Positions 1 to 64,000 of a DNA stretch of 64,000 bases are shown here, piece by piece. This DNA is from Vibrio sp. CB1-14. Its GTDB lineage: Bacteria; Pseudomonadota; Gammaproteobacteria; Enterobacterales; Vibrionaceae. How positions within the stretch are numbered: the first letter of the stretch is position 1; every line of letters starts with the position of its first letter. The position numbers and the translations under genes are program-made. The notes below the pieces were generated by a model. It worked only from the letters and a program-made list of their open reading frames with translations. It was not told the DNA's origin and searched no databases. The stretch is from positions 868,001 to 932,000 of the forward strand of contig NZ_CP115921.1 in the NCBI RefSeq assembly GCF_040412085.2, in the 5' to 3' direction.

Positions 1-3000
1 ACACAACGAGTCCACAAGATGACACCATTTTCTTAGGTGAAGCCTTTGAGGACGTAACGGACTCAATTTCGGGTGTGTTGGGCGTTGATGACGCAGATCT
101 TGGTGATACCCATGTGTGGGTAGTAGAGAACGGTCAAGGCAGCTATGGTACGTTAACGGTTGACTCAGAAACAGGTGAATGGACATATGTGTTAGACCCA
201 TCCGTAGAACTGCCTGCGGGTGAAGAAGTCTTTGACACCTTCTTTGTAACGGTAACAGACACCGATCCTAACGAAGATCTAAGTACAGCCTCTGATAGAC
301 GCGAGGTGAAAGTTAAGATTGTCGGTTCGGCTGAAGATGTTGTTGTGGAAGACAAAATCGTAGTTGAAACCGTTACAGCGAATGAAGATAACGATGACCC
401 GAATGAGCTCGGCACTGGCGATTCTGCAATAACGATTACATCTGCGGATGCAGGAGGGCCTCTTGCACTTGATCCTGATCTTGGCTTGGGTGACCAAATC
501 ACCTGGACCTTGATTGACGGAAGTGGTACATATGGAAATATCACAGTGAATCAAGATGGTTCCTGGGTCTTTACGCTTGATAATGACAGCCAAGCAGTAC
601 AATCACTCCAAGAGGGGCAGACTCGCCAGGATGTCTTCGAGGTCTATGCCGTTGACCAATATGGCAAAACCATTGTGGATGAAAACGGGCTACCTCAGAC
701 CTTAGAGATTGTAGTCAACGTCAATGGTCAAAACGACGCGCCAACGCTGCAAGCGAACGTTGAAGAAACCATAGTGGCGGACGACCCTGATCAAACCATT
801 TCTGGTCAGCTGTCGGTGTCTGACGTCGATACTCAAGATCAGAATCTTCATACTTGGGCTGCGACACCAACGAGCGTAGAAAATGACTACGGCACGCTTC
901 AATTTAATAGCGACGGCTCATGGACTTACGTGGTCAATCCAAACAATGCGGATATCATTGCGCTTGGTGCCAATGAGTCAATCCCACAAACCTGGCAAGT
1001 CACGGTTACAGATCCATCTGGTCTAACCGATACCCAAACGCTCACGATCAACATCCGTGGTGAAAACCAAGCGCCGACAATGGTGACTCAAGATGGCGAA
1101 GTGACGGAAGATGATACCAACGGCTCGGGTAGTATTTCTGTTACCAAAGCGATTGTCCTTGATGATGTTGATACCAACGATACGGTGACACTGGCTGCAG
1201 CGGATCTCAATGGCACTTATGGCCAATTTGTCGTCGACCCAACAACCAATACTTGGACGTACGAACTTTATAATGATGAGCCGCATGTTCAAGCTTTGGC
1301 CGACGGGGTGAAAGTAGTTGAATCATTCACGGTGCGCGCAACAGACAGCTTTGGTGCAGAGGTGACACAAACCGTTGAAGTCACCATTACCGGCACCAAT
1401 GACAGGCCAAGTGTTTCTGGCGCGGCAACAGGTTCCGTGAGCGATAACTTAGGCAGCACCGCCAGCGGTAAAGTCACCGTCGCCGATGTGGATATTGGCG
1501 ATGGCCATACTTTCGACGTCAAACAAGACACCGACTTAGGCACATTCACCATCGATAATACAGGCAAGTGGACGTTTGTTGTCGATGAGGAAAATGCAGA
1601 AATTAACGCTTTGGCCAAAGGTCAAACTAAGACGGTTCAGGTAAGCGTGATTGCTACTGATGATTCCAATGTCAGCGCAACGGAAGAGTCGAACGAGCAC
1701 TTCATTACTATTACCATTGTTGGTACCAATGATGCGCCTCAAATTGTGGATATCGGTCAGCAGATGGCCACAGAAAACACCAATACTCAGCTATCTGGAA
1801 CGTTTGATGATGGTGATGTGGATACGGTGAATATTGCCGATGACCATCTTTGGGAAGTCGTCTCTGGTGACCCGCGTGGTGACTTGAGTGCTGACCCTAC
1901 AACGGGGGCGTGGACGTTTGATCTTACCGGCGATTTTGAATACTTGTCTGAAGGTGAAACGCTACCGGCACCATTGACTTATGAGGTCAAAGTGACGGAT
2001 GAGCATGGTGCAAGTGATACCATTACAGTTGAGTTCCAAGTCACGGGCACCAACGATGCACCAACGGTCGTTGCCGGTGATACCGTCGCGACCGGTACTG
2101 TATTTGAAGACCCAACAGGCACTGAGTCAGGTACGGCGTCGGGTGAAGTGAAAATTTCAGATGTCGATCAAAGTGATACGCATAGCTATAGTTTGAGCGG
2201 TACCAGTATGATGACCGAAATTGTCGGCACTTACGGCACGCTAAAACTGATCGATGGCGACACCGACGATACGGTGAAGTGGGAGTATGTGATCGATCAG
2301 GATAAAGTTGATTCACTTAACGATGGCCCTGTCAGCGAGAGCTTTGATTTATATATTGAAAGCTTAGTTGGCGGCGCTGCCCAAGGTGATGCGATTACTC
2401 AATCGATTGATATTACTGTCCAAGGTCGGAATGACGCTGCCATTGTTAGCCCAGACTCTGAGACTCTGGATGAGACCAATGCGGCACTGACATTGTCCGG
2501 CAATCTAGATGCAACCGATGTCGATAACCCTGACGATACCTTTACGGCGCAAACAGATGTACAGGGCACCTATGGCAAGTTCAGCGTGCAAGCAGATGGT
2601 CAGTGGACATTCGTTGCAGACGAAGCGTATGACTCGCTTAACGTTGGACAAAGTGTTTCGGAAACATTCCAAGTGACCACTATTGATGGTACGCCAACGT
2701 CAGTAACGGTGAAAATCGAAGGTACCAATGATGCTGCACAGGTCAGTGTAGGCTCTGTTGTGACCGATGAAACCGATGCAGCGTTAACCATCAGTGATAC
2801 CTTGACGGCGTCGGATGTGGATAATCCGGACAACACTTTCACCCCATCAAGTGAAGTAGGAACCTACGGCAGCTTCTCCATCGACGCCAACGGCGTTTGG
2901 ACGTTCGTTGCGAATGACTCCTTCGATAACTTGAATGTGGGTGAGCATGTCAAAGAGACCTTTAACGTTACTTCGGTAGACGGTACTCCTTCCACGGTAA

Positions 3001-5195
3001 CGGTACAGATCAACGGTACCAATGATGCCTCGACTATAAGCGCTGCGAGCCAAGAGCTAACAGAGACTGACAGCGCTCTAACGGCTGGTGGTACGCTAAC
3101 CTCTGTTGATCCAGATAATCCAGATAACAGTTTTATCGGCCAAAGCAGCACGGTTGGCACGTTAGGTACCTTTACGCTGAGCGCATCGGGTGTGTGGACG
3201 TTTGAGGCCAACAGCGCCTTTGATAACCTTGCAGATGGTGTACGCGTTGAAGAGGTGTTTGATGTGTTCTCTATCGACGGCACCCAGTCGCAAGTAACCA
3301 TCGGTATTACGGGTAGCAACGACGCAGCAACGGTTGATTCAGCGGATGTCAGTCTACAAGAGAGCGACATTGTATTGACGACCGGTGGCACGTTGACGGC
3401 AACAGATGTCGATAATCCAGATAATACGTTCATCCCACAGAACAACGTGGCTGGCACCAATGGTACTTTCTCAATTGATGCCAGCGGTGTATGGAGCTAT
3501 ACCGCAAATCAAGCCTTTGATGGCCTCAATAGTGGCGAATCAGTATCCGACACCTTTATCGTTAAGTCGGCGGATGGGACTGAGTCGAGTGTCAAAGTGA
3601 CCATCAATGGCACCAATGATGCCGCGACTATTAGTGCTGTCGACCGCGTGATCGCTGAAACCGATGCTGCGTTAAGTACCGGAGGCACATTAACGTCGAG
3701 CGACCCAGATAACTTGGATAACAAGTTCTTGGCACAAGCCAGTATTGCTGGCGCTCATGGCGTATTTAGCATCGATGAAGATGGCGTGTGGAGCTATGAT
3801 GCCAACGAGGCATTCGATAGTCTCAACGTTGGTGACTCAGTGGTTGATTCGTTCAATGTACAGTCGATTGATGGCACGGTATCGACGGTGAAAGTGACCA
3901 TTCAAGGGACTAACGATGCCCCTGTAATTGGTGGCACTGTGTCTGCTGGCGTTCAGGAAGGTGTGACCGACTCAGCGACAGGAACCGTCACCGCGTTGGA
4001 CGTGGACAGCACAGTTACCCGTTCTCTACGTGGTGGTACTTTAGTGGGGGATGTTTATACTGCAACAGGGACATACGGTACCTTGACCTTTAACATTGCC
4101 ACCGGCATCTGGGCCTATGTGCTGATTGCTGGAAATAGCAACGCGCTCGCTGCGGGCGATACTGACACCGATAACTTTATTATCGATGTGAGTGATGGCC
4201 TAACGTCGCTTGAGCAACCAATCACCATTACGGTAACGGGCAATCAAGGATTGCGTGGTGACAGTGCGCTAGATGACATCTTAGTCGCAACGTCAGACGA
4301 TGAATGGATGTTTGGTAATACCATCCCGGCTGGTGGCGGTATTAGTAGCGATAATGACTCGCAAGACACCTTCCGTTGGGAAACTGCGAACCTGGCCGGT
4401 ACGGATACCATCAAAGACTTTGATGTACGTGACGTCACAACCAGTGATCCAAACATTAAACACGATGTCGTCGATTTAACGGCGGTCGCATTTAAAGATG
4501 ATCAGTTGCTCACCGATCAGCTCAGCGTGTCAGAGCAAAGTGGCAATACGGTGTTCGAGATTTCCGACAATGGCGTCGTGTTGCAATCCATCGTTCTTGA
4601 AGGCATCGCACTGCATACCCTGCTTGGTGTAACGCCAAGTGAGGTGAGTGATTTCACGCCAACAGAAGTCTTGGTTGCGCTGTATCAGTCTGAACAGTTA
4701 ACCCTGCCAGATCAGATAAAGATTGGTACGGACTCTGCGACTACGGAAACCATTGTGGGTACCGATGACAGTGACATCCTATTTGGCGGTGGCGGTAATG
4801 ACATCCTCACCGGTGGGGATGGTCATGACTTGTTCTTGTTTACCGAAGATGCCGCGGGGACGACTGCAGATCCTGCAGAACAGACCGTTACTGACTTTAG
4901 TGTTGGCAGCGATATTTTGGATATTTCTGATCTATTACCAGTGCACGACAACATTGGCGACTTACTTGGGAATATCAGCATTTCTGTTACGGATGATCCT
5001 GCAGATGCCATGGACAACGCGACAACGGTAATTAGCGTCACCAACAATGGTGAACAAACAGACATTACCTTAGAAGGTGTTGGATGGAATGAGCTTGGGA
5101 TTTCGGATGCTAGCGTGATCAATGATCCGGGTAATCATCAAACAGAGTTACTCAATCAACTTGATACCATGAACGTGATTAAGATTGATCCGTAA
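1..5195 (+). CDS. Giant VCBS-repeat adhesin, type I secreted (5' end outside window)
   Basis: The frame is open from base 3, so the start lies upstream; the GTG at 75 is internal. The visible ~1,730 residues are tandem beta-sandwich repeats of the VCBS/bacterial cadherin-like kind. Each ends in a G-T-N-D-A-P-like junction and carries D-V-D and G-T-Y-G motifs. Eleven such junctions are seen between about 723 and 3910. The C-terminus has a glycine-aspartate calcium-binding stretch (GGGGNDILTGGDGHDLF, about 4783-4835) and an acidic end, as in substrates of type I (ABC/TolC) secretion. The family acts outside the cell in attachment and biofilm formation. Tandem TAA TAA stops end it. No secretion genes are in the window. 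The class is clear, the ligand unknown. Confidence 0.9.
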   Translation, partial: TTSPQDDTIFLGEAFEDVTDSISGVLGVDDADLGDTHVWVVENGQGSYGTLTVDSETGEWTYVLDPSVELPAGEEVFDTFFVTVTDTDPNEDLSTASDRREVKVKIVGSAEDVVVEDKIVVETVTANEDNDDPNELGTGDSAITITSADAGGPLALDPDLGLGDQITWTLIDGSGTYGNITVNQDGSWVFTLDNDSQAVQSLQEGQTRQDVFEVYAVDQYGKTIVDENGLPQTLEIVVNVNGQNDAPTLQANVEETIVADDPDQTISGQLSVSDVDTQDQNLHTWAATPTSVENDYGTLQFNSDGSWTYVVNPNNADIIALGANESIPQTWQVTVTDPSGLTDTQTLTINIRGENQAPTMVTQDGEVTEDDTNGSGSISVTKAIVLDDVDTNDTVTLAAADLNGTYGQFVVDPTTNTWTYELYNDEPHVQALADGVKVVESFTVRATDSFGAEVTQTVEVTITGTNDRPSVSGAATGSVSDNLGSTASGKVTVADVDIGDGHTFDVKQDTDLGTFTIDNTGKWTFVVDEENAEINALAKGQTKTVQVSVIATDDSNVSATEESNEHFITITIVGTNDAPQIVDIGQQMATENTNTQLSGTFDDGDVDTVNIADDHLWEVVSGDPRGDLSADPTTGAWTFDLTGDFEYLSEGETLPAPLTYEVKVTDEHGASDTITVEFQVTGTNDAPTVVAGDTVATGTVFEDPTGTESGTASGEVKISDVDQSDTHSYSLSGTSMMTEIVGTYGTLKLIDGDTDDTVKWEYVIDQDKVDSLNDGPVSESFDLYIESLVGGAAQGDAITQSIDITVQGRNDAAIVSPDSETLDETNAALTLSGNLDATDVDNPDDTFTAQTDVQGTYGKFSVQADGQWTFVADEAYDSLNVGQSVSETFQVTTIDGTPTSVTVKIEGTNDAAQVSVGSVVTDETDAALTISDTLTASDVDNPDNTFTPSSEVGTYGSFSIDANGVWTFVANDSFDNLNVGEHVKETFNVTSVDGTPSTVTVQINGTNDASTISAASQELTETDSALTAGGTLTSVDPDNPDNSFIGQSSTVGTLGTFTLSASGVWTFEANSAFDNLADGVRVEEVFDVFSIDGTQSQVTIGITGSNDAATVDSADVSLQESDIVLTTGGTLTATDVDNPDNTFIPQNNVAGTNGTFSIDASGVWSYTANQAFDGLNSGESVSDTFIVKSADGTESSVKVTINGTNDAATISAVDRVIAETDAALSTGGTLTSSDPDNLDNKFLAQASIAGAHGVFSIDEDGVWSYDANEAFDSLNVGDSVVDSFNVQSIDGTVSTVKVTIQGTNDAPVIGGTVSAGVQEGVTDSATGTVTALDVDSTVTRSLRGGTLVGDVYTATGTYGTLTFNIATGIWAYVLIAGNSNALAAGDTDTDNFIIDVSDGLTSLEQPITITVTGNQGLRGDSALDDILVATSDDEWMFGNTIPAGGGISSDNDSQDTFRWETANLAGTDTIKDFDVRDVTTSDPNIKHDVVDLTAVAFKDDQLLTDQLSVSEQSGNTVFEISDNGVVLQSIVLEGIALHTLLGVTPSEVSDFTPTEVLVALYQSEQLTLPDQIKIGTDSATTETIVGTDDSDILFGGGGNDILTGGDGHDLFLFTEDAAGTTADPAEQTVTDFSVGSDILDISDLLPVHDNIGDLLGNISISVTDDPADAMDNATTVISVTNNGEQTDITLEGVGWNELGISDASVINDPGNHQTELLNQLDTMNVIKIDP
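2424..3908 (+). repeat. Five near-regular ~297-bp tandem repeats inside the adhesin gene
   Basis: Junction motifs encoding N-D-A-x lie at about 2425, 2721, 3015, 3313, 3609 and 3906, giving spacings of 294-298 bp. Each unit encodes about 99 residues with a shared pattern: E-T-D-A-A-L-T, D-x-D-N-P-D-N-x-F, G-x-F-S-I-D-A-x-G-V-W, A-F-D-x-L-N and D-G-T-x-S-x-V. Repeats before 2425 are longer (about 323-379 bp) and more divergent. This block therefore looks like a younger expansion. Confidence 0.85.
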
Positions 5196-5210
5196 TAACT
5201 CGCTGAAGTG

Positions 5211-5243
5211 AAAGGGGCTGGGGGATACCCTAGCCCCTTTTTT
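5211..5243. terminator. Rho-independent terminator between convergent adhesin and nanM-like gene
   Basis: Arms AAAGGGGCT (5211-5219) and AGCCCCTTT (5232-5240) can pair, with extra G/C pairing inside, and a T-run follows on the plus strand. The A-run on the left arm gives a weaker T-run on the minus strand. It lies 16 bases after the adhesin stop and 16 before the end of the convergent gene, so it probably serves both. Confidence 0.85.
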
Positions 5244-5258
5244 ATTAGGATTTTAGGT

Positions 5259-6341
5259 TTAACACACCGAGCTTTCGCGGCTGGTATCGGAGATGGCCAA
5301 GCAGCGGTCACTAGCGCAGCCGCTGGCTAGCTCTCCGCCAATCACTATCAAGTTGTCGTCAACCATAATACTGACGCCGTAAGCGCACCCTTCTGGCATT
5401 TTTCCCGCTTCTTTCCATCCATCATCGCTATCCAGCTGCCATATGCTCTCACTGTAATGCTTGGTGAGCCCCTGATGGCTGTAGTTTCGACCTTGAGCGA
5501 AATTGGATTGGCTACCAATAAAATATGCGCCCCCTACTAGTGTGATCGTGTTGTTGATGAGGCCGGAATACCCTCCAGCGATGCCTTCGTGACCATCATA
5601 ATGGTCGACTATCCGTGGCAGAGCCTGCGTGGATAGCTTTTGTCCCTCTAGGAAGTGATAACCTGTGGTCTTAAGGCTTCTCAGCCCTGGCTTAATTTCC
5701 CCTTCGATCAAAACAAACAGTTGCTTGTGTTTGACCAGGCTTGCTCCACAAGTCGCACCGTTGGGGTTATCGCTATAGATATGCCAACTAGGATTGGCGA
5801 TGTCAAACTGCCAAATGTCTTGGTTCCACCCATAGCGGTCTATAGACTGAGACATAAACGCTTCCAAAGTGCGCTGCTGCTCTGTGGCACCTTTACAATT
5901 GGCGAGCTCGGCAAATAGGCGATCAAATACTTCTTTGCAATACCCGCCAAAGAACAGCAAGTGTTTCTCATCAACAAAGTCAGCACTAGCGCCAAGTAAT
6001 CCTACAGGGAGGCTTGTGTCGATTTTCTGCCAAGACTCGGTTTCCAATGAAAATACATAGCCATCCATAAGTACCGTAAGTGGATCCTCTGGGTTGAGTT
6101 TTCCAGCACCAGAGAAGATGTACATCTCACGACCATTGGATGCACAAACCGTATCATTCCTCGCGACACCAGGGAAAGAGGGGGCAGGCTTCCAGCAAAG
6201 CGGCTGCTGATCGACATCCAAATAAAAAAAGCGCGTCCCTGCACTGCCAAGGCCAGCGTAGAGGCGGCGGCCAAGCAATCCTCCAACACCGTTTTTTATT
6301 GGGACAGGAAATGAAGGTAAATGAGAAAGTTGAATCGCCAT
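5259..6341 (-). CDS. Kelch-type N-acetylneuraminate epimerase (NanM-like), no signal peptide
   Basis: A 360-residue protein with kelch beta-propeller motifs (YAGLGSAG near residue 28, I-F-S-G-A-G, FFGGYCK, E-G-E-I-K-P-G-L-R, V-G-G-A-Y-F). It aligns along its length with the upstream gene at 6354-7505. NanM proteins interconvert alpha and beta anomers of free sialic acid, normally in the periplasm. This copy starts directly at the first propeller blade and has no signal sequence, so it should be cytoplasmic unless the start is misjudged. It sits 12 bp after the first copy and is probably co-transcribed with it. It may act on intracellular sialic acid or a related sugar; that is inference. Confidence 0.8.
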   Translation of the reverse strand: MAIQLSHLPSFPVPIKNGVGGLLGRRLYAGLGSAGTRFFYLDVDQQPLCWKPAPSFPGVARNDTVCASNGREMYIFSGAGKLNPEDPLTVLMDGYVFSLETESWQKIDTSLPVGLLGASADFVDEKHLLFFGGYCKEVFDRLFAELANCKGATEQQRTLEAFMSQSIDRYGWNQDIWQFDIANPSWHIYSDNPNGATCGASLVKHKQLFVLIEGEIKPGLRSLKTTGYHFLEGQKLSTQALPRIVDHYDGHEGIAGGYSGLINNTITLVGGAYFIGSQSNFAQGRNYSHQGLTKHYSESIWQLDSDDGWKEAGKMPEGCAYGVSIMVDDNLIVIGGELASGCASDRCLAISDTSRESSVC

Positions 6342-6353
6342 ACTTAAGGTTCC

Positions 6354-7505
6354 CTAGTCTTGAATATCGACACTCTTTCCGTTCCAGCTCAACAGATATA
6401 CCTTATTGCTTGCGGAGCGATCTGTTTGTTCTCCTCCTGCTATCAGCACACCAGACTTAGTGGTAAACGACGCTCCGTAAGCTAAGCCAGTGGGTAGGTT
6501 ATTTGCCTGTTGCCACAAATTATCGACAAGTACATAGATCTCAGGGTTAAAGGCTTTGCTAAATCCATTGTGTGCAAATAGCTTCCCTTGCTCGAAGGCC
6601 TTTTTCGCCCCATGGAAGTTTGCTCCACCGGCGACAATCATCGCACCATTGCTCATGCCACTATAGGCGCCGGCTACCCCTTCCTGACGGGTTAAATCGC
6701 TTGGAGCTGGTAGAGCATAAAGGCTTGTCCAAGGCTGTGGTTTACCAAATTGGTATTGCTTCACTTCTGCTGTTCTCAAACCTGGCTTGATTTCTCCGCT
6801 GATTAGGGTGGCGATAGTATCATTGGCAACGAGTGCAGAGCCGCAATTTGGAATGTAAGGGTTGGTGCCTACAGTTTTCCATGTGTTGGTACTTGGCGAA
6901 TAACTAATGACGAGATCGTTCCAGTTGTAATCTCGAGGAGCCATGCCCATGTATCGATCAACGATGGACTGCCATTTGTCAGGCTGCGCTTTTTTATCGG
7001 TAGTAGTAATATCCGAGAGGTACTGATCGAAAAATCGCTTGTTGTAACCACCAAAGAAAATCACCTGATTGTCATTAGGCGAGTACGAGGCCGCGCCGAG
7101 CAGACCAACAGGGCTTTGAGTCTCTATCATACTCCAACGGTTTGAAAGGGAATCAAACTGGTAAACTGTGTCAAAAAGGATGGGAGATAGGGCGTCAGGG
7201 CTGGTTTTTCCTGCTCCGCCGAATACGTAGATCTTCGAGCCGATGGCGGTCGCTGTTGCGCTATTTCGAGCCGGACCGATAAAGTCACTAAGTTGCTGCC
7301 AGCCTAGTTCAGGTCTAGTGGTATCTAGCATGTAAAATGCCTGTCCTGACGAGCCTAGCCCTGCATAAAGCTTGTTACCAATCTGCGCACTCACGCCACT
7401 TTTTATGCCTTGTGGTAGATCTGGCCATGCATCTTTGGCTGTTGCCACTGCGGAAACAAGCAAAGTCGAAAGTCCCACCAAAGTGACCATTTTCCTAATG
7501 TTCAT
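6354..7505 (-). CDS. nanM: N-acetylneuraminate epimerase (mutarotase), periplasmic
   Basis: A 383-residue kelch propeller with an N-terminal signal peptide: basic start, hydrophobic core, cleavage after A-T-A near residue 23. Motifs match NanM/YjhT: YAGLGSSG, V-F-G-G-A-G-K, FFGGYNKRFFD, S-G-E-I-K-P-G-L-R, V-A-G-G-A-N-F-H-G-A. The enzyme speeds conversion of alpha-Neu5Ac released by sialidases into the beta anomer used by transporters, which fits the TRAP genes nearby. The start is supported by an AAGGAAG site four bases before the ATG. The gene has its own upstream region after the nanR terminator, with a motif shared with the main nan control region. Confidence 0.88.
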   Translation of the reverse strand: MNIRKMVTLVGLSTLLVSAVATAKDAWPDLPQGIKSGVSAQIGNKLYAGLGSSGQAFYMLDTTRPELGWQQLSDFIGPARNSATATAIGSKIYVFGGAGKTSPDALSPILFDTVYQFDSLSNRWSMIETQSPVGLLGAASYSPNDNQVIFFGGYNKRFFDQYLSDITTTDKKAQPDKWQSIVDRYMGMAPRDYNWNDLVISYSPSTNTWKTVGTNPYIPNCGSALVANDTIATLISGEIKPGLRTAEVKQYQFGKPQPWTSLYALPAPSDLTRQEGVAGAYSGMSNGAMIVAGGANFHGAKKAFEQGKLFAHNGFSKAFNPEIYVLVDNLWQQANNLPTGLAYGASFTTKSGVLIAGGEQTDRSASNKVYLLSWNGKSVDIQD

Positions 7506-7563
7506 ATTTCTTCCTTTATCGAAGGTACTACTTGGTTAAAAAGCAACCTTATTATCGATCTTT

Positions 7564-7611
7564 GGAGATAATATTCTTTGATCTTCGTTATAATAAAAAT
7601 AATTTTTATTA
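7564..7611 (-). promoter_or_regulatory. Candidate nanM promoter/operator
   Basis: Upstream of nanM lie ATCTTCGTTAT (7581-7591), an exact 11-base match to 12530-12540 in the nanE/siaP control region, and an AT-rich perfect inverted repeat with 10-base arms around one base (7591-7611). AATTTTTATT (7601-7610) also recurs at 12507-12516. GGAGAT (7564-7569) and ATCTTC (7581-7586) are near-complementary. NanR is the obvious candidate binder; the assignment is inferred. Confidence 0.45.
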
Positions 7612-7627
7612 TATTTTGAATGGGTAA

Positions 7628-7654
7628 TAAAAAAGCCCATCAAAAGATGAGCTT
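7628..7654 (-). terminator. Rho-independent terminator after nanR
   Basis: On the minus strand AAGCTCATC pairs with GATGGGCTT across a TTTT loop (one wobble pair) and is followed by a run of six T. It lies just beyond the nanR stop and separates nanR from the nanM pair. Confidence 0.75.
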
Positions 7655-7673
7655 GTTGATAGGTAAGTGGCTT

Positions 7674-8507
7674 TTATGACATGAGTGGAACGACCACCTC
7701 AGCGGTTTCCATAACCGATTCGCTGTATTCAGGATACTTCTCAAGCAAAGAGTTGATTAACACATCAACCAACAGCAGCGCACCAACTTTGGAAGCAAAA
7801 GCGCCACCTGTTAACGGCCCTTCTGGTCTCGCTGCAACGAGCATCTCTGTAGAAATAGCAGACAGTGGACTGTGGTTAATGTTGGTTAAAGCGACTACGG
7901 GCACGTTTTGGTTGAATGCCTGTTTCGCGGCATGAACCACCTCTTTGGTTGAGCCTGAACTAGACACCGAAAACCAAAGATCTCCTTCGCTAGAGCGACG
8001 CGCGTTCATCGCGGCGAGGTGCGTATCCTCATACATAATGGCTTTTTTGCCGATTCGGATAAGCCGATAAGCAAGGTAGCGACCAACGATACTGGATGCG
8101 CCTACACCGACACAGCCAATAAACGAGGCATCATGAACCAGCGCGCAAATTCTATCGAGTGACTTACGGTCTATGAGTTTGGCAGTGTCTTGAAGGCTAT
8201 CGATTGCGCTGCTCGCAGAGATGTCACAGATGTCGCCGTCGTGATCCGATTTTGGCTTACTGCCACTTTGGCTCAAATCGACAGCAAGCGCCATACGAAA
8301 ATCGGAATAGCCTTTATAGCCCATGTCTCGACATAATCGGACGACCGTAGCTTCACTGGTTTGGGTGTTCCGAGCAAGATCAGTAATGGTCTGAAACTGC
8401 ACATCTTGCGCGTTGTCCAAGATGTAATCGGCAACCTGCCTTAATTTTTTGCTGAGTGGTTCCATATTGGATCTCAAACGAACCAGCAAATTGCTTGGTG
8501 AGCCCAC
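7674..8507 (-). CDS. nanR: RpiR-family regulator of sialic acid catabolism
   Basis: A 277-residue protein with an N-terminal RpiR-type helix-turn-helix (residues ~15-90; I-T-D-L-A-R-N-T-Q-T-S-E-A-T-V-V-R-L-C-R) and a C-terminal SIS sugar-phosphate domain (~125-255; G-V-G-A-S-S, S-S-S-G-S-T-K-E). In Vibrio the NanR of this family represses the nan genes and responds to ManNAc-6-P, an intermediate made by this locus. The GTG start at 8507 has an AGGGG site at good spacing; an internal ATG at 8465 is the alternative. It lies downstream of nanA in the same direction, followed by its own terminator. This is not the GntR-type NanR of E. coli. Confidence 0.88.
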   Translation of the reverse strand: MGSPSNLLVRLRSNMEPLSKKLRQVADYILDNAQDVQFQTITDLARNTQTSEATVVRLCRDMGYKGYSDFRMALAVDLSQSGSKPKSDHDGDICDISASSAIDSLQDTAKLIDRKSLDRICALVHDASFIGCVGVGASSIVGRYLAYRLIRIGKKAIMYEDTHLAAMNARRSSEGDLWFSVSSSGSTKEVVHAAKQAFNQNVPVVALTNINHSPLSAISTEMLVAARPEGPLTGGAFASKVGALLLVDVLINSLLEKYPEYSESVMETAEVVVPLMS

Positions 8508-8623
8508 GGCATCCCCTTATCTTTTGTGTCGTAAACTAGAAAGTATCAGACTCCCGAATGGTTTTACACTGACATTTGTGCTGTTCTCGGGAAATCTCAA
8601 AAAATCGATTTTCGCTTATTCAA

Positions 8624-8651
8624 AGTCGTTGGTGTGGTGGTGCCAACGACT
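8624..8651 (-). terminator. Hairpin between nanA and nanR, possible terminator
   Basis: AGTCGTTGG (8624-8632) and CCAACGACT (8643-8651) form a perfect 9-bp stem with a 10-base loop, 13 bases past the nanA stop. The minus-strand tail is only TTTGAATAAG, so termination may be partial or the hairpin may protect the mRNA 3' end. Confidence 0.55.
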
Positions 8652-8664
8652 GTGAGCAAGGCGA

Positions 8665-9555
8665 TTAAACGAAGTTGATGTCGCGCATTCTCGCTACTAC
8701 ATCGGCTTTTTGTGCTGATGTTAGCGCTCGGATCGGTGTTCTAGGATCACCAGCGTCAATACCATGTATCTCCATTGCGGCTTTGCCAGCTGCGACTCCA
8801 CCATATTCCACAAGGATTCGAATGATGGCGATAACTTTGTCCATTAGTGAAGTGACCTGCGCTTGGTCCCCTCGTTTAAAGGCTTCAATAATAGCAAGGT
8901 ATAACGGGGCTGCGTAGTTGTATGTGCTGCCCACCGCACCGATTGCACCAACAGCAAGACCAGCAGGCAAGAACTCATCCACACCAAATGGCAGGTCAAA
9001 CTTACCATCAGCGACGCGCAAACAGCGTTGATACTCGTAGAGATCCGCATTGTTGAACTTGGCGCCAGACAGGTTTGGGATCCGTTCGTTACCTTTAATT
9101 AAGAATTGCTCAAGGTCGAGGCTGACTCCAGACATACCGGAATGGTAGTAGTAAAAGCCTTTCGATGGCGCAGCACTCGCGATTGAGGCGCAATAGTCAA
9201 CAAGGTCGTCAACGGAACCTGGTTTGAAAAAACAAGGACCAATCGCAGATGTGGCAAGAATGTCGAGTGTTTCGGCGTGTTCTGTTAGGGAAATTGAATC
9301 GACAATACTGAGAGCGCCAGTGTGGATGATCAAATCCAGCTTGCCATCAGCCGCTTGTACCCAGCGCTCAGCAATGGCCTTACGTTCTTCAACAGAGCAG
9401 TGAATGCCTTCACCTGTGGTGCCACAGACATATGCCCCTGTCACGCCTTGCTCAATAAGTAGCGCAGCAATCTGATCGATAGCACTAAAGTTAACTCGAT
9501 TGTTACGGTCAAAGGGGGTGTGCGGTGCGGCAATGAGGCCGGTTAACTTATTCAT
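8665..9555 (-). CDS. nanA: N-acetylneuraminate lyase
   Basis: A class I aldolase of the DapA/NanA family that splits Neu5Ac into ManNAc and pyruvate in the cytoplasm. Numbered from the chosen start, it shows G-T-T-G-E (45-49), the tyrosine of F-Y-Y-Y-H-S-G-M (about 137) and the Schiff-base lysine in S-G-A-K-F-N (166), matching E. coli Tyr137/Lys165. Length 296 residues is typical. The ATG at 9555 is chosen because AGGA sits eight bases before it; another ATG at 9564 overlaps that site. Next to the sialic acid TRAP transporter genes, it is the first catabolic step. Confidence 0.93.
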   Translation of the reverse strand: MNKLTGLIAAPHTPFDRNNRVNFSAIDQIAALLIEQGVTGAYVCGTTGEGIHCSVEERKAIAERWVQAADGKLDLIIHTGALSIVDSISLTEHAETLDILATSAIGPCFFKPGSVDDLVDYCASIASAAPSKGFYYYHSGMSGVSLDLEQFLIKGNERIPNLSGAKFNNADLYEYQRCLRVADGKFDLPFGVDEFLPAGLAVGAIGAVGSTYNYAAPLYLAIIEAFKRGDQAQVTSLMDKVIAIIRILVEYGGVAAGKAAMEIHGIDAGDPRTPIRALTSAQKADVVARMRDINFV

Positions 9556-9609
9556 TTTTAACATCCTATAGTAAGTTCGCTCTGAGCCAAATTTTGGCTC
9601 AGAACTTAA

Positions 9610-10893
9610 TTATTTCCCGTAGCCGAGGAATAGTTCTGGCAAGAACAAGGTGAACTGAGGGAACACAGCAACGAGTGCAAGTACAATAAACAGCGGCACT
9701 AATAGAGGAATAACACCACGAGTCAAAACATGGAATGGAATGTCACCAACTCGAGATACCACGTAGAGTGCCATACCCATTGGCGGCGTTAGAATGCCAA
9801 TCATTAGGTTTAGAATCGCCATGACACCAAAGTGCACAGGGTCGATGCCTACCGCGCCTGCGACAGGAACCAAGAATGGAACCAGCAGTAATAGCAGTGC
9901 AAGTGACTCGATAAAGGTGCCAAGGAACAACAGCAGCAAGTTGATAAGAAGCAGCAGTACCAGCGGGTTATCACTAATGGTTAGGAAATAGTCAGCCAGC
10001 ATTTGAGGAAGCTGCTCACGAGCAACGATCCATCCAAAGACGGTGACACCCATTACCATGAGCGCAACTACGGCTGTAGTGTTTACGGTTTCTTTTAGAA
10101 TATCGATGAAACCAACAAAGGTCAGTTGCTTATAAACCACAGTACCAAGAAATAGCGCGTAAAGTGATGAAACAACAGCCGCTTCCGTTGGTGTGAATTT
10201 GCCAGAAAAGATGCCGCCGATGATGATGACTGGCGTCATCAGTGATAAAAACGCTTCTTTAAAGGATTTAAATTGGTCTTTGCGTGTGGCTTTTGGCAGC
10301 GTCATGTAGCCGCGCTTTTTACAAATAAAATAGCTCATGACCATGAGTGCGCCGCAGCATAGAATGCCTGGCACAGCACCCGCTAAGAATAGCGCGCCAA
10401 TCGAAGTGTTGGATACGACCCCGTAGATCACCAGTGGCACCGAAGGAGGAACCAATGGTCCAATAATACATGAGGCTGCTGTTAAACCACCGGCGAAGTC
10501 GTCATGGTATTTGGCATCACGCATCGATTTGATTTCGAGTTGGCCAAGCCCACCTGCGTCGGCCAGTGCAGAGCCTGACATGCCTGAGAAAAGTAGGCTA
10601 GCCATGATATTTACGTGGCCTAGGCTGCCCGTAACATGACCGACCATCGACTTAGCGAAGTTGAAAATACGCTCGGTGATACCAGCGCTATTCATCAAAT
10701 GTCCGGTAAGTACGAAAAAGGGTACCGCGAGCAAGGTGAAATTGTCTATCCCGCCAAGCATCTGCTGGGCGGCAAAGTTGATGCCTGTGCTGTTGGTGAG
10801 GATTAAGAATAGTAAGGCTACAAAAATAAGTGAGAAGCCAACGGGCATACCTGCAAACAGCAACGCGAGCCAGCCAAAAATAGAACCTGCCAT
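9610..10893 (-). CDS. siaM: Sialic acid TRAP transporter, large permease subunit
   Basis: A 427-residue, very hydrophobic DctM-type protein with about a dozen membrane segments and family motifs (GGLGQLEIKSM near residue 120, I-G-P-L-V-P-P-S-V-P, F-T-P-T-E-A-A-V, L-T-P-P-M-G-M-A-L-Y). TRAP large subunits form the sodium-coupled path for substrate passed on by the periplasmic binding protein. It starts nine bases after the small-subunit stop, with an AAGGAG site. It lies in the siaP-siaQ-siaM-nanA order; siaQ and siaM are separate here, unlike the fused SiaQM of Haemophilus. Confidence 0.92.
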   Translation of the reverse strand: MAGSIFGWLALLFAGMPVGFSLIFVALLFLILTNSTGINFAAQQMLGGIDNFTLLAVPFFVLTGHLMNSAGITERIFNFAKSMVGHVTGSLGHVNIMASLLFSGMSGSALADAGGLGQLEIKSMRDAKYHDDFAGGLTAASCIIGPLVPPSVPLVIYGVVSNTSIGALFLAGAVPGILCCGALMVMSYFICKKRGYMTLPKATRKDQFKSFKEAFLSLMTPVIIIGGIFSGKFTPTEAAVVSSLYALFLGTVVYKQLTFVGFIDILKETVNTTAVVALMVMGVTVFGWIVAREQLPQMLADYFLTISDNPLVLLLLINLLLLFLGTFIESLALLLLLVPFLVPVAGAVGIDPVHFGVMAILNLMIGILTPPMGMALYVVSRVGDIPFHVLTRGVIPLLVPLFIVLALVAVFPQFTLFLPELFLGYGK

Positions 10894-10902
10894 GAGAACT
10901 CC

Positions 10903-11412
10903 TTACCTCTCAGCCACTTGTGAAGAACTAGGCGTGTCTGCCTTACTTGCTTGTTTAAACTCAATACCAATGGCGATGAGTTTTTCGATTTGTCGAATGA
11001 CCATGAATACACCGCCTAGTGGCAGGCTGTAGTTCATCCATGCACTGGATACACCCAACGTAATGAGCTCGAAGAAAGCAGTTCTCTGAACGTGTTGGTA
11101 ACCAAGGTAAATAATCGCGAAAATTGAGACCAGTACCGCCAACTCAAGTGCGATGACGAGAGAATAACGAAGGGTTTGCGGTAGCTTGTCTGAAAAAAAG
11201 GTGATGTTTACGTGCGTGCCTCTTTTGATTGCGATGGCGCAGCCAATGAGAGACATGTACATAAATAGGACTCGTGCGAGCTCCTCACTCCACAACGATG
11301 GGTCATTGAGCAACCAGCGTGTTCCGATTTGCCAAGTCAAGACAACAAGCAGTGCTGCCATGAGAGGAACCGTGATAATTTCTTCAATATTTTTAAATAG
11401 TTTGCTTATCAT
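10903..11412 (-). CDS. siaQ: Sialic acid TRAP transporter, small permease subunit
   Basis: A 169-residue DctQ-type protein with four predicted membrane helices (I-I-T-V-P-L-M-A-A-L-L-V-V-L; V-L-F-M-Y-M-S-L-I-G-C-A; Y-S-L-V-I-A-L-E-L-A-V-L; Y-S-L-P-L-G-G-V-F-M-V) and the conserved W-S-E-E-L-A-R motif. It forms the integral membrane complex with SiaM. The ATG at 11412 is preferred because GGAG lies six bases upstream; a TTG at 11424 overlaps that site. A strong stem-loop sits just before the ribosome-binding site. Confidence 0.9.
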   Translation of the reverse strand: MISKLFKNIEEIITVPLMAALLVVLTWQIGTRWLLNDPSLWSEELARVLFMYMSLIGCAIAIKRGTHVNITFFSDKLPQTLRYSLVIALELAVLVSIFAIIYLGYQHVQRTAFFELITLGVSSAWMNYSLPLGGVFMVIRQIEKLIAIGIEFKQASKADTPSSSQVAER

Positions 11413-11424
11413 TTTCTGCTCCAA

Positions 11425-11445
11425 GGCTGGCCAAAGTGGCCAGCC
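11425..11445 (-). promoter_or_regulatory. Intercistronic stem-loop between siaP and siaQ
   Basis: GGCTGGCCA (11425-11433) and TGGCCAGCC (11437-11445) form a perfect 9-bp stem with a 3-base loop, between the siaP stop and the siaQ ribosome-binding site. No T-run follows. Such hairpins usually stabilise the upstream message, which would favour more binding protein than permease; that role is inferred. Confidence 0.65.
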
Positions 11446-11490
11446 AAGATGTCAATTTCAATTCTTTACTTCACGAATTGATAGCTGCCT

Positions 11491-12456
11491 TTACATCGCT
11501 GCTAGCTTTTTAACGATAGATTCACCAATTTTCGCCTCGAACTCTGAGTACAACGGCTGCATTGCTTCGCGGAAAGGCGCAAGTTCTGGGTAAGTCACGG
11601 TGACACCTTCAGCCTCAAAGAAAGAGATCAGCTCAGCTTCTTGTTTTTTCACCGATGCGGTATGCGCTTCACCCGCTTTCAAAACAGCGTCTTGAACGAT
11701 TTTTCTCTCTGACTCTGATAGTTTTTGCCATGTAGAGTCTGAGATGATCACCATCTGGTCGTTGACGATATGATTGGTGATCGCGAGGTTGTCTTGAACC
11801 TCATAAAACTTCATCGTTTTGATGGTTGGTAATGGGTTCTCTTGGCCGTCAACAGCATTAGTTTGCAGGGCTAAGTAAACCTCTGAAAACGCCATTGGCG
11901 TTGGCGAAGCACCAGACAATTTAGCGTAGTTGAGGTTAGGCTTCGCGTTAGGAACACGAAGTTTGAGTCCTTTGAAGTCTTCAATAGAATTGAGTGGACG
12001 GTTTGATGTGGTTTCTCGAGTTCCGTTGTACCAAGTATCGAGTGCACGCCAGTTGAACTTAGTCAGCATTTCTTCGCGCACACCCTGACCGAACTCGGAA
12101 TCAAACATGCGGCGCAGATGCTCGTAATCTTTAGCTACATACGGCAATGTCACCGCTTCCGCTCGTGGTATCCATAAGCCCATTCGGCCAAATTCTGCAT
12201 AAGTGATGTCCAGATCACCTAAAGTGAGCTGTTGCAGCATGGCGCGGTCGTCACCGAGCTGCGCGCTAGGATACAGAGCAATCTTGATCTCGCCTTTACT
12301 CATCTCTTCCACTGTATCAGCCAGTAGTTTCGCGGAGGTGTACTCCACAGAGCCAACAGACGCTTGCATACCCATTTTTAGTGTTGTAGCCGCTTGTACT
12401 GATAATGCACACCCTACTGTCAGCATAGCGATAGTGATTTTGTTTATGGCTTTCAT
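11491..12456 (-). CDS. siaP: Sialic acid TRAP transporter, periplasmic binding protein
   Basis: A 321-residue DctP-family binding protein with a signal peptide cleaved after V-Q-A (about residue 22). It carries the sialic acid ligands known from Haemophilus SiaP: the arginine of N-G-T-R-E-T-T, the carboxylate-binding arginine of K-L-R-V-P-N, and the asparagine of L-Q-T-N-A-V-D-G-Q-E-N-P. It captures Neu5Ac in the periplasm and delivers it to SiaQM. It is the first gene of the minus-strand nan operon, facing the nanE operon across a shared control region. Confidence 0.93.
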   Translation of the reverse strand: MKAINKITIAMLTVGCALSVQAATTLKMGMQASVGSVEYTSAKLLADTVEEMSKGEIKIALYPSAQLGDDRAMLQQLTLGDLDITYAEFGRMGLWIPRAEAVTLPYVAKDYEHLRRMFDSEFGQGVREEMLTKFNWRALDTWYNGTRETTSNRPLNSIEDFKGLKLRVPNAKPNLNYAKLSGASPTPMAFSEVYLALQTNAVDGQENPLPTIKTMKFYEVQDNLAITNHIVNDQMVIISDSTWQKLSESERKIVQDAVLKAGEAHTASVKKQEAELISFFEAEGVTVTYPELAPFREAMQPLYSEFEAKIGESIVKKLAAM

Positions 12457-12705
12457 AATGTTCCCTTTTGTCCATTCGTTTTATGAGATCTAACCACTTC
12501 AAAAAAAATTTTTATTTTGTTTGAAAAAAATCTTCGTTATGGATTATTATGGTCGTGAAGATTATTTTCAAATCAACTTTTCACAAACTGTGATCGCGGA
12601 CAAAATTTAACCAAGTCTAGTTATTGATAGATGACTTTATGTAGATTTTGACTGGATATGTTATGCCGGTATCCGTAGATTTTATTGAAGGACGAGAGGC
12701 TCGAC
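12457..12705. promoter_or_regulatory. Divergent control region of siaPQM-nanA and nanE-nanK-nagA
   Basis: This AT-rich stretch separates the two nan operons. It holds an imperfect inverted repeat, GAAAAAAATCTTC (12523-12535) and GAAGATTATTTTC (12557-12569), 12 of 13 positions complementary, arms 21 bases apart. Its left arm runs into ATCTTCGTTAT (12530-12540), also found upstream of nanM. TGTGA at 12590-12594 could be a CRP half-site. NanR binding here is expected from Vibrio biology, but the exact operator is inferred. Confidence 0.6.
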
Positions 12706-13422
12706 GTGAGAGATAAAAGTCTAAAAATCAGAGAATTAAAAGAGCAGTTACGAGGGCAAACGGTAGTATCTATCCAACCTGTTGTCGGCAGTCCACTGGA
12801 AAATACGGAGTTTATTGTGGCTATGGCATTAGCCGCGCAAACGGCCGGTGCTAAAGCACTTCGTATTGAGGGAATCGCGAACGTTGCTGCCGTCGCTGAG
12901 AAGGTCACTATACCAATTATTGGCATTGTGAAACGTGACCTTATTGACAGTCCGGTCAGAATTACACCGTACATAAAAGATGTGGAGCAGCTTGAAATAG
13001 CAGGCGCATCCATCATCGCGTTTGACGCGACAGATAGGGTTCGTCCAGAGACTCGTGAGGCTATCGCTGACGCGATCAAAGACTCAGAGTGTTTTGCAAT
13101 GGCCGACTGTTCATGTTTTCAAGACGGACGCTGGGCGGCTGAGTATGGGGTCGACATTATTGGTTCGACGCTCTCAGGTTATGTCGGAGAAGTTGAACCG
13201 ACAGAACCCGATTTGCTACTTGTTAGACAGTTCGCAGACGCAGGGTATTTTACAATGGCTGAAGGTCGATATAACACGCCCGAACTTGCGGCTAAAGCTA
13301 TTGCAAATGGTGCGATCGCAGTGACCGTCGGGTCTGCACTGACAAGGTTGGAAGTCGTCACTCAGTGGTTCAATACGGCAACACGCGCAGAGGTAAAACA
13401 AAATGAGCACGTTAGCTATTGA
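12706..13422 (+). CDS. nanE: N-acetylmannosamine-6-phosphate 2-epimerase
   Basis: A TIM-barrel protein of 238 residues in the NanE family that converts ManNAc-6-P to GlcNAc-6-P in the cytoplasm. Family stretches are S-I-Q-P-V-V-G-S-P near the N-terminus, [19 protein letters not shown] and A-E-G-R-Y-N-T-P-E. The GTG at 12706 is chosen because GAGAGG lies six bases upstream; an in-frame TTG at 12685 has no such site. Its 3' end overlaps nanK by 20 bp, suggesting translational coupling. Confidence 0.9.
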
Positions 13423-14293
13423 TATTGGAGGCACCAAAGTCGCTTTGGGCATGGTCGAAAACGGAAAGCTTATTGAGCGAACTCAAATAGCCACGCCATC
13501 GACGATTGATGTGCGGGAGTTTGCGAATCACATTCTTTCTCCCTGCTCTGAGTGGCTGGAAAAAGCTCAGAACATCGGAATATCGACCACGGGTTGGGTA
13601 AAACCTGAAGGGATAACATCCATTAACCCAGATACCCTGCCATTTCCTCAGCCTTTTGCGCTCCATCGCGAAGTTGAACGTACTAGTGATAGGCCGGTGG
13701 CCATGCTTAATGATGCGCAAGCAGCAGCGTGCTTTGAGTTTAAATCGCATGCAAATCTTGTCAAAAACATGGCGTATGTGACGGTTTCAACGGGTGTCGG
13801 TGGCGGAATTATCATTGATGGCAAGCTGCACAAAGGCTCTAATTGGCTAGCTGGCCATATTGGTCATACTGTAATAGATATTAATGGCCCTGATTGTGGT
13901 TGTGGACAGAATGGCTGTGTAGAGGCGATTGCCTCGGGTACGGCTATTAACAAAGTCGCTCAAGCAACCATTAACCCGACTATTTCCAATATTGAATTGT
14001 TTGAGCTTGCCCGCAACGACGCAAGCGCAATGGCAATAATAAAGCGAAGCGCACAAGCGATAGCCGTGCTGTGTACGAATCTAAAGGCAACCTATGATCT
14101 CGACCTAGTCGTATTAGGTGGTGGGGTCGGATTAGCGAGCCACTACATGGAACTTGTCGACGAGTATATACAGCAAAAGCCTGCGGCATTTAGAGTTCCA
14201 ATCACCAAAGCATCTGGGGACTATGATGCTTGTTTGCTTGGAGCAGCAGAGCAATTTTCGTTGTCGCTGGATAATAGTAACGCTCAGCACTGA
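13403..14293 (+). CDS. nanK: N-acetylmannosamine kinase
   Basis: A ROK-family sugar kinase of 296 residues that makes ManNAc-6-P from ManNAc and ATP. It has the N-terminal phosphate loop D-I-G-G-T-K (residues 7-12), the catalytic region [20 protein letters not shown], and the zinc motif [10 protein letters not shown] preceded by G-H-T-V. It lies between nanE and nagA, the enzymes acting just after it. It overlaps the nanE end by 20 bp. Confidence 0.92.
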
Positions 14294-14324
14294 TTGATGA
14301 TTATTTTAGGGATGAACTAAGGTT

Positions 14325-15461
14325 ATGACACTACGCGGCATTTCGGCACACAGAATATTTGATGGTACGACGTTTCATTTCGACTCTGTACTTGTGTATA
14401 GAGACGACATTGTCGTCGATATCCTTCCTAAAGCGGAGGTGCCTTCGGATCTTTCCTATGACGATTATCCAGATAAGACCATAGTTCCGGGCTTTATCGA
14501 CATTCAGGTCAATGGCGGCGGCGAGGTGATGTTCAACAACACGATGACCGTTGAGGGCATCAATACGATATGTAAAGCACACCGTAAACACGGGACGGCC
14601 TATTTACTGCCTACTTTGATCAGTGCCACTACAACGGACATGACCAACGCATTAAACGCCGTAGCCAATGCCATTGAGCAGCGAATCCCGGGTGTTGCGG
14701 GCATCCATCTCGAAGGCCCTTGGCTTAATGCTAATAAGAAAGGAGCTCATGATGCGGGTAAGTTCTACGCCCCAAGTGTTTCTGAACTTGAATCGTTTCC
14801 TTGGTTAGCGATGGGCACAACGTTGGTCACCTTGGCGCCAGAGTGCGTAGATACCGAGGTCTTGGCCTGGTTAAAGAACAATGACGTGGTGGTTTCCTGT
14901 GGACACAGCAATGCATCAAGTCATGAGTTATCTGGTGAAAAGTTGCCATTGATCGACGGATTTACTCATCTGTTTAACGCGATGTCTCCGTTGGAAGGGC
15001 GAGACCCCGGTGTTGTAGGAACTGCTTTAATGGCCGATCATGCTTGGTGTTCTATCATCGTTGATGACATTCACGTGGACTCGGCGAACGTAATGCTGGC
15101 GAAGCGTCTCAAACGTCAGCAGCAACTATTGATCGTCACCGATGCGATGGCGAGCGTAGGTAGCATCAGCAATAGCTTTGTTCTTGACGGTGAACAGATC
15201 AGTGTTCAAAACGGTCGACTGGTTAACGCGCAAGGAGCACTCGCTGGGGCACATATCGGTATGGATCAATCTGTTGCCAACGTCATTCAGTGGGGAATCG
15301 AAGAGGCTGAAGCATTTCGCATGGCCTCGATGTACCCTGCACGAGCGATAAATCGTTCCGATTTAGGCACTCTAAAGTCGGGCAGTAAAGCCTCTGTCAC
15401 CATTCTCAACTCGGACTATCGTGCTTCACACGTGATGGTGGATGGCCAACTTCTTAGCTAA
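14325..15461 (+). CDS. nagA: N-acetylglucosamine-6-phosphate deacetylase
   Basis: A 378-residue amidohydrolase that removes acetate from GlcNAc-6-P to give GlcN-6-P, the last step specific to this pathway. Conserved parts are P-G-F-I-D-I-Q-V-N-G-G-G, the metal-binding H-L-E-G-P-W, the C-G-H-S-N-A loop, T-H-L-F-N-A-M-S-P and the catalytic aspartate of V-T-D-A-M-A-S. It starts 31 bp after nanK and ends the plus-strand operon. Chitin-using vibrios usually have a second nagA elsewhere, so this copy is probably the one tied to sialic acid. Confidence 0.92.
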   Translation: MTLRGISAHRIFDGTTFHFDSVLVYRDDIVVDILPKAEVPSDLSYDDYPDKTIVPGFIDIQVNGGGEVMFNNTMTVEGINTICKAHRKHGTAYLLPTLISATTTDMTNALNAVANAIEQRIPGVAGIHLEGPWLNANKKGAHDAGKFYAPSVSELESFPWLAMGTTLVTLAPECVDTEVLAWLKNNDVVVSCGHSNASSHELSGEKLPLIDGFTHLFNAMSPLEGRDPGVVGTALMADHAWCSIIVDDIHVDSANVMLAKRLKRQQQLLIVTDAMASVGSISNSFVLDGEQISVQNGRLVNAQGALAGAHIGMDQSVANVIQWGIEEAEAFRMASMYPARAINRSDLGTLKSGSKASVTILNSDYRASHVMVDGQLLS

Positions 15462-15511
15462 GTAGCATGGGCACGTCTTTAATCATTGAGATATCTGAAT
15501 GCGAGATAGAA

Positions 15512-15540
15512 AAAGGGCTGTGTCGATGACACAGCCCTTT
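15512..15540. terminator. Strong hairpin terminator between nagA and sstT
   Basis: AAAGGGCTGTGTC (15512-15524) and GACACAGCCCTTT (15528-15540) form a perfect 13-bp stem with a 3-base loop. The better T-run is on the minus strand, after sstT. It probably also ends the nagA transcript. Confidence 0.88.
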
Positions 15541-15562
15541 GAAGTTGGGATGCTAGCGGATA

Positions 15563-16780
15563 TTAACCCTGCTTGTTCTGCTCTGCTTTGCAAACGGCCG
15601 CAGTAAATACCACGTCAGTTGAGCTGTTCAGCGCTGTCTCGGCAGAATCTTGAATCACACCAATGATAAAGCCAACCGCAACAACCTGCATTGCGACATC
15701 GTTTGAGATGCCAAACAGACCACACGCTAGAGGAATAAGTAGCAGCGAACCGCCAGCGACGCCTGATGCACCACAAGCAGATACCGCAGCAACAATGCTA
15801 AGTAGTAGTGCGGTAAAGATATCGATTTCGATGCCCATGGTATGCACAGCCGCTAGAGTCAGCACCGTAATGGTGATCGCTGCACCTGCCATATTGATGG
15901 TCGCGCCTAGCGGGATAGAAACAGAATAAGTGTCTTCATCTAAATCCAGCTTCTCACACAGTGTCATGTTCACTGGGATGTTAGCCGCACTTGAGCGTGT
16001 GAAGAACGCTGTCACACCACTTTCACGTAGGCATTGGAACACAAGCGGGTATGGGTTTTCTTTGGTCTTCACGTAGACAATGATTGGGTTTACAACCAGC
16101 GCAATGATTGCCATAGCAAGCAGCAGAACGAACAGAAGTTGTGCGTAGCCAGCAAGTGCAGAAAAACCAGTTGTTGCGAAGGTGTTCGCCACTAGGCCAA
16201 AAATACCAAATGGGGCTAGACGAATGATGAAACGTACGATTTGTGACACGCCGTGGCTCAGATCTTCAAATACCGCCTTGGTAGTGTCAGAGGCATGGTG
16301 CAGGGCTAAACCCAGACCAATTGCCCACGCCAAAATACCGATGTAGTTGGCGTTCATCAGCGCGCTAACTGGGTTATCGACCAGCTTAAACAGCAGTGTG
16401 TGTAGAACTTCGCCAATACCTTGCGGTGGCGTTGCTCCTTCCGCGCCGGCAACCAAGGTAAGCTCGGTTGGGAAAAGGAAGCTAAGCAAAACTGCAGTAA
16501 GCGCCGCCGAGAATGTACCAATGAGGTACAGCACAACGATTGGACGCATATGCGTGGTTTGGTTTTTCTTTTGGTTGGCAATAGAAGCTGCGACAAGAAT
16601 GAAAACTAAAATTGGGGCGACAGCTTTAAGTGCTCCGACAAACAAGCTACCAAGCATTCCGAAGCTTTGAGCAGTTGTTGGAGACGCGACAGCGAGGATA
16701 AAACCAAAAACGATACCCGCGAGGATCTGCAGAACCAGATTACCATTCGCATAACGGGCAAGGATGCTAGAACTTTGCAT
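15563..16780 (-). CDS. sstT: Serine/threonine:sodium symporter
   Basis: A 405-residue inner-membrane symporter of the dicarboxylate/amino acid:cation family. SstT features include [12 protein letters not shown] near the N-terminus, [14 protein letters not shown], the [13 protein letters not shown] hairpin, [12 protein letters not shown], and the late [13 protein letters not shown] segment. It imports serine and threonine with sodium. The ATG at 16780 has an AGGGA site; a GTG at 16807 would add nine residues but lacks one. It is a single-gene unit with its own terminator. Confidence 0.93.
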
Positions 16781-16994
16781 TTTTATATCCCTGTATAGAT
16801 TCTGCACTGAGTCGTGATGGTCTTAGACAGCACCATTCCGCTAGTGCAGTTATTATGTAATAAAGTGTGTTTGCGTTCGGTATCTTAGCAAGACAGGATG
16901 ATGTGTCTACAAATAATTCAATTGTTGAATGATTTAGTTGTTATTGTTGAGTTTAATGGTTGTAAATGTTGGGTAATTTAGTGTTCGTGACACG

Positions 16995-17019
16995 AAAAAG
17001 GCGGCGTTAGCTGCCTTTT
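16995..17019 (-). terminator. Terminator after the phaP-phaC-phaJ operon
   Basis: On the minus strand AAAAGGCAGC and GCCGCCTTTTT flank a four-base loop with one mismatch, and the 3' arm ends in a T-run. It lies about 30 bases beyond the phaJ stop. Confidence 0.7.
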
Positions 17020-17050
17020 GGGGATCGAGAACGATTTTTTTGACTCAGTT

Positions 17051-17449
17051 TTAGCCTTGAAGCATGACCGTCGCTTCGCCTTTGATGGCGACTTTTCCTT
17101 GCTCATTAAGTACTTGAGTTAGCAGTTTAGCGATGGGTTTATCCTCTCGCACTTCAGTGACCTCTACGCGAGCGGTCACAGTCTCTCCTACACGGATTGG
17201 GCAGGTAAACTGTAGTGTTTGCCCAAGATAAATAGCACCAGGCCCCGGGATTTTTGATGCCAGCAGTCCAGACACTAAACTCGCGCCTAACATACCATGC
17301 ACAATCGGCACCTCGAACGGTGTCATTGCGGCAAAGGCTTCATCCAAATGAACCGGGTTATAATCTTCCGCTAACGAGGCAAACTGTTCTACGGCCGCTT
17401 TATCGAGTGTTTTACTTAGGCTCGCGTATTGTCCTACTTCAAGCGACAT
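17051..17449 (-). CDS. phaJ: (R)-specific enoyl-CoA hydratase, MaoC/hotdog family
   Basis: A 132-residue MaoC-like hydratase. It has the hydratase-2 motif with catalytic Asp29 and His34 (A-E-D-Y-N-P-V-H-L-D), then P-I-V-H-G-M-L and the Y-L-G-Q-T-L-Q-F strand. PhaJ enzymes turn trans-2-enoyl-CoA from beta-oxidation into (R)-3-hydroxyacyl-CoA, the substrate of PHA synthase. Its start overlaps the phaC end by 11 bp, so the two are coupled. No phaA or phaB is present here, so this enzyme may be the locus' own monomer supplier. Confidence 0.85.
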   Translation of the reverse strand: MSLEVGQYASLSKTLDKAAVEQFASLAEDYNPVHLDEAFAAMTPFEVPIVHGMLGASLVSGLLASKIPGPGAIYLGQTLQFTCPIRVGETVTARVEVTEVREDKPIAKLLTQVLNEQGKVAIKGEATVMLQG

Positions 17450-19199
17450 GGCAGCTCTCCTCTTGCGTGTTTAGTACGTCTTCAATGCGTTGTTTTACAT
17501 AATTTCCCGGTGCGTCAAGCTCACCTTCAAGCACGCGAGCCTCAATTTTCTGTGAGAAATTACGCGCATCAAGCCACTCTTGCCAGTGTCCCCACCAAGA
17601 GCCAGTGTGCTTGTCTGCTGTCTCAAGCCAAGTGTCGGCGTCCGTATCCACTTTGTCATTCGTCCAATAGCCATACTTGGTTGAATCCGCATGATTCATC
17701 GGGCCGGCAATATGTCCGCTTTCCGCTAGTACAAAAGTGTTTTGACCGCTTAGCAGATCCGTGCCCTTAAAGGTGCCTTTCCAAAGCGCGATATGATCTT
17801 CGATAGCGGAAAGGAAGAAAGTTGGCGATTTCACTTTGGTAAGGTCGATACCAATACCGTCAATCTCAATGCCATTTGGCTGGCTGAGTTTGTTTTCTAG
17901 ATAGAACTGGCGCAGCATTTGGTTGTGACAACTTGCTGGCACATTGGTGTTGTCGCTATTCCAATGCAGTAGATCAAACGCGACAGGTTTTTCACCTTTC
18001 AGGTAGTTGGTGATGTAGTAGTTCCAGTAAAGGCTGTTTTCACGAAGCAAACTGAACGACACCGCCATTTGGCGCCCGTCCATATAGCCTTGATGGTTGT
18101 TTTGAGACTCAATAGCCGAAATCATCGGGTCATTGATAAAGATGCCAAGCTCACCAGGCTGCTGGAAATCGAGGATCGTGGTTAATAGCGTGGCTGATTT
18201 AATGCGCTGCTTGCGACGCTTTCCTGCAAGATAGGCCATCGCGGCTGTAAGCAGTGTACCGCCAATACAATAGCCTAGTCCGTTCACTTCACGCTCACCA
18301 GTCTGGGCTTCAATCGCATCCAGCGCCGGGATGATGCCGTCTATCACGTAGTGGCCAAAGTCAGTATCACGGTACGATGCATCCGGGTTAACCCAAGAGA
18401 TCATAAATACGGTGTGGCCTTGATCGACCAGCCATTTCACAAATGACTTACGCTGATTCAAATCCATGATGTAGTACTTGTTCACAAAAGGTGGCACCAA
18501 CATCATCGGACGCTTGTACACTTCTTCTGTTGTCGCTTGATACTGAATAAGCTCAAACAGATGGTTTTTGAATACCACTTTGCCTTCTGTCGCCGCAACG
18601 TTTTCGCCAACCACAAACGCTTCGCTATCGGTCATACGGATATTGAGCATGTCTACGCTTTTGCTCATATCTTTCTGCAATTGGTCGAGGCCTTTGATGA
18701 GGTTCTCACCGTTGGACTCTAGCGTCAGCTTCATGATTTCTGGGTTGGTTGTGATGAAGTTACTTGGTGACATCGCATTGAGAAACTGGCGCGCAAAGAA
18801 CTCGAGGCGCTCTTTTGCTTCTGGTTCGATATCTTGGGTATTACCAATGGTATCGAGTACCGATTTACAGACCAGTTTATAACTCTCTTTGATGTAGCTA
18901 TACATCGGATTTTCAGACCAGCTTTCATCTCTAAAACGGGGATCTGTCTCTTTAGCGGTAGATTCGCTGGTCGACAAAATACAGTCATTAAACAGGTTTA
19001 TCTGTTGGTTCCACCATGTCATTTGCTGCTCTAGGATACTGGTAGGGTTGCTAGCGACAGATTGTGCGAGCTGACTCCAGTCTTCGACTTGAGATTTGAA
19101 GATGGTGGATTGAGTAGGCTTTTGAAACGCATCAAACCAACCTTGGGTGGCTTGAAAGTAACTATCGATGACATCTTGGAATGGGGGCTTATTTTCCAT
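17439..19199 (-). CDS. phaC: Class I polyhydroxyalkanoate synthase
   Basis: A 586-residue PHA synthase that polymerises (R)-3-hydroxyacyl-CoA on granule surfaces. It has the PhaC N-terminal domain and an alpha/beta-hydrolase core. The lipase-like box G-Y-C-I-G-G holds the nucleophile Cys311, with the catalytic aspartate in S-A-I-E-D-H-I and histidine in E-S-G-H-I-A-G-P. Tryptophans around F-M-I-S-W-V-N-P are conserved in the class. The ATG at 19199 has AAGGA seven bases upstream; an ATG at 19241 has no ribosome-binding site. No phaE or phaR is nearby, as expected for class I. Confidence 0.93.
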   Translation of the reverse strand: MENKPPFQDVIDSYFQATQGWFDAFQKPTQSTIFKSQVEDWSQLAQSVASNPTSILEQQMTWWNQQINLFNDCILSTSESTAKETDPRFRDESWSENPMYSYIKESYKLVCKSVLDTIGNTQDIEPEAKERLEFFARQFLNAMSPSNFITTNPEIMKLTLESNGENLIKGLDQLQKDMSKSVDMLNIRMTDSEAFVVGENVAATEGKVVFKNHLFELIQYQATTEEVYKRPMMLVPPFVNKYYIMDLNQRKSFVKWLVDQGHTVFMISWVNPDASYRDTDFGHYVIDGIIPALDAIEAQTGEREVNGLGYCIGGTLLTAAMAYLAGKRRKQRIKSATLLTTILDFQQPGELGIFINDPMISAIESQNNHQGYMDGRQMAVSFSLLRENSLYWNYYITNYLKGEKPVAFDLLHWNSDNTNVPASCHNQMLRQFYLENKLSQPNGIEIDGIGIDLTKVKSPTFFLSAIEDHIALWKGTFKGTDLLSGQNTFVLAESGHIAGPMNHADSTKYGYWTNDKVDTDADTWLETADKHTGSWWGHWQEWLDARNFSQKIEARVLEGELDAPGNYVKQRIEDVLNTQEESCHVA

Positions 19200-19340
19200 C
19201 TTCTCATCCTTTATTGCATAGAAAATAGAGGGCGACACCATGTTTAGAAACGTATGTTTAGAAACTCATGCTCGGAAACTGATGTTTATAAACGAATAGT
19301 TATTAACGAGGTACGCCCATCTCAAAAAGCGGAGCCAAGA

Positions 19341-19685
19341 TTACTTGTTTGGCGTAATTGAACTTGCCGAAATTTCATCAACAGCGGCTTTAAACTCGTT
19401 ACCAATCTGGCTTAGCTTTTGACCGTCTTCCAGTAGGCGCTGGCTTACTTTAGTAATGATCTCGAGTTGTTTGCTGCCGTGGTTCATCAGATCTTGTGGT
19501 TGTTTCACCGCCACAAGGCTTTGTAGGTTTTCGTTAGTCAACTCGCTGTATGCAGTCAAAGTTTCAATCTGCATTTTTGATAGTGTTTCTACGTTCTTCG
19601 CAACCAGTTGGCTGAAGTTAGCAAATGGGTTAAGAACAGATTGTAGTTGAGCATTTACTGCTTCTAGAGCGGCTTGATTTTGCAT
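19341..19685 (-). CDS. phaP: Phasin, PHA granule-associated protein
   Basis: A 114-residue, almost all-helical, lysine/glutamate-rich protein of the Phasin_2 family (N-P-F-A-N-F-S-Q-L, N-V-E-T-L-S-K-M-Q-I-E-T-L-T-A-Y). Phasins coat PHA granules and control their size. The ATG at 19685 has AAGGAAG six bases upstream; the longer frame to 19721 does not. It is the first gene before phaC and phaJ. Its upstream region carries a palindrome matching the PsrA operator pattern. Confidence 0.87.
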   Translation of the reverse strand: MQNQAALEAVNAQLQSVLNPFANFSQLVAKNVETLSKMQIETLTAYSELTNENLQSLVAVKQPQDLMNHGSKQLEIITKVSQRLLEDGQKLSQIGNEFKAAVDEISASSITPNK

Positions 19686-19772
19686 GGTTAGCTTCCTTTT
19701 AAACGTCTTTTTGATGAACAACGTGTCTCTAATATCGAGTTACCTGTTCGCTTTTTGATTTAAGTCATGGAA

Positions 19773-19790
19773 TTCAAACGCGTGTTTGAA
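19773..19790. promoter_or_regulatory. PsrA-like operator upstream of phaP
   Basis: TTCAAACGCGTGTTTGAA is palindromic at 16 of 18 positions and fits the known PsrA pattern CAAAC-N4-GTTTG exactly. It lies about 90 bp before the phaP start, and a psrA-like gene is divergent from it. Function inferred from the match. Confidence 0.55.
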
Positions 19791-20350
19791 TGCGGATATG
19801 ATGAAGAATGCTTAACCCTTTGTCACTAGCCTCAAAAGGCATAATTTATAGGTGATCAGCTCTAAAAATAATGCTCAGTGTTTAATTGTCCTTTGAGTTT
19901 GATTGCATAAGTGCCCAATTTAATTACTGTTAATGACTTGTTGTTATTTAAATTGTGTTTGAATTTTGATTTTGCTAGACGGCTATTAATTGCCAAAATT
20001 GAAATGTAGATCACAAAAATACAGCCGTTCACCTGTAGTAAAAGGCAGTCAATGTATTCGACTTGCTTTATTTATGCTGGATTAACTATTCGATTCTTTG
20101 ATTGCTGTTGGATCCGGGGTTGCATTCCTTGTGTGAATGCTTTGCTGGTGATTCATGTTTTTGTTGTGGTGGTTTATTGTTAACTTTCTGTATTTTAAGT
20201 ATTTTATTGCAATTTCTTTTGGCTTTGAAATTAACCTAAAAAATTTCCCTACTACTTTCATGAGCTTAGATGTATATGCTCTCTGCAATGGATGTTAATT
20301 TTAAAAAGTTGATGTTAATCACTTGTTGGATTAAATTTTGCTGGATATAT
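19791..20350. other. Long AT-rich non-coding stretch between phaP and the TetR gene
   Basis: No convincing gene was found. A 68-codon minus-strand frame (20082-20288) lacks a clear ribosome-binding site and recognisable domains. The stretch must hold both divergent promoters, and could hide a small RNA, but no distinct terminator or structure stood out. Confidence 0.5.
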
Positions 20351-20364
20351 TAAACGAGCGTTTG
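20351..20364. promoter_or_regulatory. PsrA-like operator before the TetR gene
   Basis: On the minus strand CAAAC-GCTC-GTTTA differs from the PsrA pattern CAAAC-N4-GTTTG only at the last base. It lies 18 bp before the start of the psrA-like gene, where autoregulation would be expected. Confidence 0.45.
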
Positions 20365-20382
20365 ATACGGGCGTTTTAAATT

Positions 20383-21045
20383 ATGAAAGTAAAATCTGGA
20401 ACAAAAGAAAAGATATTTAATATTGCTCAGACTCTATTTATAGAGCGAGGTTATAACAATACATCGCTACGAGATATCACTCAAAGAGCCGATGTGAATC
20501 TAGCTGCCGTCAATTATCACTTTGGAGATAAAAACTCTTTAGTACAGGCGATTTTGGATGACTACCTCGTTCATTTAATGCCACAAGTGCATGGGCAATT
20601 AGAACAATTGAACCTCAGAGCAAGCTATAGCGTTGAGGATGTGTTGAACACAATAAAGTCGCCGCTATTGGGTTTAAATAAGTTACACCCAAATGGCATG
20701 GCCAGCTTTTTATTGCTCATTGCTAGCGGTTATAGCGATGTTCAAGGACATTTGCGATGGTTCATTGTTAATCATTACGGGAAAACTTTAGAGCTATTCA
20801 AACTATCTATGCTCACAGCTAACCCAAGTATTGATGAAGAGCCTTTGTTTTGGCGATTGCATTTTGCCCTTGGGGCGTTCGTGTTTGCCACTGTGTCATC
20901 TAAGGCATTAAACGAGATCGCTGCAAGCCAGTTCGATCGAGACAGTGACTTATTAAATATTATCGAGCAAGCCATACCCTACATTTCGGCTGGCTTAGAA
21001 ACCGACAACAAGCAAGATAATTGCGAAACTCAACAAAAGGATTAA
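20383..21045 (+). CDS. psrA: TetR-family fatty acid regulator, PsrA-like
   Basis: A 220-residue TetR protein. The N-terminal helix-turn-helix (residues ~10-55) contains V-N-L-A-A-V-N-Y-H-F-G, the recognition-helix sequence typical of PsrA, and the C-terminal domain resembles the PsrA ligand-binding region. PsrA regulators sense long-chain fatty acids or their CoA esters and repress beta-oxidation genes. Its stop overlaps the start of the FadE-type gene (TAATG), so the two form a unit, and a PsrA-like box precedes it. The symbol rests on the recognition helix and the neighbour. Confidence 0.75.
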   Translation: MKVKSGTKEKIFNIAQTLFIERGYNNTSLRDITQRADVNLAAVNYHFGDKNSLVQAILDDYLVHLMPQVHGQLEQLNLRASYSVEDVLNTIKSPLLGLNKLHPNGMASFLLLIASGYSDVQGHLRWFIVNHYGKTLELFKLSMLTANPSIDEEPLFWRLHFALGAFVFATVSSKALNEIAASQFDRDSDLLNIIEQAIPYISAGLETDNKQDNCETQQKD

Positions 21046-23339
21046 TGGATATGAGTGTCATTACAAAGAAGTTGATCAGCCAGCCAGCATTTAATCTGTT
21101 TAAGAAAGTGCTGCCACCTCTGTCTGCCACTGAACGTGAGGCCATGGAAGCGGGCGGAGTATGGTGGGATGGCGAATTGTTTTCTGGTAATCCAGATTTT
21201 AATACTCTTCACAATTATCCCAAGCCGACGCTGACCGCGGAAGAACAGAACTTTATAGAAAATCAGCTCGAAACGTTGTTGTCGATGCTCGATGATCACA
21301 AAGCCGTCAAAGAAGATCGCGATTTGCCACCAGAAGTCTGGGAGTATCTGAAGAAAGAGCGCTTCTTCTCCCTTATCATCTCCAAGGAATACGGCGGGCG
21401 CGCTTTCTCTGCGCTGGCCAATTCAACGATAGTGTCCAAAATCGCGACTCGTAGCATGAGCGCGGCGATTACGGTCATGGTGCCTAACTCCTTAGGCCCA
21501 GGCGAACTGCTTTCACACTATGGTACTCAAGCACAAAAAGACTATTGGTTGCCTCGACTCGCTGATGGTACAGACACACCATGTTTTGCCCTCACGGGGC
21601 CTGAAGCAGGTTCTGATGCGGGTGGTATACCGGATACCGGCGTTGTTTGTTATGGCGAACACCAAGGTGAGGAAGTGTTAGGTATCCGACTTAATTGGAA
21701 CAAACGTTATATCACCTTAGCGCCCATAGCGACCGTAATGGGACTGGCGTTTAAGATGCTAGATCCTGACGGTTTACTTGGCGATAACAAGAACGTCGGC
21801 ATTACGTGTGCATTGATTCCAACCGATCACCCTGGTGTGGTGATAGGCGAAAGACATGACCCCCTTCATTTGGCCTTCATGAATGGCACGATCCAAGGTC
21901 AGGATGTGTTCATCCCGATGGACTGGCTCATTGGCGGCGCTAACTATGCGGGTAAGGGCTGGCGTATGTTGGTGGAATGTCTATCAGCAGGGCGCGGTAT
22001 ATCACTGCCGGCACTAGGCACCGCTATTGGCCATTTGACGGCGAGAACAACCGGTGCGTACGCCTATGTTCGTAAGCAGTTTGGTATGTCGATTGGTAAA
22101 TTTGAAGGGGTGGCTGAAGCGTTAGGTCGTATTGGCGGTTTGAACTACTTGCTGGAAGCGAGCCGCACCCTAACAACGACGTCGCTTGATATGGGGCAAA
22201 AACCGGGTATTGTCACCGCCATTGCCAAATATCACATGACAGAAATCTCACGCACCATCTTGAATGACTCGATGGATATCCACGCAGGGCGTGCTATCCA
22301 ATGTGGGCCAATGAACTACTTGTCTTCGGCCTATTTGGGTGTGCCGGTTGCTATCACGGTGGAAGGTGCGAACATTCTAACGCGTAACCTTATGATTTTT
22401 GGTCAGGGTGCCACGCGTTGCCATCCATACGTGTTCCAAGAAATGGAAGCGGCGGCCAACCCAGATCATCAAGCGGGTCTTGAGGCGTTTGATAACTTGT
22501 TGTTTAAACATATCGGTCACGCGACAAAAAATTCTATTGGCGGCTTGTTTGCTGCATTGACAGGCTCTGCGCTAACCTCGTCGCCGGTAAGTGGTGAAAC
22601 AGCTCGTCACTATAAAAATTTGAAGCGCTTGAGCAAGGCTCTTGCGGTGAGTGCTGACTTTGCCATGTTAACGCTGGGTGGTGAGCTGAAACGCAAAGAG
22701 CTGATTTCTGCGCGACTCGGTGATGGTCTTGCATACCTCTATTTGGCATCAGCAGTATTGAAGAAATACCAAGATGAGGGCAGCCGAGCAGAAGAACGTG
22801 ACTTTGTTGATTATGCAGTCGATTACTGTTTCCACCATGCGGCGAAGTCATTGAATGAAGCTTACCGCAACTTTCCAAGCGGATTCGCAGGTAAAACATT
22901 AAAAACACTGCTATTCCCAATTGGTAACCATTTCAAATTACCAAGCGATGATGTCACTTTGCGCATCGCAAACAAGCTGATGGTACCTGGTGAAATGCGC
23001 GATCGCTTGACGCATCTGTGCTATGTCGGAGCTGCTGAAGATGACAATGTTGGACTGATGGATCGCGCTTTTGTTGCCATGTATGGTGTGCGAGATTTAG
23101 AGAAGAAGCTTCTTGCAGGCGTTAAAGCAGGCAAGGTTGCTCGCAAAGGACTATTAGCTGACCGTTTGGCACAAGCACTGAAAGAAAATATCTTGAGCCA
23201 AGAGGAAGTCGATAAAATTCTAGAGGCGGATGCGCTTCGTTACCGAGCGATTCAGGTTGACCATTTCAGCCATGATATGAAGACCACGCTAACGAATGGT
23301 GATCCTCAAAAACAAAAGGCGCTCGCCAACGCAAGCTAG
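21045..23339 (+). CDS. fadE: FadE-type acyl-CoA dehydrogenase
   Basis: A large acyl-CoA dehydrogenase of about 764 residues, the size of the enterobacterial FadE/YafH class rather than the ~380-residue mitochondrial type. It has an N-terminal helical domain, a beta-domain with C-F-A-L-T-G-P-E-A-G-S-D-A-G, a C-terminal helical domain with D-I-H-A-G-R-A-I-Q, and a C-terminal extension. It does the first step of beta-oxidation, acyl-CoA to trans-2-enoyl-CoA, with FAD. Start options are 21045 (overlapping the psrA stop) and 21051; AAGG lies just upstream. The enoyl-CoA it makes is the substrate PhaJ needs. Confidence 0.9.
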   Translation: MDMSVITKKLISQPAFNLFKKVLPPLSATEREAMEAGGVWWDGELFSGNPDFNTLHNYPKPTLTAEEQNFIENQLETLLSMLDDHKAVKEDRDLPPEVWEYLKKERFFSLIISKEYGGRAFSALANSTIVSKIATRSMSAAITVMVPNSLGPGELLSHYGTQAQKDYWLPRLADGTDTPCFALTGPEAGSDAGGIPDTGVVCYGEHQGEEVLGIRLNWNKRYITLAPIATVMGLAFKMLDPDGLLGDNKNVGITCALIPTDHPGVVIGERHDPLHLAFMNGTIQGQDVFIPMDWLIGGANYAGKGWRMLVECLSAGRGISLPALGTAIGHLTARTTGAYAYVRKQFGMSIGKFEGVAEALGRIGGLNYLLEASRTLTTTSLDMGQKPGIVTAIAKYHMTEISRTILNDSMDIHAGRAIQCGPMNYLSSAYLGVPVAITVEGANILTRNLMIFGQGATRCHPYVFQEMEAAANPDHQAGLEAFDNLLFKHIGHATKNSIGGLFAALTGSALTSSPVSGETARHYKNLKRLSKALAVSADFAMLTLGGELKRKELISARLGDGLAYLYLASAVLKKYQDEGSRAEERDFVDYAVDYCFHHAAKSLNEAYRNFPSGFAGKTLKTLLFPIGNHFKLPSDDVTLRIANKLMVPGEMRDRLTHLCYVGAAEDDNVGLMDRAFVAMYGVRDLEKKLLAGVKAGKVARKGLLADRLAQALKENILSQEEVDKILEADALRYRAIQVDHFSHDMKTTLTNGDPQKQKALANAS

Positions 23340-23343
23340 CATT

Positions 23344-23377
23344 AAAAGCCTGTCTACTTCGGTAGGCAGGCTTTTTT
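23344..23377 (+). terminator. Rho-independent terminator after fadE
   Basis: AAAAGCCTG and CAGGCTTTT arms extend through CTAC/GTAG around a TTCG tetraloop and are followed by T residues. The stem begins five bases after the fadE stop. Confidence 0.9.
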
Positions 23378-23418
23378 GTATAACGATAACAAACGATTAA
23401 GTCTCAACTAGGAACATC

Positions 23419-23856
23419 ATGGAAAATCTCCAGCACTATCAAGCGCTAGAAAGCATGTACTTAGCAGCGCCAATTAACGAATTCTATTTACCTCGAATTA
23501 AAGTTCAGGAAGCTCAGGCAGATATTGAAATTGAGCTACATAAAAAATACTTTCACACGGCAGGTGCGGTGCACGGTTCGGTCTACTTTAAAATGCTCGA
23601 TGATGCCGCCTTTTTTGCTGCTGCAAGTCTAGAGAAAGAGTATTTTGTTCTGACGACCTCTTTTACTACCTATATCACTCGGCCTGTTTCCAAGGGGCGT
23701 ATGAAAGCGGTAGGCAAAGTGGTCAATATCAACAGCAGCCAGTTTATTGTTGAGTCGGTTGCCTATGATGGTGAAGATCGCGAGATCGGGCGAGGCAATG
23801 GGTTGTTTGTTCGCAGTAAAATGTTGCTACTAGATGTACCGGGCTATCAGTCTTAA
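23419..23856 (+). CDS. Hotdog-fold acyl-CoA thioesterase, PaaI/4HBT type
   Basis: A 145-residue hotdog protein with H-T-A-G-A-V-H-G-S-V-Y-F-K-M-L-D-D-A-A in the position of the PaaI/YbgC active-site segment, followed by T-T-S-F-T-T-Y-I and a strand with G-K-V-V-N-I-N. These enzymes hydrolyse acyl-CoA or aryl-CoA esters in the cytoplasm. AGGAAC lies before the ATG. It follows fadE but beyond a strong terminator, so it probably has its own promoter. Its place beside fatty-acid genes suggests an acyl-CoA substrate. Confidence 0.8.
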   Translation: MENLQHYQALESMYLAAPINEFYLPRIKVQEAQADIEIELHKKYFHTAGAVHGSVYFKMLDDAAFFAAASLEKEYFVLTTSFTTYITRPVSKGRMKAVGKVVNINSSQFIVESVAYDGEDREIGRGNGLFVRSKMLLLDVPGYQS

Positions 23857-24040
23857 GGGTTTGAATTTATTAAGGGAAGAATTTTCAGAGCCAATTGAGA
23901 GAAATTTGTGAGAAATCGGTGAGGCTGCTGCAAACCTTAACCTGCATGCTTTAACACATGGAAACGCGCAACAACCTTAACTTGTGCATTGTGCGTTTAA
24001 TAAATGGTGTCCTTAGGGACAGTTAAAGGATGGAATCACA

Positions 24041-24724
24041 ATGAAAAAACGTACTCAACTTGGACTTGCTATAACGTCTGCATCACTACTTCTCGGAGCC
24101 GGCTCCGTCAATGCCGCTGAGCTTGAAATCACCATCACTAATGCTACTAAGGGCATCTACTTCACGCCGCTCATCGTTGCTGCACACAATTCAGATTTGG
24201 TGATGTTTCGCACCGGACAAGCAGCCTCTGCCGAGTTAGAGGCGATGGCTGAAGGCGGGGATATCTCTGCGTTGGCTAGCGTGATCGGTAACGCCGGCGG
24301 AGTAGTGGTCGAAAATCCAGCGACTGGCATTTTAAACCCAGGTGTTGCGACGACCTTTTCAATGGATAGCGGAAGCTTTGGCTACCTCTCTCTAAGTGCG
24401 ATGTTACTGCCAACTAATGACGGCTTTGTTGGCCTAGATAGCTGGAAAATTCCAACTGAACCAGGCACCTACAAAGCGACGCTGCGCGGCTATGATGCGG
24501 GCACCGAAGCCAATGACGAGCTTGCTGGAAGCATGCCTAATCCACCTTTCCTTACCTTTGGTGCTGGCGGTAGCGGTGTTGAAACCACAGTAACCAATAC
24601 CACCGTTCATGTTCATCCAGGTAATTTGGGCGATAGTGATCCCGCTGGTGGTATTAGTGACCTAGACAATACCAGTCACCGCTGGTTAAACCCTGTTGCA
24701 ACGATCACTGTTGTAGTGAAATAG
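24041..24724 (+). CDS. Exported spondin-domain protein
   Basis: A 227-residue protein with a signal peptide (cleavage after V-N-A, about residue 25) and one domain of the Spondin_N type: I-T-I-T-N-A-T-K-G-I-Y-F-T-P-L near the start, E-A-M-A-E-G-G-D, G-I-L-N-P-G, D-A-G-T-E-A-N-D-E-L and a late H-V-H-P-G-N. In animals the fold occurs in matrix and adhesion proteins; bacterial roles are poorly known. It lies eight bases before a lipoprotein with the same domain, and both precede a two-component system. Direct repeats of ACCTTAAC (23934-23941, 23974-23981) lie upstream and could be response-regulator sites. Confidence 0.8.
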   Translation: MKKRTQLGLAITSASLLLGAGSVNAAELEITITNATKGIYFTPLIVAAHNSDLVMFRTGQAASAELEAMAEGGDISALASVIGNAGGVVVENPATGILNPGVATTFSMDSGSFGYLSLSAMLLPTNDGFVGLDSWKIPTEPGTYKATLRGYDAGTEANDELAGSMPNPPFLTFGAGGSGVETTVTNTTVHVHPGNLGDSDPAGGISDLDNTSHRWLNPVATITVVVK

Positions 24725-24732
24725 GAGGTCAC

Positions 24733-25428
24733 ATGAAGACACGAATTTTACTATTGGCCAGCGCTGTTGCGGTGATTGCAGGGTGCGGTCACAACGATGA
24801 TGACAGCCCAGCGACTCAAAACTACCGTTATACGGTGAGCGTTCAAAATTTGTCGGCGAATCAGCCATTGAGCCCACTTGCGATACTTGCTCACAATAGT
24901 GGCTTTAGCATGTTTGAGGTAGGGCAGAGCGTATCTGTTGAGCTAGAACATTTGGCTGAAGGTGGCAGCAATGCTCAGTTGCTTGCGTTAAGTGGCAGTG
25001 ACGATAATGTTTACACCAGCACATCAGGGAAAGGGCTCATCATGCCTGGTGCGAGTGACTCCATCACCTTGACCTTGTCACCAGAGCAAGCTAAGTATCT
25101 GTCGGTTGCGTCTATGTTTGTGAACACGAATGATGCGTTTGTCGGTGAAACTGGATTGTCCATTGGTAGCCTCGCATCTGGCGAAACCTTTGTCATGGAC
25201 ATGAATGTCTGGGATTCAGGAACCGAAGGGAATGATGAACTGGCGGCAACCATACCTGGACCTGCTGGTGGTGGCGAAGGCTTTAACGCCAATCGGAATG
25301 ATGACGACAAAGTCACTTTTCATCCGGGAATTGTGAGTAAAGACGATGGGTTAGCAACATCTGCATTGTCTGCGAATCACAGGTTCTTAAACCCTGGGGC
25401 AAGAATTACCATTACACGAATCGAATAA
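24733..25428 (+). CDS. Spondin-domain lipoprotein
   Basis: A 231-residue protein with a lipoprotein signal peptide ending in V-I-A-G-C, which places the lipidated cysteine at about residue 18. The rest matches the preceding gene: Y-T-V-S-V-Q-N-L-S, S-P-L-A-I-L-A-H-N, L-A-E-G-G-S, G-L-I-M-P-G, D-S-G-T-E-G-N-D-E-L and F-H-P-G-I. AGGAGG precedes its ATG. The stop overlaps the next ATG (TAATG). The pair of one soluble and one membrane-anchored domain suggests they meet at the envelope, perhaps with the sensor kinase downstream; that link is inference. Confidence 0.78.
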   Translation: MKTRILLLASAVAVIAGCGHNDDDSPATQNYRYTVSVQNLSANQPLSPLAILAHNSGFSMFEVGQSVSVELEHLAEGGSNAQLLALSGSDDNVYTSTSGKGLIMPGASDSITLTLSPEQAKYLSVASMFVNTNDAFVGETGLSIGSLASGETFVMDMNVWDSGTEGNDELAATIPGPAGGGEGFNANRNDDDKVTFHPGIVSKDDGLATSALSANHRFLNPGARITITRIE

Positions 25429-26318
25429 TGAAAGTTATTACTACCTGCTCCGGTCATGTGCTAGGTCTACGGAATTGGAGCAGGTATCGTGATATGGCAA
25501 GTCAACCAAACCGCAGTTCGTTTTCTGCAAGTGCGCCCCAAGCCTCCACTGCGGCGTATAAAGCCGCCAATATATTATTGGTAGAAGACGACGATGATCT
25601 CGCTGACCTAGTTCAGATGCATCTTAAGTTTCAGGGGCATCAGGTCACGAGAGTGAGTTTGTGTGGGGAAGCGCGCCAACACTGCAGCGTCCAGCCTTTT
25701 GATCTTGTGATTCTCGATAGAGGTCTGCCGGATGGTGACGGCATCGATGTATGCCACTCGCTGCGACGGGTAGAAGATTGGACGCCAGTGCTTATGTTGA
25801 CTGCACGCGACAGTGAAATGGATAAAGTCGACGGTTTGGAAGCGGGTGTCGACGACTACATTACCAAGCCTTTTAGCGTCTTAGAGTTTCAGGCTAGAGT
25901 TCGGAATATTCTACGTCGCCAAACAAGACCTGGCTCCTCAGCGCAAGAGAGCGAAAATAACGAGCTAGTATTTGGACCGCTAACAATTAGCCCAGAGCAG
26001 CACACGGTATCATTGCATGGTAAAGCCATTGCACTTACCGCCACTGAATTTACATTGCTGCACTTTTTGGCCTCAAGACCTGGCAGGGTCTATAGCAAGG
26101 ATGAACTGCTAGAGCATGTTTGGCACACCAACCACACCGGTTATCACCATACAGTGTGTAGCACCATCAACAGGCTGCGCACTAAGCTGACGGTGCCCGA
26201 TTCTACCCAGATGAGCGCCGACACTGAGGCTTCCGATAATTCACAACCAAGTAACCAACAAAGCTTTGTTCAGACGGTGTGGGGCGTTGGTTATAAGTTT
26301 CAATCGATTCGCGTGTGA
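25428..26318 (+). CDS. OmpR-family response regulator
   Basis: A 296-residue protein with a receiver domain (about residues 47-165: I-L-L-V-E-D-D-D-D, phospho-acceptor in V-I-L-D-R-G-L-P, K of I-T-K-P-F) and a C-terminal winged helix (about 180-293, ending V-W-G-V-G-Y-K-F). Two things are odd. There is a 46-residue low-complexity leader before the receiver. There is also an insertion of about 25 residues rich in S, Q, D and N between the recognition helix and the final wing. The ATG at 25428 overlaps the lipoprotein stop; an ATG at 25494 with AGGT upstream is a credible shorter start. Confidence 0.85.
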   Translation: MKVITTCSGHVLGLRNWSRYRDMASQPNRSSFSASAPQASTAAYKAANILLVEDDDDLADLVQMHLKFQGHQVTRVSLCGEARQHCSVQPFDLVILDRGLPDGDGIDVCHSLRRVEDWTPVLMLTARDSEMDKVDGLEAGVDDYITKPFSVLEFQARVRNILRRQTRPGSSAQESENNELVFGPLTISPEQHTVSLHGKAIALTATEFTLLHFLASRPGRVYSKDELLEHVWHTNHTGYHHTVCSTINRLRTKLTVPDSTQMSADTEASDNSQPSNQQSFVQTVWGVGYKFQSIRV

Positions 26319-26373
26319 CGGATTGGATGTGATGAGTTTGATGTGATGGAAGCGAAGTCTAAAAGGAGGTGGT

Positions 26374-27732
26374 ATGAGTTTCAAAATGCGCTTAGTGATT
26401 TTTACCAGTCTCTGGTTCTGCCTTATGACGGTGATCATTGCCGTGACGTATCATTGGCAGCGACAAACCATTGAGTACCGTACGACCCAAAGTCTGCATA
26501 AAGACTTAGCGGTACATATGCGCGATGACAATCCACTGATGATTGGCACCGAATACAACCCCAAAGCGCTGAAATCAATATTTCATACCTTAATGCTCAT
26601 CGGCCCTGATTTTGAGATCTATTTTCTTGATGCCCAAGGGAATATTACCACTCATGCAGCGCCAGAAGGGGCTGAGATCATGGGTAGGATACGGCGTTTT
26701 TTGTCAAATCAACCGTTTCCGATCCTCGGGCAAGACCCACGTCATCCAGGGGAAGACACGGTATTCTCAGTCGCCGCGATAGAGGAGTTTGGCTCTACCA
26801 TCGGTTACTTGTATGTGGTCATTGGCAGCACCAAGCATTCAGCGATTGCCAAAGCACAAGTGGATACGCCCTACATCGCCTTAACGGGGTTGACGCTGCT
26901 GTCGATTCTTGGGTTTGCGATAGGCGCTTATTGGTTAGTGAAACGCAGCCTGCTCACCCCTATTGAAAAAGTGACCATGAACTTGGAGCAGCAGGCCGAA
27001 CAAGACTTTCGCTTAAAGCCGGATTTTACCAAACAGGTACCCGAGTTAGTGCCGATCGCGCATTCGTATCAGAAAATGGCCAAGCAGATTCAGCAGCAGT
27101 TTCTTCAACTTGAATACCAAGCAAGTAGTCGCCGTGACACACTCGTGCAGCTCAGCCATGATTTAAAAACGCCACTCTCTAGCGTTCTGGGGTATTTGGA
27201 AACCTGGAAATTGCAACACCCGGGTTCTGACCCCTTGATTGAAGTGGCGTATCGCAATTGCGGTAAGCTGTCGGAGCAGCTCTATTCACTGCTCGAAACC
27301 GCTAAAGCGGATTCTCATTTACCCAGTTATGAGTATCAGCCTGTTGAACTCAGTTCTTTGGTGACAGAGTGTGCCGAAACAATGTTAAGTCAATTTCAAA
27401 GACGGCAGATAACACTCAATGTCGAGGTGGATAAAGATATTAAAACCATAGGGGATAAAGGACTGCTGGAGCGATTGGTGCTTAACTTGCTAGAGAATGC
27501 GTTGCGTCACAGTCCATCCGGTGCCAGCGTTGATTGCCAAGCCCATACTTCGCCAGATGGCCAAAGCATTCAGTTTGTGTTTATTAATAGAGTAGAAGCC
27601 AGCGCGCCGAGCGGGTCATTGGGGATAGGAACGAGGATCGTTCAATCGATTTTAATGTTGCATCACAGCTACTTAGAAACCAGTGCTACGGATACTTTGT
27701 ATCAGCAGCGATTTGCGCTAAGAGTGCTGTAA
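26374..27732 (+). CDS. Sensor histidine kinase
   Basis: A 452-residue inner-membrane kinase. It has a first membrane helix (residues ~7-26), a periplasmic sensor region (~30-165), a second helix (~168-190), a HAMP-like linker, a HisKA box with the phospho-accepting histidine in Q-L-S-H-D-L-K-T-P, and an ATPase domain with N-L-L-E-N-A-L-R-H and G-I-G-T-R-I-V. AAGGAGG lies before the start. It is the partner of the response regulator 55 bp upstream and belongs to the spondin locus. The sensor domain resembles no family I recognise. Confidence 0.87.
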   Translation: MSFKMRLVIFTSLWFCLMTVIIAVTYHWQRQTIEYRTTQSLHKDLAVHMRDDNPLMIGTEYNPKALKSIFHTLMLIGPDFEIYFLDAQGNITTHAAPEGAEIMGRIRRFLSNQPFPILGQDPRHPGEDTVFSVAAIEEFGSTIGYLYVVIGSTKHSAIAKAQVDTPYIALTGLTLLSILGFAIGAYWLVKRSLLTPIEKVTMNLEQQAEQDFRLKPDFTKQVPELVPIAHSYQKMAKQIQQQFLQLEYQASSRRDTLVQLSHDLKTPLSSVLGYLETWKLQHPGSDPLIEVAYRNCGKLSEQLYSLLETAKADSHLPSYEYQPVELSSLVTECAETMLSQFQRRQITLNVEVDKDIKTIGDKGLLERLVLNLLENALRHSPSGASVDCQAHTSPDGQSIQFVFINRVEASAPSGSLGIGTRIVQSILMLHHSYLETSATDTLYQQRFALRVL

Positions 27733-27752
27733 ACCTAAGAGTGATGTAAAAA

Positions 27753-27774
27753 GGCTCCGAGCGTACTCGGAGCC
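27753..27774. terminator. Hairpin terminator between the kinase and rsgA-like gene
   Basis: GGCTCCGAG (27753-27761) and CTCGGAGCC (27766-27774) form a perfect 9-bp stem with a CGTA loop. On the minus strand a run of five T follows, so it ends the rsgA-like transcript; the plus-strand tail is also T-rich. Confidence 0.88.
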
Positions 27775-27803
27775 GTGTTTGTTTGGGCTTAATGTCTAAT
27801 CCG

Positions 27804-28859
27804 TTAGTAGCCTTTTTTACGATGGCGACTTTCAGACTGCACCGACTTGATGAACTTACCAAACTCTTTGGATTTGCTGCGTTTTTCCGCAAGTGATGCA
27901 CTGTTTCTCGCTTGCTCGCGCTGCAGTTTGAAGTAGTTCTCCATTCGTCTCTCATCAAGATCACCGGCTTCCAATGCTTTGCGCACTGCGCAGCCTGGCT
28001 CGTTGGTGTGCTGACAATCACTAAAGCGGCATTGGTTTATCAGCGCTTCAACATCACTAAAGGTTTCGGCTAGGCCTTCTTCACTGGCCGTGAGCTGAAT
28101 TTCGCGCATTCCCGGTGTATCTAGCAGCAATCCACCCTTTGGCATCTTGTGCATTGAGCGAGACGTTGTGGTGTGGCGACCTTTACTGTCGTCTTCACGA
28201 ATGCCGCCTGTCGTCAGAGTTTGCGTTTGCATCAGTGTATTCACCAATGTCGATTTACCGACCCCTGATGATCCCATAAACGCCACGGTTTGCCCTGTTC
28301 CGCACCATGATTGCAGTCCTTGTAGCGACTCCACATCAAGCGAATTAACCGTTTCTATCATCAAAAATGGGTCAAGGGATTGCACTTGCTGGCGCTTGTC
28401 TTCGACATCGTCACACAAGTCGGCTTTGGTGAGTACGATAACCGCTTCTGCTTTGGCTTCATTCACTAACGTTAGGTAGCGCTCGATGCGACTAAGATTA
28501 AAGTCAAAGTTGAGCGAGCAGACGATGAACACCGTATCGACGTTCGCAGCAATGTACTGCTCTTCGATTTTTGAGCCCGGCGCCTTGCGGCTGAACAGTG
28601 ACTTTCGCTCCAGCAAGCGAACAAACCCCTGTTGCTCGTCAAGGAGTAGCCAGTCTCCCACCGTCATCGCTGGGTAGCTAATGTGGTGTTCAAGGTGAAA
28701 CTCTTGTTGCTCAGTACAAACGATATAACCGCTGCGATGATGAGCAATCACTCGGCCGAAAATAATGCCGTCATACTCTTCTAGCGTGAGCTGTTGTTGA
28801 AAATAGGTTTTCCAGCCAAGTTCGTTGATCGCGATTGGATGGGTAAAAATAGAATGCAT
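27804..28859 (-). CDS. RsgA/YjeQ-type circularly permuted GTPase (probable paralogue)
   Basis: A 351-residue protein with an N-terminal OB-like domain (residues ~35-95), then a GTPase domain with motifs in permuted order: V-L-T-K-A-D (G4) before G-S-S-G-V-G-K-S-T (G1), T-T-T-S-R-S (G2) and D-T-P-G-M (G3). A C-terminal zinc-knuckle (C-R-F-S-D-C-x-H-x5-C) and a basic tail follow. RsgA proteins act late in 30S subunit assembly. The housekeeping rsgA of gammaproteobacteria usually sits with orn/psd; this isolated copy with a divergent N-terminus is probably a second form. Its Shine-Dalgarno AGG can be masked by an upstream AGTACCT, and a 16-codon ORF precedes it. Confidence 0.85.
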
Positions 28860-28863
28860 TGTT

Positions 28864-28962
28864 AGTACCTAAAATTTGGTCTTATTTTTATAAGGGTCAG
28901 GTACTTACCGATGTAAGTGTGTGCAGGTTGCACAAGACCCCGGTTATGAACACCGGGTAAAG
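28864..28962 (-). promoter_or_regulatory. Structured leader RNA before the rsgA-like gene
   Basis: In transcript order, CTTTACCCGGTG (28962-28951) can pair with ACCGGG downstream (28944-28939), or at 11 of 12 bases with CACCCGGTAAAG inside the upstream small ORF (29037-29026). Then come stems GTGCA/TGCAC (28933-28921) and ACTTAC/GTAAGT (28918-28903). The last overlaps AGTACCT (28905-28899), complementary to AGGTACT (28870-28864), which contains the gene's Shine-Dalgarno. Competing stems plus a masked ribosome-binding site are the form of a translational attenuator. Folding was done by eye. Confidence 0.55.
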
Positions 28963-29004
28963 AAGGGGAGGGGTTAGGAAACAGTATCTGTTGTTGTGCT
29001 TCGC

Positions 29005-29055
29005 TCAACCGTTAGTTTTAGCCAACTTTACCGGGTGGGTATGAATAACAATCAT
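29005..29055 (-). CDS. Putative 16-residue leader peptide
   Basis: The frame reads MIVIHTHPVKLAKTNG and stops at TGA. Its ATG is preceded by GGAGGA at five-base spacing, one of the best ribosome-binding sites in the window. Codons 6-10 lie within the segment that can pair with the downstream leader. Peptides of this size in front of structured leaders usually act by ribosome position or stalling rather than as free products. It ends 145 bases before the rsgA-like start. No homologue is known to me. A chance ORF cannot be excluded, but the site strength argues against it. Confidence 0.5.
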   Translation of the reverse strand: MIVIHTHPVKLAKTNG

Positions 29056-29100
29056 GAAAATCCTCCAATGTAGTGAGTGAAAACAGGCTAATAATAGCAG

Positions 29101-29126
29101 CGCAGCGCTGATTGTACAGCGCTGCG
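29101..29126. terminator. Perfect 10-bp hairpin after the PCuAC gene
   Basis: CGCAGCGCTG (29101-29110) and CAGCGCTGCG (29117-29126) pair fully around a six-base loop, 16 bases beyond the stop of the copper chaperone gene. No T-run follows on the minus strand, so it may be a leaky terminator or 3'-end stabiliser. If leaky, the copper operon could read into the leader of the rsgA-like gene. Confidence 0.55.
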
Positions 29127-29142
29127 ATATAGAGCATTGAGA

Positions 29143-29595
29143 TTAGTGATGTTTATGATGCTTCATACCCGACATGACTTTTTTCACTGGCACGGTCAGG
29201 ACTTTCACTTCACCATTGGCAAAGTTTAGCTCAACGTTAATGGTGTCCCCTTCTTTCATAGGCGCTTTTACATCCAATAGCATCACATGCAGGCTGCCAG
29301 GCTTAAGGATGGTTTTACCATTGGCTGGAATGTCGATGGTGTTCACTTGACGCATCTTCATGACATCACCTTCTTTGATAACATCGTGCAGTTCAACCAC
29401 GCTTGACGCTTGTGAGCTTGCGCTAACGATAGTACGAACTTCATTGCCGGTATTTTCAATGGTGCCGAATACCGCGCTGGTTGTTGCATTTGGTGGTGTT
29501 GCGCGAGCGTACACATCATTCACATCGATAGCGGCGTGTGCCATCGAAAGAGGCGCTAGGGCGATTGCAGATAGAAGGAGTTTGTTGAGCTTCAT
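29143..29595 (-). CDS. Periplasmic copper chaperone, PCuAC family
   Basis: A 150-residue exported protein with a signal peptide ending A-H-A (about residue 21) and the PCuAC copper site: H of E-L-H-D, M-K-M-R, and the H-x-M pair in G-S-L-H-V-M. The histidine-rich tail (H-H-K-H-H) adds metal ligands. PCuAC delivers Cu(I) to the CuA centre or, with SCO, to cytochrome oxidase assembly. It lies 62 bp after the SCO gene in the same direction, the usual pairing. Confidence 0.88.
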   Translation of the reverse strand: MKLNKLLLSAIALAPLSMAHAAIDVNDVYARATPPNATTSAVFGTIENTGNEVRTIVSASSQASSVVELHDVIKEGDVMKMRQVNTIDIPANGKTILKPGSLHVMLLDVKAPMKEGDTINVELNFANGEVKVLTVPVKKVMSGMKHHKHH

Positions 29596-29657
29596 GGTTC
29601 ATTCCATTGTTAAAGGTGCATCGTTATAAGTGCATCGTTTATAAAGTATAGTGTTGC

Positions 29658-30269
29658 TTATCCTTGCTTATTAACGCGATGAATCGCCTCAATAATCGGA
29701 GCAGGATTGAGCGTGTGCGGCACTTTTTCAATAAGCGTGCCGTCCGGGCTTAGGAAATAGAAATACGAACTGTGGTCGAGGGTATAGCCAAGCTTGGAGT
29801 CCTCAAGTTCTGCCTTACGGAAGATAACGCCATACTTGTGAGCAAGCGGTTTGGTGACTTCCAGCGGCGCAGATAAGCCTTCAATCATTGGGTGAAAGTA
29901 GTGGGCGTACTCGGCAGAGGCTTCTGCGGCATCGCGCTCAGGGTCGAGGGAAACAAACATAGGTCTTAGTGTGGCTTTGGTTTCATCGTCGATCTGGTTT
30001 AGCGCGCCAGCTAGCATCGCCAATGAGGTTGGGCAGACATCGGGGCAGCGGGTAAACCCAAAGTAGACCACACGGGTGCGAGGGTCAGCTTGATCAAAAA
30101 TCGCTACAGCTTGCCCATTCTCGCCATACAGTACCGATTCGGAGACCGCTTGCAGTTTGGCAAGCTCTTCGGCCTGCTGTTGTTTTTGTTGTTGGTTGTT
30201 GAGATAGAGGTTGCTGCCTATGCCAAGGCCAAACGCAACCGCTAGAAGTCCTATCCATTTTTTGTTCAT
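29658..30269 (-). CDS. SCO1/SenC family copper chaperone
   Basis: A 203-residue protein anchored by one N-terminal membrane helix (residues ~5-20) with a thioredoxin-like periplasmic domain. It carries the SCO copper motif C-P-D-V-C-P after Y-F-G-F-T-R and the third ligand histidine in T-L-D-H-S-S-Y-F-Y. SCO proteins reduce and load the CuA site of cytochrome oxidase. Its start overlaps the upstream unknown gene by four bases (ATGA), so all three genes form one operon. Confidence 0.9.
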   Translation of the reverse strand: MNKKWIGLLAVAFGLGIGSNLYLNNQQQKQQQAEELAKLQAVSESVLYGENGQAVAIFDQADPRTRVVYFGFTRCPDVCPTSLAMLAGALNQIDDETKATLRPMFVSLDPERDAAEASAEYAHYFHPMIEGLSAPLEVTKPLAHKYGVIFRKAELEDSKLGYTLDHSSYFYFLSPDGTLIEKVPHTLNPAPIIEAIHRVNKQG

Positions 30270-30766
30270 CGAGCACTCATCCTCAAGGCTGCTTTAATGT
30301 CGGTCTCACCATCAGAAACCTTACCATACCAAGTCATACGTTGCTCGGCACAAACTGGTAAGATAATTTCACCTTGATAGACGTCGGGTTTGATCATCTC
30401 AAGCTGATACTTGGCGACGCCCATGTCCATCTCCTTGCCTTCCAGAGAAACGGTTAAAAACTCCGTATTGGCATTTGGCCAAAATACATCGACCTTAATC
30501 GGCGTCAGCGGCGTGACACGGCGCGTATCGAGCTTAACTTTCACGCCTTGCTGCTCGCAAACTTCGTCAGATAGCATGCAATAGTCAGTCAAATCTATCT
30601 CTGTGTTTGGCGCTTGTTTAAACGCCGATGGCAAATAAAAGCCAGCGCCTAGCGCTGCCGCAACAAGGAGAATTTTTAATTTGCTGTTCAAGGTGATGTT
30701 AACCCATAGAAGAATTGGTAACCGCATCCTAACATATTCCATATCGGCATCTGTGCGGTAGTCCAA
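30266..30766 (-). CDS. Membrane-anchored protein of unknown function in SCO operon
   Basis: I do not recognise the family. The frame gives up to 166 residues, but the first ~25 are uncertain: none of the possible starts has a clear ribosome-binding site. A membrane helix (L-K-I-L-L-V-A-A-A-L-G-A-G-F-Y-L) is followed by a ~110-residue periplasmic domain with three cysteines (D-Y-C, E-V-C, P-V-C) and repeated methionines (K-E-M-D-M-G). Translational coupling to the SCO gene and these metal-friendly residues suggest a part in copper insertion; this is inferred. Confidence 0.7.
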   Translation of the reverse strand: MDYRTDADMEYVRMRLPILLWVNITLNSKLKILLVAAALGAGFYLPSAFKQAPNTEIDLTDYCMLSDEVCEQQGVKVKLDTRRVTPLTPIKVDVFWPNANTEFLTVSLEGKEMDMGVAKYQLEMIKPDVYQGEIILPVCAEQRMTWYGKVSDGETDIKAALRMSAR

Positions 30767-30982
30767 ATTTTTGCTGCTTGTTAAATGACTTAGCGAGACG
30801 TAAATGGGTCTGTGTGTTTGAAGGAAGCTGAAATTTTGAAATTTGTCATTTACATCAAGATTATCTTTGAGTCACAACTTACCCTACTTTAGCCGTGCTT
30901 TACTCGCGTGTTCCTTCAAGCGTGTCTAGAGTCCAAACTGATTAGTACAACATATCGTCAGGCTAGAACAGGAACTATTAAC

Positions 30983-31549
30983 ATGAAAATGACTTCAAAA
31001 TGGGCTTTGTCACTTTATGTATTGTGTGGCTCAGCCCTGTCCAGCCAAGCCTTTGCTATCAATTGCAACACATTGGATGAATGGAGCCCAACCATTGATG
31101 GCAAACAAGTGAATTTGCACCATGTATTTTGCGGAGAACCGTCGAAAAACGACCGCGCGAAAGGATTTCATGCCTTTCCCAAGGGCGTGAAACCGAGTAA
31201 CTTTCAGTCGGCACAACCTACTGATGCACCCAACACAGCAGGCGTGTTTACTCTAAGGCAGATTAAGCTAGAGTTTAACGGCAAGGTGTACACTAAGTCG
31301 TTTAGCTCTATGTTTCCAGAGCATTGCAGTGCAGACCAAATTACCGCCAGCATTGTGTACTCCAATACCACGTCAACCGGCAATTGCAGTAACCCAAGTT
31401 GGGCACAGTGTGGCATGAGTGCCCCCGCTACCGATGTGACCGATGGCTATTGCAACGGCAACGATGGCAAGCCGTTCCAAGTTGCCAGTGCGCTGCTTTA
31501 CGATGACAATAGTAAGATAAACACGGGCTTTCCTATTTACCAACCTTAG
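30983..31549 (+). CDS. Exported EndoU-like nuclease
   Basis: A 188-residue protein with a signal peptide (cleavage after A-F-A, about residue 25) and a domain resembling bacterial EndoU: L-H-H-V-F-C-G-E followed by K-G-F-H-A-F-P-K-G, which would supply the two catalytic histidines. Seven or more cysteines in the mature part suggest disulphides. EndoU enzymes cut RNA, and several are toxins in contact-dependent inhibition; this one is a lone secreted domain with no delivery module. The ATG at 30983 has AGGA upstream; the longer frame from 30908 has none. A small acidic gene follows 54 bp downstream. Confidence 0.72.
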   Translation: MKMTSKWALSLYVLCGSALSSQAFAINCNTLDEWSPTIDGKQVNLHHVFCGEPSKNDRAKGFHAFPKGVKPSNFQSAQPTDAPNTAGVFTLRQIKLEFNGKVYTKSFSSMFPEHCSADQITASIVYSNTTSTGNCSNPSWAQCGMSAPATDVTDGYCNGNDGKPFQVASALLYDDNSKINTGFPIYQP

Positions 31550-31603
31550 TGGCAAAGATGGAAGTCGGGTAAGCGTTGAACCTTTAAAGGTGTATAGAGA
31601 ATC

Positions 31604-31924
31604 ATGACAAAACACGAAGCGTTTCAATGGCCTGATTTTGATGAGGCCAACCCATCTCATTGCACCTTGAAGGACTTTTTTGCTTCCGATATCCAATACT
31701 CAGCGCTAATTGGTAAAGAGATCCGTCAGGGTATTCGTGATTACCTCTCTGGTGAGCGTGACAGCTACGACGGTGGTGGTAATGGCTATGAGTTTTGGTG
31801 TGCGCAGGAAGGGTTTTATCTGCAAGGCATCTATTCCGGTGGCGATGAAGCTGAGGTGTGCGTGAGCTACCCGGTCGTGTTAACAGGCCTTGAAGCCTGG
31901 TTAGTTTGGATAGAGCAAGGTTAG
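31604..31924 (+). CDS. Small acidic protein of unknown function after EndoU gene
   Basis: A 106-residue protein, strongly acidic and rich in aromatic residues, with no signal peptide or membrane helix and no family I recognise. The middle has a glycine run (Y-D-G-G-G-N-G-Y-E-F-W). Its place directly behind a nuclease gene, cytoplasmic character and acidity are what an immunity protein would show, but EndoU here is exported, so a need for immunity is not certain. The ribosome-binding site is weak (AGAGA). Confidence 0.6.
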   Translation: MTKHEAFQWPDFDEANPSHCTLKDFFASDIQYSALIGKEIRQGIRDYLSGERDSYDGGGNGYEFWCAQEGFYLQGIYSGGDEAEVCVSYPVVLTGLEAWLVWIEQG

Positions 31925-31951
31925 CCGCGCCAAAGGGTTAACCTATGACGA

Positions 31952-32497
31952 TCAGCAGCGATGACAACTGCCGGACTTAGGCGCGTATTCCATAAGATTC
32001 CCCTGAAAATCAACGGAAAAGTCACAGCAGCTATGAAATACATCCAATAGTTTTTTACGGCTTTGCTTCACTCGCGACTTGAGCGTGGAGTAATTGATGC
32101 CTTTGTTCATTGCGTAATCTTTTTGCGACACTGCGTCGATTTCTATTGCGATGAGTAGCTCGGCATCTTGCTCTGGTAGCTGCTTGATAAATGGCAGCAG
32201 ACAGTGGGAGAGCTCGCTGATAAGCTGCGCTTCATCTTGTTCCTGGTGCCACAAATCATCCGATGTCACTTCCTGCCTTTTACTGTTTTTTCGGTAAAAG
32301 TCGATAATGGTATTGTTGGCAATCTGGAACAGCCAGGGTTTGATTTTGCTCTCGTCGGTCACCGCTTGAAAGCCATTGTGAGTTTTAATCAAAATCTCTT
32401 GAAGTAGATCTTCAACATCCGCCGGGTTAGCGATTTTACTATGTAGAAACGCCTTTAGGCTGGATTGATAGGCTAACCAGATTGGCTCAAGTTTCAT
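31952..32497 (-). CDS. SigZ-like ECF sigma factor
   Basis: A group 4 sigma-70 factor of about 181 residues. Region 2 (D-V-E-D-L-L-Q-E-I-L-I-K-T, K-P-W-L-F-Q-I-A-N-N-T-I-I-D-F-Y-R) and region 4 (K-D-Y-A-M-N-K-G-I-N-Y-S-T-L-K-S-R-V-K-Q-S-R-K-K-L) are clear. It has the cysteine-bearing tail (C-C-D-F-S-V-D-F near the end, then S-C-H-R-C) I associate with SigZ. No anti-sigma gene is adjacent. The start is uncertain: M-K-L-E-P-I-W at 32497 fits the family N-terminus, but the frame runs open to 32596. Targets are unknown. Confidence 0.82.
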   Translation of the reverse strand: MKLEPIWLAYQSSLKAFLHSKIANPADVEDLLQEILIKTHNGFQAVTDESKIKPWLFQIANNTIIDFYRKNSKRQEVTSDDLWHQEQDEAQLISELSHCLLPFIKQLPEQDAELLIAIEIDAVSQKDYAMNKGINYSTLKSRVKQSRKKLLDVFHSCCDFSVDFQGNLMEYAPKSGSCHRC

Positions 32498-32696
32498 TTG
32501 TCTCATATACCTCATAGTGTTCAGCTTAACTGTGTTAGTAAGAGTGTTTGTTAGCCAGTGATTAGAGCTACTCAGTTTAACCTCTTTGTTGCTCAAAGTG
32601 ACCGACAGTTTTCTTCGACCCTTAGTAAGACGATCAAGAATTCAAAAAGACGACATCTCTTTAAATTGCGTGAACGTCTTGTCAGTGACACCACCA

Positions 32697-34670
32697 CTAC
32701 ATAAAGATGAACTGCCGATAAAGGCTGTCTAGCTCCGCGCGAATTTGTTGAATTTTTTGGTCATCATTAGTGTCTACGGCTTCGAACAGAGCTTTTTCCC
32801 TTTGAGTGATTTGCTGACACAAGCTCTTAAGATCATCACAAAACCCCACATGGTGATGGGCTTTTTGTCTCGCGGTTTCTACCGCTGACGCAATCTTTCT
32901 ACGCGAACTCATAGGAATCACGTTGTTGGTTTGATTGTAGGCCTGTTGCCGCGTACGTCGCTGCAATGATTCATCTATTGCTTGCTTCATTGCTGGAGTG
33001 ACCTTGTCTGCGTAAAGAATGGCTTTGCCATTGACGTTGCGTGCAGCTCGGCCAATGATTTGAATTAGAGCTTCTACAGAACGTAAGAAGCCTGCATGGT
33101 CAGCATCCAAAATAGCAACCAACGAAGCCTCTGGAATATCTAATCCCTCACGTAGTAGGTTGATACCGATTAACACATCAAATTCACCGGCTCTGAGAGC
33201 ATTAATGATCTCCACTCTATCGGAAGTTTTGACGTCAGAATGCAGATAGCGAGCCCGAATACCTTGCTCATTAAAGAAATCATTCAGTGTTTCGGCGCTG
33301 CGCTTGGTTAATGTTGTCACAAGCGTCCGTTCGTTTTGTGCTGAGCGAATACGTATCTCTTTTAACAAATCCTCCATGCAGCTTGCCGAAGGGCGAACTT
33401 CAACTTCAGGGTCTAATAACCCTGTTGGGCGGATAATTTGCTCGATAACGACTTCATTTGAACGTTTAACTTCATACTTCCCTGGTGTCGCTGACACGAA
33501 GATGGTTTGAGGTTTTACTTTTTCAAACTCGCTAAAGGTTAGCGGGCGATTATTGAGTGCTGAGGGTAAACGGAATCCATAGTCAATTAAGGTGTCTTTG
33601 CGGCTGCGGTCTGATTTTGACATCGCGCTAATCTGAGGCACCATCACGTGGGATTCATCAATAAAGACGAGACCGTCTTTAGGTAAATAATCCATGAGAG
33701 TGGTTGGTGGCAAAGCGGGATCTCTATCATTCAGATAGCAGGCGTAGTTTTCAATCCCTCCGCAGTAGCCTAATTGCCGCATCATTTCAATATCGTGCAT
33801 GCAGCGCTCATACAACCTAGCGGCTTCGGTCACTCTATTTTCTGCACTGAGTTCTGCAACTCTGCTCTCCATTTCAAGTCTAACTTGCTCGCTAGCTTCA
33901 CGTACCTTCTCTGCAGAAGAGGCGTAGAGGGTTTTTGGTGACACTTTGTATTCGCTACAAGGTGCTAGCACGTCTCCTGTCGCTGGATCTATCCAGCTCA
34001 GACGATGAATCGTCCCTTTGTTTAGATCTACACGAATGCCATCTTTCTCAGAGTCTGCGGGAAAGATATCGATGGTATTGTTTTGCACCCTATAGCCCGC
34101 GCGTGAAAGTTTTGGCTGAGTAGGTGTGTACTGTAAGCGCGCTAGACGGTTCAACAGGTCATCTAGATTTAACTGAGCTCCAACCGCTAAAGGGATTTGT
34201 AAATCACGATACGCCTGCGGATCCCCTAATCCATAAACAGATGACACCGACGCGACAACCACTACATCACGCCTTTCAATCAGAGATTTCGTAGTGGATA
34301 AACGTAATCGTTCTAGTTGTTCATTTATGGCTGAATCTTTACGGATAAAACGGTCGCTGCCAGGGATGTAGACCTCTGGCTGAAAATAATCGTAATAAGA
34401 AACAAAATACTCAACGGCATTCTCTGGAAAGAATCGTTGCATCTCGCTATACAGCTGAGCGGCCAGTGTTTTGTTGTGAGCCAAAATTAGCGTAGGGCGC
34501 TGCAGGCGATGAATGATATTCGCCATGGTAAAGGTCTTGCCAGACCCAGTGACACCTTTGAGGGTTTGGTGGGTTTTGCCGCTATTGACGCCTTCAATCA
34601 ATCTCGCAATGGCTTCAGGTTGATCACCAGAGGGTGGGTACTCAGAATGAAGAATAAATGTGTTTTTCAT
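32697..34670 (-). CDS. UvrB paralogue, excinuclease subunit B-like
   Basis: A 657-residue UvrB-family protein with all helicase parts: Walker A G-V-T-G-S-G-K-T, the beta-hairpin Y-Y-D-Y-F-Q-P-E, D-E-S-H, V-S-A-T-P-G, G-I-N-L-L-R-E-G-L-D-I-P-E, Q-I-I-G-R-A-A-R-N, and a C-terminal UVR helix pair for UvrC contact. It departs from the usual proteobacterial UvrB at many conserved places: L-A-H-N-K for A-P-N-K, Y-D-Y-F-Q-P-E-V-Y-I-P-G-S-D-R for Y-D-Y-Y-Q-P-E-A-Y-V-P-S-S-D-T. It is therefore probably a second copy beside the housekeeping uvrB. The hairpin position equal to Tyr96 is Phe. The ATG at 34670 follows AAGGA. Confidence 0.85.
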   Translation of the reverse strand: MKNTFILHSEYPPSGDQPEAIARLIEGVNSGKTHQTLKGVTGSGKTFTMANIIHRLQRPTLILAHNKTLAAQLYSEMQRFFPENAVEYFVSYYDYFQPEVYIPGSDRFIRKDSAINEQLERLRLSTTKSLIERRDVVVVASVSSVYGLGDPQAYRDLQIPLAVGAQLNLDDLLNRLARLQYTPTQPKLSRAGYRVQNNTIDIFPADSEKDGIRVDLNKGTIHRLSWIDPATGDVLAPCSEYKVSPKTLYASSAEKVREASEQVRLEMESRVAELSAENRVTEAARLYERCMHDIEMMRQLGYCGGIENYACYLNDRDPALPPTTLMDYLPKDGLVFIDESHVMVPQISAMSKSDRSRKDTLIDYGFRLPSALNNRPLTFSEFEKVKPQTIFVSATPGKYEVKRSNEVVIEQIIRPTGLLDPEVEVRPSASCMEDLLKEIRIRSAQNERTLVTTLTKRSAETLNDFFNEQGIRARYLHSDVKTSDRVEIINALRAGEFDVLIGINLLREGLDIPEASLVAILDADHAGFLRSVEALIQIIGRAARNVNGKAILYADKVTPAMKQAIDESLQRRTRQQAYNQTNNVIPMSSRRKIASAVETARQKAHHHVGFCDDLKSLCQQITQREKALFEAVDTNDDQKIQQIRAELDSLYRQFIFM

Positions 34671-34834
34671 TAGACATATTCCTTGTGAGTGAGCAACCAA
34701 AAGTATAGTTAGGATCAGTTATTTATCGAGTTGTTGCGGGGAGCGACGGGCTGACTTTCATCAAGTTACATCTTGGTGAACCTGACATTTGGCAAGGTCT
34801 ATATTTAATGTTGGTAAAGAAGGTGACAGAGGGG

Positions 34835-34874
34835 CGCTGAGTAGGCAACACAGATGTTGCCCCGATATTCAGCG
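34835..34874. other. Nested hairpin between alpha-galactosidase and uvrB-like genes
   Basis: GGCAACA (34844-34850) pairs with TGTTGCC (34855-34861), and flanking CGCTGA (34835-34840) with TCAGCG (34869-34874). No T-run follows on either strand. It may end or protect the alpha-galactosidase message. Nothing else coding was seen between 34671 and 34911. Confidence 0.5.
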
Positions 34875-34911
34875 TTGATCACTATTGAAGTTGGCGTTCA
34901 GCATCCCAGGC

Positions 34912-37185
34912 TTAATAACCCTCGGCCATAATATGATAAATCCGAGACCCAAAATCACCGATATACCGAGTATGCTCGGTAATTTCTACTCCCATAAACT
35001 GATTGTTTAGCGGTAGGCCAACACTGGCTAGTTGGTCACCATAGAGCTGATACAGCTCGCTGTTAACACGTGTATCTGTGGTTTCAATCTCTTCGCGATA
35101 CTGCGCTCTAGAGCGGACGATAAATGCCAGCTCTGGGTTCAGCGCAGGCAGTTTGATGGTTTCTAGCTCGCCACTGCTTTGCTGCAGTTTTTGGTAGTAG
35201 CCGAGTAGGGCTTCGTTGCCGTCATCATTGACCACCAACCAGGTGGTAATGTTGCCTTCAAATGGGGAAGACAGACGGTAAAAGCGGCCAAATTGAAGCA
35301 GTTGTCGGTGCTGCTTATAGAATGCGATTTGCTCCACCACCGCTTGGGTTTCTTGCTCGGTAAGTTGAGTGATGTCGAGTTGGTAGCCGAAGTTTCCAAA
35401 GGCAGCGACATTAAAGCGCGTTTCAAGCGGTGTGCGTCGCAGAACTTGGTGCGATGGTTTCGCGGCTACATGGGCGCTCATGGCCGACAACGGATAGCAA
35501 AGAGAGGTACCGTGCTGGATGTTCAAGCGCTCAATGGCATCGGTGTTATCACTCGTCCAGGTTTGCGGCATGTAGCTGAGCATGCCGAGATCAAAGCGAT
35601 TGCCGCCGCTAGAGCAAGACTCAAATAGAATGTTCGGGAAGGTCTTGGTTAGTCGCGTGAGTAAGTCATACAGTCCCAGAACGTAGCGGTGATTAAATGA
35701 AGCTTGTTCCTTTGCTGACAAGGAATGAGCGTAGCTATCACTGAAGTTTCGGTTGTGATCCCATTTCACGTAATCGACTCGGGCGCGGGAGAACACGTCA
35801 CTGAGCTTCTCAAACAAATAGTCAATCACTTCAGGGTTGGCCATATCGAGTACGAGCTGATTTCGACCTAATGATGGTGTGCGCTCGGGATGAGTAATCG
35901 CCCATTCAGGGTGGGCGCGAAATAGCTCGCTGTCAGGCGAGACCATTTCTGGCTCGACCCAAATACCAAATTTGAGTCCATAATCTTTCACGGTCTCACT
36001 GATGCGTGCGATACCACCGACAAGTTTTGGGTTGTCAAAATAGTCGCCAAGGCTGGTGGTGTCATCATTACGTTTGCCAAACCAGCCATCATCGAGCACA
36101 AATAGCTCGACACCAATAGACTTGGCTTTTTGTGCGATGGCATCCAGTTTGTCGTAGTCGAAATCGAAGTAGGTTGCTTCCCAGTTGTTCACTTGGATAG
36201 GACGTTCTACATTGCGCCACTGCTCTGAAATAACATGCTGGTTGATGAACTGATGCAGTTGCTGGCTCATGCGGTTCAAGCCGCTCGCAGAGTAGGTGAG
36301 CGCAATCTCTGGTGTGGTAAAACGCTCGCCTGATTCCAGCTCCCAACGGAAATCAAAGTCATTAATGCCGGTCATGACCCGCGTTTGGTTGTACGGGGAG
36401 ACTTCAGCCACCGACAAATGGTTACCGCTGTACATGAGCCCAAACCCGTAGCAGGCACCAAGATGTTCATTGGTCTCTTTTCTCGCTAGGGCAATGAACG
36501 GGTTGTGATTGGCGCTGCTCACCCCCTTTTTGGAGTCTATCTGAACAGTGCCCTTTTCAAGGCTTTGGCGCGCGATTTGTGCCTCTTTGATCCATTTGCC
36601 TTGCAGGTGAATCAGATCCCAGCTTTCGTCAGCAAAATCGACGCAGCTACTGAGTGCGCGAAGAAGTTGTACTGGTCGACTGGCATGATTTCGCACCACT
36701 AAATGGCGAGTGATGACGTCGGATTGGCTAAAGACTGAGTAGTGCACATCCACTTCAAGTTTGGTCACGGGATCGGCTAAGGTAATCACTAGGTGGTGAC
36801 TATCTCGCTCTGCACTGGCAGACGGTAAGCCTTCAAGCGAAGGTTTGCTGTCTAGAAGTTGGTGTGATTGGTAGAGTAAATCGGTGACACGTGAGCCATC
36901 GGTATATTCAACATGCAAAAGTGGGCTTCGATAATCCCCTTTGCCAAAGGTAGGTACTTCGAGCCTGAAGGTGTTTAGAGTTTGCCCAGGTATGTCTGCA
37001 TAGTCTGTCGAGGAGCCCATCTTGTCATGATAAAGATGCTCAAGGGCATTGAACTGAGGTCGATGGGTGAGCCTATCTCCATAGTGAAGATGAACAAGGT
37101 GGCCGGTGCTCGTGACCTTAATCAGGTAGCTAGAACGTTTGGTTTGAAGGTGAAACTCTAACCCTTGGTCATTAATCGAAATCAT
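34912..37185 (-). CDS. Alpha-galactosidase, GH36 family
   Basis: A 757-residue cytoplasmic enzyme (no signal peptide) of the GH36 type: an N-terminal beta-sandwich, a TIM barrel and a C-terminal beta-domain. The nucleophile aspartate is in Y-V-K-W-D-H-N-R, the acid/base aspartate in W-T-S-D-N-T-D-A, and substrate-binding parts are F-V-L-D-D-G-W-F-G-K-R, G-I-W-V-E-P-E-M and E-S-C-S-S-G-G-N-R-F-D. It releases alpha-galactose from sugars such as melibiose or raffinose. It lies 32 bp after the LacI-type regulator gene in the same direction and works with the importer and Leloir genes nearby. Confidence 0.92.
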   Translation of the reverse strand: MISINDQGLEFHLQTKRSSYLIKVTSTGHLVHLHYGDRLTHRPQFNALEHLYHDKMGSSTDYADIPGQTLNTFRLEVPTFGKGDYRSPLLHVEYTDGSRVTDLLYQSHQLLDSKPSLEGLPSASAERDSHHLVITLADPVTKLEVDVHYSVFSQSDVITRHLVVRNHASRPVQLLRALSSCVDFADESWDLIHLQGKWIKEAQIARQSLEKGTVQIDSKKGVSSANHNPFIALARKETNEHLGACYGFGLMYSGNHLSVAEVSPYNQTRVMTGINDFDFRWELESGERFTTPEIALTYSASGLNRMSQQLHQFINQHVISEQWRNVERPIQVNNWEATYFDFDYDKLDAIAQKAKSIGVELFVLDDGWFGKRNDDTTSLGDYFDNPKLVGGIARISETVKDYGLKFGIWVEPEMVSPDSELFRAHPEWAITHPERTPSLGRNQLVLDMANPEVIDYLFEKLSDVFSRARVDYVKWDHNRNFSDSYAHSLSAKEQASFNHRYVLGLYDLLTRLTKTFPNILFESCSSGGNRFDLGMLSYMPQTWTSDNTDAIERLNIQHGTSLCYPLSAMSAHVAAKPSHQVLRRTPLETRFNVAAFGNFGYQLDITQLTEQETQAVVEQIAFYKQHRQLLQFGRFYRLSSPFEGNITTWLVVNDDGNEALLGYYQKLQQSSGELETIKLPALNPELAFIVRSRAQYREEIETTDTRVNSELYQLYGDQLASVGLPLNNQFMGVEITEHTRYIGDFGSRIYHIMAEGY

Positions 37186-37217
37186 TCAACCACCTATTTA
37201 TGCAGGGCGCGCTTTGG

Positions 37218-38216
37218 CTAGCGCGCGAATACAGATTTACGTTGGACAAGTGTTGGCGTGAACACAATCGGGTCATCTTCGATGGCCTCACCGCGAGACA
37301 GCAGTAATGCTAATCGAGCGGCACGTTCGGCCATCATTGCGATTGGGTAGCGCACGGTTGTGAGATGTGGGTGCACAAAGCGGGCGATTAGGCCGTCATC
37401 GAAACCGATAACAGAGATGTCTTTAGGTACCGAAATGGCATTATTTTCAAGCGCTTGAATTGCTCCAGCGGCCATATAATCGTTGTAGGTGACCACCGCA
37501 GTAATATCTAACGATTTAGACAGTAAATTGGTCATGGCGAGTTCGCCGCCATCGCTGCTTGGTGCACCTGCTTCAATGTAGTTTTTGGAAAGCAGAATAC
37601 CGTGATCTTCCAGAGCAGTTCGATAGCCCTTAATGCGCTGATGGGTATCTTCAATGTCTTGGGAAGAAGCAATGCAGGCAATGTTGCGATGACCGGACTT
37701 AATTAAATGCAACGTAGCAAGATAAGCGCCGCGCTCGTTGTCGAGCGAAATACAACGTGATTCGATTTGTGGAATAAAGCGGTTAATGATCACCAGCCCT
37801 TTCACTTCTTTGGCGTAGTTGATGAGCTCTTCATCACTGAGCCCTTTTGCGTGCAGAATAATTGCCTCGCAGCGGCTATTGATGAGCAGCTCTAAGGCGT
37901 GGCGCTCGTCATCTGCATTGTGATAGCCATTGCCAATAAGGATGTGCTTGCCCGCTTCTCTGGCGACTTGATCCACTGATTTGATTAAGGTGCCAAAAAA
38001 CGGATCCGACACATCAGAAACCACGACGCCGATGGTATTGGTACTTTGGCTGACCAGCGCTCTTGCTGCCGCATTGGGGCGATAGCCCAACTTTTTCATC
38101 GCCGCAGACACTGAGTCGATGGAAGACTGGCTGGCTTTGGGCGATTTATTAATAACACGAGACACTGTGGCGACAGAGACTCCTGCTTCTTTAGCGACAT
38201 CTTTTATGGTTGCCAT
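37218..38216 (-). CDS. LacI/GalR-family transcriptional regulator
   Basis: A 332-residue repressor with the N-terminal LacI helix-turn-helix (T-I-K-D-V-A-K-E-A-G-V-S-V-A-T-V-S-R-V-I-N) and a periplasmic-binding-protein-like sugar domain (I-G-V-V-V-S-D-V-S-D-P-F-F, S-V-I-G-F-D-D). It resembles GalR/GalS, whose inducer is galactose. Two GalR-type operators (39603-39618, 46185-46200) lie before the transporter and galT genes, the obvious targets. AAAGG precedes the ATG. It sits between the ABC ATPase and alpha-galactosidase genes, all on the minus strand. Confidence 0.88.
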   Translation of the reverse strand: MATIKDVAKEAGVSVATVSRVINKSPKASQSSIDSVSAAMKKLGYRPNAAARALVSQSTNTIGVVVSDVSDPFFGTLIKSVDQVAREAGKHILIGNGYHNADDERHALELLINSRCEAIILHAKGLSDEELINYAKEVKGLVIINRFIPQIESRCISLDNERGAYLATLHLIKSGHRNIACIASSQDIEDTHQRIKGYRTALEDHGILLSKNYIEAGAPSSDGGELAMTNLLSKSLDITAVVTYNDYMAAGAIQALENNAISVPKDISVIGFDDGLIARFVHPHLTTVRYPIAMMAERAARLALLLSRGEAIEDDPIVFTPTLVQRKSVFAR

Positions 38217-38354
38217 GGGGCACCTTTTGCATTGGAACTATTACGATTGCGAGTATTAGAACTCGTTTCATATAAGAGTTCAATTTGTATGTTTAACAGT
38301 ATGTTGTGAGTATTTGAATCGGGTTTTATTTTCAAAGCTCACTCGCATTGTTTG

Positions 38355-39443
38355 CTATAAATTCACTCGTTGACCGTCGACATCAAACAGATGCACATCG
38401 TCATAGCTGCAGCTAATGGCGACTTGCTCAAATTTGTTTACAGCCTGATCGCCCGGAAGGTGAACTTTGAAACCATCGACGCCAGAAGCTTGGCCGAACA
38501 AATACGTACTGTTGCCTAGCCTTTCGACGACTTCACTTTGGAATTCGAATCTAACTGGATTGTCGTGATTAAGCGTAAGGTGCTCTGGTCTAACGCCTAG
38601 GGTAAGTGCGTCACCGGTTTTTGGAGCTTGCTCTGCGGTTCTTGGCAATGTGAACTGCTCGCCTTTAGCGGTTTTAACAGTAATATCTTGCTCGTTCACT
38701 TGCTCAACATGAGCAGGAATGAAGTTCATTTTTGGCGATCCAATAAACCCTGCCACAAACTCATTTTGTGGTGAGTGATACAGCTCCAGTGGACTACCCA
38801 CTTGCTCAACTCGGCCATCACGAAGTACCACAATCTTATCGGCCAGTGTCATCGCTTCCACTTGGTCGTGAGTGACGTAAATCATGGTGTTGGCAAGGTC
38901 TTGGTGCAGCTTAGCGATCTGCAAACGCATATCGACGCGAAGCTCGGCATCGAGGTTGGAAAGTGGCTCATCGAACAAAAAGACCTTTGGATTACGTACT
39001 ATCGCACGACCAATCGCGACTCGCTGCCTTTGACCACCAGAGAGTTCTTTGGGTTTGCGCTTCAGAAGCTGCTCAAGTTGCAGTGTCTTGGCGGCATTTT
39101 GCACCTGTTTATGGACGTACTCTTTAGGGTGGTTATTCATTTTAAGGCCAAAGCCCATGTTCTCTTCAACTGTCATGTGTGGGTAGAGAGCGTAGGACTG
39201 AAACACCATAGCCACCCCGCGTTCAGCAGGATCGACATCGTTTACCTTTTCATCATTGATAAAGATCTCACCGTCACTGATCTCTTCTAAACCGGCGACT
39301 AGGCGCAGCAATGTCGACTTGCCGCAGCCCGATGGACCAACAAACACCACAAATTCGCCATCGTTAATGTCGAGATCGACGCCGTGAATGGTTTGTACCT
39401 TGCCATAGCGTTTGATGACTTGGTTTAAGCGGATGTCAGCCAT
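38355..39443 (-). CDS. Sugar ABC transporter ATPase, MalK/UgpC type
   Basis: A 362-residue ATPase with Walker A G-P-S-G-C-G-K-S-T, Q-loop, signature L-S-G-G-Q-R-Q-R-V-A, Walker B V-F-L-F-D-E-P-L-S-N-L-D and H-loop, plus the C-terminal OB-type regulatory domain of CUT1 sugar transporters (L-G-V-R-P-E-H-L). It energises the permeases encoded divergently from 39772. Separate transcription of the ATPase is common in CUT1 systems. GAGGAG precedes the ATG. Substrate is inferred from neighbours to be a galactoside. Confidence 0.9.
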   Translation of the reverse strand: MADIRLNQVIKRYGKVQTIHGVDLDINDGEFVVFVGPSGCGKSTLLRLVAGLEEISDGEIFINDEKVNDVDPAERGVAMVFQSYALYPHMTVEENMGFGLKMNNHPKEYVHKQVQNAAKTLQLEQLLKRKPKELSGGQRQRVAIGRAIVRNPKVFLFDEPLSNLDAELRVDMRLQIAKLHQDLANTMIYVTHDQVEAMTLADKIVVLRDGRVEQVGSPLELYHSPQNEFVAGFIGSPKMNFIPAHVEQVNEQDITVKTAKGEQFTLPRTAEQAPKTGDALTLGVRPEHLTLNHDNPVRFEFQSEVVERLGNSTYLFGQASGVDGFKVHLPGDQAVNKFEQVAISCSYDDVHLFDVDGQRVNL

Positions 39444-39771
39444 AAGAACTCCTCGTTATGCAGACAAGTGGCAGCATGAATATGCGTGAATGCCAGTTTT
39501 TTTGAATACCATGACCATACGCGCTAATTGACAATTTGTTAGCTGTCAAACCGAGAATAGTTGATCGTGATCATAAATTGTTAACGACTTTGAGTGAAAA
39601 CTGTGGAAACGTTTACAGTTTTAATTTTGAGCAGTACAACATTTCACCATGTTGGCTAATATTCGAGTGTATTTTCACTAAAACCCATCTAAAACAGTAC
39701 TTATTGTTGATATTTTCAGAAATTAATGACTGTTAACAGTATGTTGCGGTGGGGTAGGGAGTCACCTTGAA
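39444..39771. promoter_or_regulatory. Divergent control region of the galactoside transporter
   Basis: This 328-bp AT-rich gap must hold promoters for the ATPase gene (minus) and the permease operon (plus). It contains a GalR-like operator (39603-39618) and TTAACAGTATGTTG (39733-39746), which recurs exactly at 38293-38306 before the LacI-type gene. No coding ORF is credible. Confidence 0.6.
39603..39618. promoter_or_regulatory. GalR-type operator
   Basis: GTGGAAACGTTTACAG matches the E. coli GalR/GalS consensus GTGKAANCGNTTNCAC at all but the last base. It lies midway between the divergent transporter genes and is probably bound by the LacI-family protein at 37218-38216. Confidence 0.7.
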
Positions 39772-40692
39772 ATGGAACAATCTGTGAAAACGGTATACCC
39801 ACAAAATCAGCTACCGTCACAGCGACGCAAAAGTCGTATTAATACCCAAGTCGCGCCATGGATATTTTTGGCGCCAGCGATCCTAATTTTTTCTGTTTAC
39901 GTCATCTATCCAATTTTGGACAGTATCTGGCTGAGCTTTTATGAATGGGATGGATTGGGTGAAAAAACTTGGGTGGGTCTCGACAACTATCGAGAGCTTT
40001 TTGACTCAGAAGCCTTCTATACCTCACTTAAAAATAACTTTTTGTGGTTGGTGTTCTTTATGTTGGCACCACCTATTGGATTGGCTATTGCGCTCTTTCT
40101 CAATCAACAAGTAAGAGGGATTCGCGTAGTTAAATCACTGTTTTTCTTTCCTTTTGTCATCTCTCAAGTGGTGGTGGGTCTCGTCTTTGCGTGGTTCTAT
40201 GACCCTTCTTTTGGTCTATTTAACATCGTACTTGGCTTTTTCGATATTGAAGCCATTGCGATTTTGTCCAACGAAGATTACGTGACCTACGGGATCATTG
40301 CCGCCGGTCTGTGGCCGCAGATTTCCTATTGCATGATCTTATATCTCACTGGTTTGAATAATTTGGATCCAGAGCAGTTGGAAGCCGCTCGCCTTGATGG
40401 TGCCAAGAAACTGCGCATGCTTTGGTATGTGGTGTTGCCTCAGCTTCGTCCAGCGACGTTTATTGCTATCGTGGTTACGGTTATCGGCGCACTTCGCTCG
40501 TTTGACCTAGTGGCGACCATGACAGCGGGTGGCCCGTGGGGGAGCTCATCCGTGCTCGCTTATCAAATGTACGAAGAATCAATTTTCAACTACCGCATGG
40601 GTTATGGCGCCTCGGTGTCGGTTGTTCTGTTTTTGATTATGGATATCTACATCGCTTACTTCTTGTGGCGAATGCTAAGGAGTGAAAAATAA
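39772..40692 (+). CDS. Sugar ABC transporter permease, MalF-like
   Basis: A 306-residue CUT1 permease with six predicted membrane helices and the EAA loop (E-A-A-R-L-D-G-A-K-K-L-R-M-L-W-Y-V-V-L-P) that docks the ATPase. A ~30-residue basic cytoplasmic N-terminus precedes the first helix. Its stop overlaps the next ATG by one base. With the next permease, the binding protein and the divergent ATPase it forms a complete importer. GGGAG lies rather far (12 bases) before the ATG, so expression may be modest. Confidence 0.9.
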   Translation: MEQSVKTVYPQNQLPSQRRKSRINTQVAPWIFLAPAILIFSVYVIYPILDSIWLSFYEWDGLGEKTWVGLDNYRELFDSEAFYTSLKNNFLWLVFFMLAPPIGLAIALFLNQQVRGIRVVKSLFFFPFVISQVVVGLVFAWFYDPSFGLFNIVLGFFDIEAIAILSNEDYVTYGIIAAGLWPQISYCMILYLTGLNNLDPEQLEAARLDGAKKLRMLWYVVLPQLRPATFIAIVVTVIGALRSFDLVATMTAGGPWGSSSVLAYQMYEESIFNYRMGYGASVSVVLFLIMDIYIAYFLWRMLRSEK

Positions 40693-41543
40693 TGTTCCCA
40701 CAACCGATAGAAAAATCTGGACGCTTTACCAATATCAGCTATCGAGCGGCGCTGCCGATTTCGATTGTGATGTGGCTGCTGCCGCTAATCGCGGTGATGA
40801 TGACGTCGATCCGTTCAATGGAAGACATCAACAAAGGTAATTACTGGGGCTGGCCGAGTGATATTCAGTTTGTTGAAAACTACACGCAAGTGTTTACGGC
40901 AACGCCGATGAGCCAGTATTTGCTGAACAGTTTGATCATTACGTTACCGGCAGTGGCTGGCGCGGTCGCGCTGTCTACGTTGGCAGGATTTGCGCTCGCG
41001 AAGTATAACTTCAAGGCCAATATTTGGATCTTTGCGATGTTCATTGCTGGTAACTTTGTACCGTTCCAAATCCTGATGATTCCAGTGCGCGATCTCACCA
41101 TTACCTTTGGTCTTTATGATACGCATTGGGCGCTTATCTTCTTCCACGTCGCCTTCCAAGCCGGCTTTTGTACCCTGTTTATGCGCAACTTTATTGTCGG
41201 CATCCCCGATGCCTTGATTGAGGCGGCGCGCGTTGAAGGCGTGAGTGAAATGAAAATCTTCTGGCACGTAGTATTGCCGCTTGTCAGGCCGGCACTAGCC
41301 GCACTGTCTGTGTTGGTGTTTACCTTTATTTGGAATGATTACTTTTGGGCGCTGGTTTTAGTGCAAAGCGATGAAGTGCGCCCCGTAACGGCAGGATTGA
41401 GTGCATTGAAAGGGCAGTGGTTGGCGTCATGGCAGTTTATTTCTGCTGGTGCCGTCGTCGCTGCAATTCCTCCAGTGGTGCTGTTCTTTACCATGCAGCG
41501 TCACTTTATTGCTGGTCTAACGTTGGGAGCAACCAAAGGTTAA
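40692..41543 (+). CDS. Sugar ABC transporter permease, MalG-like
   Basis: A 283-residue CUT1 permease with six membrane helices and the EAA loop I-E-A-A-R-V-E-G-V-S-E-M-K-I-F-W-H-V-V-L-P. The C-terminal G-L-T-L-G-A-T-K-G is typical of MalG-type subunits. It overlaps the upstream gene by one base (TAATG) and is translationally coupled to it. It pairs with the MalF-like subunit in the membrane. Confidence 0.9.
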   Translation: MFPQPIEKSGRFTNISYRAALPISIVMWLLPLIAVMMTSIRSMEDINKGNYWGWPSDIQFVENYTQVFTATPMSQYLLNSLIITLPAVAGAVALSTLAGFALAKYNFKANIWIFAMFIAGNFVPFQILMIPVRDLTITFGLYDTHWALIFFHVAFQAGFCTLFMRNFIVGIPDALIEAARVEGVSEMKIFWHVVLPLVRPALAALSVLVFTFIWNDYFWALVLVQSDEVRPVTAGLSALKGQWLASWQFISAGAVVAAIPPVVLFFTMQRHFIAGLTLGATKG

Positions 41544-41643
41544 TCCCGATTTAGCCGCACAATCAGTGCTGGTTGGCGACGACCAGCAAGCTATAACGAT
41601 AACAATGGAGCCTGAGCGCAAGCTCGACAATAAGGATCTTACT

Positions 41644-42873
41644 ATGAAAATTGTGAAACACCTCGCTGCTACCGCCATACTTGGCGCGTCCCTCTCAACA
41701 ACCGCTTGGGCGGGCGAGTTAGTGATTAACTCGGATCAAGCAGACCCTGCACCAAAAGAAGCGTGGGCTGAAATCGTGAAACGATTTGAAGCTGAAAACC
41801 CAGACATTACGGTGAAGTACAACTTGTATGATAAAGAAGCGTACAAGACGACGATTCGTAACTGGCTGGTCACCTCTCCGCCGGATGTTGTGTTCTGGTA
41901 TGCGGGTAACCGAATGAAAACATTCGTTGATCGTGGACTATTGGAAGATGTAAGTGACATTTGGGCTGACAACAACATGGCTCAAGACTTTAAATCGGCA
42001 GCGCCAGCAATGACGGTGAATGGTAAGCAATACGGTGTGCCTTACACTTACTATCAATGGGGTGTGTACTACCGTAAAGACATCTTTGAGAAGTATGGTA
42101 TCGCTGAACCAAAAACGTGGGATGAGCTAAAAGCGGCCGCTGCGACACTGAAGAAGAATGAAGTGGCGCCTTTTGCTATCGGTACCAAATACCTATGGAC
42201 TGCAGCAGGCTGGTTCGACTACATCAACCTACGTACTAACGGCCTTGATTTCCACATCGACCTGATGGACGGCAAAGTGCCTTATACCGACGATCGAGTG
42301 AAGAAGACCTTTGCAAACTGGGCTGAGCTAGTGGAACCAGGCTACTACCTAGACAACCACGCGTCATACTCTTGGCAGGAAGCGCAGCCGTTCTTGTACA
42401 ACGGTGAAGCGGCTATGTACCTGATTGGTAACTTTATTGCGCCTAACTTCCCAGCTGAACTTGATGGCAAGATGGGCTTCTTCCAATTCCCAGTCATCGA
42501 CCCTGCTGTGCCTATCGCAGAAGATGCACCAATGGATACCATTCATATCCCAACCAAAGCGAAGAACAAAGAAGATGCACGTAAGTTCCTAGCGTTTGTT
42601 GCCAAACCAGAGATCCAGCAACTGGTAAATGATGTCCTACTGCAAATCCCAACCAACAGCAAAGCCAAACCTGCGGATGATGAGTTCCTAAACATCGGTG
42701 TGGAAATGTTGGCAGAGGCGAGTGGTACGGCGCAGTTCTATGACCGCGATACTGATCCTGCGATGGCGAAAGAAGGCATGAAAGGGTTCCAAGAGTTCAT
42801 GGTGAAACCTGAGCGTGTGGATCAAATCCTAAAACGTCTTGAAAAAGTACGTCAACGCACGTTTAAGAACTAA
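41644..42873 (+). CDS. Periplasmic sugar-binding protein of ABC transporter
   Basis: A 409-residue CUT1 binding protein (SBP family 1) with a signal peptide ending A-W-A (about residue 23). Family features include V-K-R-F-E-A-E-N-P-D-I-T-V, S-P-P-D-V-V-F-W-Y and G-V-P-Y-T-Y-Y-Q-W. It captures the sugar and delivers it to the two permeases encoded upstream. The ATG at 41644 follows AAGGA at seven bases; the open frame from 41566 has no site. A hairpin with a T-run follows, so it may be made in excess over the genes beyond. Confidence 0.9.
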   Translation: MKIVKHLAATAILGASLSTTAWAGELVINSDQADPAPKEAWAEIVKRFEAENPDITVKYNLYDKEAYKTTIRNWLVTSPPDVVFWYAGNRMKTFVDRGLLEDVSDIWADNNMAQDFKSAAPAMTVNGKQYGVPYTYYQWGVYYRKDIFEKYGIAEPKTWDELKAAAATLKKNEVAPFAIGTKYLWTAAGWFDYINLRTNGLDFHIDLMDGKVPYTDDRVKKTFANWAELVEPGYYLDNHASYSWQEAQPFLYNGEAAMYLIGNFIAPNFPAELDGKMGFFQFPVIDPAVPIAEDAPMDTIHIPTKAKNKEDARKFLAFVAKPEIQQLVNDVLLQIPTNSKAKPADDEFLNIGVEMLAEASGTAQFYDRDTDPAMAKEGMKGFQEFMVKPERVDQILKRLEKVRQRTFKN

Positions 42874-42903
42874 TCTGTAAAGCGTTTAAATAACGATACC
42901 AAT

Positions 42904-42935
42904 GAGCGTTTCCAAACCATTGGAGCGCTCTTTTT
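42904..42935 (+). terminator. Terminator-like hairpin between binding protein gene and lacZ
   Basis: GAGCG...TTCCAA and TTGGAGCGCTC pair around ACCA with one wobble pair and one bulge, followed by five T. It lies between genes of one likely operon, so it may be a partial terminator that lowers lacZ expression, or lacZ may have its own promoter in the 39 bases left. Confidence 0.7.
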
Positions 42936-42965
42936 GTTTCAAAGAAGTTGTTAATGGAACCATAG

Positions 42966-46076
<3,111 letters not shown>

Positions 46077-46184
46077 CTTGATGGTTTGTAACCGTTATCA
46101 ATAATATCACGGTAATCACTATTAATATCAAGGCTGCAAGGCCTTAATGCACTGTATTTTAGGACTTACTTTGATGAAAACTTT

Positions 46185-46200
46185 GTGTAAACGTTTTCAT
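46185..46200. promoter_or_regulatory. GalR-type operator upstream of galT
   Basis: GTGTAAACGTTTTCAT fits GTGKAANCGNTTNCAC except at the last base and shares the AAACGTTT core with the site at 39603. It lies 84 bp before the galT start, which points to a separate regulated promoter for galT-galK-galM. Confidence 0.7.
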
Positions 46201-46283
46201 AGTCGCGAATTGGATCACGGATCGAGCGAGACAAGGCTTGATAAGATGTTCAGCGGCGGGCAATTAACCTATTGAGAGAAGCT

Positions 46284-47336
46284 ATGACCGACATTCAGTT
46301 TGACCCAGTGGATCATCCACATCGTCGTTACAACCCATTGACCGGGCAGTGGATCTTAGTCTCGCCACATCGCGCTAAGCGTCCTTGGAGTGGTCAGGAT
46401 GAAAAGCCTGCTACGCAAGCGCTGCCGAGCTTTGATGAAAACTGCTTCTTGTGTCCAGCTAACGCTCGCATTTCAGGAGATGTGAACCCGGATTACCAAG
46501 GCACTTATGTGTTCAGCAATGACTTCGCGGCACTAATGCCGGATTCACCCGATGCGCCGCAATCCGACAACCCCTTATTCAGAACTCAAGGGGTACGCGG
46601 TTTAAGCCGAGTGATTTGCTTCTCTCCTGATCACAGTAAAACCTTGCCCGAGCTCAGCGTCAGTAAAATCAGAGGCGTTATCGATACCTGGAATGAGCAA
46701 ATTGAAGAGCTCGGCAAAGAATACATTTGGGTGCAAGCGTTTGAGAATAAAGGTGAAACTATGGGCTGCTCACAGCCGCATCCTCATGGCCAGATTTGGG
46801 CGAACAGCTTTTTGCCAAACGAAATCGAGCGCAAAGATAAGCACTTACGAGAGTATTTTGAGCAGTATGGCTCAAATCTGTTGGTCGATTACGTGAAGGC
46901 CGAGCGACAAGACGGTTCAAGAACTGTAGTTGAAACGGAGCATTGGCTTGCCGTTGTGCCTTACTGGGCAGCGTGGCCGTTTGAAACCATGTTGCTACCA
47001 AAAACGCATGTTCGCCGCATGAGCGAACTCAGCGACGAGCAGCGAGATGATTTGGCTGTTGCCATGAAAAAACTGACCAGCCGCTATGACAACTTATTCC
47101 AGTGTTCTTTCCCATATTCCATGGGTTGGCACTTCGCACCGTTCTTTGAAGCTAGTGAGGATATTGAGCATTGGCAGTTGCATGCCTTGTTTTATCCTCC
47201 ACTGCTGCGTAGCGCAACAGTGAGAAAGTTTATGGTGGGTTATGAAATGCTCGCCGAATCGCAGCGTGATTTAACGGCAGAGCAAGCGGCTGAGCGACTA
47301 AGAGCGTTGAGTGATGTGCATTACAAAGAGCAGTAA
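46284..47336 (+). CDS. galT: Galactose-1-phosphate uridylyltransferase
   Basis: A 350-residue HIT-superfamily enzyme. The active-site sequence [12 protein letters not shown] gives nucleophile His168, equal to His166 in E. coli. Zinc-site cysteines appear in F-L-C-P-A-N near residue 50. It swaps UMP between UDP-glucose and galactose-1-P in the Leloir pathway. The ATG at 46284 follows GAGAG; a TTG at 46272 is unlikely. It is the first gene of galT-galK-galM. Confidence 0.95.
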
Positions 47337-47350
47337 CCACCCTATTTTAA

Positions 47351-47369
47351 ACGGCGGCGACGCCGCCGT
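47351..47369 (+). other. GC-rich intercistronic palindrome between galT and galK
   Basis: ACGGCGGCG and CGCCGCCGT surround a single A, a perfect 9-bp inverted repeat 14 bases after galT. No T-run follows. It is likely an mRNA-stabilising hairpin or partial attenuator rather than a full terminator. Confidence 0.6.
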
Positions 47370-47395
47370 GATTAGCCAAGGATTGAGGGCGTATT

Positions 47396-48562
47396 ATGTC
47401 TGAATTAATAACTAACGTGAAAAGCGTGTTTAAACAGGTATTGGACTATCAACCGACCCATATTATTCAAGCGCCAGGTCGAGTGAACCTAATTGGCGAA
47501 CATACTGATTATAACGATGGCTTTGTGTTGCCCTGTGCCATTAACTACCAAACGGTCGTCGCTGCTGCAAAGCGCGAAGACAGCTTCATTCGTTTGGTGT
47601 CGGTCGATTATGGCAATGATACCGATGAATTTGACCTATCTAAACCAATAGAGTTTTTGCCCGGGAAAATGTGGGCAAATTACATTCGCGGCGTGGTGAA
47701 ATTCTTGCTAGCCCGAGGCTATACGTTTAAAGGTGCGGATATTTGTGTCACAGGCAATGTCCCTCAAGGTGCGGGGCTGAGCTCTTCTGCAGCGTTGGAA
47801 GTGGTGATTGGGCAGACCTTTAAAACGCTTTACGATCTCGATATCAGCCAAGCGGAAATCGCGCTCAATGGCCAGCAAGCTGAAAATGAGTTTGTGGGTT
47901 GCAACTGCGGCATTATGGATCAAATGATTTCCGCCAAAGGCGAGCAAAATCATGCCATGTTGCTTGATTGCCGAACTTTAGAGTCGCAAGCGGTATCGAT
48001 GCCTGAAGCAATGGCTGTGGTCATCATTAATTCCAACAAGCAGCGCGGTCTTGTTGACAGCGAGTACAACACACGGCGATTGCAGTGCGAACAAGCCGCT
48101 CAGATTTTTGGCGTCAAAGCGCTGCGTGATGTGAGTATTGAAGAGTTCAATCAAAACCAACAAAACTTAGACGATGTAGTCGCGAAGAGAGCACGCCACG
48201 TTATCACGGAAAATGACCGAACCCTTGAGGCTGCGAAGGCATTGCGAGCTCAAGACATGAAACGATTGGGCGAGCTTATGGCTGAATCACACGCTTCAAT
48301 GCGCGATGATTTTGAGATCACCGTGAGCGAGATAGATTGCTTAGTCGACATTGTCAAAGATGTGATTGGCGACCAAGGCGGCGTGAGAATGACTGGCGGC
48401 GGCTTTGGCGGCTGTATCGTTGCACTGATCCCGCCAAGTCTAACCGATGCCGTTGAGCAAGCTGTGACCGCGAAGTATCAAGCAGCCACTGGATTGCAAG
48501 CATCGATTTATGTGTGCCAAGCAAGTGCAGGTGCAGGTGTTGTTGAAGTACTTGAGCATTGA
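47396..48562 (+). CDS. galK: Galactokinase
   Basis: A 388-residue GHMP kinase that makes galactose-1-phosphate. The galactokinase signature [15 protein letters not shown] lies near residue 25, the ATP loop [13 protein letters not shown] near 122, and the catalytic-base region C-G-I-M-D-Q near 170. The C-terminal G-G-G-F-G-G-C is also typical. It follows galT by 59 bp. Confidence 0.95.
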
Positions 48563-48593
48563 GAATGACTGACTTTGAGATAAGAGGATTGCG

Positions 48594-49628
48594 ATGACAG
48601 CCATAATGAATGGACTTGCAGCAGACGGCAAACCGCCTTCACTTTACACCTTGTCGAATGCTTCTGAAATGGAAGTAACGGTGATGGATGTTGGTGCGAC
48701 ATGGCTCAGTTGTAAGCTCCCTATCGACGATGAAAAACGAGAAGTGCTGTTGGGCGTTGAGACGATGGAGGACTTTGCGCGTCAAAAGGTCTTCTTAGGT
48801 GCGACAGTCGGCCGCTTTGCCAATCGAATCGCTGGTGGAAGGTTTAAGATTGATAGCCACGAGTTTCAAGCCGTGACCAACCAATCAGGCAACAGTTTAC
48901 ACGGCGGCTTGGATGGCTTTGATAAGCGCCGTTGGAGTTTGGTTGAGAAGAGTGATAACAGTGTTGAGCTCAGTTTAGTTTCAGCCGATGGTGACCAAGG
49001 GTTTCCCGGCGAGCTAATGGTGAGTGTCCGCTATAGCCTTAGTGAACAAAACCAAGTACTTATTGACTACAGTGCGACAACAACCGCGGCAACGCCGGTT
49101 AACCTAACCAATCACGCTTACTTTAATCTTTTGGGTGCTGAGTCTGAAGAGGATATCTTAGGTCATAGCTTGCAGATTCGTGCTGCGCACTATTTGCCGA
49201 CACAAGCGGATGGTATTCCTTTTACAGAACCAGAGGCTGTGGCGGGGACCAGTTTCGATTTCAATATGACCAAGCCCATTTCGACCCATCTATTGGCCGA
49301 TGAGCAGCAACGACAAGCAAATGGGTATGATCATTGTTACGTTTTAGAGAGCCAAGGTAACGAGCCGGTGGCGCGTCTCGTCTCTCCAGACAGTCGTGTT
49401 GAAATGAGCGTCTTCACGACGAAACCAGGAGTGCAGCTGTATACGGGTAACTGGCTAGCGAATACACCTAATCGTCTAGGCGGACTATACAAAGATTATC
49501 AAGGGGTTGCGCTGGAAACTCAGTTTTATCCAGACTCGCCCAATCGCGGCTGGAAAGAGTCAGATGCGATTCTTCGACCTGGCAATCAGTATAAGCACAG
49601 TACAAGTTATGAGTTTGCCATCAAATAA
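48594..49628 (+). CDS. galM: Aldose 1-epimerase (galactose mutarotase)
   Basis: A 344-residue mutarotase that converts beta-galactose, the product of LacZ, to the alpha form used by GalK. Conserved parts are G-R-F-A-N-R-I-A-G-G, N-S-L-H-G-G, the histidine of N-L-T-N-H-A-Y-F-N, D-H-C-Y, and the catalytic glutamate in V-A-L-E-T-Q-F-Y-P-D. AGAGG lies six bases before the ATG. It is the last gene of the operon; only six bases separate it from the convergent bicupin gene. Confidence 0.94.
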   Translation: MTAIMNGLAADGKPPSLYTLSNASEMEVTVMDVGATWLSCKLPIDDEKREVLLGVETMEDFARQKVFLGATVGRFANRIAGGRFKIDSHEFQAVTNQSGNSLHGGLDGFDKRRWSLVEKSDNSVELSLVSADGDQGFPGELMVSVRYSLSEQNQVLIDYSATTTAATPVNLTNHAYFNLLGAESEEDILGHSLQIRAAHYLPTQADGIPFTEPEAVAGTSFDFNMTKPISTHLLADEQQRQANGYDHCYVLESQGNEPVARLVSPDSRVEMSVFTTKPGVQLYTGNWLANTPNRLGGLYKDYQGVALETQFYPDSPNRGWKESDAILRPGNQYKHSTSYEFAIK

Positions 49629-49634
49629 ACTCGA

Positions 49635-50297
49635 CTATAAATGCCCAGTCTTGACGTAAATAAGCGCGCCATCTCCTTTGGTGAAGGGGGTGTGCTTGCT
49701 AAGGTGAGGACTACGGATCCAAGTGCCTTTAGGGTATTCACCATGCTCGTCATAAAAGGTGCCTTCCAGTACCAATATTTCTTCTCCGCCCCAATGCTGG
49801 TGGGCATTGAACTGGGTATTGGGCGCCCATTTCACTAAGGCAACATGCTCCGCTTCAAATTCATGTAGCGGCATCACAGTAAGCCCATCAACCAATCCCT
49901 GATACCATGACTGCTTTGATGTATTGATGCAAAACTGAGCTTGGTCTTGCTCATGAAACTGGTGCAGTTTGACGAAGATAGTCGCACCGTCAGAGCCAAT
50001 TTTCGGCGTATGTGCGCTGCCAATAGGATTACGGACATAGCTGCCCGCTGGGTAGTCGCCGTGCTCATCGGAAAAGGTGCCTTCCAAAACGTAAAACTCT
50101 TCACCGCCGCTATGGGTATGCGCTGAAAACGCGCTGTTTGGCTCATAGTGTACGATGGACGTCACACGTCCCACTTCATCACCAATGCGGTCTAAACGCA
50201 TGCGACTTACGCCGGGCATAGGAGAGCCGACCCACTGGTAGTCTGTTGGTCGTATCACTACGCGCTGGTCAAAATCGGCGTTGATTAGAGTTTCCAT
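49635..50297 (-). CDS. Two-cupin protein, ChrR-like
   Basis: A 220-residue protein made of two similar cupin domains. The first has A-H-T-H-S-G-G-E-E-F-Y-V-L-E-G-T-F, the second A-H-Q-H-W-G-G-E-E-I-L-V-L-E-G-T-F. Both keep the HxH...E metal ligands and a later histidine in the H-T-P segment. It resembles the cupin part of ChrR anti-sigma factors but lacks an N-terminal zinc-binding anti-sigma domain, and no sigma gene is adjacent. It may be a metal-dependent enzyme or sensor; no substrate can be assigned. Confidence 0.75.
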   Translation of the reverse strand: METLINADFDQRVVIRPTDYQWVGSPMPGVSRMRLDRIGDEVGRVTSIVHYEPNSAFSAHTHSGGEEFYVLEGTFSDEHGDYPAGSYVRNPIGSAHTPKIGSDGATIFVKLHQFHEQDQAQFCINTSKQSWYQGLVDGLTVMPLHEFEAEHVALVKWAPNTQFNAHQHWGGEEILVLEGTFYDEHGEYPKGTWIRSPHLSKHTPFTKGDGALIYVKTGHL

Positions 50298-50394
50298 GTT
50301 CTACTTTGTCCTTAGTAAGTTGCCATGAGTGGTACGGATGTCGCCGTTGGTATCGATCACATTATATTGTCATATCTATCATAGTTTGAAACTG

Positions 50395-50420
50395 AAAAGA
50401 GCACGAATTCGTGCTCTTTT
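50395..50420. terminator. Perfect palindromic terminator after the cupredoxin gene
   Basis: AAAAGAGCACGAA (50395-50407) is followed directly by its reverse complement (to 50420), giving a 26-base perfect palindrome with A- and T-runs at the ends. It lies beyond the stop of the cupredoxin gene and should terminate the copper efflux operon. Confidence 0.88.
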
Positions 50421-50443
50421 GATAATGGGTTGAGTCTGGCTGA

Positions 50444-50980
50444 CTATTTGAGAACGATCGTCTTAGTCATACCATCTTCTGCGTGGCCTGGAATGTTACA
50501 GGCGAATTCAATCTCTTTTTCACCGTGGAAGTGCCAGTTGAGCTTTCCCGCTTTTCCTGGCTTGAGGTACAGGACATTGCCCATGCTGTGATGATCGTGA
50601 TCCTCTGTTGGGTTTTCCATCATTTTACGGTGAGCAATTTGCTCGGATGGTGAGCCGATGACAAACTCATGATCGTCTTTGCCTGTGTTCATTACCACAA
50701 ACTGAACGACATCGTTCGGTTTGATTTCGACATCACGTTTGAATGAGATGGTCATGTCATCTTTTAGAATGACGTGTACCACCTTGTCGGGTTTTGCGCC
50801 TGCAGCAGGCATGCCGACGACTGACATGCCTTCCATGTTCATCATGCCATGATTCATTTTACTATGATCTATCGTGTCATGATTCATAGCTCCGTGATCC
50901 ATTTTTGAATGATCCATGCCATCGGCGAAGCTTTGTGTGGCAATCAATGTCATGGTTAGTGCGATGAGTGTCTTTTTCAT
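50444..50980 (-). CDS. Exported cupredoxin with Met/His-rich N-terminus
   Basis: A 178-residue periplasmic protein: signal peptide ending S-F-A (about residue 19), then a ~30-residue stretch of repeated D-H-S-K-M/N-H-G-M units, then a cupredoxin domain with a type 1 copper site (His of D-D-H-E-F, then C-N-I-P-G-H-A-E-D-G-M with Cys-x4-His-x4-Met). It probably binds or passes copper in the periplasm. It is the last gene of the efflux operon, 84 bp after the RND pump. Similar proteins accompany Cus/Cop systems in vibrios. Confidence 0.85.
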   Translation of the reverse strand: MKKTLIALTMTLIATQSFADGMDHSKMDHGAMNHDTIDHSKMNHGMMNMEGMSVVGMPAAGAKPDKVVHVILKDDMTISFKRDVEIKPNDVVQFVVMNTGKDDHEFVIGSPSEQIAHRKMMENPTEDHDHHSMGNVLYLKPGKAGKLNWHFHGEKEIEFACNIPGHAEDGMTKTIVLK

Positions 50981-51064
50981 TTTGATGTCCTTTTGTGGTT
51001 TGCACCTGCCGTCTCTGTACTTTCAAGGGACTGTACTTTCAAGCGACAAGCAGGTGCGAGCTAG

Positions 51065-54000
51065 TTACTGTTTGATCTCTTTAGATTTCCAAAGTTTGTA
51101 TATGGCAGGCAGTACAAGTAGTGTGAGCAACAGTGCCGAAGCCATACCTCCTATCATTGGTGCTGCGATACGCTGCATCACTTCAGAGCCGGTGCCGGAG
51201 CCATACATAATGGGGATAAGGCCAATGATGACTGTTAACACGGTCATCATGACCGGTCGTACGCGAAGGCCTGCTCCTTCTCGGATTGCCTCAGTCAGCA
51301 TGTCAGCGGTCAGCGGTGTATGGTCTTGCTCTGCCAAGAGCTTTCGTCCATGCCATGCTTGATTGAGGTAGACCAACATGATGACGCCAATCTCAACCGC
51401 GACACCCGCAAGCGCGATGAAGCCGACGCCAACTGCGATTGAGAAGTTGTAGCCAAGATAGTGCATGACCCATAAGCCACCGACCATCGCGAGTGGCAAG
51501 GTGCCCATGATGGCGAGTACCTCACCCACGCGGCGAAAGCTCAAATAGAGCAATAACATGATGATGGCGAGCATAATCGGGATCACGACACCAAGACGTT
51601 GTTTGGCACGCTCCATATATTCGTATTGACCGGACCATGCCAGTGAGTAGCCAGCGGGCAGCACCAGCTTTTCAGCGACCACTTGCTGCGCTTCACTGAC
51701 GTAGGACCCTAAATCGCGCTCGGCAATGTCGACGAGTACCCAGCCGTTCGGGCGTGCATTCTCGGTTTTGATCATCGGAGGGCCATCTTCATAGCGAATA
51801 TCTGCCACATCGGCGAGTGCGATGCGTGCACCTGCTGGGGTGACTAGGGGCAGGTTTTGCAGTTTAACCACTGAGTTACGATAGTCCTGTGGGTAGCGCA
51901 CGTTAATTGGGTAACGTTCGAGCCCTTCGACGGTTTCGCCCACATTCATACCGCCAACGGCCGTAGAGATCACTTGTTGAACGTCACTGACATTCAGCCC
52001 GTAGCGCGCGGCTGCTAGACGTTTAATATCAATGGTTACGTAACGGCCACCTGCCACTCGCTCGGCATAGACCGAAACGGTGCCCGCGATGTCATTGAGA
52101 ATCGGCTCAAGGTTGGCACCAATCTCTTCAATTACACTAAGTTCAGGTCCTGCGATCTTAATCCCAATAGGGGTCTTGATACCGGTTGCGAGCATGTCGA
52201 TTCGGGTTTTGATTGGCATCACCCAAGCGTTCGTTAAACCCGGGAACTGAACCAGATCGTCAAACTCTTTGCGAAGTGACTCGGTCGTCACACCTTCGCG
52301 CCACTCATCTCTCGGCTTAAGCTGAATGGTGGTCTCAATCATAGTGAGAGGCGCAGGATCAGTGGCCGTTTCTGCGCGGCCAATCTTGCCCCACACGGTT
52401 TCAACCTCAGGTACGGTTTTGATGAGCTTATTGGTTTGTTGCAACAGTTCGCGTGCTTTACCAATTGAAATGCCGGGATAGGTGGTCGGCATGTACATCA
52501 AGTCGCCTTCATCAAGCGGTGGAATAAACTCGCTACCCAGTTTAGAAGTCGGGTAGTAAGCAGAACCTAGCAAACCCAAAGCGATGATGATCATGGTTTT
52601 CGGGTAACGAAGGCTCAAGTTAAGCATCGGCCGGTAAAGGCCAATCAGAGCCTTGTTCACTGGGTTTTTGTGCTCTGGGAGTACCTTGCCGCGAATGAAG
52701 TAACCCATGAGTACAGGCACTAAAGTGATCGCTAGACCTGCTGCCGCCGCCATGGCGTAGGTTTTGGTGTAAGCCAGCGGCGAGAACATTTTGCCTTCTT
52801 GACCCTCAAGGGCGAAAACGGGCACGAAGCTGAGTGTAATGATGAGCAGCGAGAAAAATAGCGGCGCGCCAACTTCCTCTGCCGCTTTACTGATCACCTG
52901 CCAGCGGTTTTGGTCGTTGAGCGGCGTTTTCTCTATATGCTTGTGCACATTCTCTATCATCACGATCGCCCCATCGACCATGGCGCCGATAGCGATGGCA
53001 ATACCACCCAGCGACATGATGTTGGCGTTGATGCCTTGCCAATGCATGACGATGAATGCGCAAAGAATCCCCACCGGCAAGCTAATGGCAATGACAATTG
53101 AGGAGCGGATGTGAAACAAAAATAGTGCACACACAATCGCGACCACAATGAATTCTTCGGCGAGTTTATTCCAAAGGTTGTCTACCGCGGCATTGATAAG
53201 CGTTGAACGATCGTAGGTAGCGACAATTTCGACGCCTTCCGGCAAGCTACGCTGTAAGTCATCAAGCTTGGCTTTGACGTTGTCGATAACTTCACTGGCG
53301 TTTTCACCAAAGCGCATCACAATCACGCCGCCTACCGCTTCACCTTCACCATTAAACTCAGAGATCCCACGACGCATTTGTGGGCCAAGGTTAATGTCGG
53401 CAATGTCGCCAAGGAGCAAAGGTGTGCCCTTACTTGTGACTTTAAGTGGTAGGGCTTGAATGTCTTCTATGCTGGTCAAATAGCCCGTAGTACGAACCAT
53501 GTGCTCTGCTTCTGCCACTTCGATCACCGAAGCTCCGCTTTCCTGGTTACCGTTTTTGATCGCTGCATTCACTTGTTGAAGTGTTAAATCGTAGGCGCGC
53601 AGCTTAGCGGGATCGATCTGCACTTGGTATTGCTTCACCATGCCGCCTACGGTGGCTACTTCAGAGACGCCATCGACGGTTTGCAGCTCGTATTTTAAGA
53701 ACCAGTCTTGTAAGCTTCGCAGCTCCGCAAGGTCGTGTTGTCCTGTGGTATCTTGCAGTACATAGCTGTATATCCAGCCGACTCCCGTTGCATCGGGGCC
53801 GAGCGTTGGTTTGGCTTGCGAAGGCAGTTTTGGTGCTACTTGGCTGAGATATTCCAGTACCCGTGAACGTGCCCAATACATGTCGGTATCATCATTAAAG
53901 ATGATGTAGACATAGGAGTCACCAAAGAACGAGTAACCGCGCACGGTTTCTGCGCCCGGTACCGCAAGCATGGCAGTGGTGAGTGGGTAAGTCACCTGAT

Positions 54001-54187
54001 CTTCGACAACTTGAGGAGCCTGTCCCGGATAGCTGGTTTTAATGATTACCTGCACGTCGGAGAGATCGGGTATGGCGTCCACCGGGGTGTTTTTGACGCT
54101 GTAAAGGCCGGCTAATGTTAAGAAGCAGATCGCCACCAACACCAGAAATCGGTTGTTGATAGACCAGCGGATAATCGCTCCAATCAT
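51065..54187 (-). CDS. cusA: Heavy-metal RND efflux pump, CusA-like
   Basis: A 1,040-residue inner-membrane RND transporter with twelve predicted helices and two large periplasmic loops. The helix 4 sequence A-I-G-A-M-V-D-G-A-I-V-M-I-E-N holds the proton-relay aspartate typical of metal RND pumps, and the N-terminus I-I-R-W-S-I-N-N-R-F is family-like. It exports Cu(I)/Ag(I) across both membranes with the adaptor and outer-membrane factor encoded upstream. Its start overlaps the adaptor gene by four bases (ATGA). Confidence 0.93.
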   Translation of the reverse strand: MIGAIIRWSINNRFLVLVAICFLTLAGLYSVKNTPVDAIPDLSDVQVIIKTSYPGQAPQVVEDQVTYPLTTAMLAVPGAETVRGYSFFGDSYVYIIFNDDTDMYWARSRVLEYLSQVAPKLPSQAKPTLGPDATGVGWIYSYVLQDTTGQHDLAELRSLQDWFLKYELQTVDGVSEVATVGGMVKQYQVQIDPAKLRAYDLTLQQVNAAIKNGNQESGASVIEVAEAEHMVRTTGYLTSIEDIQALPLKVTSKGTPLLLGDIADINLGPQMRRGISEFNGEGEAVGGVIVMRFGENASEVIDNVKAKLDDLQRSLPEGVEIVATYDRSTLINAAVDNLWNKLAEEFIVVAIVCALFLFHIRSSIVIAISLPVGILCAFIVMHWQGINANIMSLGGIAIAIGAMVDGAIVMIENVHKHIEKTPLNDQNRWQVISKAAEEVGAPLFFSLLIITLSFVPVFALEGQEGKMFSPLAYTKTYAMAAAAGLAITLVPVLMGYFIRGKVLPEHKNPVNKALIGLYRPMLNLSLRYPKTMIIIALGLLGSAYYPTSKLGSEFIPPLDEGDLMYMPTTYPGISIGKARELLQQTNKLIKTVPEVETVWGKIGRAETATDPAPLTMIETTIQLKPRDEWREGVTTESLRKEFDDLVQFPGLTNAWVMPIKTRIDMLATGIKTPIGIKIAGPELSVIEEIGANLEPILNDIAGTVSVYAERVAGGRYVTIDIKRLAAARYGLNVSDVQQVISTAVGGMNVGETVEGLERYPINVRYPQDYRNSVVKLQNLPLVTPAGARIALADVADIRYEDGPPMIKTENARPNGWVLVDIAERDLGSYVSEAQQVVAEKLVLPAGYSLAWSGQYEYMERAKQRLGVVIPIMLAIIMLLLYLSFRRVGEVLAIMGTLPLAMVGGLWVMHYLGYNFSIAVGVGFIALAGVAVEIGVIMLVYLNQAWHGRKLLAEQDHTPLTADMLTEAIREGAGLRVRPVMMTVLTVIIGLIPIMYGSGTGSEVMQRIAAPMIGGMASALLLTLLVLPAIYKLWKSKEIKQ

Positions 54188-55914
54188 GGCTGTTCTCCTC
54201 CATGTTTGAGCTCAGACAAAATAAACTCACTGCCTTGCTTCTGAATCAAAAAGCGTGCGTTATCACCTTCTTCAAAACCAGTGAAATCAACGTTGCCATC
54301 TGTAGAGAAATTCATCTCTCCCGATTGCCAGTTCCATTCTGGGACGTCACTGTGCACTATGGTGATCATGCCAAAATCGGCCATTAGCATAGAGATGTTG
54401 CCATTGACCCAGATCTCTGTGGGCATAGGGTTTTCACTAGGGTTGATGGCCGTAACCTTGTATTGACCATCGGGCGTTTTGGCCATTTCAAACTCGATTT
54501 GTTGTCCTGCTTTAAGTGCTTCTATCGCCACGTTTGGCTCCACGTTAAAATCCATCACCATGCCCGGCCAGTTCCATTCAGGTACCGGTTGATGATTGAT
54601 GGTTAACATAGCGTGACCCGCCATCACATTGGTGATCTCACCTTTTGCCCACACAGTTTCAACCGGAGGCTCTACGCCATTGATGCGCGACAAATCAGCG
54701 CTTTGACTGGACTCTGAGTCGAGCATGAATTGTGCTGATGTCACTACGATGTCCTGTGTGGTTAATCCTTCCAGTACCTCAATACGATCACTGGCTTCAC
54801 GGCCGACTCGAATGCGAGCAGAGCGGTACTTGCCGTCACCTTCAGAGAGGACAACTCGGCTCATGCCACCCGAGCGAATCACCGCTGAATGCGGAATCGT
54901 CAGCACAGCGTCATCGGTTTGCGGTTGTAAAGCGATATTGGCAAACATGTTAGGTTTGAGTTGAAAATCCGGGTTGTCGAATTTGAGCCTAACGCGCAGG
55001 GTTCGAGTGGATGGATCGAGGATCGGATAGACATAGTCGACTTGCCCTTGCCACTCCTTACCGGGGATAGCATCCAAAGTCATCACTGCGCTACTACCGT
55101 TTTTTATCCATTCAGCTTGGCGCTCAAAAACCTCAGCATCGACCCATACTTGGTCGATAGGGCCGGCGCTAATCACCGACTGAGATGGGGACAAGTAGCC
55201 GCCCTCGCGTACATTAAGCGTAGCGACGACACCGCTGCCGAACGCTTTGATATCGATGGTTTGTGATGCTTTACCTTGACGGACAATTTGACGTATTTGC
55301 GCTTTGTCGACTCCAAGGGTGATTAGACGCTCGGTCGCCCCTTTGATAAGAGAGCCACGCTTAGTTCGATAGGCATTGAGTAGCTCCTCTTGCGCCTTAA
55401 CAAGCTCAGGCGAATAGAGTTTAAATAACACGTCACCTTTATTGATTCGCTCTCCCACCGCATTGATGTAGAGCTTTTCTACCCAACCCGCGACACGTAC
55501 GTTGGTTTGCCATAGACGGCTTTCATCAAAGGCGATGTAACCGACGGTAGCAATGCGAGGCGAGAGCTTTTGTGTCTCGACGGAGGCAGTTTTAACACCA
55601 AGATTGTTCTCTACTGCCGGGTCAATTTTAACGGTACCTGGTTTGTCATTCGCGCCGTTGAGGTCATCGGCGTAGACTGGAATGAGATCCATCCCCATTG
55701 GAGACTTACCCGGTTGGTCGCGTTTATAGTTGGGATCCATAGGGGCAACCCAGTAAAGCGGCTCATTCGCATCGCTATTGCCTTTGCTTTGTGATGACAT
55801 AGTGCTTTGTGACGACATTGAGCTCATTGAGTGTGCACCGAAATACTGCGTTCCCACTATTCCCAGACCTGCACCAACGGCCAGCGCCAATAGGGCGACA
55901 TTTCGTGTTTTCAT
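54184..55914 (-). CDS. cusB: CusB-like efflux adaptor with two fused CusF-like domains
   Basis: A 576-residue membrane-fusion protein. In order: N-terminal membrane helix and Ser/Met-rich linker; a heavy-metal-binding motif (Y-W-V-A-P-M-D-P-N-Y-K, P-M-G-M-D-L, ~residues 54-80); the usual barrel-sandwich, hairpin and beta-barrel (~100-400); then two CusF-like domains at ~420-490 and ~496-570. The first keeps all CusF ligands (H near 441, then W-P-G-M-V-M). The second has H and W-Q-S-G-E-M, losing one methionine. CusF is usually a separate chaperone; here it is tethered. AAGGGA precedes the ATG. It overlaps cusA by four bases. Confidence 0.9.
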   Translation of the reverse strand: MKTRNVALLALAVGAGLGIVGTQYFGAHSMSSMSSQSTMSSQSKGNSDANEPLYWVAPMDPNYKRDQPGKSPMGMDLIPVYADDLNGANDKPGTVKIDPAVENNLGVKTASVETQKLSPRIATVGYIAFDESRLWQTNVRVAGWVEKLYINAVGERINKGDVLFKLYSPELVKAQEELLNAYRTKRGSLIKGATERLITLGVDKAQIRQIVRQGKASQTIDIKAFGSGVVATLNVREGGYLSPSQSVISAGPIDQVWVDAEVFERQAEWIKNGSSAVMTLDAIPGKEWQGQVDYVYPILDPSTRTLRVRLKFDNPDFQLKPNMFANIALQPQTDDAVLTIPHSAVIRSGGMSRVVLSEGDGKYRSARIRVGREASDRIEVLEGLTTQDIVVTSAQFMLDSESSQSADLSRINGVEPPVETVWAKGEITNVMAGHAMLTINHQPVPEWNWPGMVMDFNVEPNVAIEALKAGQQIEFEMAKTPDGQYKVTAINPSENPMPTEIWVNGNISMLMADFGMITIVHSDVPEWNWQSGEMNFSTDGNVDFTGFEEGDNARFLIQKQGSEFILSELKHGGEQP

Positions 55915-55931
55915 TATTGTTTCCCTTGAAT

Positions 55932-57320
55932 CTATGGTTGTTTTGTTGATGACGGCTGAGAAATAACTGGCGTTTCTGCGTGGTATTCGAATCCACCAAG
56001 GAAATACGCCAAGTTGCTACTGACAATGTTGAGGTCTGTCTCCAACCTCAGTGCTTCAATCTCAATGGCTAGCTCATCACTGGAGGCGGTGATCACATCG
56101 CTAAATTGTGCGGTGTTGTTCTCGTAACCTCGCTCTACAGCTCTAGTGCGCGCTTTGGCTTGGGGCAGAAGACTCTGCTGGTAGCGCTCGAAGCGTTCAA
56201 TGAGGTTGTGTCTGTCCATCATCAGCGCGTTAACCTTGGCATTCATCTGAGCCAACAACGCATCTTTGCTCGACTTTGACGCGACCACTTGGTGCTGGGC
56301 GGCTGCATGGTTCTTGTCTTGTCGATTGCCGGTGAATAAGGGAATGTCCATGGTTACGTAGGCACTAAGGAGATCGGGCGCAGGGGCGCCACGCATGTTG
56401 GGGGCTTGGCGATGGGCATACATGGCTTCAACACCAAATTGCGGCTTGTAGGCCTCTTCGGCAATGGAGACCTGAGTCTCATTGGCAGCAATTTGAATGT
56501 CGGCCATTTTCGCCATTGGGTGCTGGTTAAGTAAGTTGAAATAGCCAGAGCCACTTTGGCTAGTCAATTGCTGCTCAAGACGTCCCCAATCAGTTGCGAT
56601 ATTGGCGTTAAGATCTGAGCTTTGGTTTAGCCAACCTGAACCCAGCCATTCGGAGAGCTGAGACAGCAACCGACTTTGCATTTGCCTATTGGCGTGCAAC
56701 TTGTCATCGAGCTGACTGACTTGTAGCTGACTACGGATTAAGTCTTGTGACTCGCTGTTGCCAATGGCGTAGTTGGTTTGAATGAATCGCTCCATTTCTA
56801 CCATCAGGGAACGCTTTTCTTTCAGTACGCGCTCTGAGTGCTGCTGAAAGCCAAGCTCAAGCCATAGCTGAGTAATGCTATTAGCAATGTCGAGCTCACG
56901 GACTTTTACTTGAAGCTCAATACCATCGGCTTGCTGCTGGGCTTTCTTATTTTGCAGACCAAGCGTATCGCCGCGGCCAAACTGCTGCATCATACCGACC
57001 GAAATATTCGTCATCGGATCTTGGTCGAACCGAAAACTGTCTGTCGGTAAACCGCCGACCCCGACTTTTAATACGGGGTCTTTCAGCGTTGAGCTGGCAA
57101 TACCGGTATCTCGCATCGCCTGAGATTGGGCGTGATACTGGGTTCGATTGGCATCGTTGGCAATCGCCAAGTTGATTAATGTATCGAGCGATAACGCCTG
57201 TGCGCTCGCTTGAGACTGCTGTGTTGCTCCCGCGCTGCTTGTCGCTTGTGCAGTGGGTGCGAGTAGAATGATTGCACTTACAGCCAGTGCAATCGGATGT
57301 TTGATTATTTTCACGATCAT
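55932..57320 (-). CDS. cusC: Outer-membrane efflux channel, CusC/TolC-like
   Basis: A 462-residue exported protein with a signal peptide (I-A-L-A-V-S-A-I-I-L-L, cleavage after A-Q-A) and the long alpha-helical repeats of outer-membrane efflux factors (L-D-T-L-I-N-L-A-I-A-N, later R-A-V-E-R-G-Y-E-N-N-T-A-Q-F-S-D). It forms the exit duct for the pump. The ATG at 57320 gives a proper signal peptide; the frame to 57380 only adds an unlikely extension. It lies 17 bp before the adaptor gene. The symbol reflects role; sequence alone does not separate CusC from related channels. Confidence 0.85.
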   Translation of the reverse strand: MIVKIIKHPIALAVSAIILLAPTAQATSSAGATQQSQASAQALSLDTLINLAIANDANRTQYHAQSQAMRDTGIASSTLKDPVLKVGVGGLPTDSFRFDQDPMTNISVGMMQQFGRGDTLGLQNKKAQQQADGIELQVKVRELDIANSITQLWLELGFQQHSERVLKEKRSLMVEMERFIQTNYAIGNSESQDLIRSQLQVSQLDDKLHANRQMQSRLLSQLSEWLGSGWLNQSSDLNANIATDWGRLEQQLTSQSGSGYFNLLNQHPMAKMADIQIAANETQVSIAEEAYKPQFGVEAMYAHRQAPNMRGAPAPDLLSAYVTMDIPLFTGNRQDKNHAAAQHQVVASKSSKDALLAQMNAKVNALMMDRHNLIERFERYQQSLLPQAKARTRAVERGYENNTAQFSDVITASSDELAIEIEALRLETDLNIVSSNLAYFLGGFEYHAETPVISQPSSTKQP

Positions 57321-57398
57321 TTCCAAACTACGTGCCTGTATAACAGGCGCGATAAAACGTCCCCAACTAGGGTTGGGCATTAGCGTGTGTTGGAATGA

Positions 57399-57791
57399 TT
57401 ACGCCGAGGGCGGGCGCTCGAGGTGTTCGATTCTATGGATCGGTTGCGTGAATGGGTCTACAGAGCGCTTGGAGAAGCGAGCGTGGCCTTCGCTTGAAAG
57501 CAAGACAAAGGGGGCAAAGCCTAAGGTAGTGCCACACATTGTGGTGCAACAGGTGGTGTGGGAGTCGGGCTCTGCACTGGCGCACTGGCTGTTATCTGCA
57601 ATGTCCGGTGTTGGACTCGTGCTGTGATGAGCGTGATGGGACGCTGTCTGGGTCATACCACAAGACATCGATGCATCGGTCATACCATTATGCATAGCCA
57701 TCGCAGGCGCGCTAGTTACAAACGTTGAAATAACGAGTGCAAGCAAGCTCACGAATGTGATCCACGATTTGTTGGCGATAATGGCGTGCAT
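57399..57791 (-). CDS. Exported Cys/His-rich protein, CopL-like
   Basis: A 130-residue protein with a signal peptide (S-L-L-A-L-V-I-S-T-F-V, ending A-M-A) and a mature part with M-S-C-G-M, H-H-A-H-H, Q-C-A-S-A and C-C-T-T-M-C-G-T. No known domain is certain; the layout recalls CopL, a small Cys/His-rich protein encoded ahead of copper resistance genes in some bacteria. It is the first gene after the metal-type promoter. The ATG at 57791 has AAGG six bases upstream. A role in copper binding or copper-dependent control of the operon is likely but inferred. Confidence 0.72.
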   Translation of the reverse strand: MHAIIANKSWITFVSLLALVISTFVTSAPAMAMHNGMTDASMSCGMTQTASHHAHHSTSPTPDIADNSQCASAEPDSHTTCCTTMCGTTLGFAPFVLLSSEGHARFSKRSVDPFTQPIHRIEHLERPPSA

Positions 57792-57818
57792 ACAGAACCT
57801 TTTTAACAAGACTCACTA

Positions 57819-57849
57819 AAGATAAAGGTTACCCCTAGGGGAAGGTCAA
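57819..57849 (-). promoter_or_regulatory. MerR/CueR-type promoter of the copper efflux operon
   Basis: On the minus strand TTGACC (57849-57844) and TATCTT (57824-57819) are separated by 19 bases, the over-long spacing that MerR-family activators correct. The spacer holds the dyad CCCCTAGGGG, and ACCTTCCCC resembles the left half of CueR sites. The first gene starts 27 bases downstream. No merR/cueR gene is in the window. Confidence 0.65.
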
Positions 57850-58005
57850 TAGTTCAACGGATTTCTTGTGTTGTTTGCTAAAGAAATCTTCAAAATATAG
57901 CTTAGGTGAGCTTAGAGGTAGGGTTTTTGCAGCAAACCAACTAGACATTGCTATCGCGTTTTCTAATCTATTGGAAGTATAGGATCACAACTGAGGGGGT
58001 ATGGA

Positions 58006-58287
58006 ATGAGACGATTTATAATGGGGTGCTTGGCTATAACTGCCTTTAGTGCATATGCAGGCTTAGACCCTAACGTGAGTAATGACACGCTCGAATCTGC
58101 TAAGGCTTCAATGCAAAAACACTTGGAGAAAGAAGGGCTCACTATTGATGACGCGAAGTTGTCTCTCGCCTACAAATATGGTCGCAACAAGAGTACGATC
58201 TATTTTGAAGTTGCTGAGCATGATGGCGGCGCAGAAATCTACAAGGTCGTTTGTTCAGGTGATAAATGCCACCTTCAGTATCGTTGA
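58006..58287 (+). CDS. Small exported protein of unknown function
   Basis: A 93-residue protein with a short signal peptide (cleavage after A-Y-A, about residue 18) and a mature region with two cysteines near the C-terminus (V-V-C-S-G-D-K-C) likely to form a disulphide. I do not recognise the family. A very strong ribosome-binding site (GAGGGGG, six bases from the ATG) supports it as real. It is divergent from the copper operon, which may or may not be meaningful. Confidence 0.72.
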   Translation: MRRFIMGCLAITAFSAYAGLDPNVSNDTLESAKASMQKHLEKEGLTIDDAKLSLAYKYGRNKSTIYFEVAEHDGGAEIYKVVCSGDKCHLQYR

Positions 58288-58306
58288 CTCCAAGCGCCAA
58301 TTGATT

Positions 58307-58543
58307 TCATTTTGATAGGCGAGAAATCAATGCTTCTCGCCTTAGTTCTAGTATCTCTTCAATTAACTTTTCTTGTGCATTGATACCAAAATGTTCAGCG
58401 TAGCGTTTTACCTTCTGAATTTGGCTTGGGTCGAGCTGATAGACTTCGCGTTTAAGCCTTGAGCGCGCCTCACTTTTTATCAAGCCTTGTGATTGCATCA
58501 GACGCACGATAGTGGCGTCCATCGGGTGTTTGTGTTGTTGCAT
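58307..58543 (-). CDS. Small helical protein of unknown function
   Basis: A 78-residue basic protein, predicted mostly helical (I-Q-K-V-K-R-Y-A-E-H-F-G, K-L-I-E-E-I-L-E-L-R-R-E-A-L-I-S-R-L), without signal peptide. It resembles no family I can name. It is convergent with the preceding gene, 19 bp apart. No clear ribosome-binding site was found, so the start (and to a lesser degree the gene) is uncertain. Confidence 0.55.
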   Translation of the reverse strand: MQQHKHPMDATIVRLMQSQGLIKSEARSRLKREVYQLDPSQIQKVKRYAEHFGINAQEKLIEEILELRREALISRLSK

Positions 58544-58952
58544 AGCGTTTGATTAACTGACCGAATGAAGGTGGTTTCGTTTGAGTGTCGCGATGCAAGA
58601 TAGTGACAAAGTGTGACAGCTTTATTGCAAAGTGTTGAATAAGAATTTGGGGTTTTTGAAAAGGGTTCTGAGTTGTTGCATCTCGTGGAGTTAAAGAGAG
58701 ATGAGTGACAAAACAGGATTCAAGCGAGCTTTGTTCAATAATTGAACTTATTTCCAACTAATAATTAACTCATTATAAGTTTGCATTTATTTTGTGAAAT
58801 CTCCCGCATCTGATCATTATTATTGACCTATTGCCTGATAACCTTCCTTTGGGCTGCTAGCATATTTTTAGCTATTAAATAACGAAATGGTTTCTATTCG
58901 CTCATTTTTAGCTCGTGAAACAGAAAGATATTCTCTTTAGAAAGGTATAAAT
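58544..58952. other. Non-coding stretch upstream of the chitinase gene
   Basis: AT-rich, especially from 58740. The 95-codon minus-strand frame at 58470-58757 has no recognisable content and overlaps the small gene next to it. The chitinase promoter must lie here, but no convincing operator, riboswitch or hairpin was seen. Confidence 0.5.
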
Positions 58953-61541
58953 ATGTTTAGGATGAACAAGGTCGCGCTCTCTATAGCGTGCCTAGTGTTT
59001 AGCAGCCATGTGTTTGCTGCGGAACCTTATGATGCCACTCAGTCGTACTCTGGTGGTAGTCAAGTAACGGTGGATGGTACCACCTACGAAGCTAAATGGT
59101 GGGTTGGGGCAGGTCAAAGCCCGACGGACATTTATGCAAATGAATGGGATTCTCCATGGAAAGTAGTCAGTGGTGCTAATCCGTCACCGGAGCCTTCACC
59201 AGAACCAACCCCTGATCCTTCTCCAGAACCAACGCCTGAACCGACACCGGATCCAGGCACGACTCCATCGAGCGGTGCTTGTGCCGACTTTAATGTTTAT
59301 CCAGATTGGACGCAAAGCAACCACGCTACGGCTGGCGACATCATGGTTAACGAGAATGTAGCGTATAAGGCTAACTGGTGGACGTCTTCCATTCCAGGCA
59401 GCGATAGCAGCTGGGCAACGCATCTGGATTGTGGTGGAGCTTCTTCTGAGCCCAGCGCGAAGCTTGCTCTGCCAAACCCTCTTGATCCGGTAAGGTTAGA
59501 AGTCGCGGGATGGCCAAGTCATTTGGTGGTGGCAAGTCCTGCCACACTTGATGCGCCTGCTAGCCAATACTTTGCAACGAATAGTAGCCAAGATCTGGCT
59601 GACGTTACTAAGTTGACCAATATCTTTGTCGCACTCATTCAAACCGCTGAAGCGGCGGGTAGCAGTTCGATTGTACTCACATCTGATGTCCTTGATATAG
59701 CGACTGCCGATAAAGGGCAAGCGCTTGGTACAGTGGCGGTCAAACAAGCGTTAACGGCCGCAGTGGCTTCAACCGCAAGTGCGATTGAAGCGAGTGCCAT
59801 TAATGCACTGACTGATGATGTTAATGGCTGGGCGCAGGCTCATAACCTTATTATTTCCACTTTAGCGCCTCAGGCGACCTTTGGCTGGACATTAACTATT
59901 GGTGACTTTGCTTTCAATCCTCATTCCGGTAAGCGAGCTGTTTGGAATGCTGCCTCTTCATCTTCTGCAGATCTGCTCTCAAGTTTTGCACTTTATGACG
60001 CAGGTTCGACAACCAGAGCAGATTTCATCGCCTTTACTAAATCGGCGAATACGGCGGCATTATCTGATGAGCAGTGGTACTACGCCCTAGAATATGTGAA
60101 GCAAATCTCCGATCACATTCGTACCCCTGCACTGTTAACCTCGATGCCAACGTCGCAAACGGTCAGCTACTTCATGGGGGATTTGTCTAAGCAAGGTCAG
60201 TTGCGTAAAGCTGCTCACAGCAATGTATTTGCGATTTTGTTTGATAGTGAAACTGTAGAGCTCACCAATAAGATTGAGCAGTACCAAACCGCTAAGTTAC
60301 CACTCTACTACGTAGGAGAGAGCATCACTAACGGTCCTCTTACGCGTATCGCTGCACTTAACGGCGAGCTGGCGAGTGCGGAAAATGCAATGAATAATCA
60401 AGCATTCCTGTATGAAGTCTCGCAAGGCAACTGGGCACCGTCGACTGTGTATAAATGGGCAGATTTCTTAGCTGGCCTTAACTCTATGCACAACGTGGGT
60501 GTTGCTGGAAATACGTTCTGGCTATTGGATGAGACCGTAGACGATGCGACCAATGCTAAGTATGCAAAAGTAGCGATTGCTGCTTTCCTATCACAAAGCA
60601 TGCAAGAGACCATTCGCTATAATGCCTGTGACGAGAACAACTGGTCAGAAGTAAGATACGGCGCGGCGGTTAACTACCCAATGACAGCAAGTTGTGGTCA
60701 GTTGGGGCAGAAGTACGCAGATTATGGCATGGATCCAGTGACAGGTATTGATCATCCATATTCGTGTCCGCGCGATCCGAAAATGGAAGTGAGCGCTTTG
60801 ACCAATGCTAAATGGTACGGCGCACCGGCTCCGATTTTTGCAGCGCCAGACTCAGTGCTTGCAGAGAAAGGACTCCTCGTGAATGGGAATGTTGGCCGCT
60901 GGACCAACGATGGTCACTGTATGGAAGTCCCATCGACTGTCGACAGTTCACAACAAGTATGGGAGCGTGCCGACTGTAAAGTGTACGAAGGTCAAAAGGC
61001 GGGTAAGTTCATTTGGGATGGAAGTGATACGACTGGAACGGTTGAAGGCTGTGGTTGGTGGGGACGTGGTGTTATTCAAACGACTGGTCGCCAAAACTTC
61101 GGTACTCTAAACCACTTTATGGGACGTTCGCATGTTGACCCAGATACCGTAGGCACTACTGTGAATGGTGTGGTGGTGGAAGCACCTCCGGCCAACCCTC
61201 TATATGCTGATTTGGATTTCTGTTCAAATCCAGGCTTGATCTGTAGCTCTGAGGAGAATCGCGAAATCAAATGGATTGCGGGTCTGTTCTATTGGGTTTC
61301 TTCGGTTCAAACCTACAATGACGAAGGTGGTCCATACGCGGCTTGGAACTATCATACTGAGCTTAAGAAATATGTAGATGGTGGAATGCAAGGCACTGAG
61401 TTTATCGATGCGGTGTCAGGTATTGTTAATCGTGGCTGTCCAGATAGTACGTGTCCGGTGAGTGGTAAAGTTCACGCTGTTAAGGAGCGACAGGACAACT
61501 TTAAGTTAGTGTTGCAAACACTTGGACTGAATCCTCAATAA
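58953..61541 (+). CDS. Secreted chitinase, GH19 catalytic domain with two chitin-binding modules
   Basis: An 862-residue exported protein. In order: signal peptide (cleavage after V-F-A, ~22); a CBM5/12-type module (~23-72; Y-E-A-K-W-W-V); a Pro/Glu/Ser/Asp/Thr linker (~75-105); a second module (~108-155; Y-K-A-N-W-W-T); a ~330-residue region I cannot assign; and a C-terminal GH19 domain (~490-860) with the glutamate of S-Q-S-M-Q-E-T and the signature W-W-G-R-G-V-I-Q-T-T-G-R-Q-N-F-G. GH19 enzymes cut chitin with inversion. AAGG lies seven bases before the ATG. A strong terminator follows. Confidence 0.9.
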   Translation: MFRMNKVALSIACLVFSSHVFAAEPYDATQSYSGGSQVTVDGTTYEAKWWVGAGQSPTDIYANEWDSPWKVVSGANPSPEPSPEPTPDPSPEPTPEPTPDPGTTPSSGACADFNVYPDWTQSNHATAGDIMVNENVAYKANWWTSSIPGSDSSWATHLDCGGASSEPSAKLALPNPLDPVRLEVAGWPSHLVVASPATLDAPASQYFATNSSQDLADVTKLTNIFVALIQTAEAAGSSSIVLTSDVLDIATADKGQALGTVAVKQALTAAVASTASAIEASAINALTDDVNGWAQAHNLIISTLAPQATFGWTLTIGDFAFNPHSGKRAVWNAASSSSADLLSSFALYDAGSTTRADFIAFTKSANTAALSDEQWYYALEYVKQISDHIRTPALLTSMPTSQTVSYFMGDLSKQGQLRKAAHSNVFAILFDSETVELTNKIEQYQTAKLPLYYVGESITNGPLTRIAALNGELASAENAMNNQAFLYEVSQGNWAPSTVYKWADFLAGLNSMHNVGVAGNTFWLLDETVDDATNAKYAKVAIAAFLSQSMQETIRYNACDENNWSEVRYGAAVNYPMTASCGQLGQKYADYGMDPVTGIDHPYSCPRDPKMEVSALTNAKWYGAPAPIFAAPDSVLAEKGLLVNGNVGRWTNDGHCMEVPSTVDSSQQVWERADCKVYEGQKAGKFIWDGSDTTGTVEGCGWWGRGVIQTTGRQNFGTLNHFMGRSHVDPDTVGTTVNGVVVEAPPANPLYADLDFCSNPGLICSSEENREIKWIAGLFYWVSSVQTYNDEGGPYAAWNYHTELKKYVDGGMQGTEFIDAVSGIVNRGCPDSTCPVSGKVHAVKERQDNFKLVLQTLGLNPQ

Positions 61542-61563
61542 CTCTTTCCCTGAGAAATATAAT

Positions 61564-61595
61564 AAAGGCTTCCAGTTTTGGAAGCCTTTGTTTTT
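61564..61595 (+). terminator. Rho-independent terminator after the chitinase gene
   Basis: AAAGGCTTCC (61564-61573) and GGAAGCCTTT (61580-61589) form a perfect 10-bp stem with a six-base loop, followed by GTTTTTA. It lies 22 bases after the stop and 22 before the convergent transporter gene ends. Confidence 0.9.
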
Positions 61596-61617
61596 AGAAT
61601 CAGCGACAACAAAAAGC

Positions 61618-62493
61618 TTAGGTTGTCGGTGATTTACAATCCAGTTTGCGCTGTTTCCGTTCGTGTTTGGTTAGCCAGATTATGGGCACTACAATCATCA
61701 AAGTGCCTATAGCCATATAGATATCTGGCATTTCACCAAACCACACTAAACCCACTGCTACCGCACCAATCAAGCCACTGTATTCTGCGCTGGCGATTTT
61801 GTTGCTATCGACTGCACGGTAGGTCAAAACACACGTGGCTGCGTAGATCAATATAAACATGCTAGATAAGGCGGCAGTAGGGAAAGCGCTCCAGTCCCAC
61901 GGTTGCCCTTCTATAGCAACTAAACACAAAGAAGCTGGGATCCCTACTAAATTAGTGACCAACAAAGTTTGGACTACTGATTGCTGCTTAGGCAATTTGC
62001 GAATCAAAAGGTTATTAACGGCTATGGATAACGCTACAACTAAAGCGGCCAAGGCGGCAATGTCGATTTGGTCGGGACGAATGATCACGATTACACCAAT
62101 GAATCCCATTATTGCAGCGGCAATGGTTTGTGAAGAGAGCTTCTCGCCAAAAAATAACGACGCTAGAGGCAACATCATTAGTGGAGCTGCGTAAAAAATA
62201 GCGTTTGCGGTCGCCAGCGGCATTGCTGAGATAGCGTAGACCATAAAAATCGCCCCGAAAAGCCAGACATGAGCGCGGACAGCGTGCCATTTTATGCCCT
62301 CGTACACGTTATGTGGTCGTGACCAAAGGAAAAAGGGTAGTAAAATCAATACCGCAGATAGCTGTCTAAAAAACACAAACTGAAACACCGCAACCTCGTT
62401 ACCAACGCTTTTAATGAGGGCATCGGACAGGATCGCAATTTGGTTTCCAAAAACTAGCAGCAACATTGCTACTCCGACAGACATTGGTTTCAT
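61618..62493 (-). CDS. EamA/DMT-family transporter
   Basis: A 291-residue inner-membrane protein with ten predicted helices in two EamA repeats (first ~5-135, with A-N-A-I-F-Y-A-A-P-L; second ~145-280, with S-A-E-Y-S-G-L-I-G-A). Family members are drug/metabolite exporters of diverse substrates. It is divergent from the LysR gene 92 bp away, a layout in which the LysR protein commonly controls the transporter. Substrate cannot be told from the sequence. Confidence 0.88.
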   Translation of the reverse strand: MKPMSVGVAMLLLVFGNQIAILSDALIKSVGNEVAVFQFVFFRQLSAVLILLPFFLWSRPHNVYEGIKWHAVRAHVWLFGAIFMVYAISAMPLATANAIFYAAPLMMLPLASLFFGEKLSSQTIAAAIMGFIGVIVIIRPDQIDIAALAALVVALSIAVNNLLIRKLPKQQSVVQTLLVTNLVGIPASLCLVAIEGQPWDWSAFPTAALSSMFILIYAATCVLTYRAVDSNKIASAEYSGLIGAVAVGLVWFGEMPDIYMAIGTLMIVVPIIWLTKHERKQRKLDCKSPTT

Positions 62494-62585
62494 GATTTAC
62501 CCCTGATGAACTTTACCAGAGCATAGGTGATGACATAGGATGAAGTGAAATGATAAATATTTTCTTACTATGAGATATTTAGATA

Positions 62586-63473
62586 ATGAAACTTCCTCCT
62601 TTGCGATCAGTACACTGCTTTGAATCCGTTGCCAGAAACTTAAGTTTCTCTGAGGCAGCACAGGAGCTCAATGTGACTCAAAGTGCCATAAGTCATCAAA
62701 TCCGTGTTCTCGAAGAGTACTTGGGTGAGAGTCTATTTCTACGGCGAGGACGAAAACTGTCTTTAACTGAGACAGGTGAGCGATACCTTGAAGAGATCAG
62801 TCCTGCCATTGCAGCCATCGCTAAAGCGAGCCAAAAGGTTCGGGAGGGAGAGCAAGGCTCGATTCGTTTAGCTCTCTATAGCACACTTGCGGTTAAGTGG
62901 TTGATCCCAAGGCTTTCAGACTTTAAACGGCGCCATCCCGAGATAGAATTAACGCTCAATATGGTCACCGAAGATCCTAAGCTGTCGGATAGCGTAGGGG
63001 ATTGCTTTATTACATTAGAGGCTCCTAAAAGCCAATTTGTCGCTAATTTTTTGTACAGTGAAACGCTTTACCCTGTCTGTAGTCATCGTATTTGGAAAGC
63101 GATCCAAGGTGCACCTTTGCCTGATGCTTTATGGGAATACCCCATCCTTTCAACAGACTCAGTCTTTCGTGAAAGAGGAAAAGACTGGGTGAAATGGTGT
63201 GAAGTGGGGGGCTTTGAATTACCAAACAATCTAGACATACAGCACTTTAGTCATATTTTACTTGCGGTAGAGGCGGCGAAGTATGACCAAGGGATCACCT
63301 TCGCTAATGACTACATGATGACGGAAAAAGATAAACAAGATCTTATGGTTATCCCCACACATGGTTTGGAAACTGGAGATAGTTTCTACTTAGTGTATAA
63401 AGAAAGTCGTGCAAGACAACCTGAGTTAATTAAATTTGCACAGTGGCTCGCCGAGCAATGCCAGCATGATTAG
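62586..63473 (+). CDS. LysR-family regulator, GcvA-like
   Basis: A 295-residue LysR protein. The N-terminal winged helix has F-E-S-V-A-R-N-L-S-F-S-E-A-A-Q-E-L-N-V-T-Q-S-A-I-S-H-Q-I, near the GcvA/AmpR subgroup, followed by the effector-binding domain. It probably regulates the divergent EamA gene and perhaps the convergent PCC-domain gene. No T-N11-A site was confirmed in the 92-bp gap. Its stop overlaps the PCC gene's stop by four bases. Confidence 0.88.
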   Translation: MKLPPLRSVHCFESVARNLSFSEAAQELNVTQSAISHQIRVLEEYLGESLFLRRGRKLSLTETGERYLEEISPAIAAIAKASQKVREGEQGSIRLALYSTLAVKWLIPRLSDFKRRHPEIELTLNMVTEDPKLSDSVGDCFITLEAPKSQFVANFLYSETLYPVCSHRIWKAIQGAPLPDALWEYPILSTDSVFRERGKDWVKWCEVGGFELPNNLDIQHFSHILLAVEAAKYDQGITFANDYMMTEKDKQDLMVIPTHGLETGDSFYLVYKESRARQPELIKFAQWLAEQCQHD

Positions 63474-63874
63474 CGATTTTGAGGAATCACAAGTTCACTG
63501 AAACCTGTGGTGGGGTCGTACTCACGAGTAAATACGTTATCGGTGTAGTTGTGGATAATTAGTTCTACTGTCGTGTCGACAATACACCCTTCTAAAAGAT
63601 GGCCACCGAGCACCTCACCAGTGCGAGTAGCGACTGAGAGGTGTACATGTTGATGTGAAGCCGTGAGTGTCCCCATCACTGATACAATCTCGAAAGAACC
63701 CTCTAAAGTGATAGTTTCCTCCGCTCCAGCAAGTCTAAGGGTCGCTTTGGTTAAACAACCGACACAAGAGGCAATGGTACCTGCATTCAGTTCTAGTTGA
63801 TCGACGACGTCTCTAATAGCCAGCTTTAGATCTGTTCCACGCTGGAGTCGTACTGCAAACGGTAATACTGACAT
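63470..63874 (-). CDS. PCC/DUF296-domain protein
   Basis: A 134-residue protein formed by a single PCC (plants and prokaryotes conserved, DUF296) domain: R-L-Q-R-G-T-D-L near the start, S-C-V-G-C-L-T-K-A-T-L-R, E-I-V-S-V-M-G-T-L, H-V-H-L-S-V-A and G-G-H-L-L-E-G-C-I. In plants the domain accompanies AT-hooks; free-standing bacterial forms are of unclear role. The clustered H-V-H and G-H residues could bind metal. The ATG at 63874 is preferred; a TTG at 63889 would add five residues. It is convergent with the LysR gene and overlaps it by four bases. Confidence 0.85.
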   Translation of the reverse strand: MSVLPFAVRLQRGTDLKLAIRDVVDQLELNAGTIASCVGCLTKATLRLAGAEETITLEGSFEIVSVMGTLTASHQHVHLSVATRTGEVLGGHLLEGCIVDTTVELIIHNYTDNVFTREYDPTTGFSELVIPQNR

Positions 63875-64000
63875 TTTGTTGGATTCCAATTCTAGTGAAA
63901 GCTCTATTCTCCGATATCAATGTTAATCTTACATCACAAAATTCATTTCAATTAGAGTAAAAATTCAATCTCCGGTCTATGGTTACAGATCAGCATTCAA

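Follow-up and report, generated by a model that had tools for sequence, protein, structure and literature searches.

We propose that the RsgA-like GTPase gene on the minus strand of the window, the 64,000-nucleotide stretch of Vibrio sp. CB1-14 DNA analysed here, is controlled by a translational attenuator, a reading we consider probable. A short leader ORF sits in the gap between a PCuAC copper-chaperone gene and the GTPase gene (Table 1), and it is accompanied by five RNA arms that can pair in alternative ways, the last of them being the gene's own Shine-Dalgarno (SD). Both the ORF and the complementary arms are conserved across relatives, which supports the original prediction of a leader-ORF attenuator acting at this SD. 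Comparison between loci shows that the ORF, its Met-Ile-Val (MIV) start, the arms, their competition and their linkage to the gene are maintained features.

Table 1. Features of the leader and neighbouring genes (window coordinates).
Feature	Coordinates	Strand	Remark
RsgA-like GTPase paralogue, 351 aa	27804..28859	minus	PF03193, E 1.3e-50
Arm 5, AGGTACT, the gene's SD	28864..28870	minus	pairs with arm 4
Arm 4, AGTACCT anti-SD (28905-28899) and TGACCCT, partner of arm 3	28893..28905	minus	pairing statistics
Hairpin ACTTAC/GTAAGT	28903..28918	minus	halves at 28918-28913 and 28908-28903; near relatives only
Arm 3, ACCGGGGTC	28936..28944	minus	partner of arm 2 or arm 4
Arm 2, CTTTACCCGGTG	28951..28962	minus	11 of 12 bases pair with arm 1
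Pyrimidine-rich tract before arm 2	28962..28978	minus	recurs in relatives
Leader ORF, 16 codons, MIVIHTHPVKLAKTNG	29005..29055	minus	read directly and conserved in relatives
Arm 1, CACCCGGTAAAG, inside the ORF (+19 to +30)	29026..29037	minus	pairs with arm 2
Met-Ile-Val start of leader, ATG ATT GTT	29047..29055	minus	conservation
Leader SD, GGAGGA	29061..29066	minus	also precedes leaders of relatives
Putative promoter, TGTACA, 16 nt, TATTAT, preceded by TG (extended -10)	29091..29118	minus	pattern, 1 found against 1.0 expected in shuffles (weak alone)
PCuAC copper-chaperone gene	29143-29595		PF04314

The gene belongs to the RsgA GTPase family (PF03193, 172.1 bits against a cut-off of 30) and to the broader family TIGR00157 (163.6 against 100). 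With the equivalog model for the small ribosomal subunit biogenesis GTPase RsgA (NCBIfam NF008931) it scores 177.6 bits, below the cut-off of 360. A separate RsgA with a better score is encoded on contig 1 of the same genome (G000:C1:3388763), and the window gene, which is 35% identical to it over residues 101-333, is therefore a paralogue. The nearest loci, 96-98% identical, are those of Vibrio maritimus and V. variabilis. Within the genus, 166 of 227 genomes carry the paralogue (E <= 1e-70); within the order 69 of 394 do, representing 24 of 114 genera (E <= 1e-65).

The predicted ORF and its GGAGGA are present in the window, and the ORF recurs in relatives. An ORF starting ATGATTGT lies upstream of the paralogue at 138 of 164 loci, mostly Vibrio; some species are represented twice in the 164, which derive from two collections, and the 138 include the degenerate L112, L114 and L124. 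The remaining 26 loci are without it, one of them (L119) having an MIA variant. When 24 of these 26 were scanned for other SD-preceded short ORFs (L042 and L043, near copies of L041, were left out), the scan returned the MIA variant and one chance ORF inside a gene. Among 46 further loci of the order, 44 from other families and two from another genus of the same family, 27 have MIV-type leaders as judged by eye, a count that takes in L198 (MFV, outside the pattern) and leaves out L203. Leader ORF and arms also occur at 5 of 23 loci from other orders of the class, the pattern matches at L269 and L278, which have no arms, being judged chance. L188 and L190 share one leader. By our own count the leader extends over 13 families of Gammaproteobacteria: that of the window, eight more of the order (f6, f7, f8, f10, f12, f17, f21, f23) and four from the wider class (f61, f80, f131, f183).

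The 210 loci gave 151 unique leaders once four without a recognisable start (L056, L079, L223, L227) and one that was too long (L114) had been dropped; L203, among the 151, has neither SD nor arms. Residue 2 is Ile in 150 of the 151, residue 3 is Val in 149 and codon 2 is ATT in 147, figures to be read in the light of search patterns that themselves contained the conserved MIV codons. Departures include MFV in L198 and ATA codons in L197 and L229. From position 4 on the peptide is variable (entropy 2.2-3.3 bits), and strong peptide conservation is limited to Met-Ile-Val. A search of the window's genome for a second leader copy (SD plus ATGATTGTW) gave six matches, equal to the reversed control, and was discarded.

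The five arms allow two mutually exclusive folds: 1:2 with 3:4, in which the SD is freer (ON), and 2:3 with 4:5, in which it is paired (OFF). Three of these pairings had been predicted, namely arm 1 with arm 2, arm 2 with the element just downstream (arm 3), and AGTACCT with the gene's SD; all are present in the window and recur in relatives, 1:2 with compensatory changes. The competing stems of the original prediction are thus real, but its wiring was incomplete, as it missed the pairing of GGGGTC in arm 3 (28941-28936) with GACCCT in arm 4 (28898-28893). Similar pairing occurs in most relatives, and it links the leader arms to the gene's SD. Two other proposed stems exist in the window but are not general: the ACTTAC/GTAAG pattern of the small hairpin is found at 17 of 164 loci and GGTCTT/AAGACC at 5 of 164, in both cases near relatives. 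Folding of this region is more stable than that of most shuffled versions (z -2.0; 6 of 200 as good). One fold of a slightly longer piece had a minimum of the 2:3 type, which counts against the proposed switch. Pairing of ATTGT with the gene's start region is visible by eye in some loci and not in others.

Arm statistics were drawn from the 135 of 151 leaders that have the arm 2/3 anchors, reduced to 116 (arm 1:2) and 125 unique sets. The first paired base of arm 1 is most often at +19 (57 of 116 arm sets; range +18 to +31). Arm 1 pairs with its own arm 2 at a mean energy of -17.1 kcal/mol compared with -12.9 kcal/mol for permuted partners, and none of 5000 permutations of the 116 sets was as good. 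Since permuting arms among loci leaves relatedness in place, a second test used 15 representatives below 70% identity, where none of 20000 permutations was as good. Among 49 window-type leaders (39 unique arm pairs), pairing of arm 1:2 is 82.1% for own partners against 77.9% permuted, the best of 2000 reaching 80.5%. One base pair in this group holds throughout, as C-G in 23, T-A in 13 and T-G in the remaining 3, and in L052 another has changed from C-G to T-A. At distant loci the arms are altered yet matching, as in arm 3:4 of L274 (GGGATTC:GAATCCC) and arm 1:2 of L229 (ACCGAGCA:TGCTCGGT).

The connection to the SD is supported in the same manner. Pairings 3:4 and SD:arm 4 are each better than permuted (0 of 5000 in each case), and the arm 4 sites favoured by arm 3 and by the SD overlap in 99 of 125 sets. 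In an alignment of 30 compact leaders the ON structure has 84.2% of its cells paired, against 77.3% when shuffled (0 of 500) and 28-50% when slid along the alignment. Cells changed on both sides number 23, compared with 7.9 for shuffled alignments (0 of 500); for base pairs showing such changes the signal is weaker, 7 against 4.8, a count reached by 35 of 500 shuffles. The OFF structure has 90.3% of cells paired (23-60% when slid) and weak covariation, 28 of 500 shuffles being equally well paired, and for the same 30 compact leaders RNAalifold by itself predicts 2:3 along with three pairs of 4:5. Against dinucleotide shuffles, the number of the 15 representatives in the best 5% was 11 for 1:2, seven for 4:5, four for 3:4 and one for 2:3, and short stems taken one at a time are therefore weak evidence. 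What is kept across relatives is a set of mutually exclusive stems, one of which hides the gene's SD, the pattern by which erm- and cat-type attenuators are judged.

A ribosome covers about 15 nt ahead of its P-site codon, and base-pair probabilities were computed for the 135 leaders while the nucleotides under such a footprint, placed at a series of positions, were kept from pairing. The mean probability of 1:2 is 0.77 without a ribosome, 0.73 with one on the AUG, 0.70 at codon 2 and 0.64 at codon 3, and it falls to 0.07 at codon 6. Pairing 2:3 rises over the same interval from 0.10 to 0.58 and pairing of the SD with the arm 4 region from 0.32 to 0.61. Opening of the SD, at a modest 0.27 in the modelled ribosome-free ON state, decreases to 0.17 at codon 6 and to 0.15 at codon 9, where it lies below the no-ribosome value in 115 of 135 leaders. 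A control mask of equal size placed elsewhere, possible in 66 of the 135, leaves a mean opening of 0.25; SD opening drops under it too in 47 of 66, the mean drop being 0.014 compared with 0.121. By these results the MIV codons would be, in the average leader, those where the ON fold largely survives the presence of a ribosome.

The effect is less marked in the clade to which the window belongs. In the window's own sequence 1:2 has a probability of 0.55 without a ribosome, 0.18 with one on the AUG and 0.33 at codon 3, and SD opening goes from 0.24 to 0.07 once arm 1 is covered. The window's own folding supports the early-stall idea only weakly. In L032 the probability of 1:2 drops from 0.73 to 0.06 at codon 3, and L034 shows a closed SD throughout.

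We infer that ribosomes on the leader control the gene in the cell as follows. Arm 1 lies within the ORF, just past the expected reach of a ribosome parked on the AUG. As long as arm 1 is free, 1:2 would form, arm 3 would pair with arm 4 and the SD (arm 5) would be freer, which is the ON state. Ribosomes at codon 6 and beyond would cover arm 1, allowing 2:3 to form, and the freed arm 4 would then pair with the SD to give the OFF state. Absence of initiation on the leader would leave the gene ON, and a ribosome held on the MIV codons would do the same in the average leader, less clearly in that of the window. The direction of the switch is a prediction of the folding, and it is opposite to the erm-type logic first proposed, in which stalling on the leader would feed back on housekeeping 30S assembly. 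An RsgA-family gene does stand behind a leader ORF, but covering arm 1 is predicted to close that gene, not to open it. Moreover, the gene is a paralogue beside a separate, better-scoring RsgA, so feedback on ribosome assembly does not follow, and we regard such a loop as unlikely.

In 96 of the 151 unique leaders there is an extended -10 element whose end lies 29-63 nt upstream of the ATG; base shuffles would give 8.6%. The leader is thus probably at the 5' end of the mRNA, with the transcript probably starting some 25-30 nt before the ORF. An alternative is that the folds determine whether transcription terminates, intrinsically or through Rho, ahead of the gene. The last 15 nt leading up to arm 2 are 73% pyrimidine, compared with 55% in the remaining spacer (n=124), and this tract, downstream of the ORF, might act as a Rho site; it could also be a contact for S1 or for the leader SD, whose pairing with it is better than random in 65 of 104 cases. 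Runs of at least five T follow arm 3 in just 2 of 135 loci and arm 4 in 2 of 126, which means that the leader does not in general include an intrinsic terminator. The sole terminator-like site found near the window leader is upstream of it, and arm 5 is the SD itself, all of which makes control at the level of termination distinctly improbable. A further alternative would have the leader ORF constitutively deliver ribosomes to the gene by reinitiation, the stems serving to shape the 5' end. Leader ORFs may indeed raise expression through reinitiation, according to the accessible portion of one report (PMC4833913). However, the ORF stop and the gene start are 145 nt apart in the window and further apart in some other loci, and simple coupling would give no reason for exclusive arms to stay matched from locus to locus; we consider it very unlikely.

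The translational attenuator remains our preferred reading, and its association with the gene was followed with an RNA covariance model of the leader (R1) in genomes of the order, genus and class. At E <1e-3, R1 returned 38 matches across the 394 genomes of the order, 37 of them next to an RsgA-like gene and one next to a TipAS gene (by eye). Across 227 genomes of the genus 82 of 83 matches are at the paralogue (by eye, with six opened); the remaining one, in G129, sits on a different contig of an assembly that is fragmented. The class, with 274 genomes, yielded three strong matches besides that of the window, all at the gene. Three weaker class matches (E 0.001-0.009) were taken as chance, and a weak match in G448 was rejected on reading the sequence. 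R1 misses some leaders (for example in G009), and its silence elsewhere is therefore no proof of absence.

The TipAS case comes from a single genome, G324 (L262:1058-1519, minus strand), in which an MIV leader, MIVSNTNWARRKLVL, with recognisable arms precedes a gene for a TipAS antibiotic-recognition protein (PF07739, E 5e-14). TipAS proteins bind thiopeptide-type drugs. No RsgA paralogue was found in this genome at E <= 1e-65. The neighbour of the TipAS gene resembles an MFS efflux gene (by eye).

Rfam 15 has no match at gathering score anywhere in the window and one chance-level match (E 2.7) in 28800-29150. None of the matches listed in a search of literature without subscription journals or preprints describes the leader in its title or the start of its abstract. 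Amino-acid attenuators (trp, leu, his) use a cascade of pairings 1:2, 2:3 and 3:4 with arm 1 in the leader ORF. The present leader shares this cascade and the position of arm 1, but it has no run of regulatory codons and no terminator, and it adds arm 5 at the SD. In erm and cat attenuators there are four arms, and a ribosome on arm 1 opens the gene. Like ermC, ermB and cat, the leader here combines a short SD-bearing ORF with exclusive stems, the last of which hides the downstream SD. It differs in having five arms, for which reason occupying arm 1 is predicted to close the gene, in conserving MIV only, before arm 1, and in its target, an RsgA paralogue.

Among these drug-inducible translational attenuators, ErmB is the subject of PMC8274638. 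The closest system in logic that we found is vmlR of Bacillus subtilis, a resistance factor acting on translation, in which, as far as the available text of PMC9226507 goes, a ribosome on an upstream ORF selects the RNA fold and induction is also caused by ribosome assembly defects. A ribosome on the upstream ORF would likewise choose between folds here; unlike this leader, which is almost without T runs, vmlR adds an intrinsic terminator (same part of PMC9226507). Streptomyces has two RsgA/EngC paralogues, SCO6149 and SCO5211, and one of them (SCO6149, going by naming order) is reported among the WblC- and tetracycline-dependent genes in the section available of PMC7157823. This WblC/WhiB7-controlled case resembles ours in concerning an RsgA paralogue, a likeness by family and not by established orthology, but control there is by a transcription factor and not by a leader (PMC7157823, same section). 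Of the other papers, in the parts available, PMC9966474 and PMC8839378 concern other bacteria, PMC13194095 names a different GTPase and PMC9032327 contains no paralogue; the main texts of PMC2659441 and PMC2965389 have neither 'GTPase' nor 'engC'.

That this leader also precedes a TipAS gene, in a single genome, favours a response to translation inhibitors. Together with the response of the Streptomyces RsgA paralogue, it suggests blocked initiation or early elongation, for example by such an inhibitor, as the likeliest signal, and the RsgA paralogue would then be an inducible ribosome-care factor. We tentatively extend this to a new class of attenuator in Gammaproteobacteria that may sense whether ribosomes pass the first three codons, although we hold this fuller account to be less than an even prospect. 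fMet-Ile-Val would be the smallest stretch at which ribosomes arrest when initiation and early elongation are inhibited or defective, the five-arm wiring would turn early arrest into the ON state, the paralogue would be an inducible GTPase of ribosome protection or repair, and the leader would be a portable module, set also before a TipAS drug-binding protein.

The same switch may instead be a dedicated sensor, not a general readout of initiation, in which the fMet-Ile-Val chain or its tRNAs stall for one small molecule or uncharged tRNA. The near-invariance of Ile, Val and the ATT codon, with everything after them varying, fits such a specific arrest, and the TipAS linkage would suggest a drug. 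The table of leader peptides, however, contains no run of Ile/Val codons like those of amino-acid attenuators, near-invariant codons could equally serve initiation or RNA needs, and a stall at codon 3 weakens arm 1:2 in the window's own sequence. We see this version as possible but would not expect it to be correct.

If the attenuator is real, it would constitute a widespread ribosome-sensing RNA switch in the 13 families counted above and would tie a spare RsgA to translation stress. The conserved MIV and the arms would then be a readable sensor, through which the triggering inhibitor and the role of the RsgA paralogue become testable.

Several loci lack the leader or may be losing it. L112, L114, L123 and L124, all from one Vibrio group, seem by eye to be in the course of loss, with MIVA remnants and unclear arms; L123 keeps an SD-like site without the ATG. 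Leaderless RsgA paralogues on plasmids of V. alginolyticus and Shewanella aestuarii (L341, L342) are preceded, in the same order, by genes for a GNAT acetyltransferase and a helix-turn-helix protein, and the plasmid copies H9 and H10 have no ATGAT(T/A/C)GT leader. In a quick tree of 80 paralogues rooted on the other RsgA, the leader label requires 6 changes compared with 17.2 in shuffles, two of the labels (L269, L278) being judged chance; this is consistent with an old leader lost several times. Ten leaderless genes abut or overlap the upstream PCuAC gene, six through TAATG (L072, L073, L074, L088, L103, L104), three through TAAATG (L065, L066, L070) and one through ATGA (L148), which suggests that an operon with copper-handling genes replaces the leader. 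L305 (genome G065) has a leader, but the paralogue frame downstream breaks off after 190 codons and may belong to a decaying gene. At L188 (genome G298) an insertion of some 260 nt, bounded by inverted repeats, separates arm 4 from the gene, and the sister locus L190 is without it.
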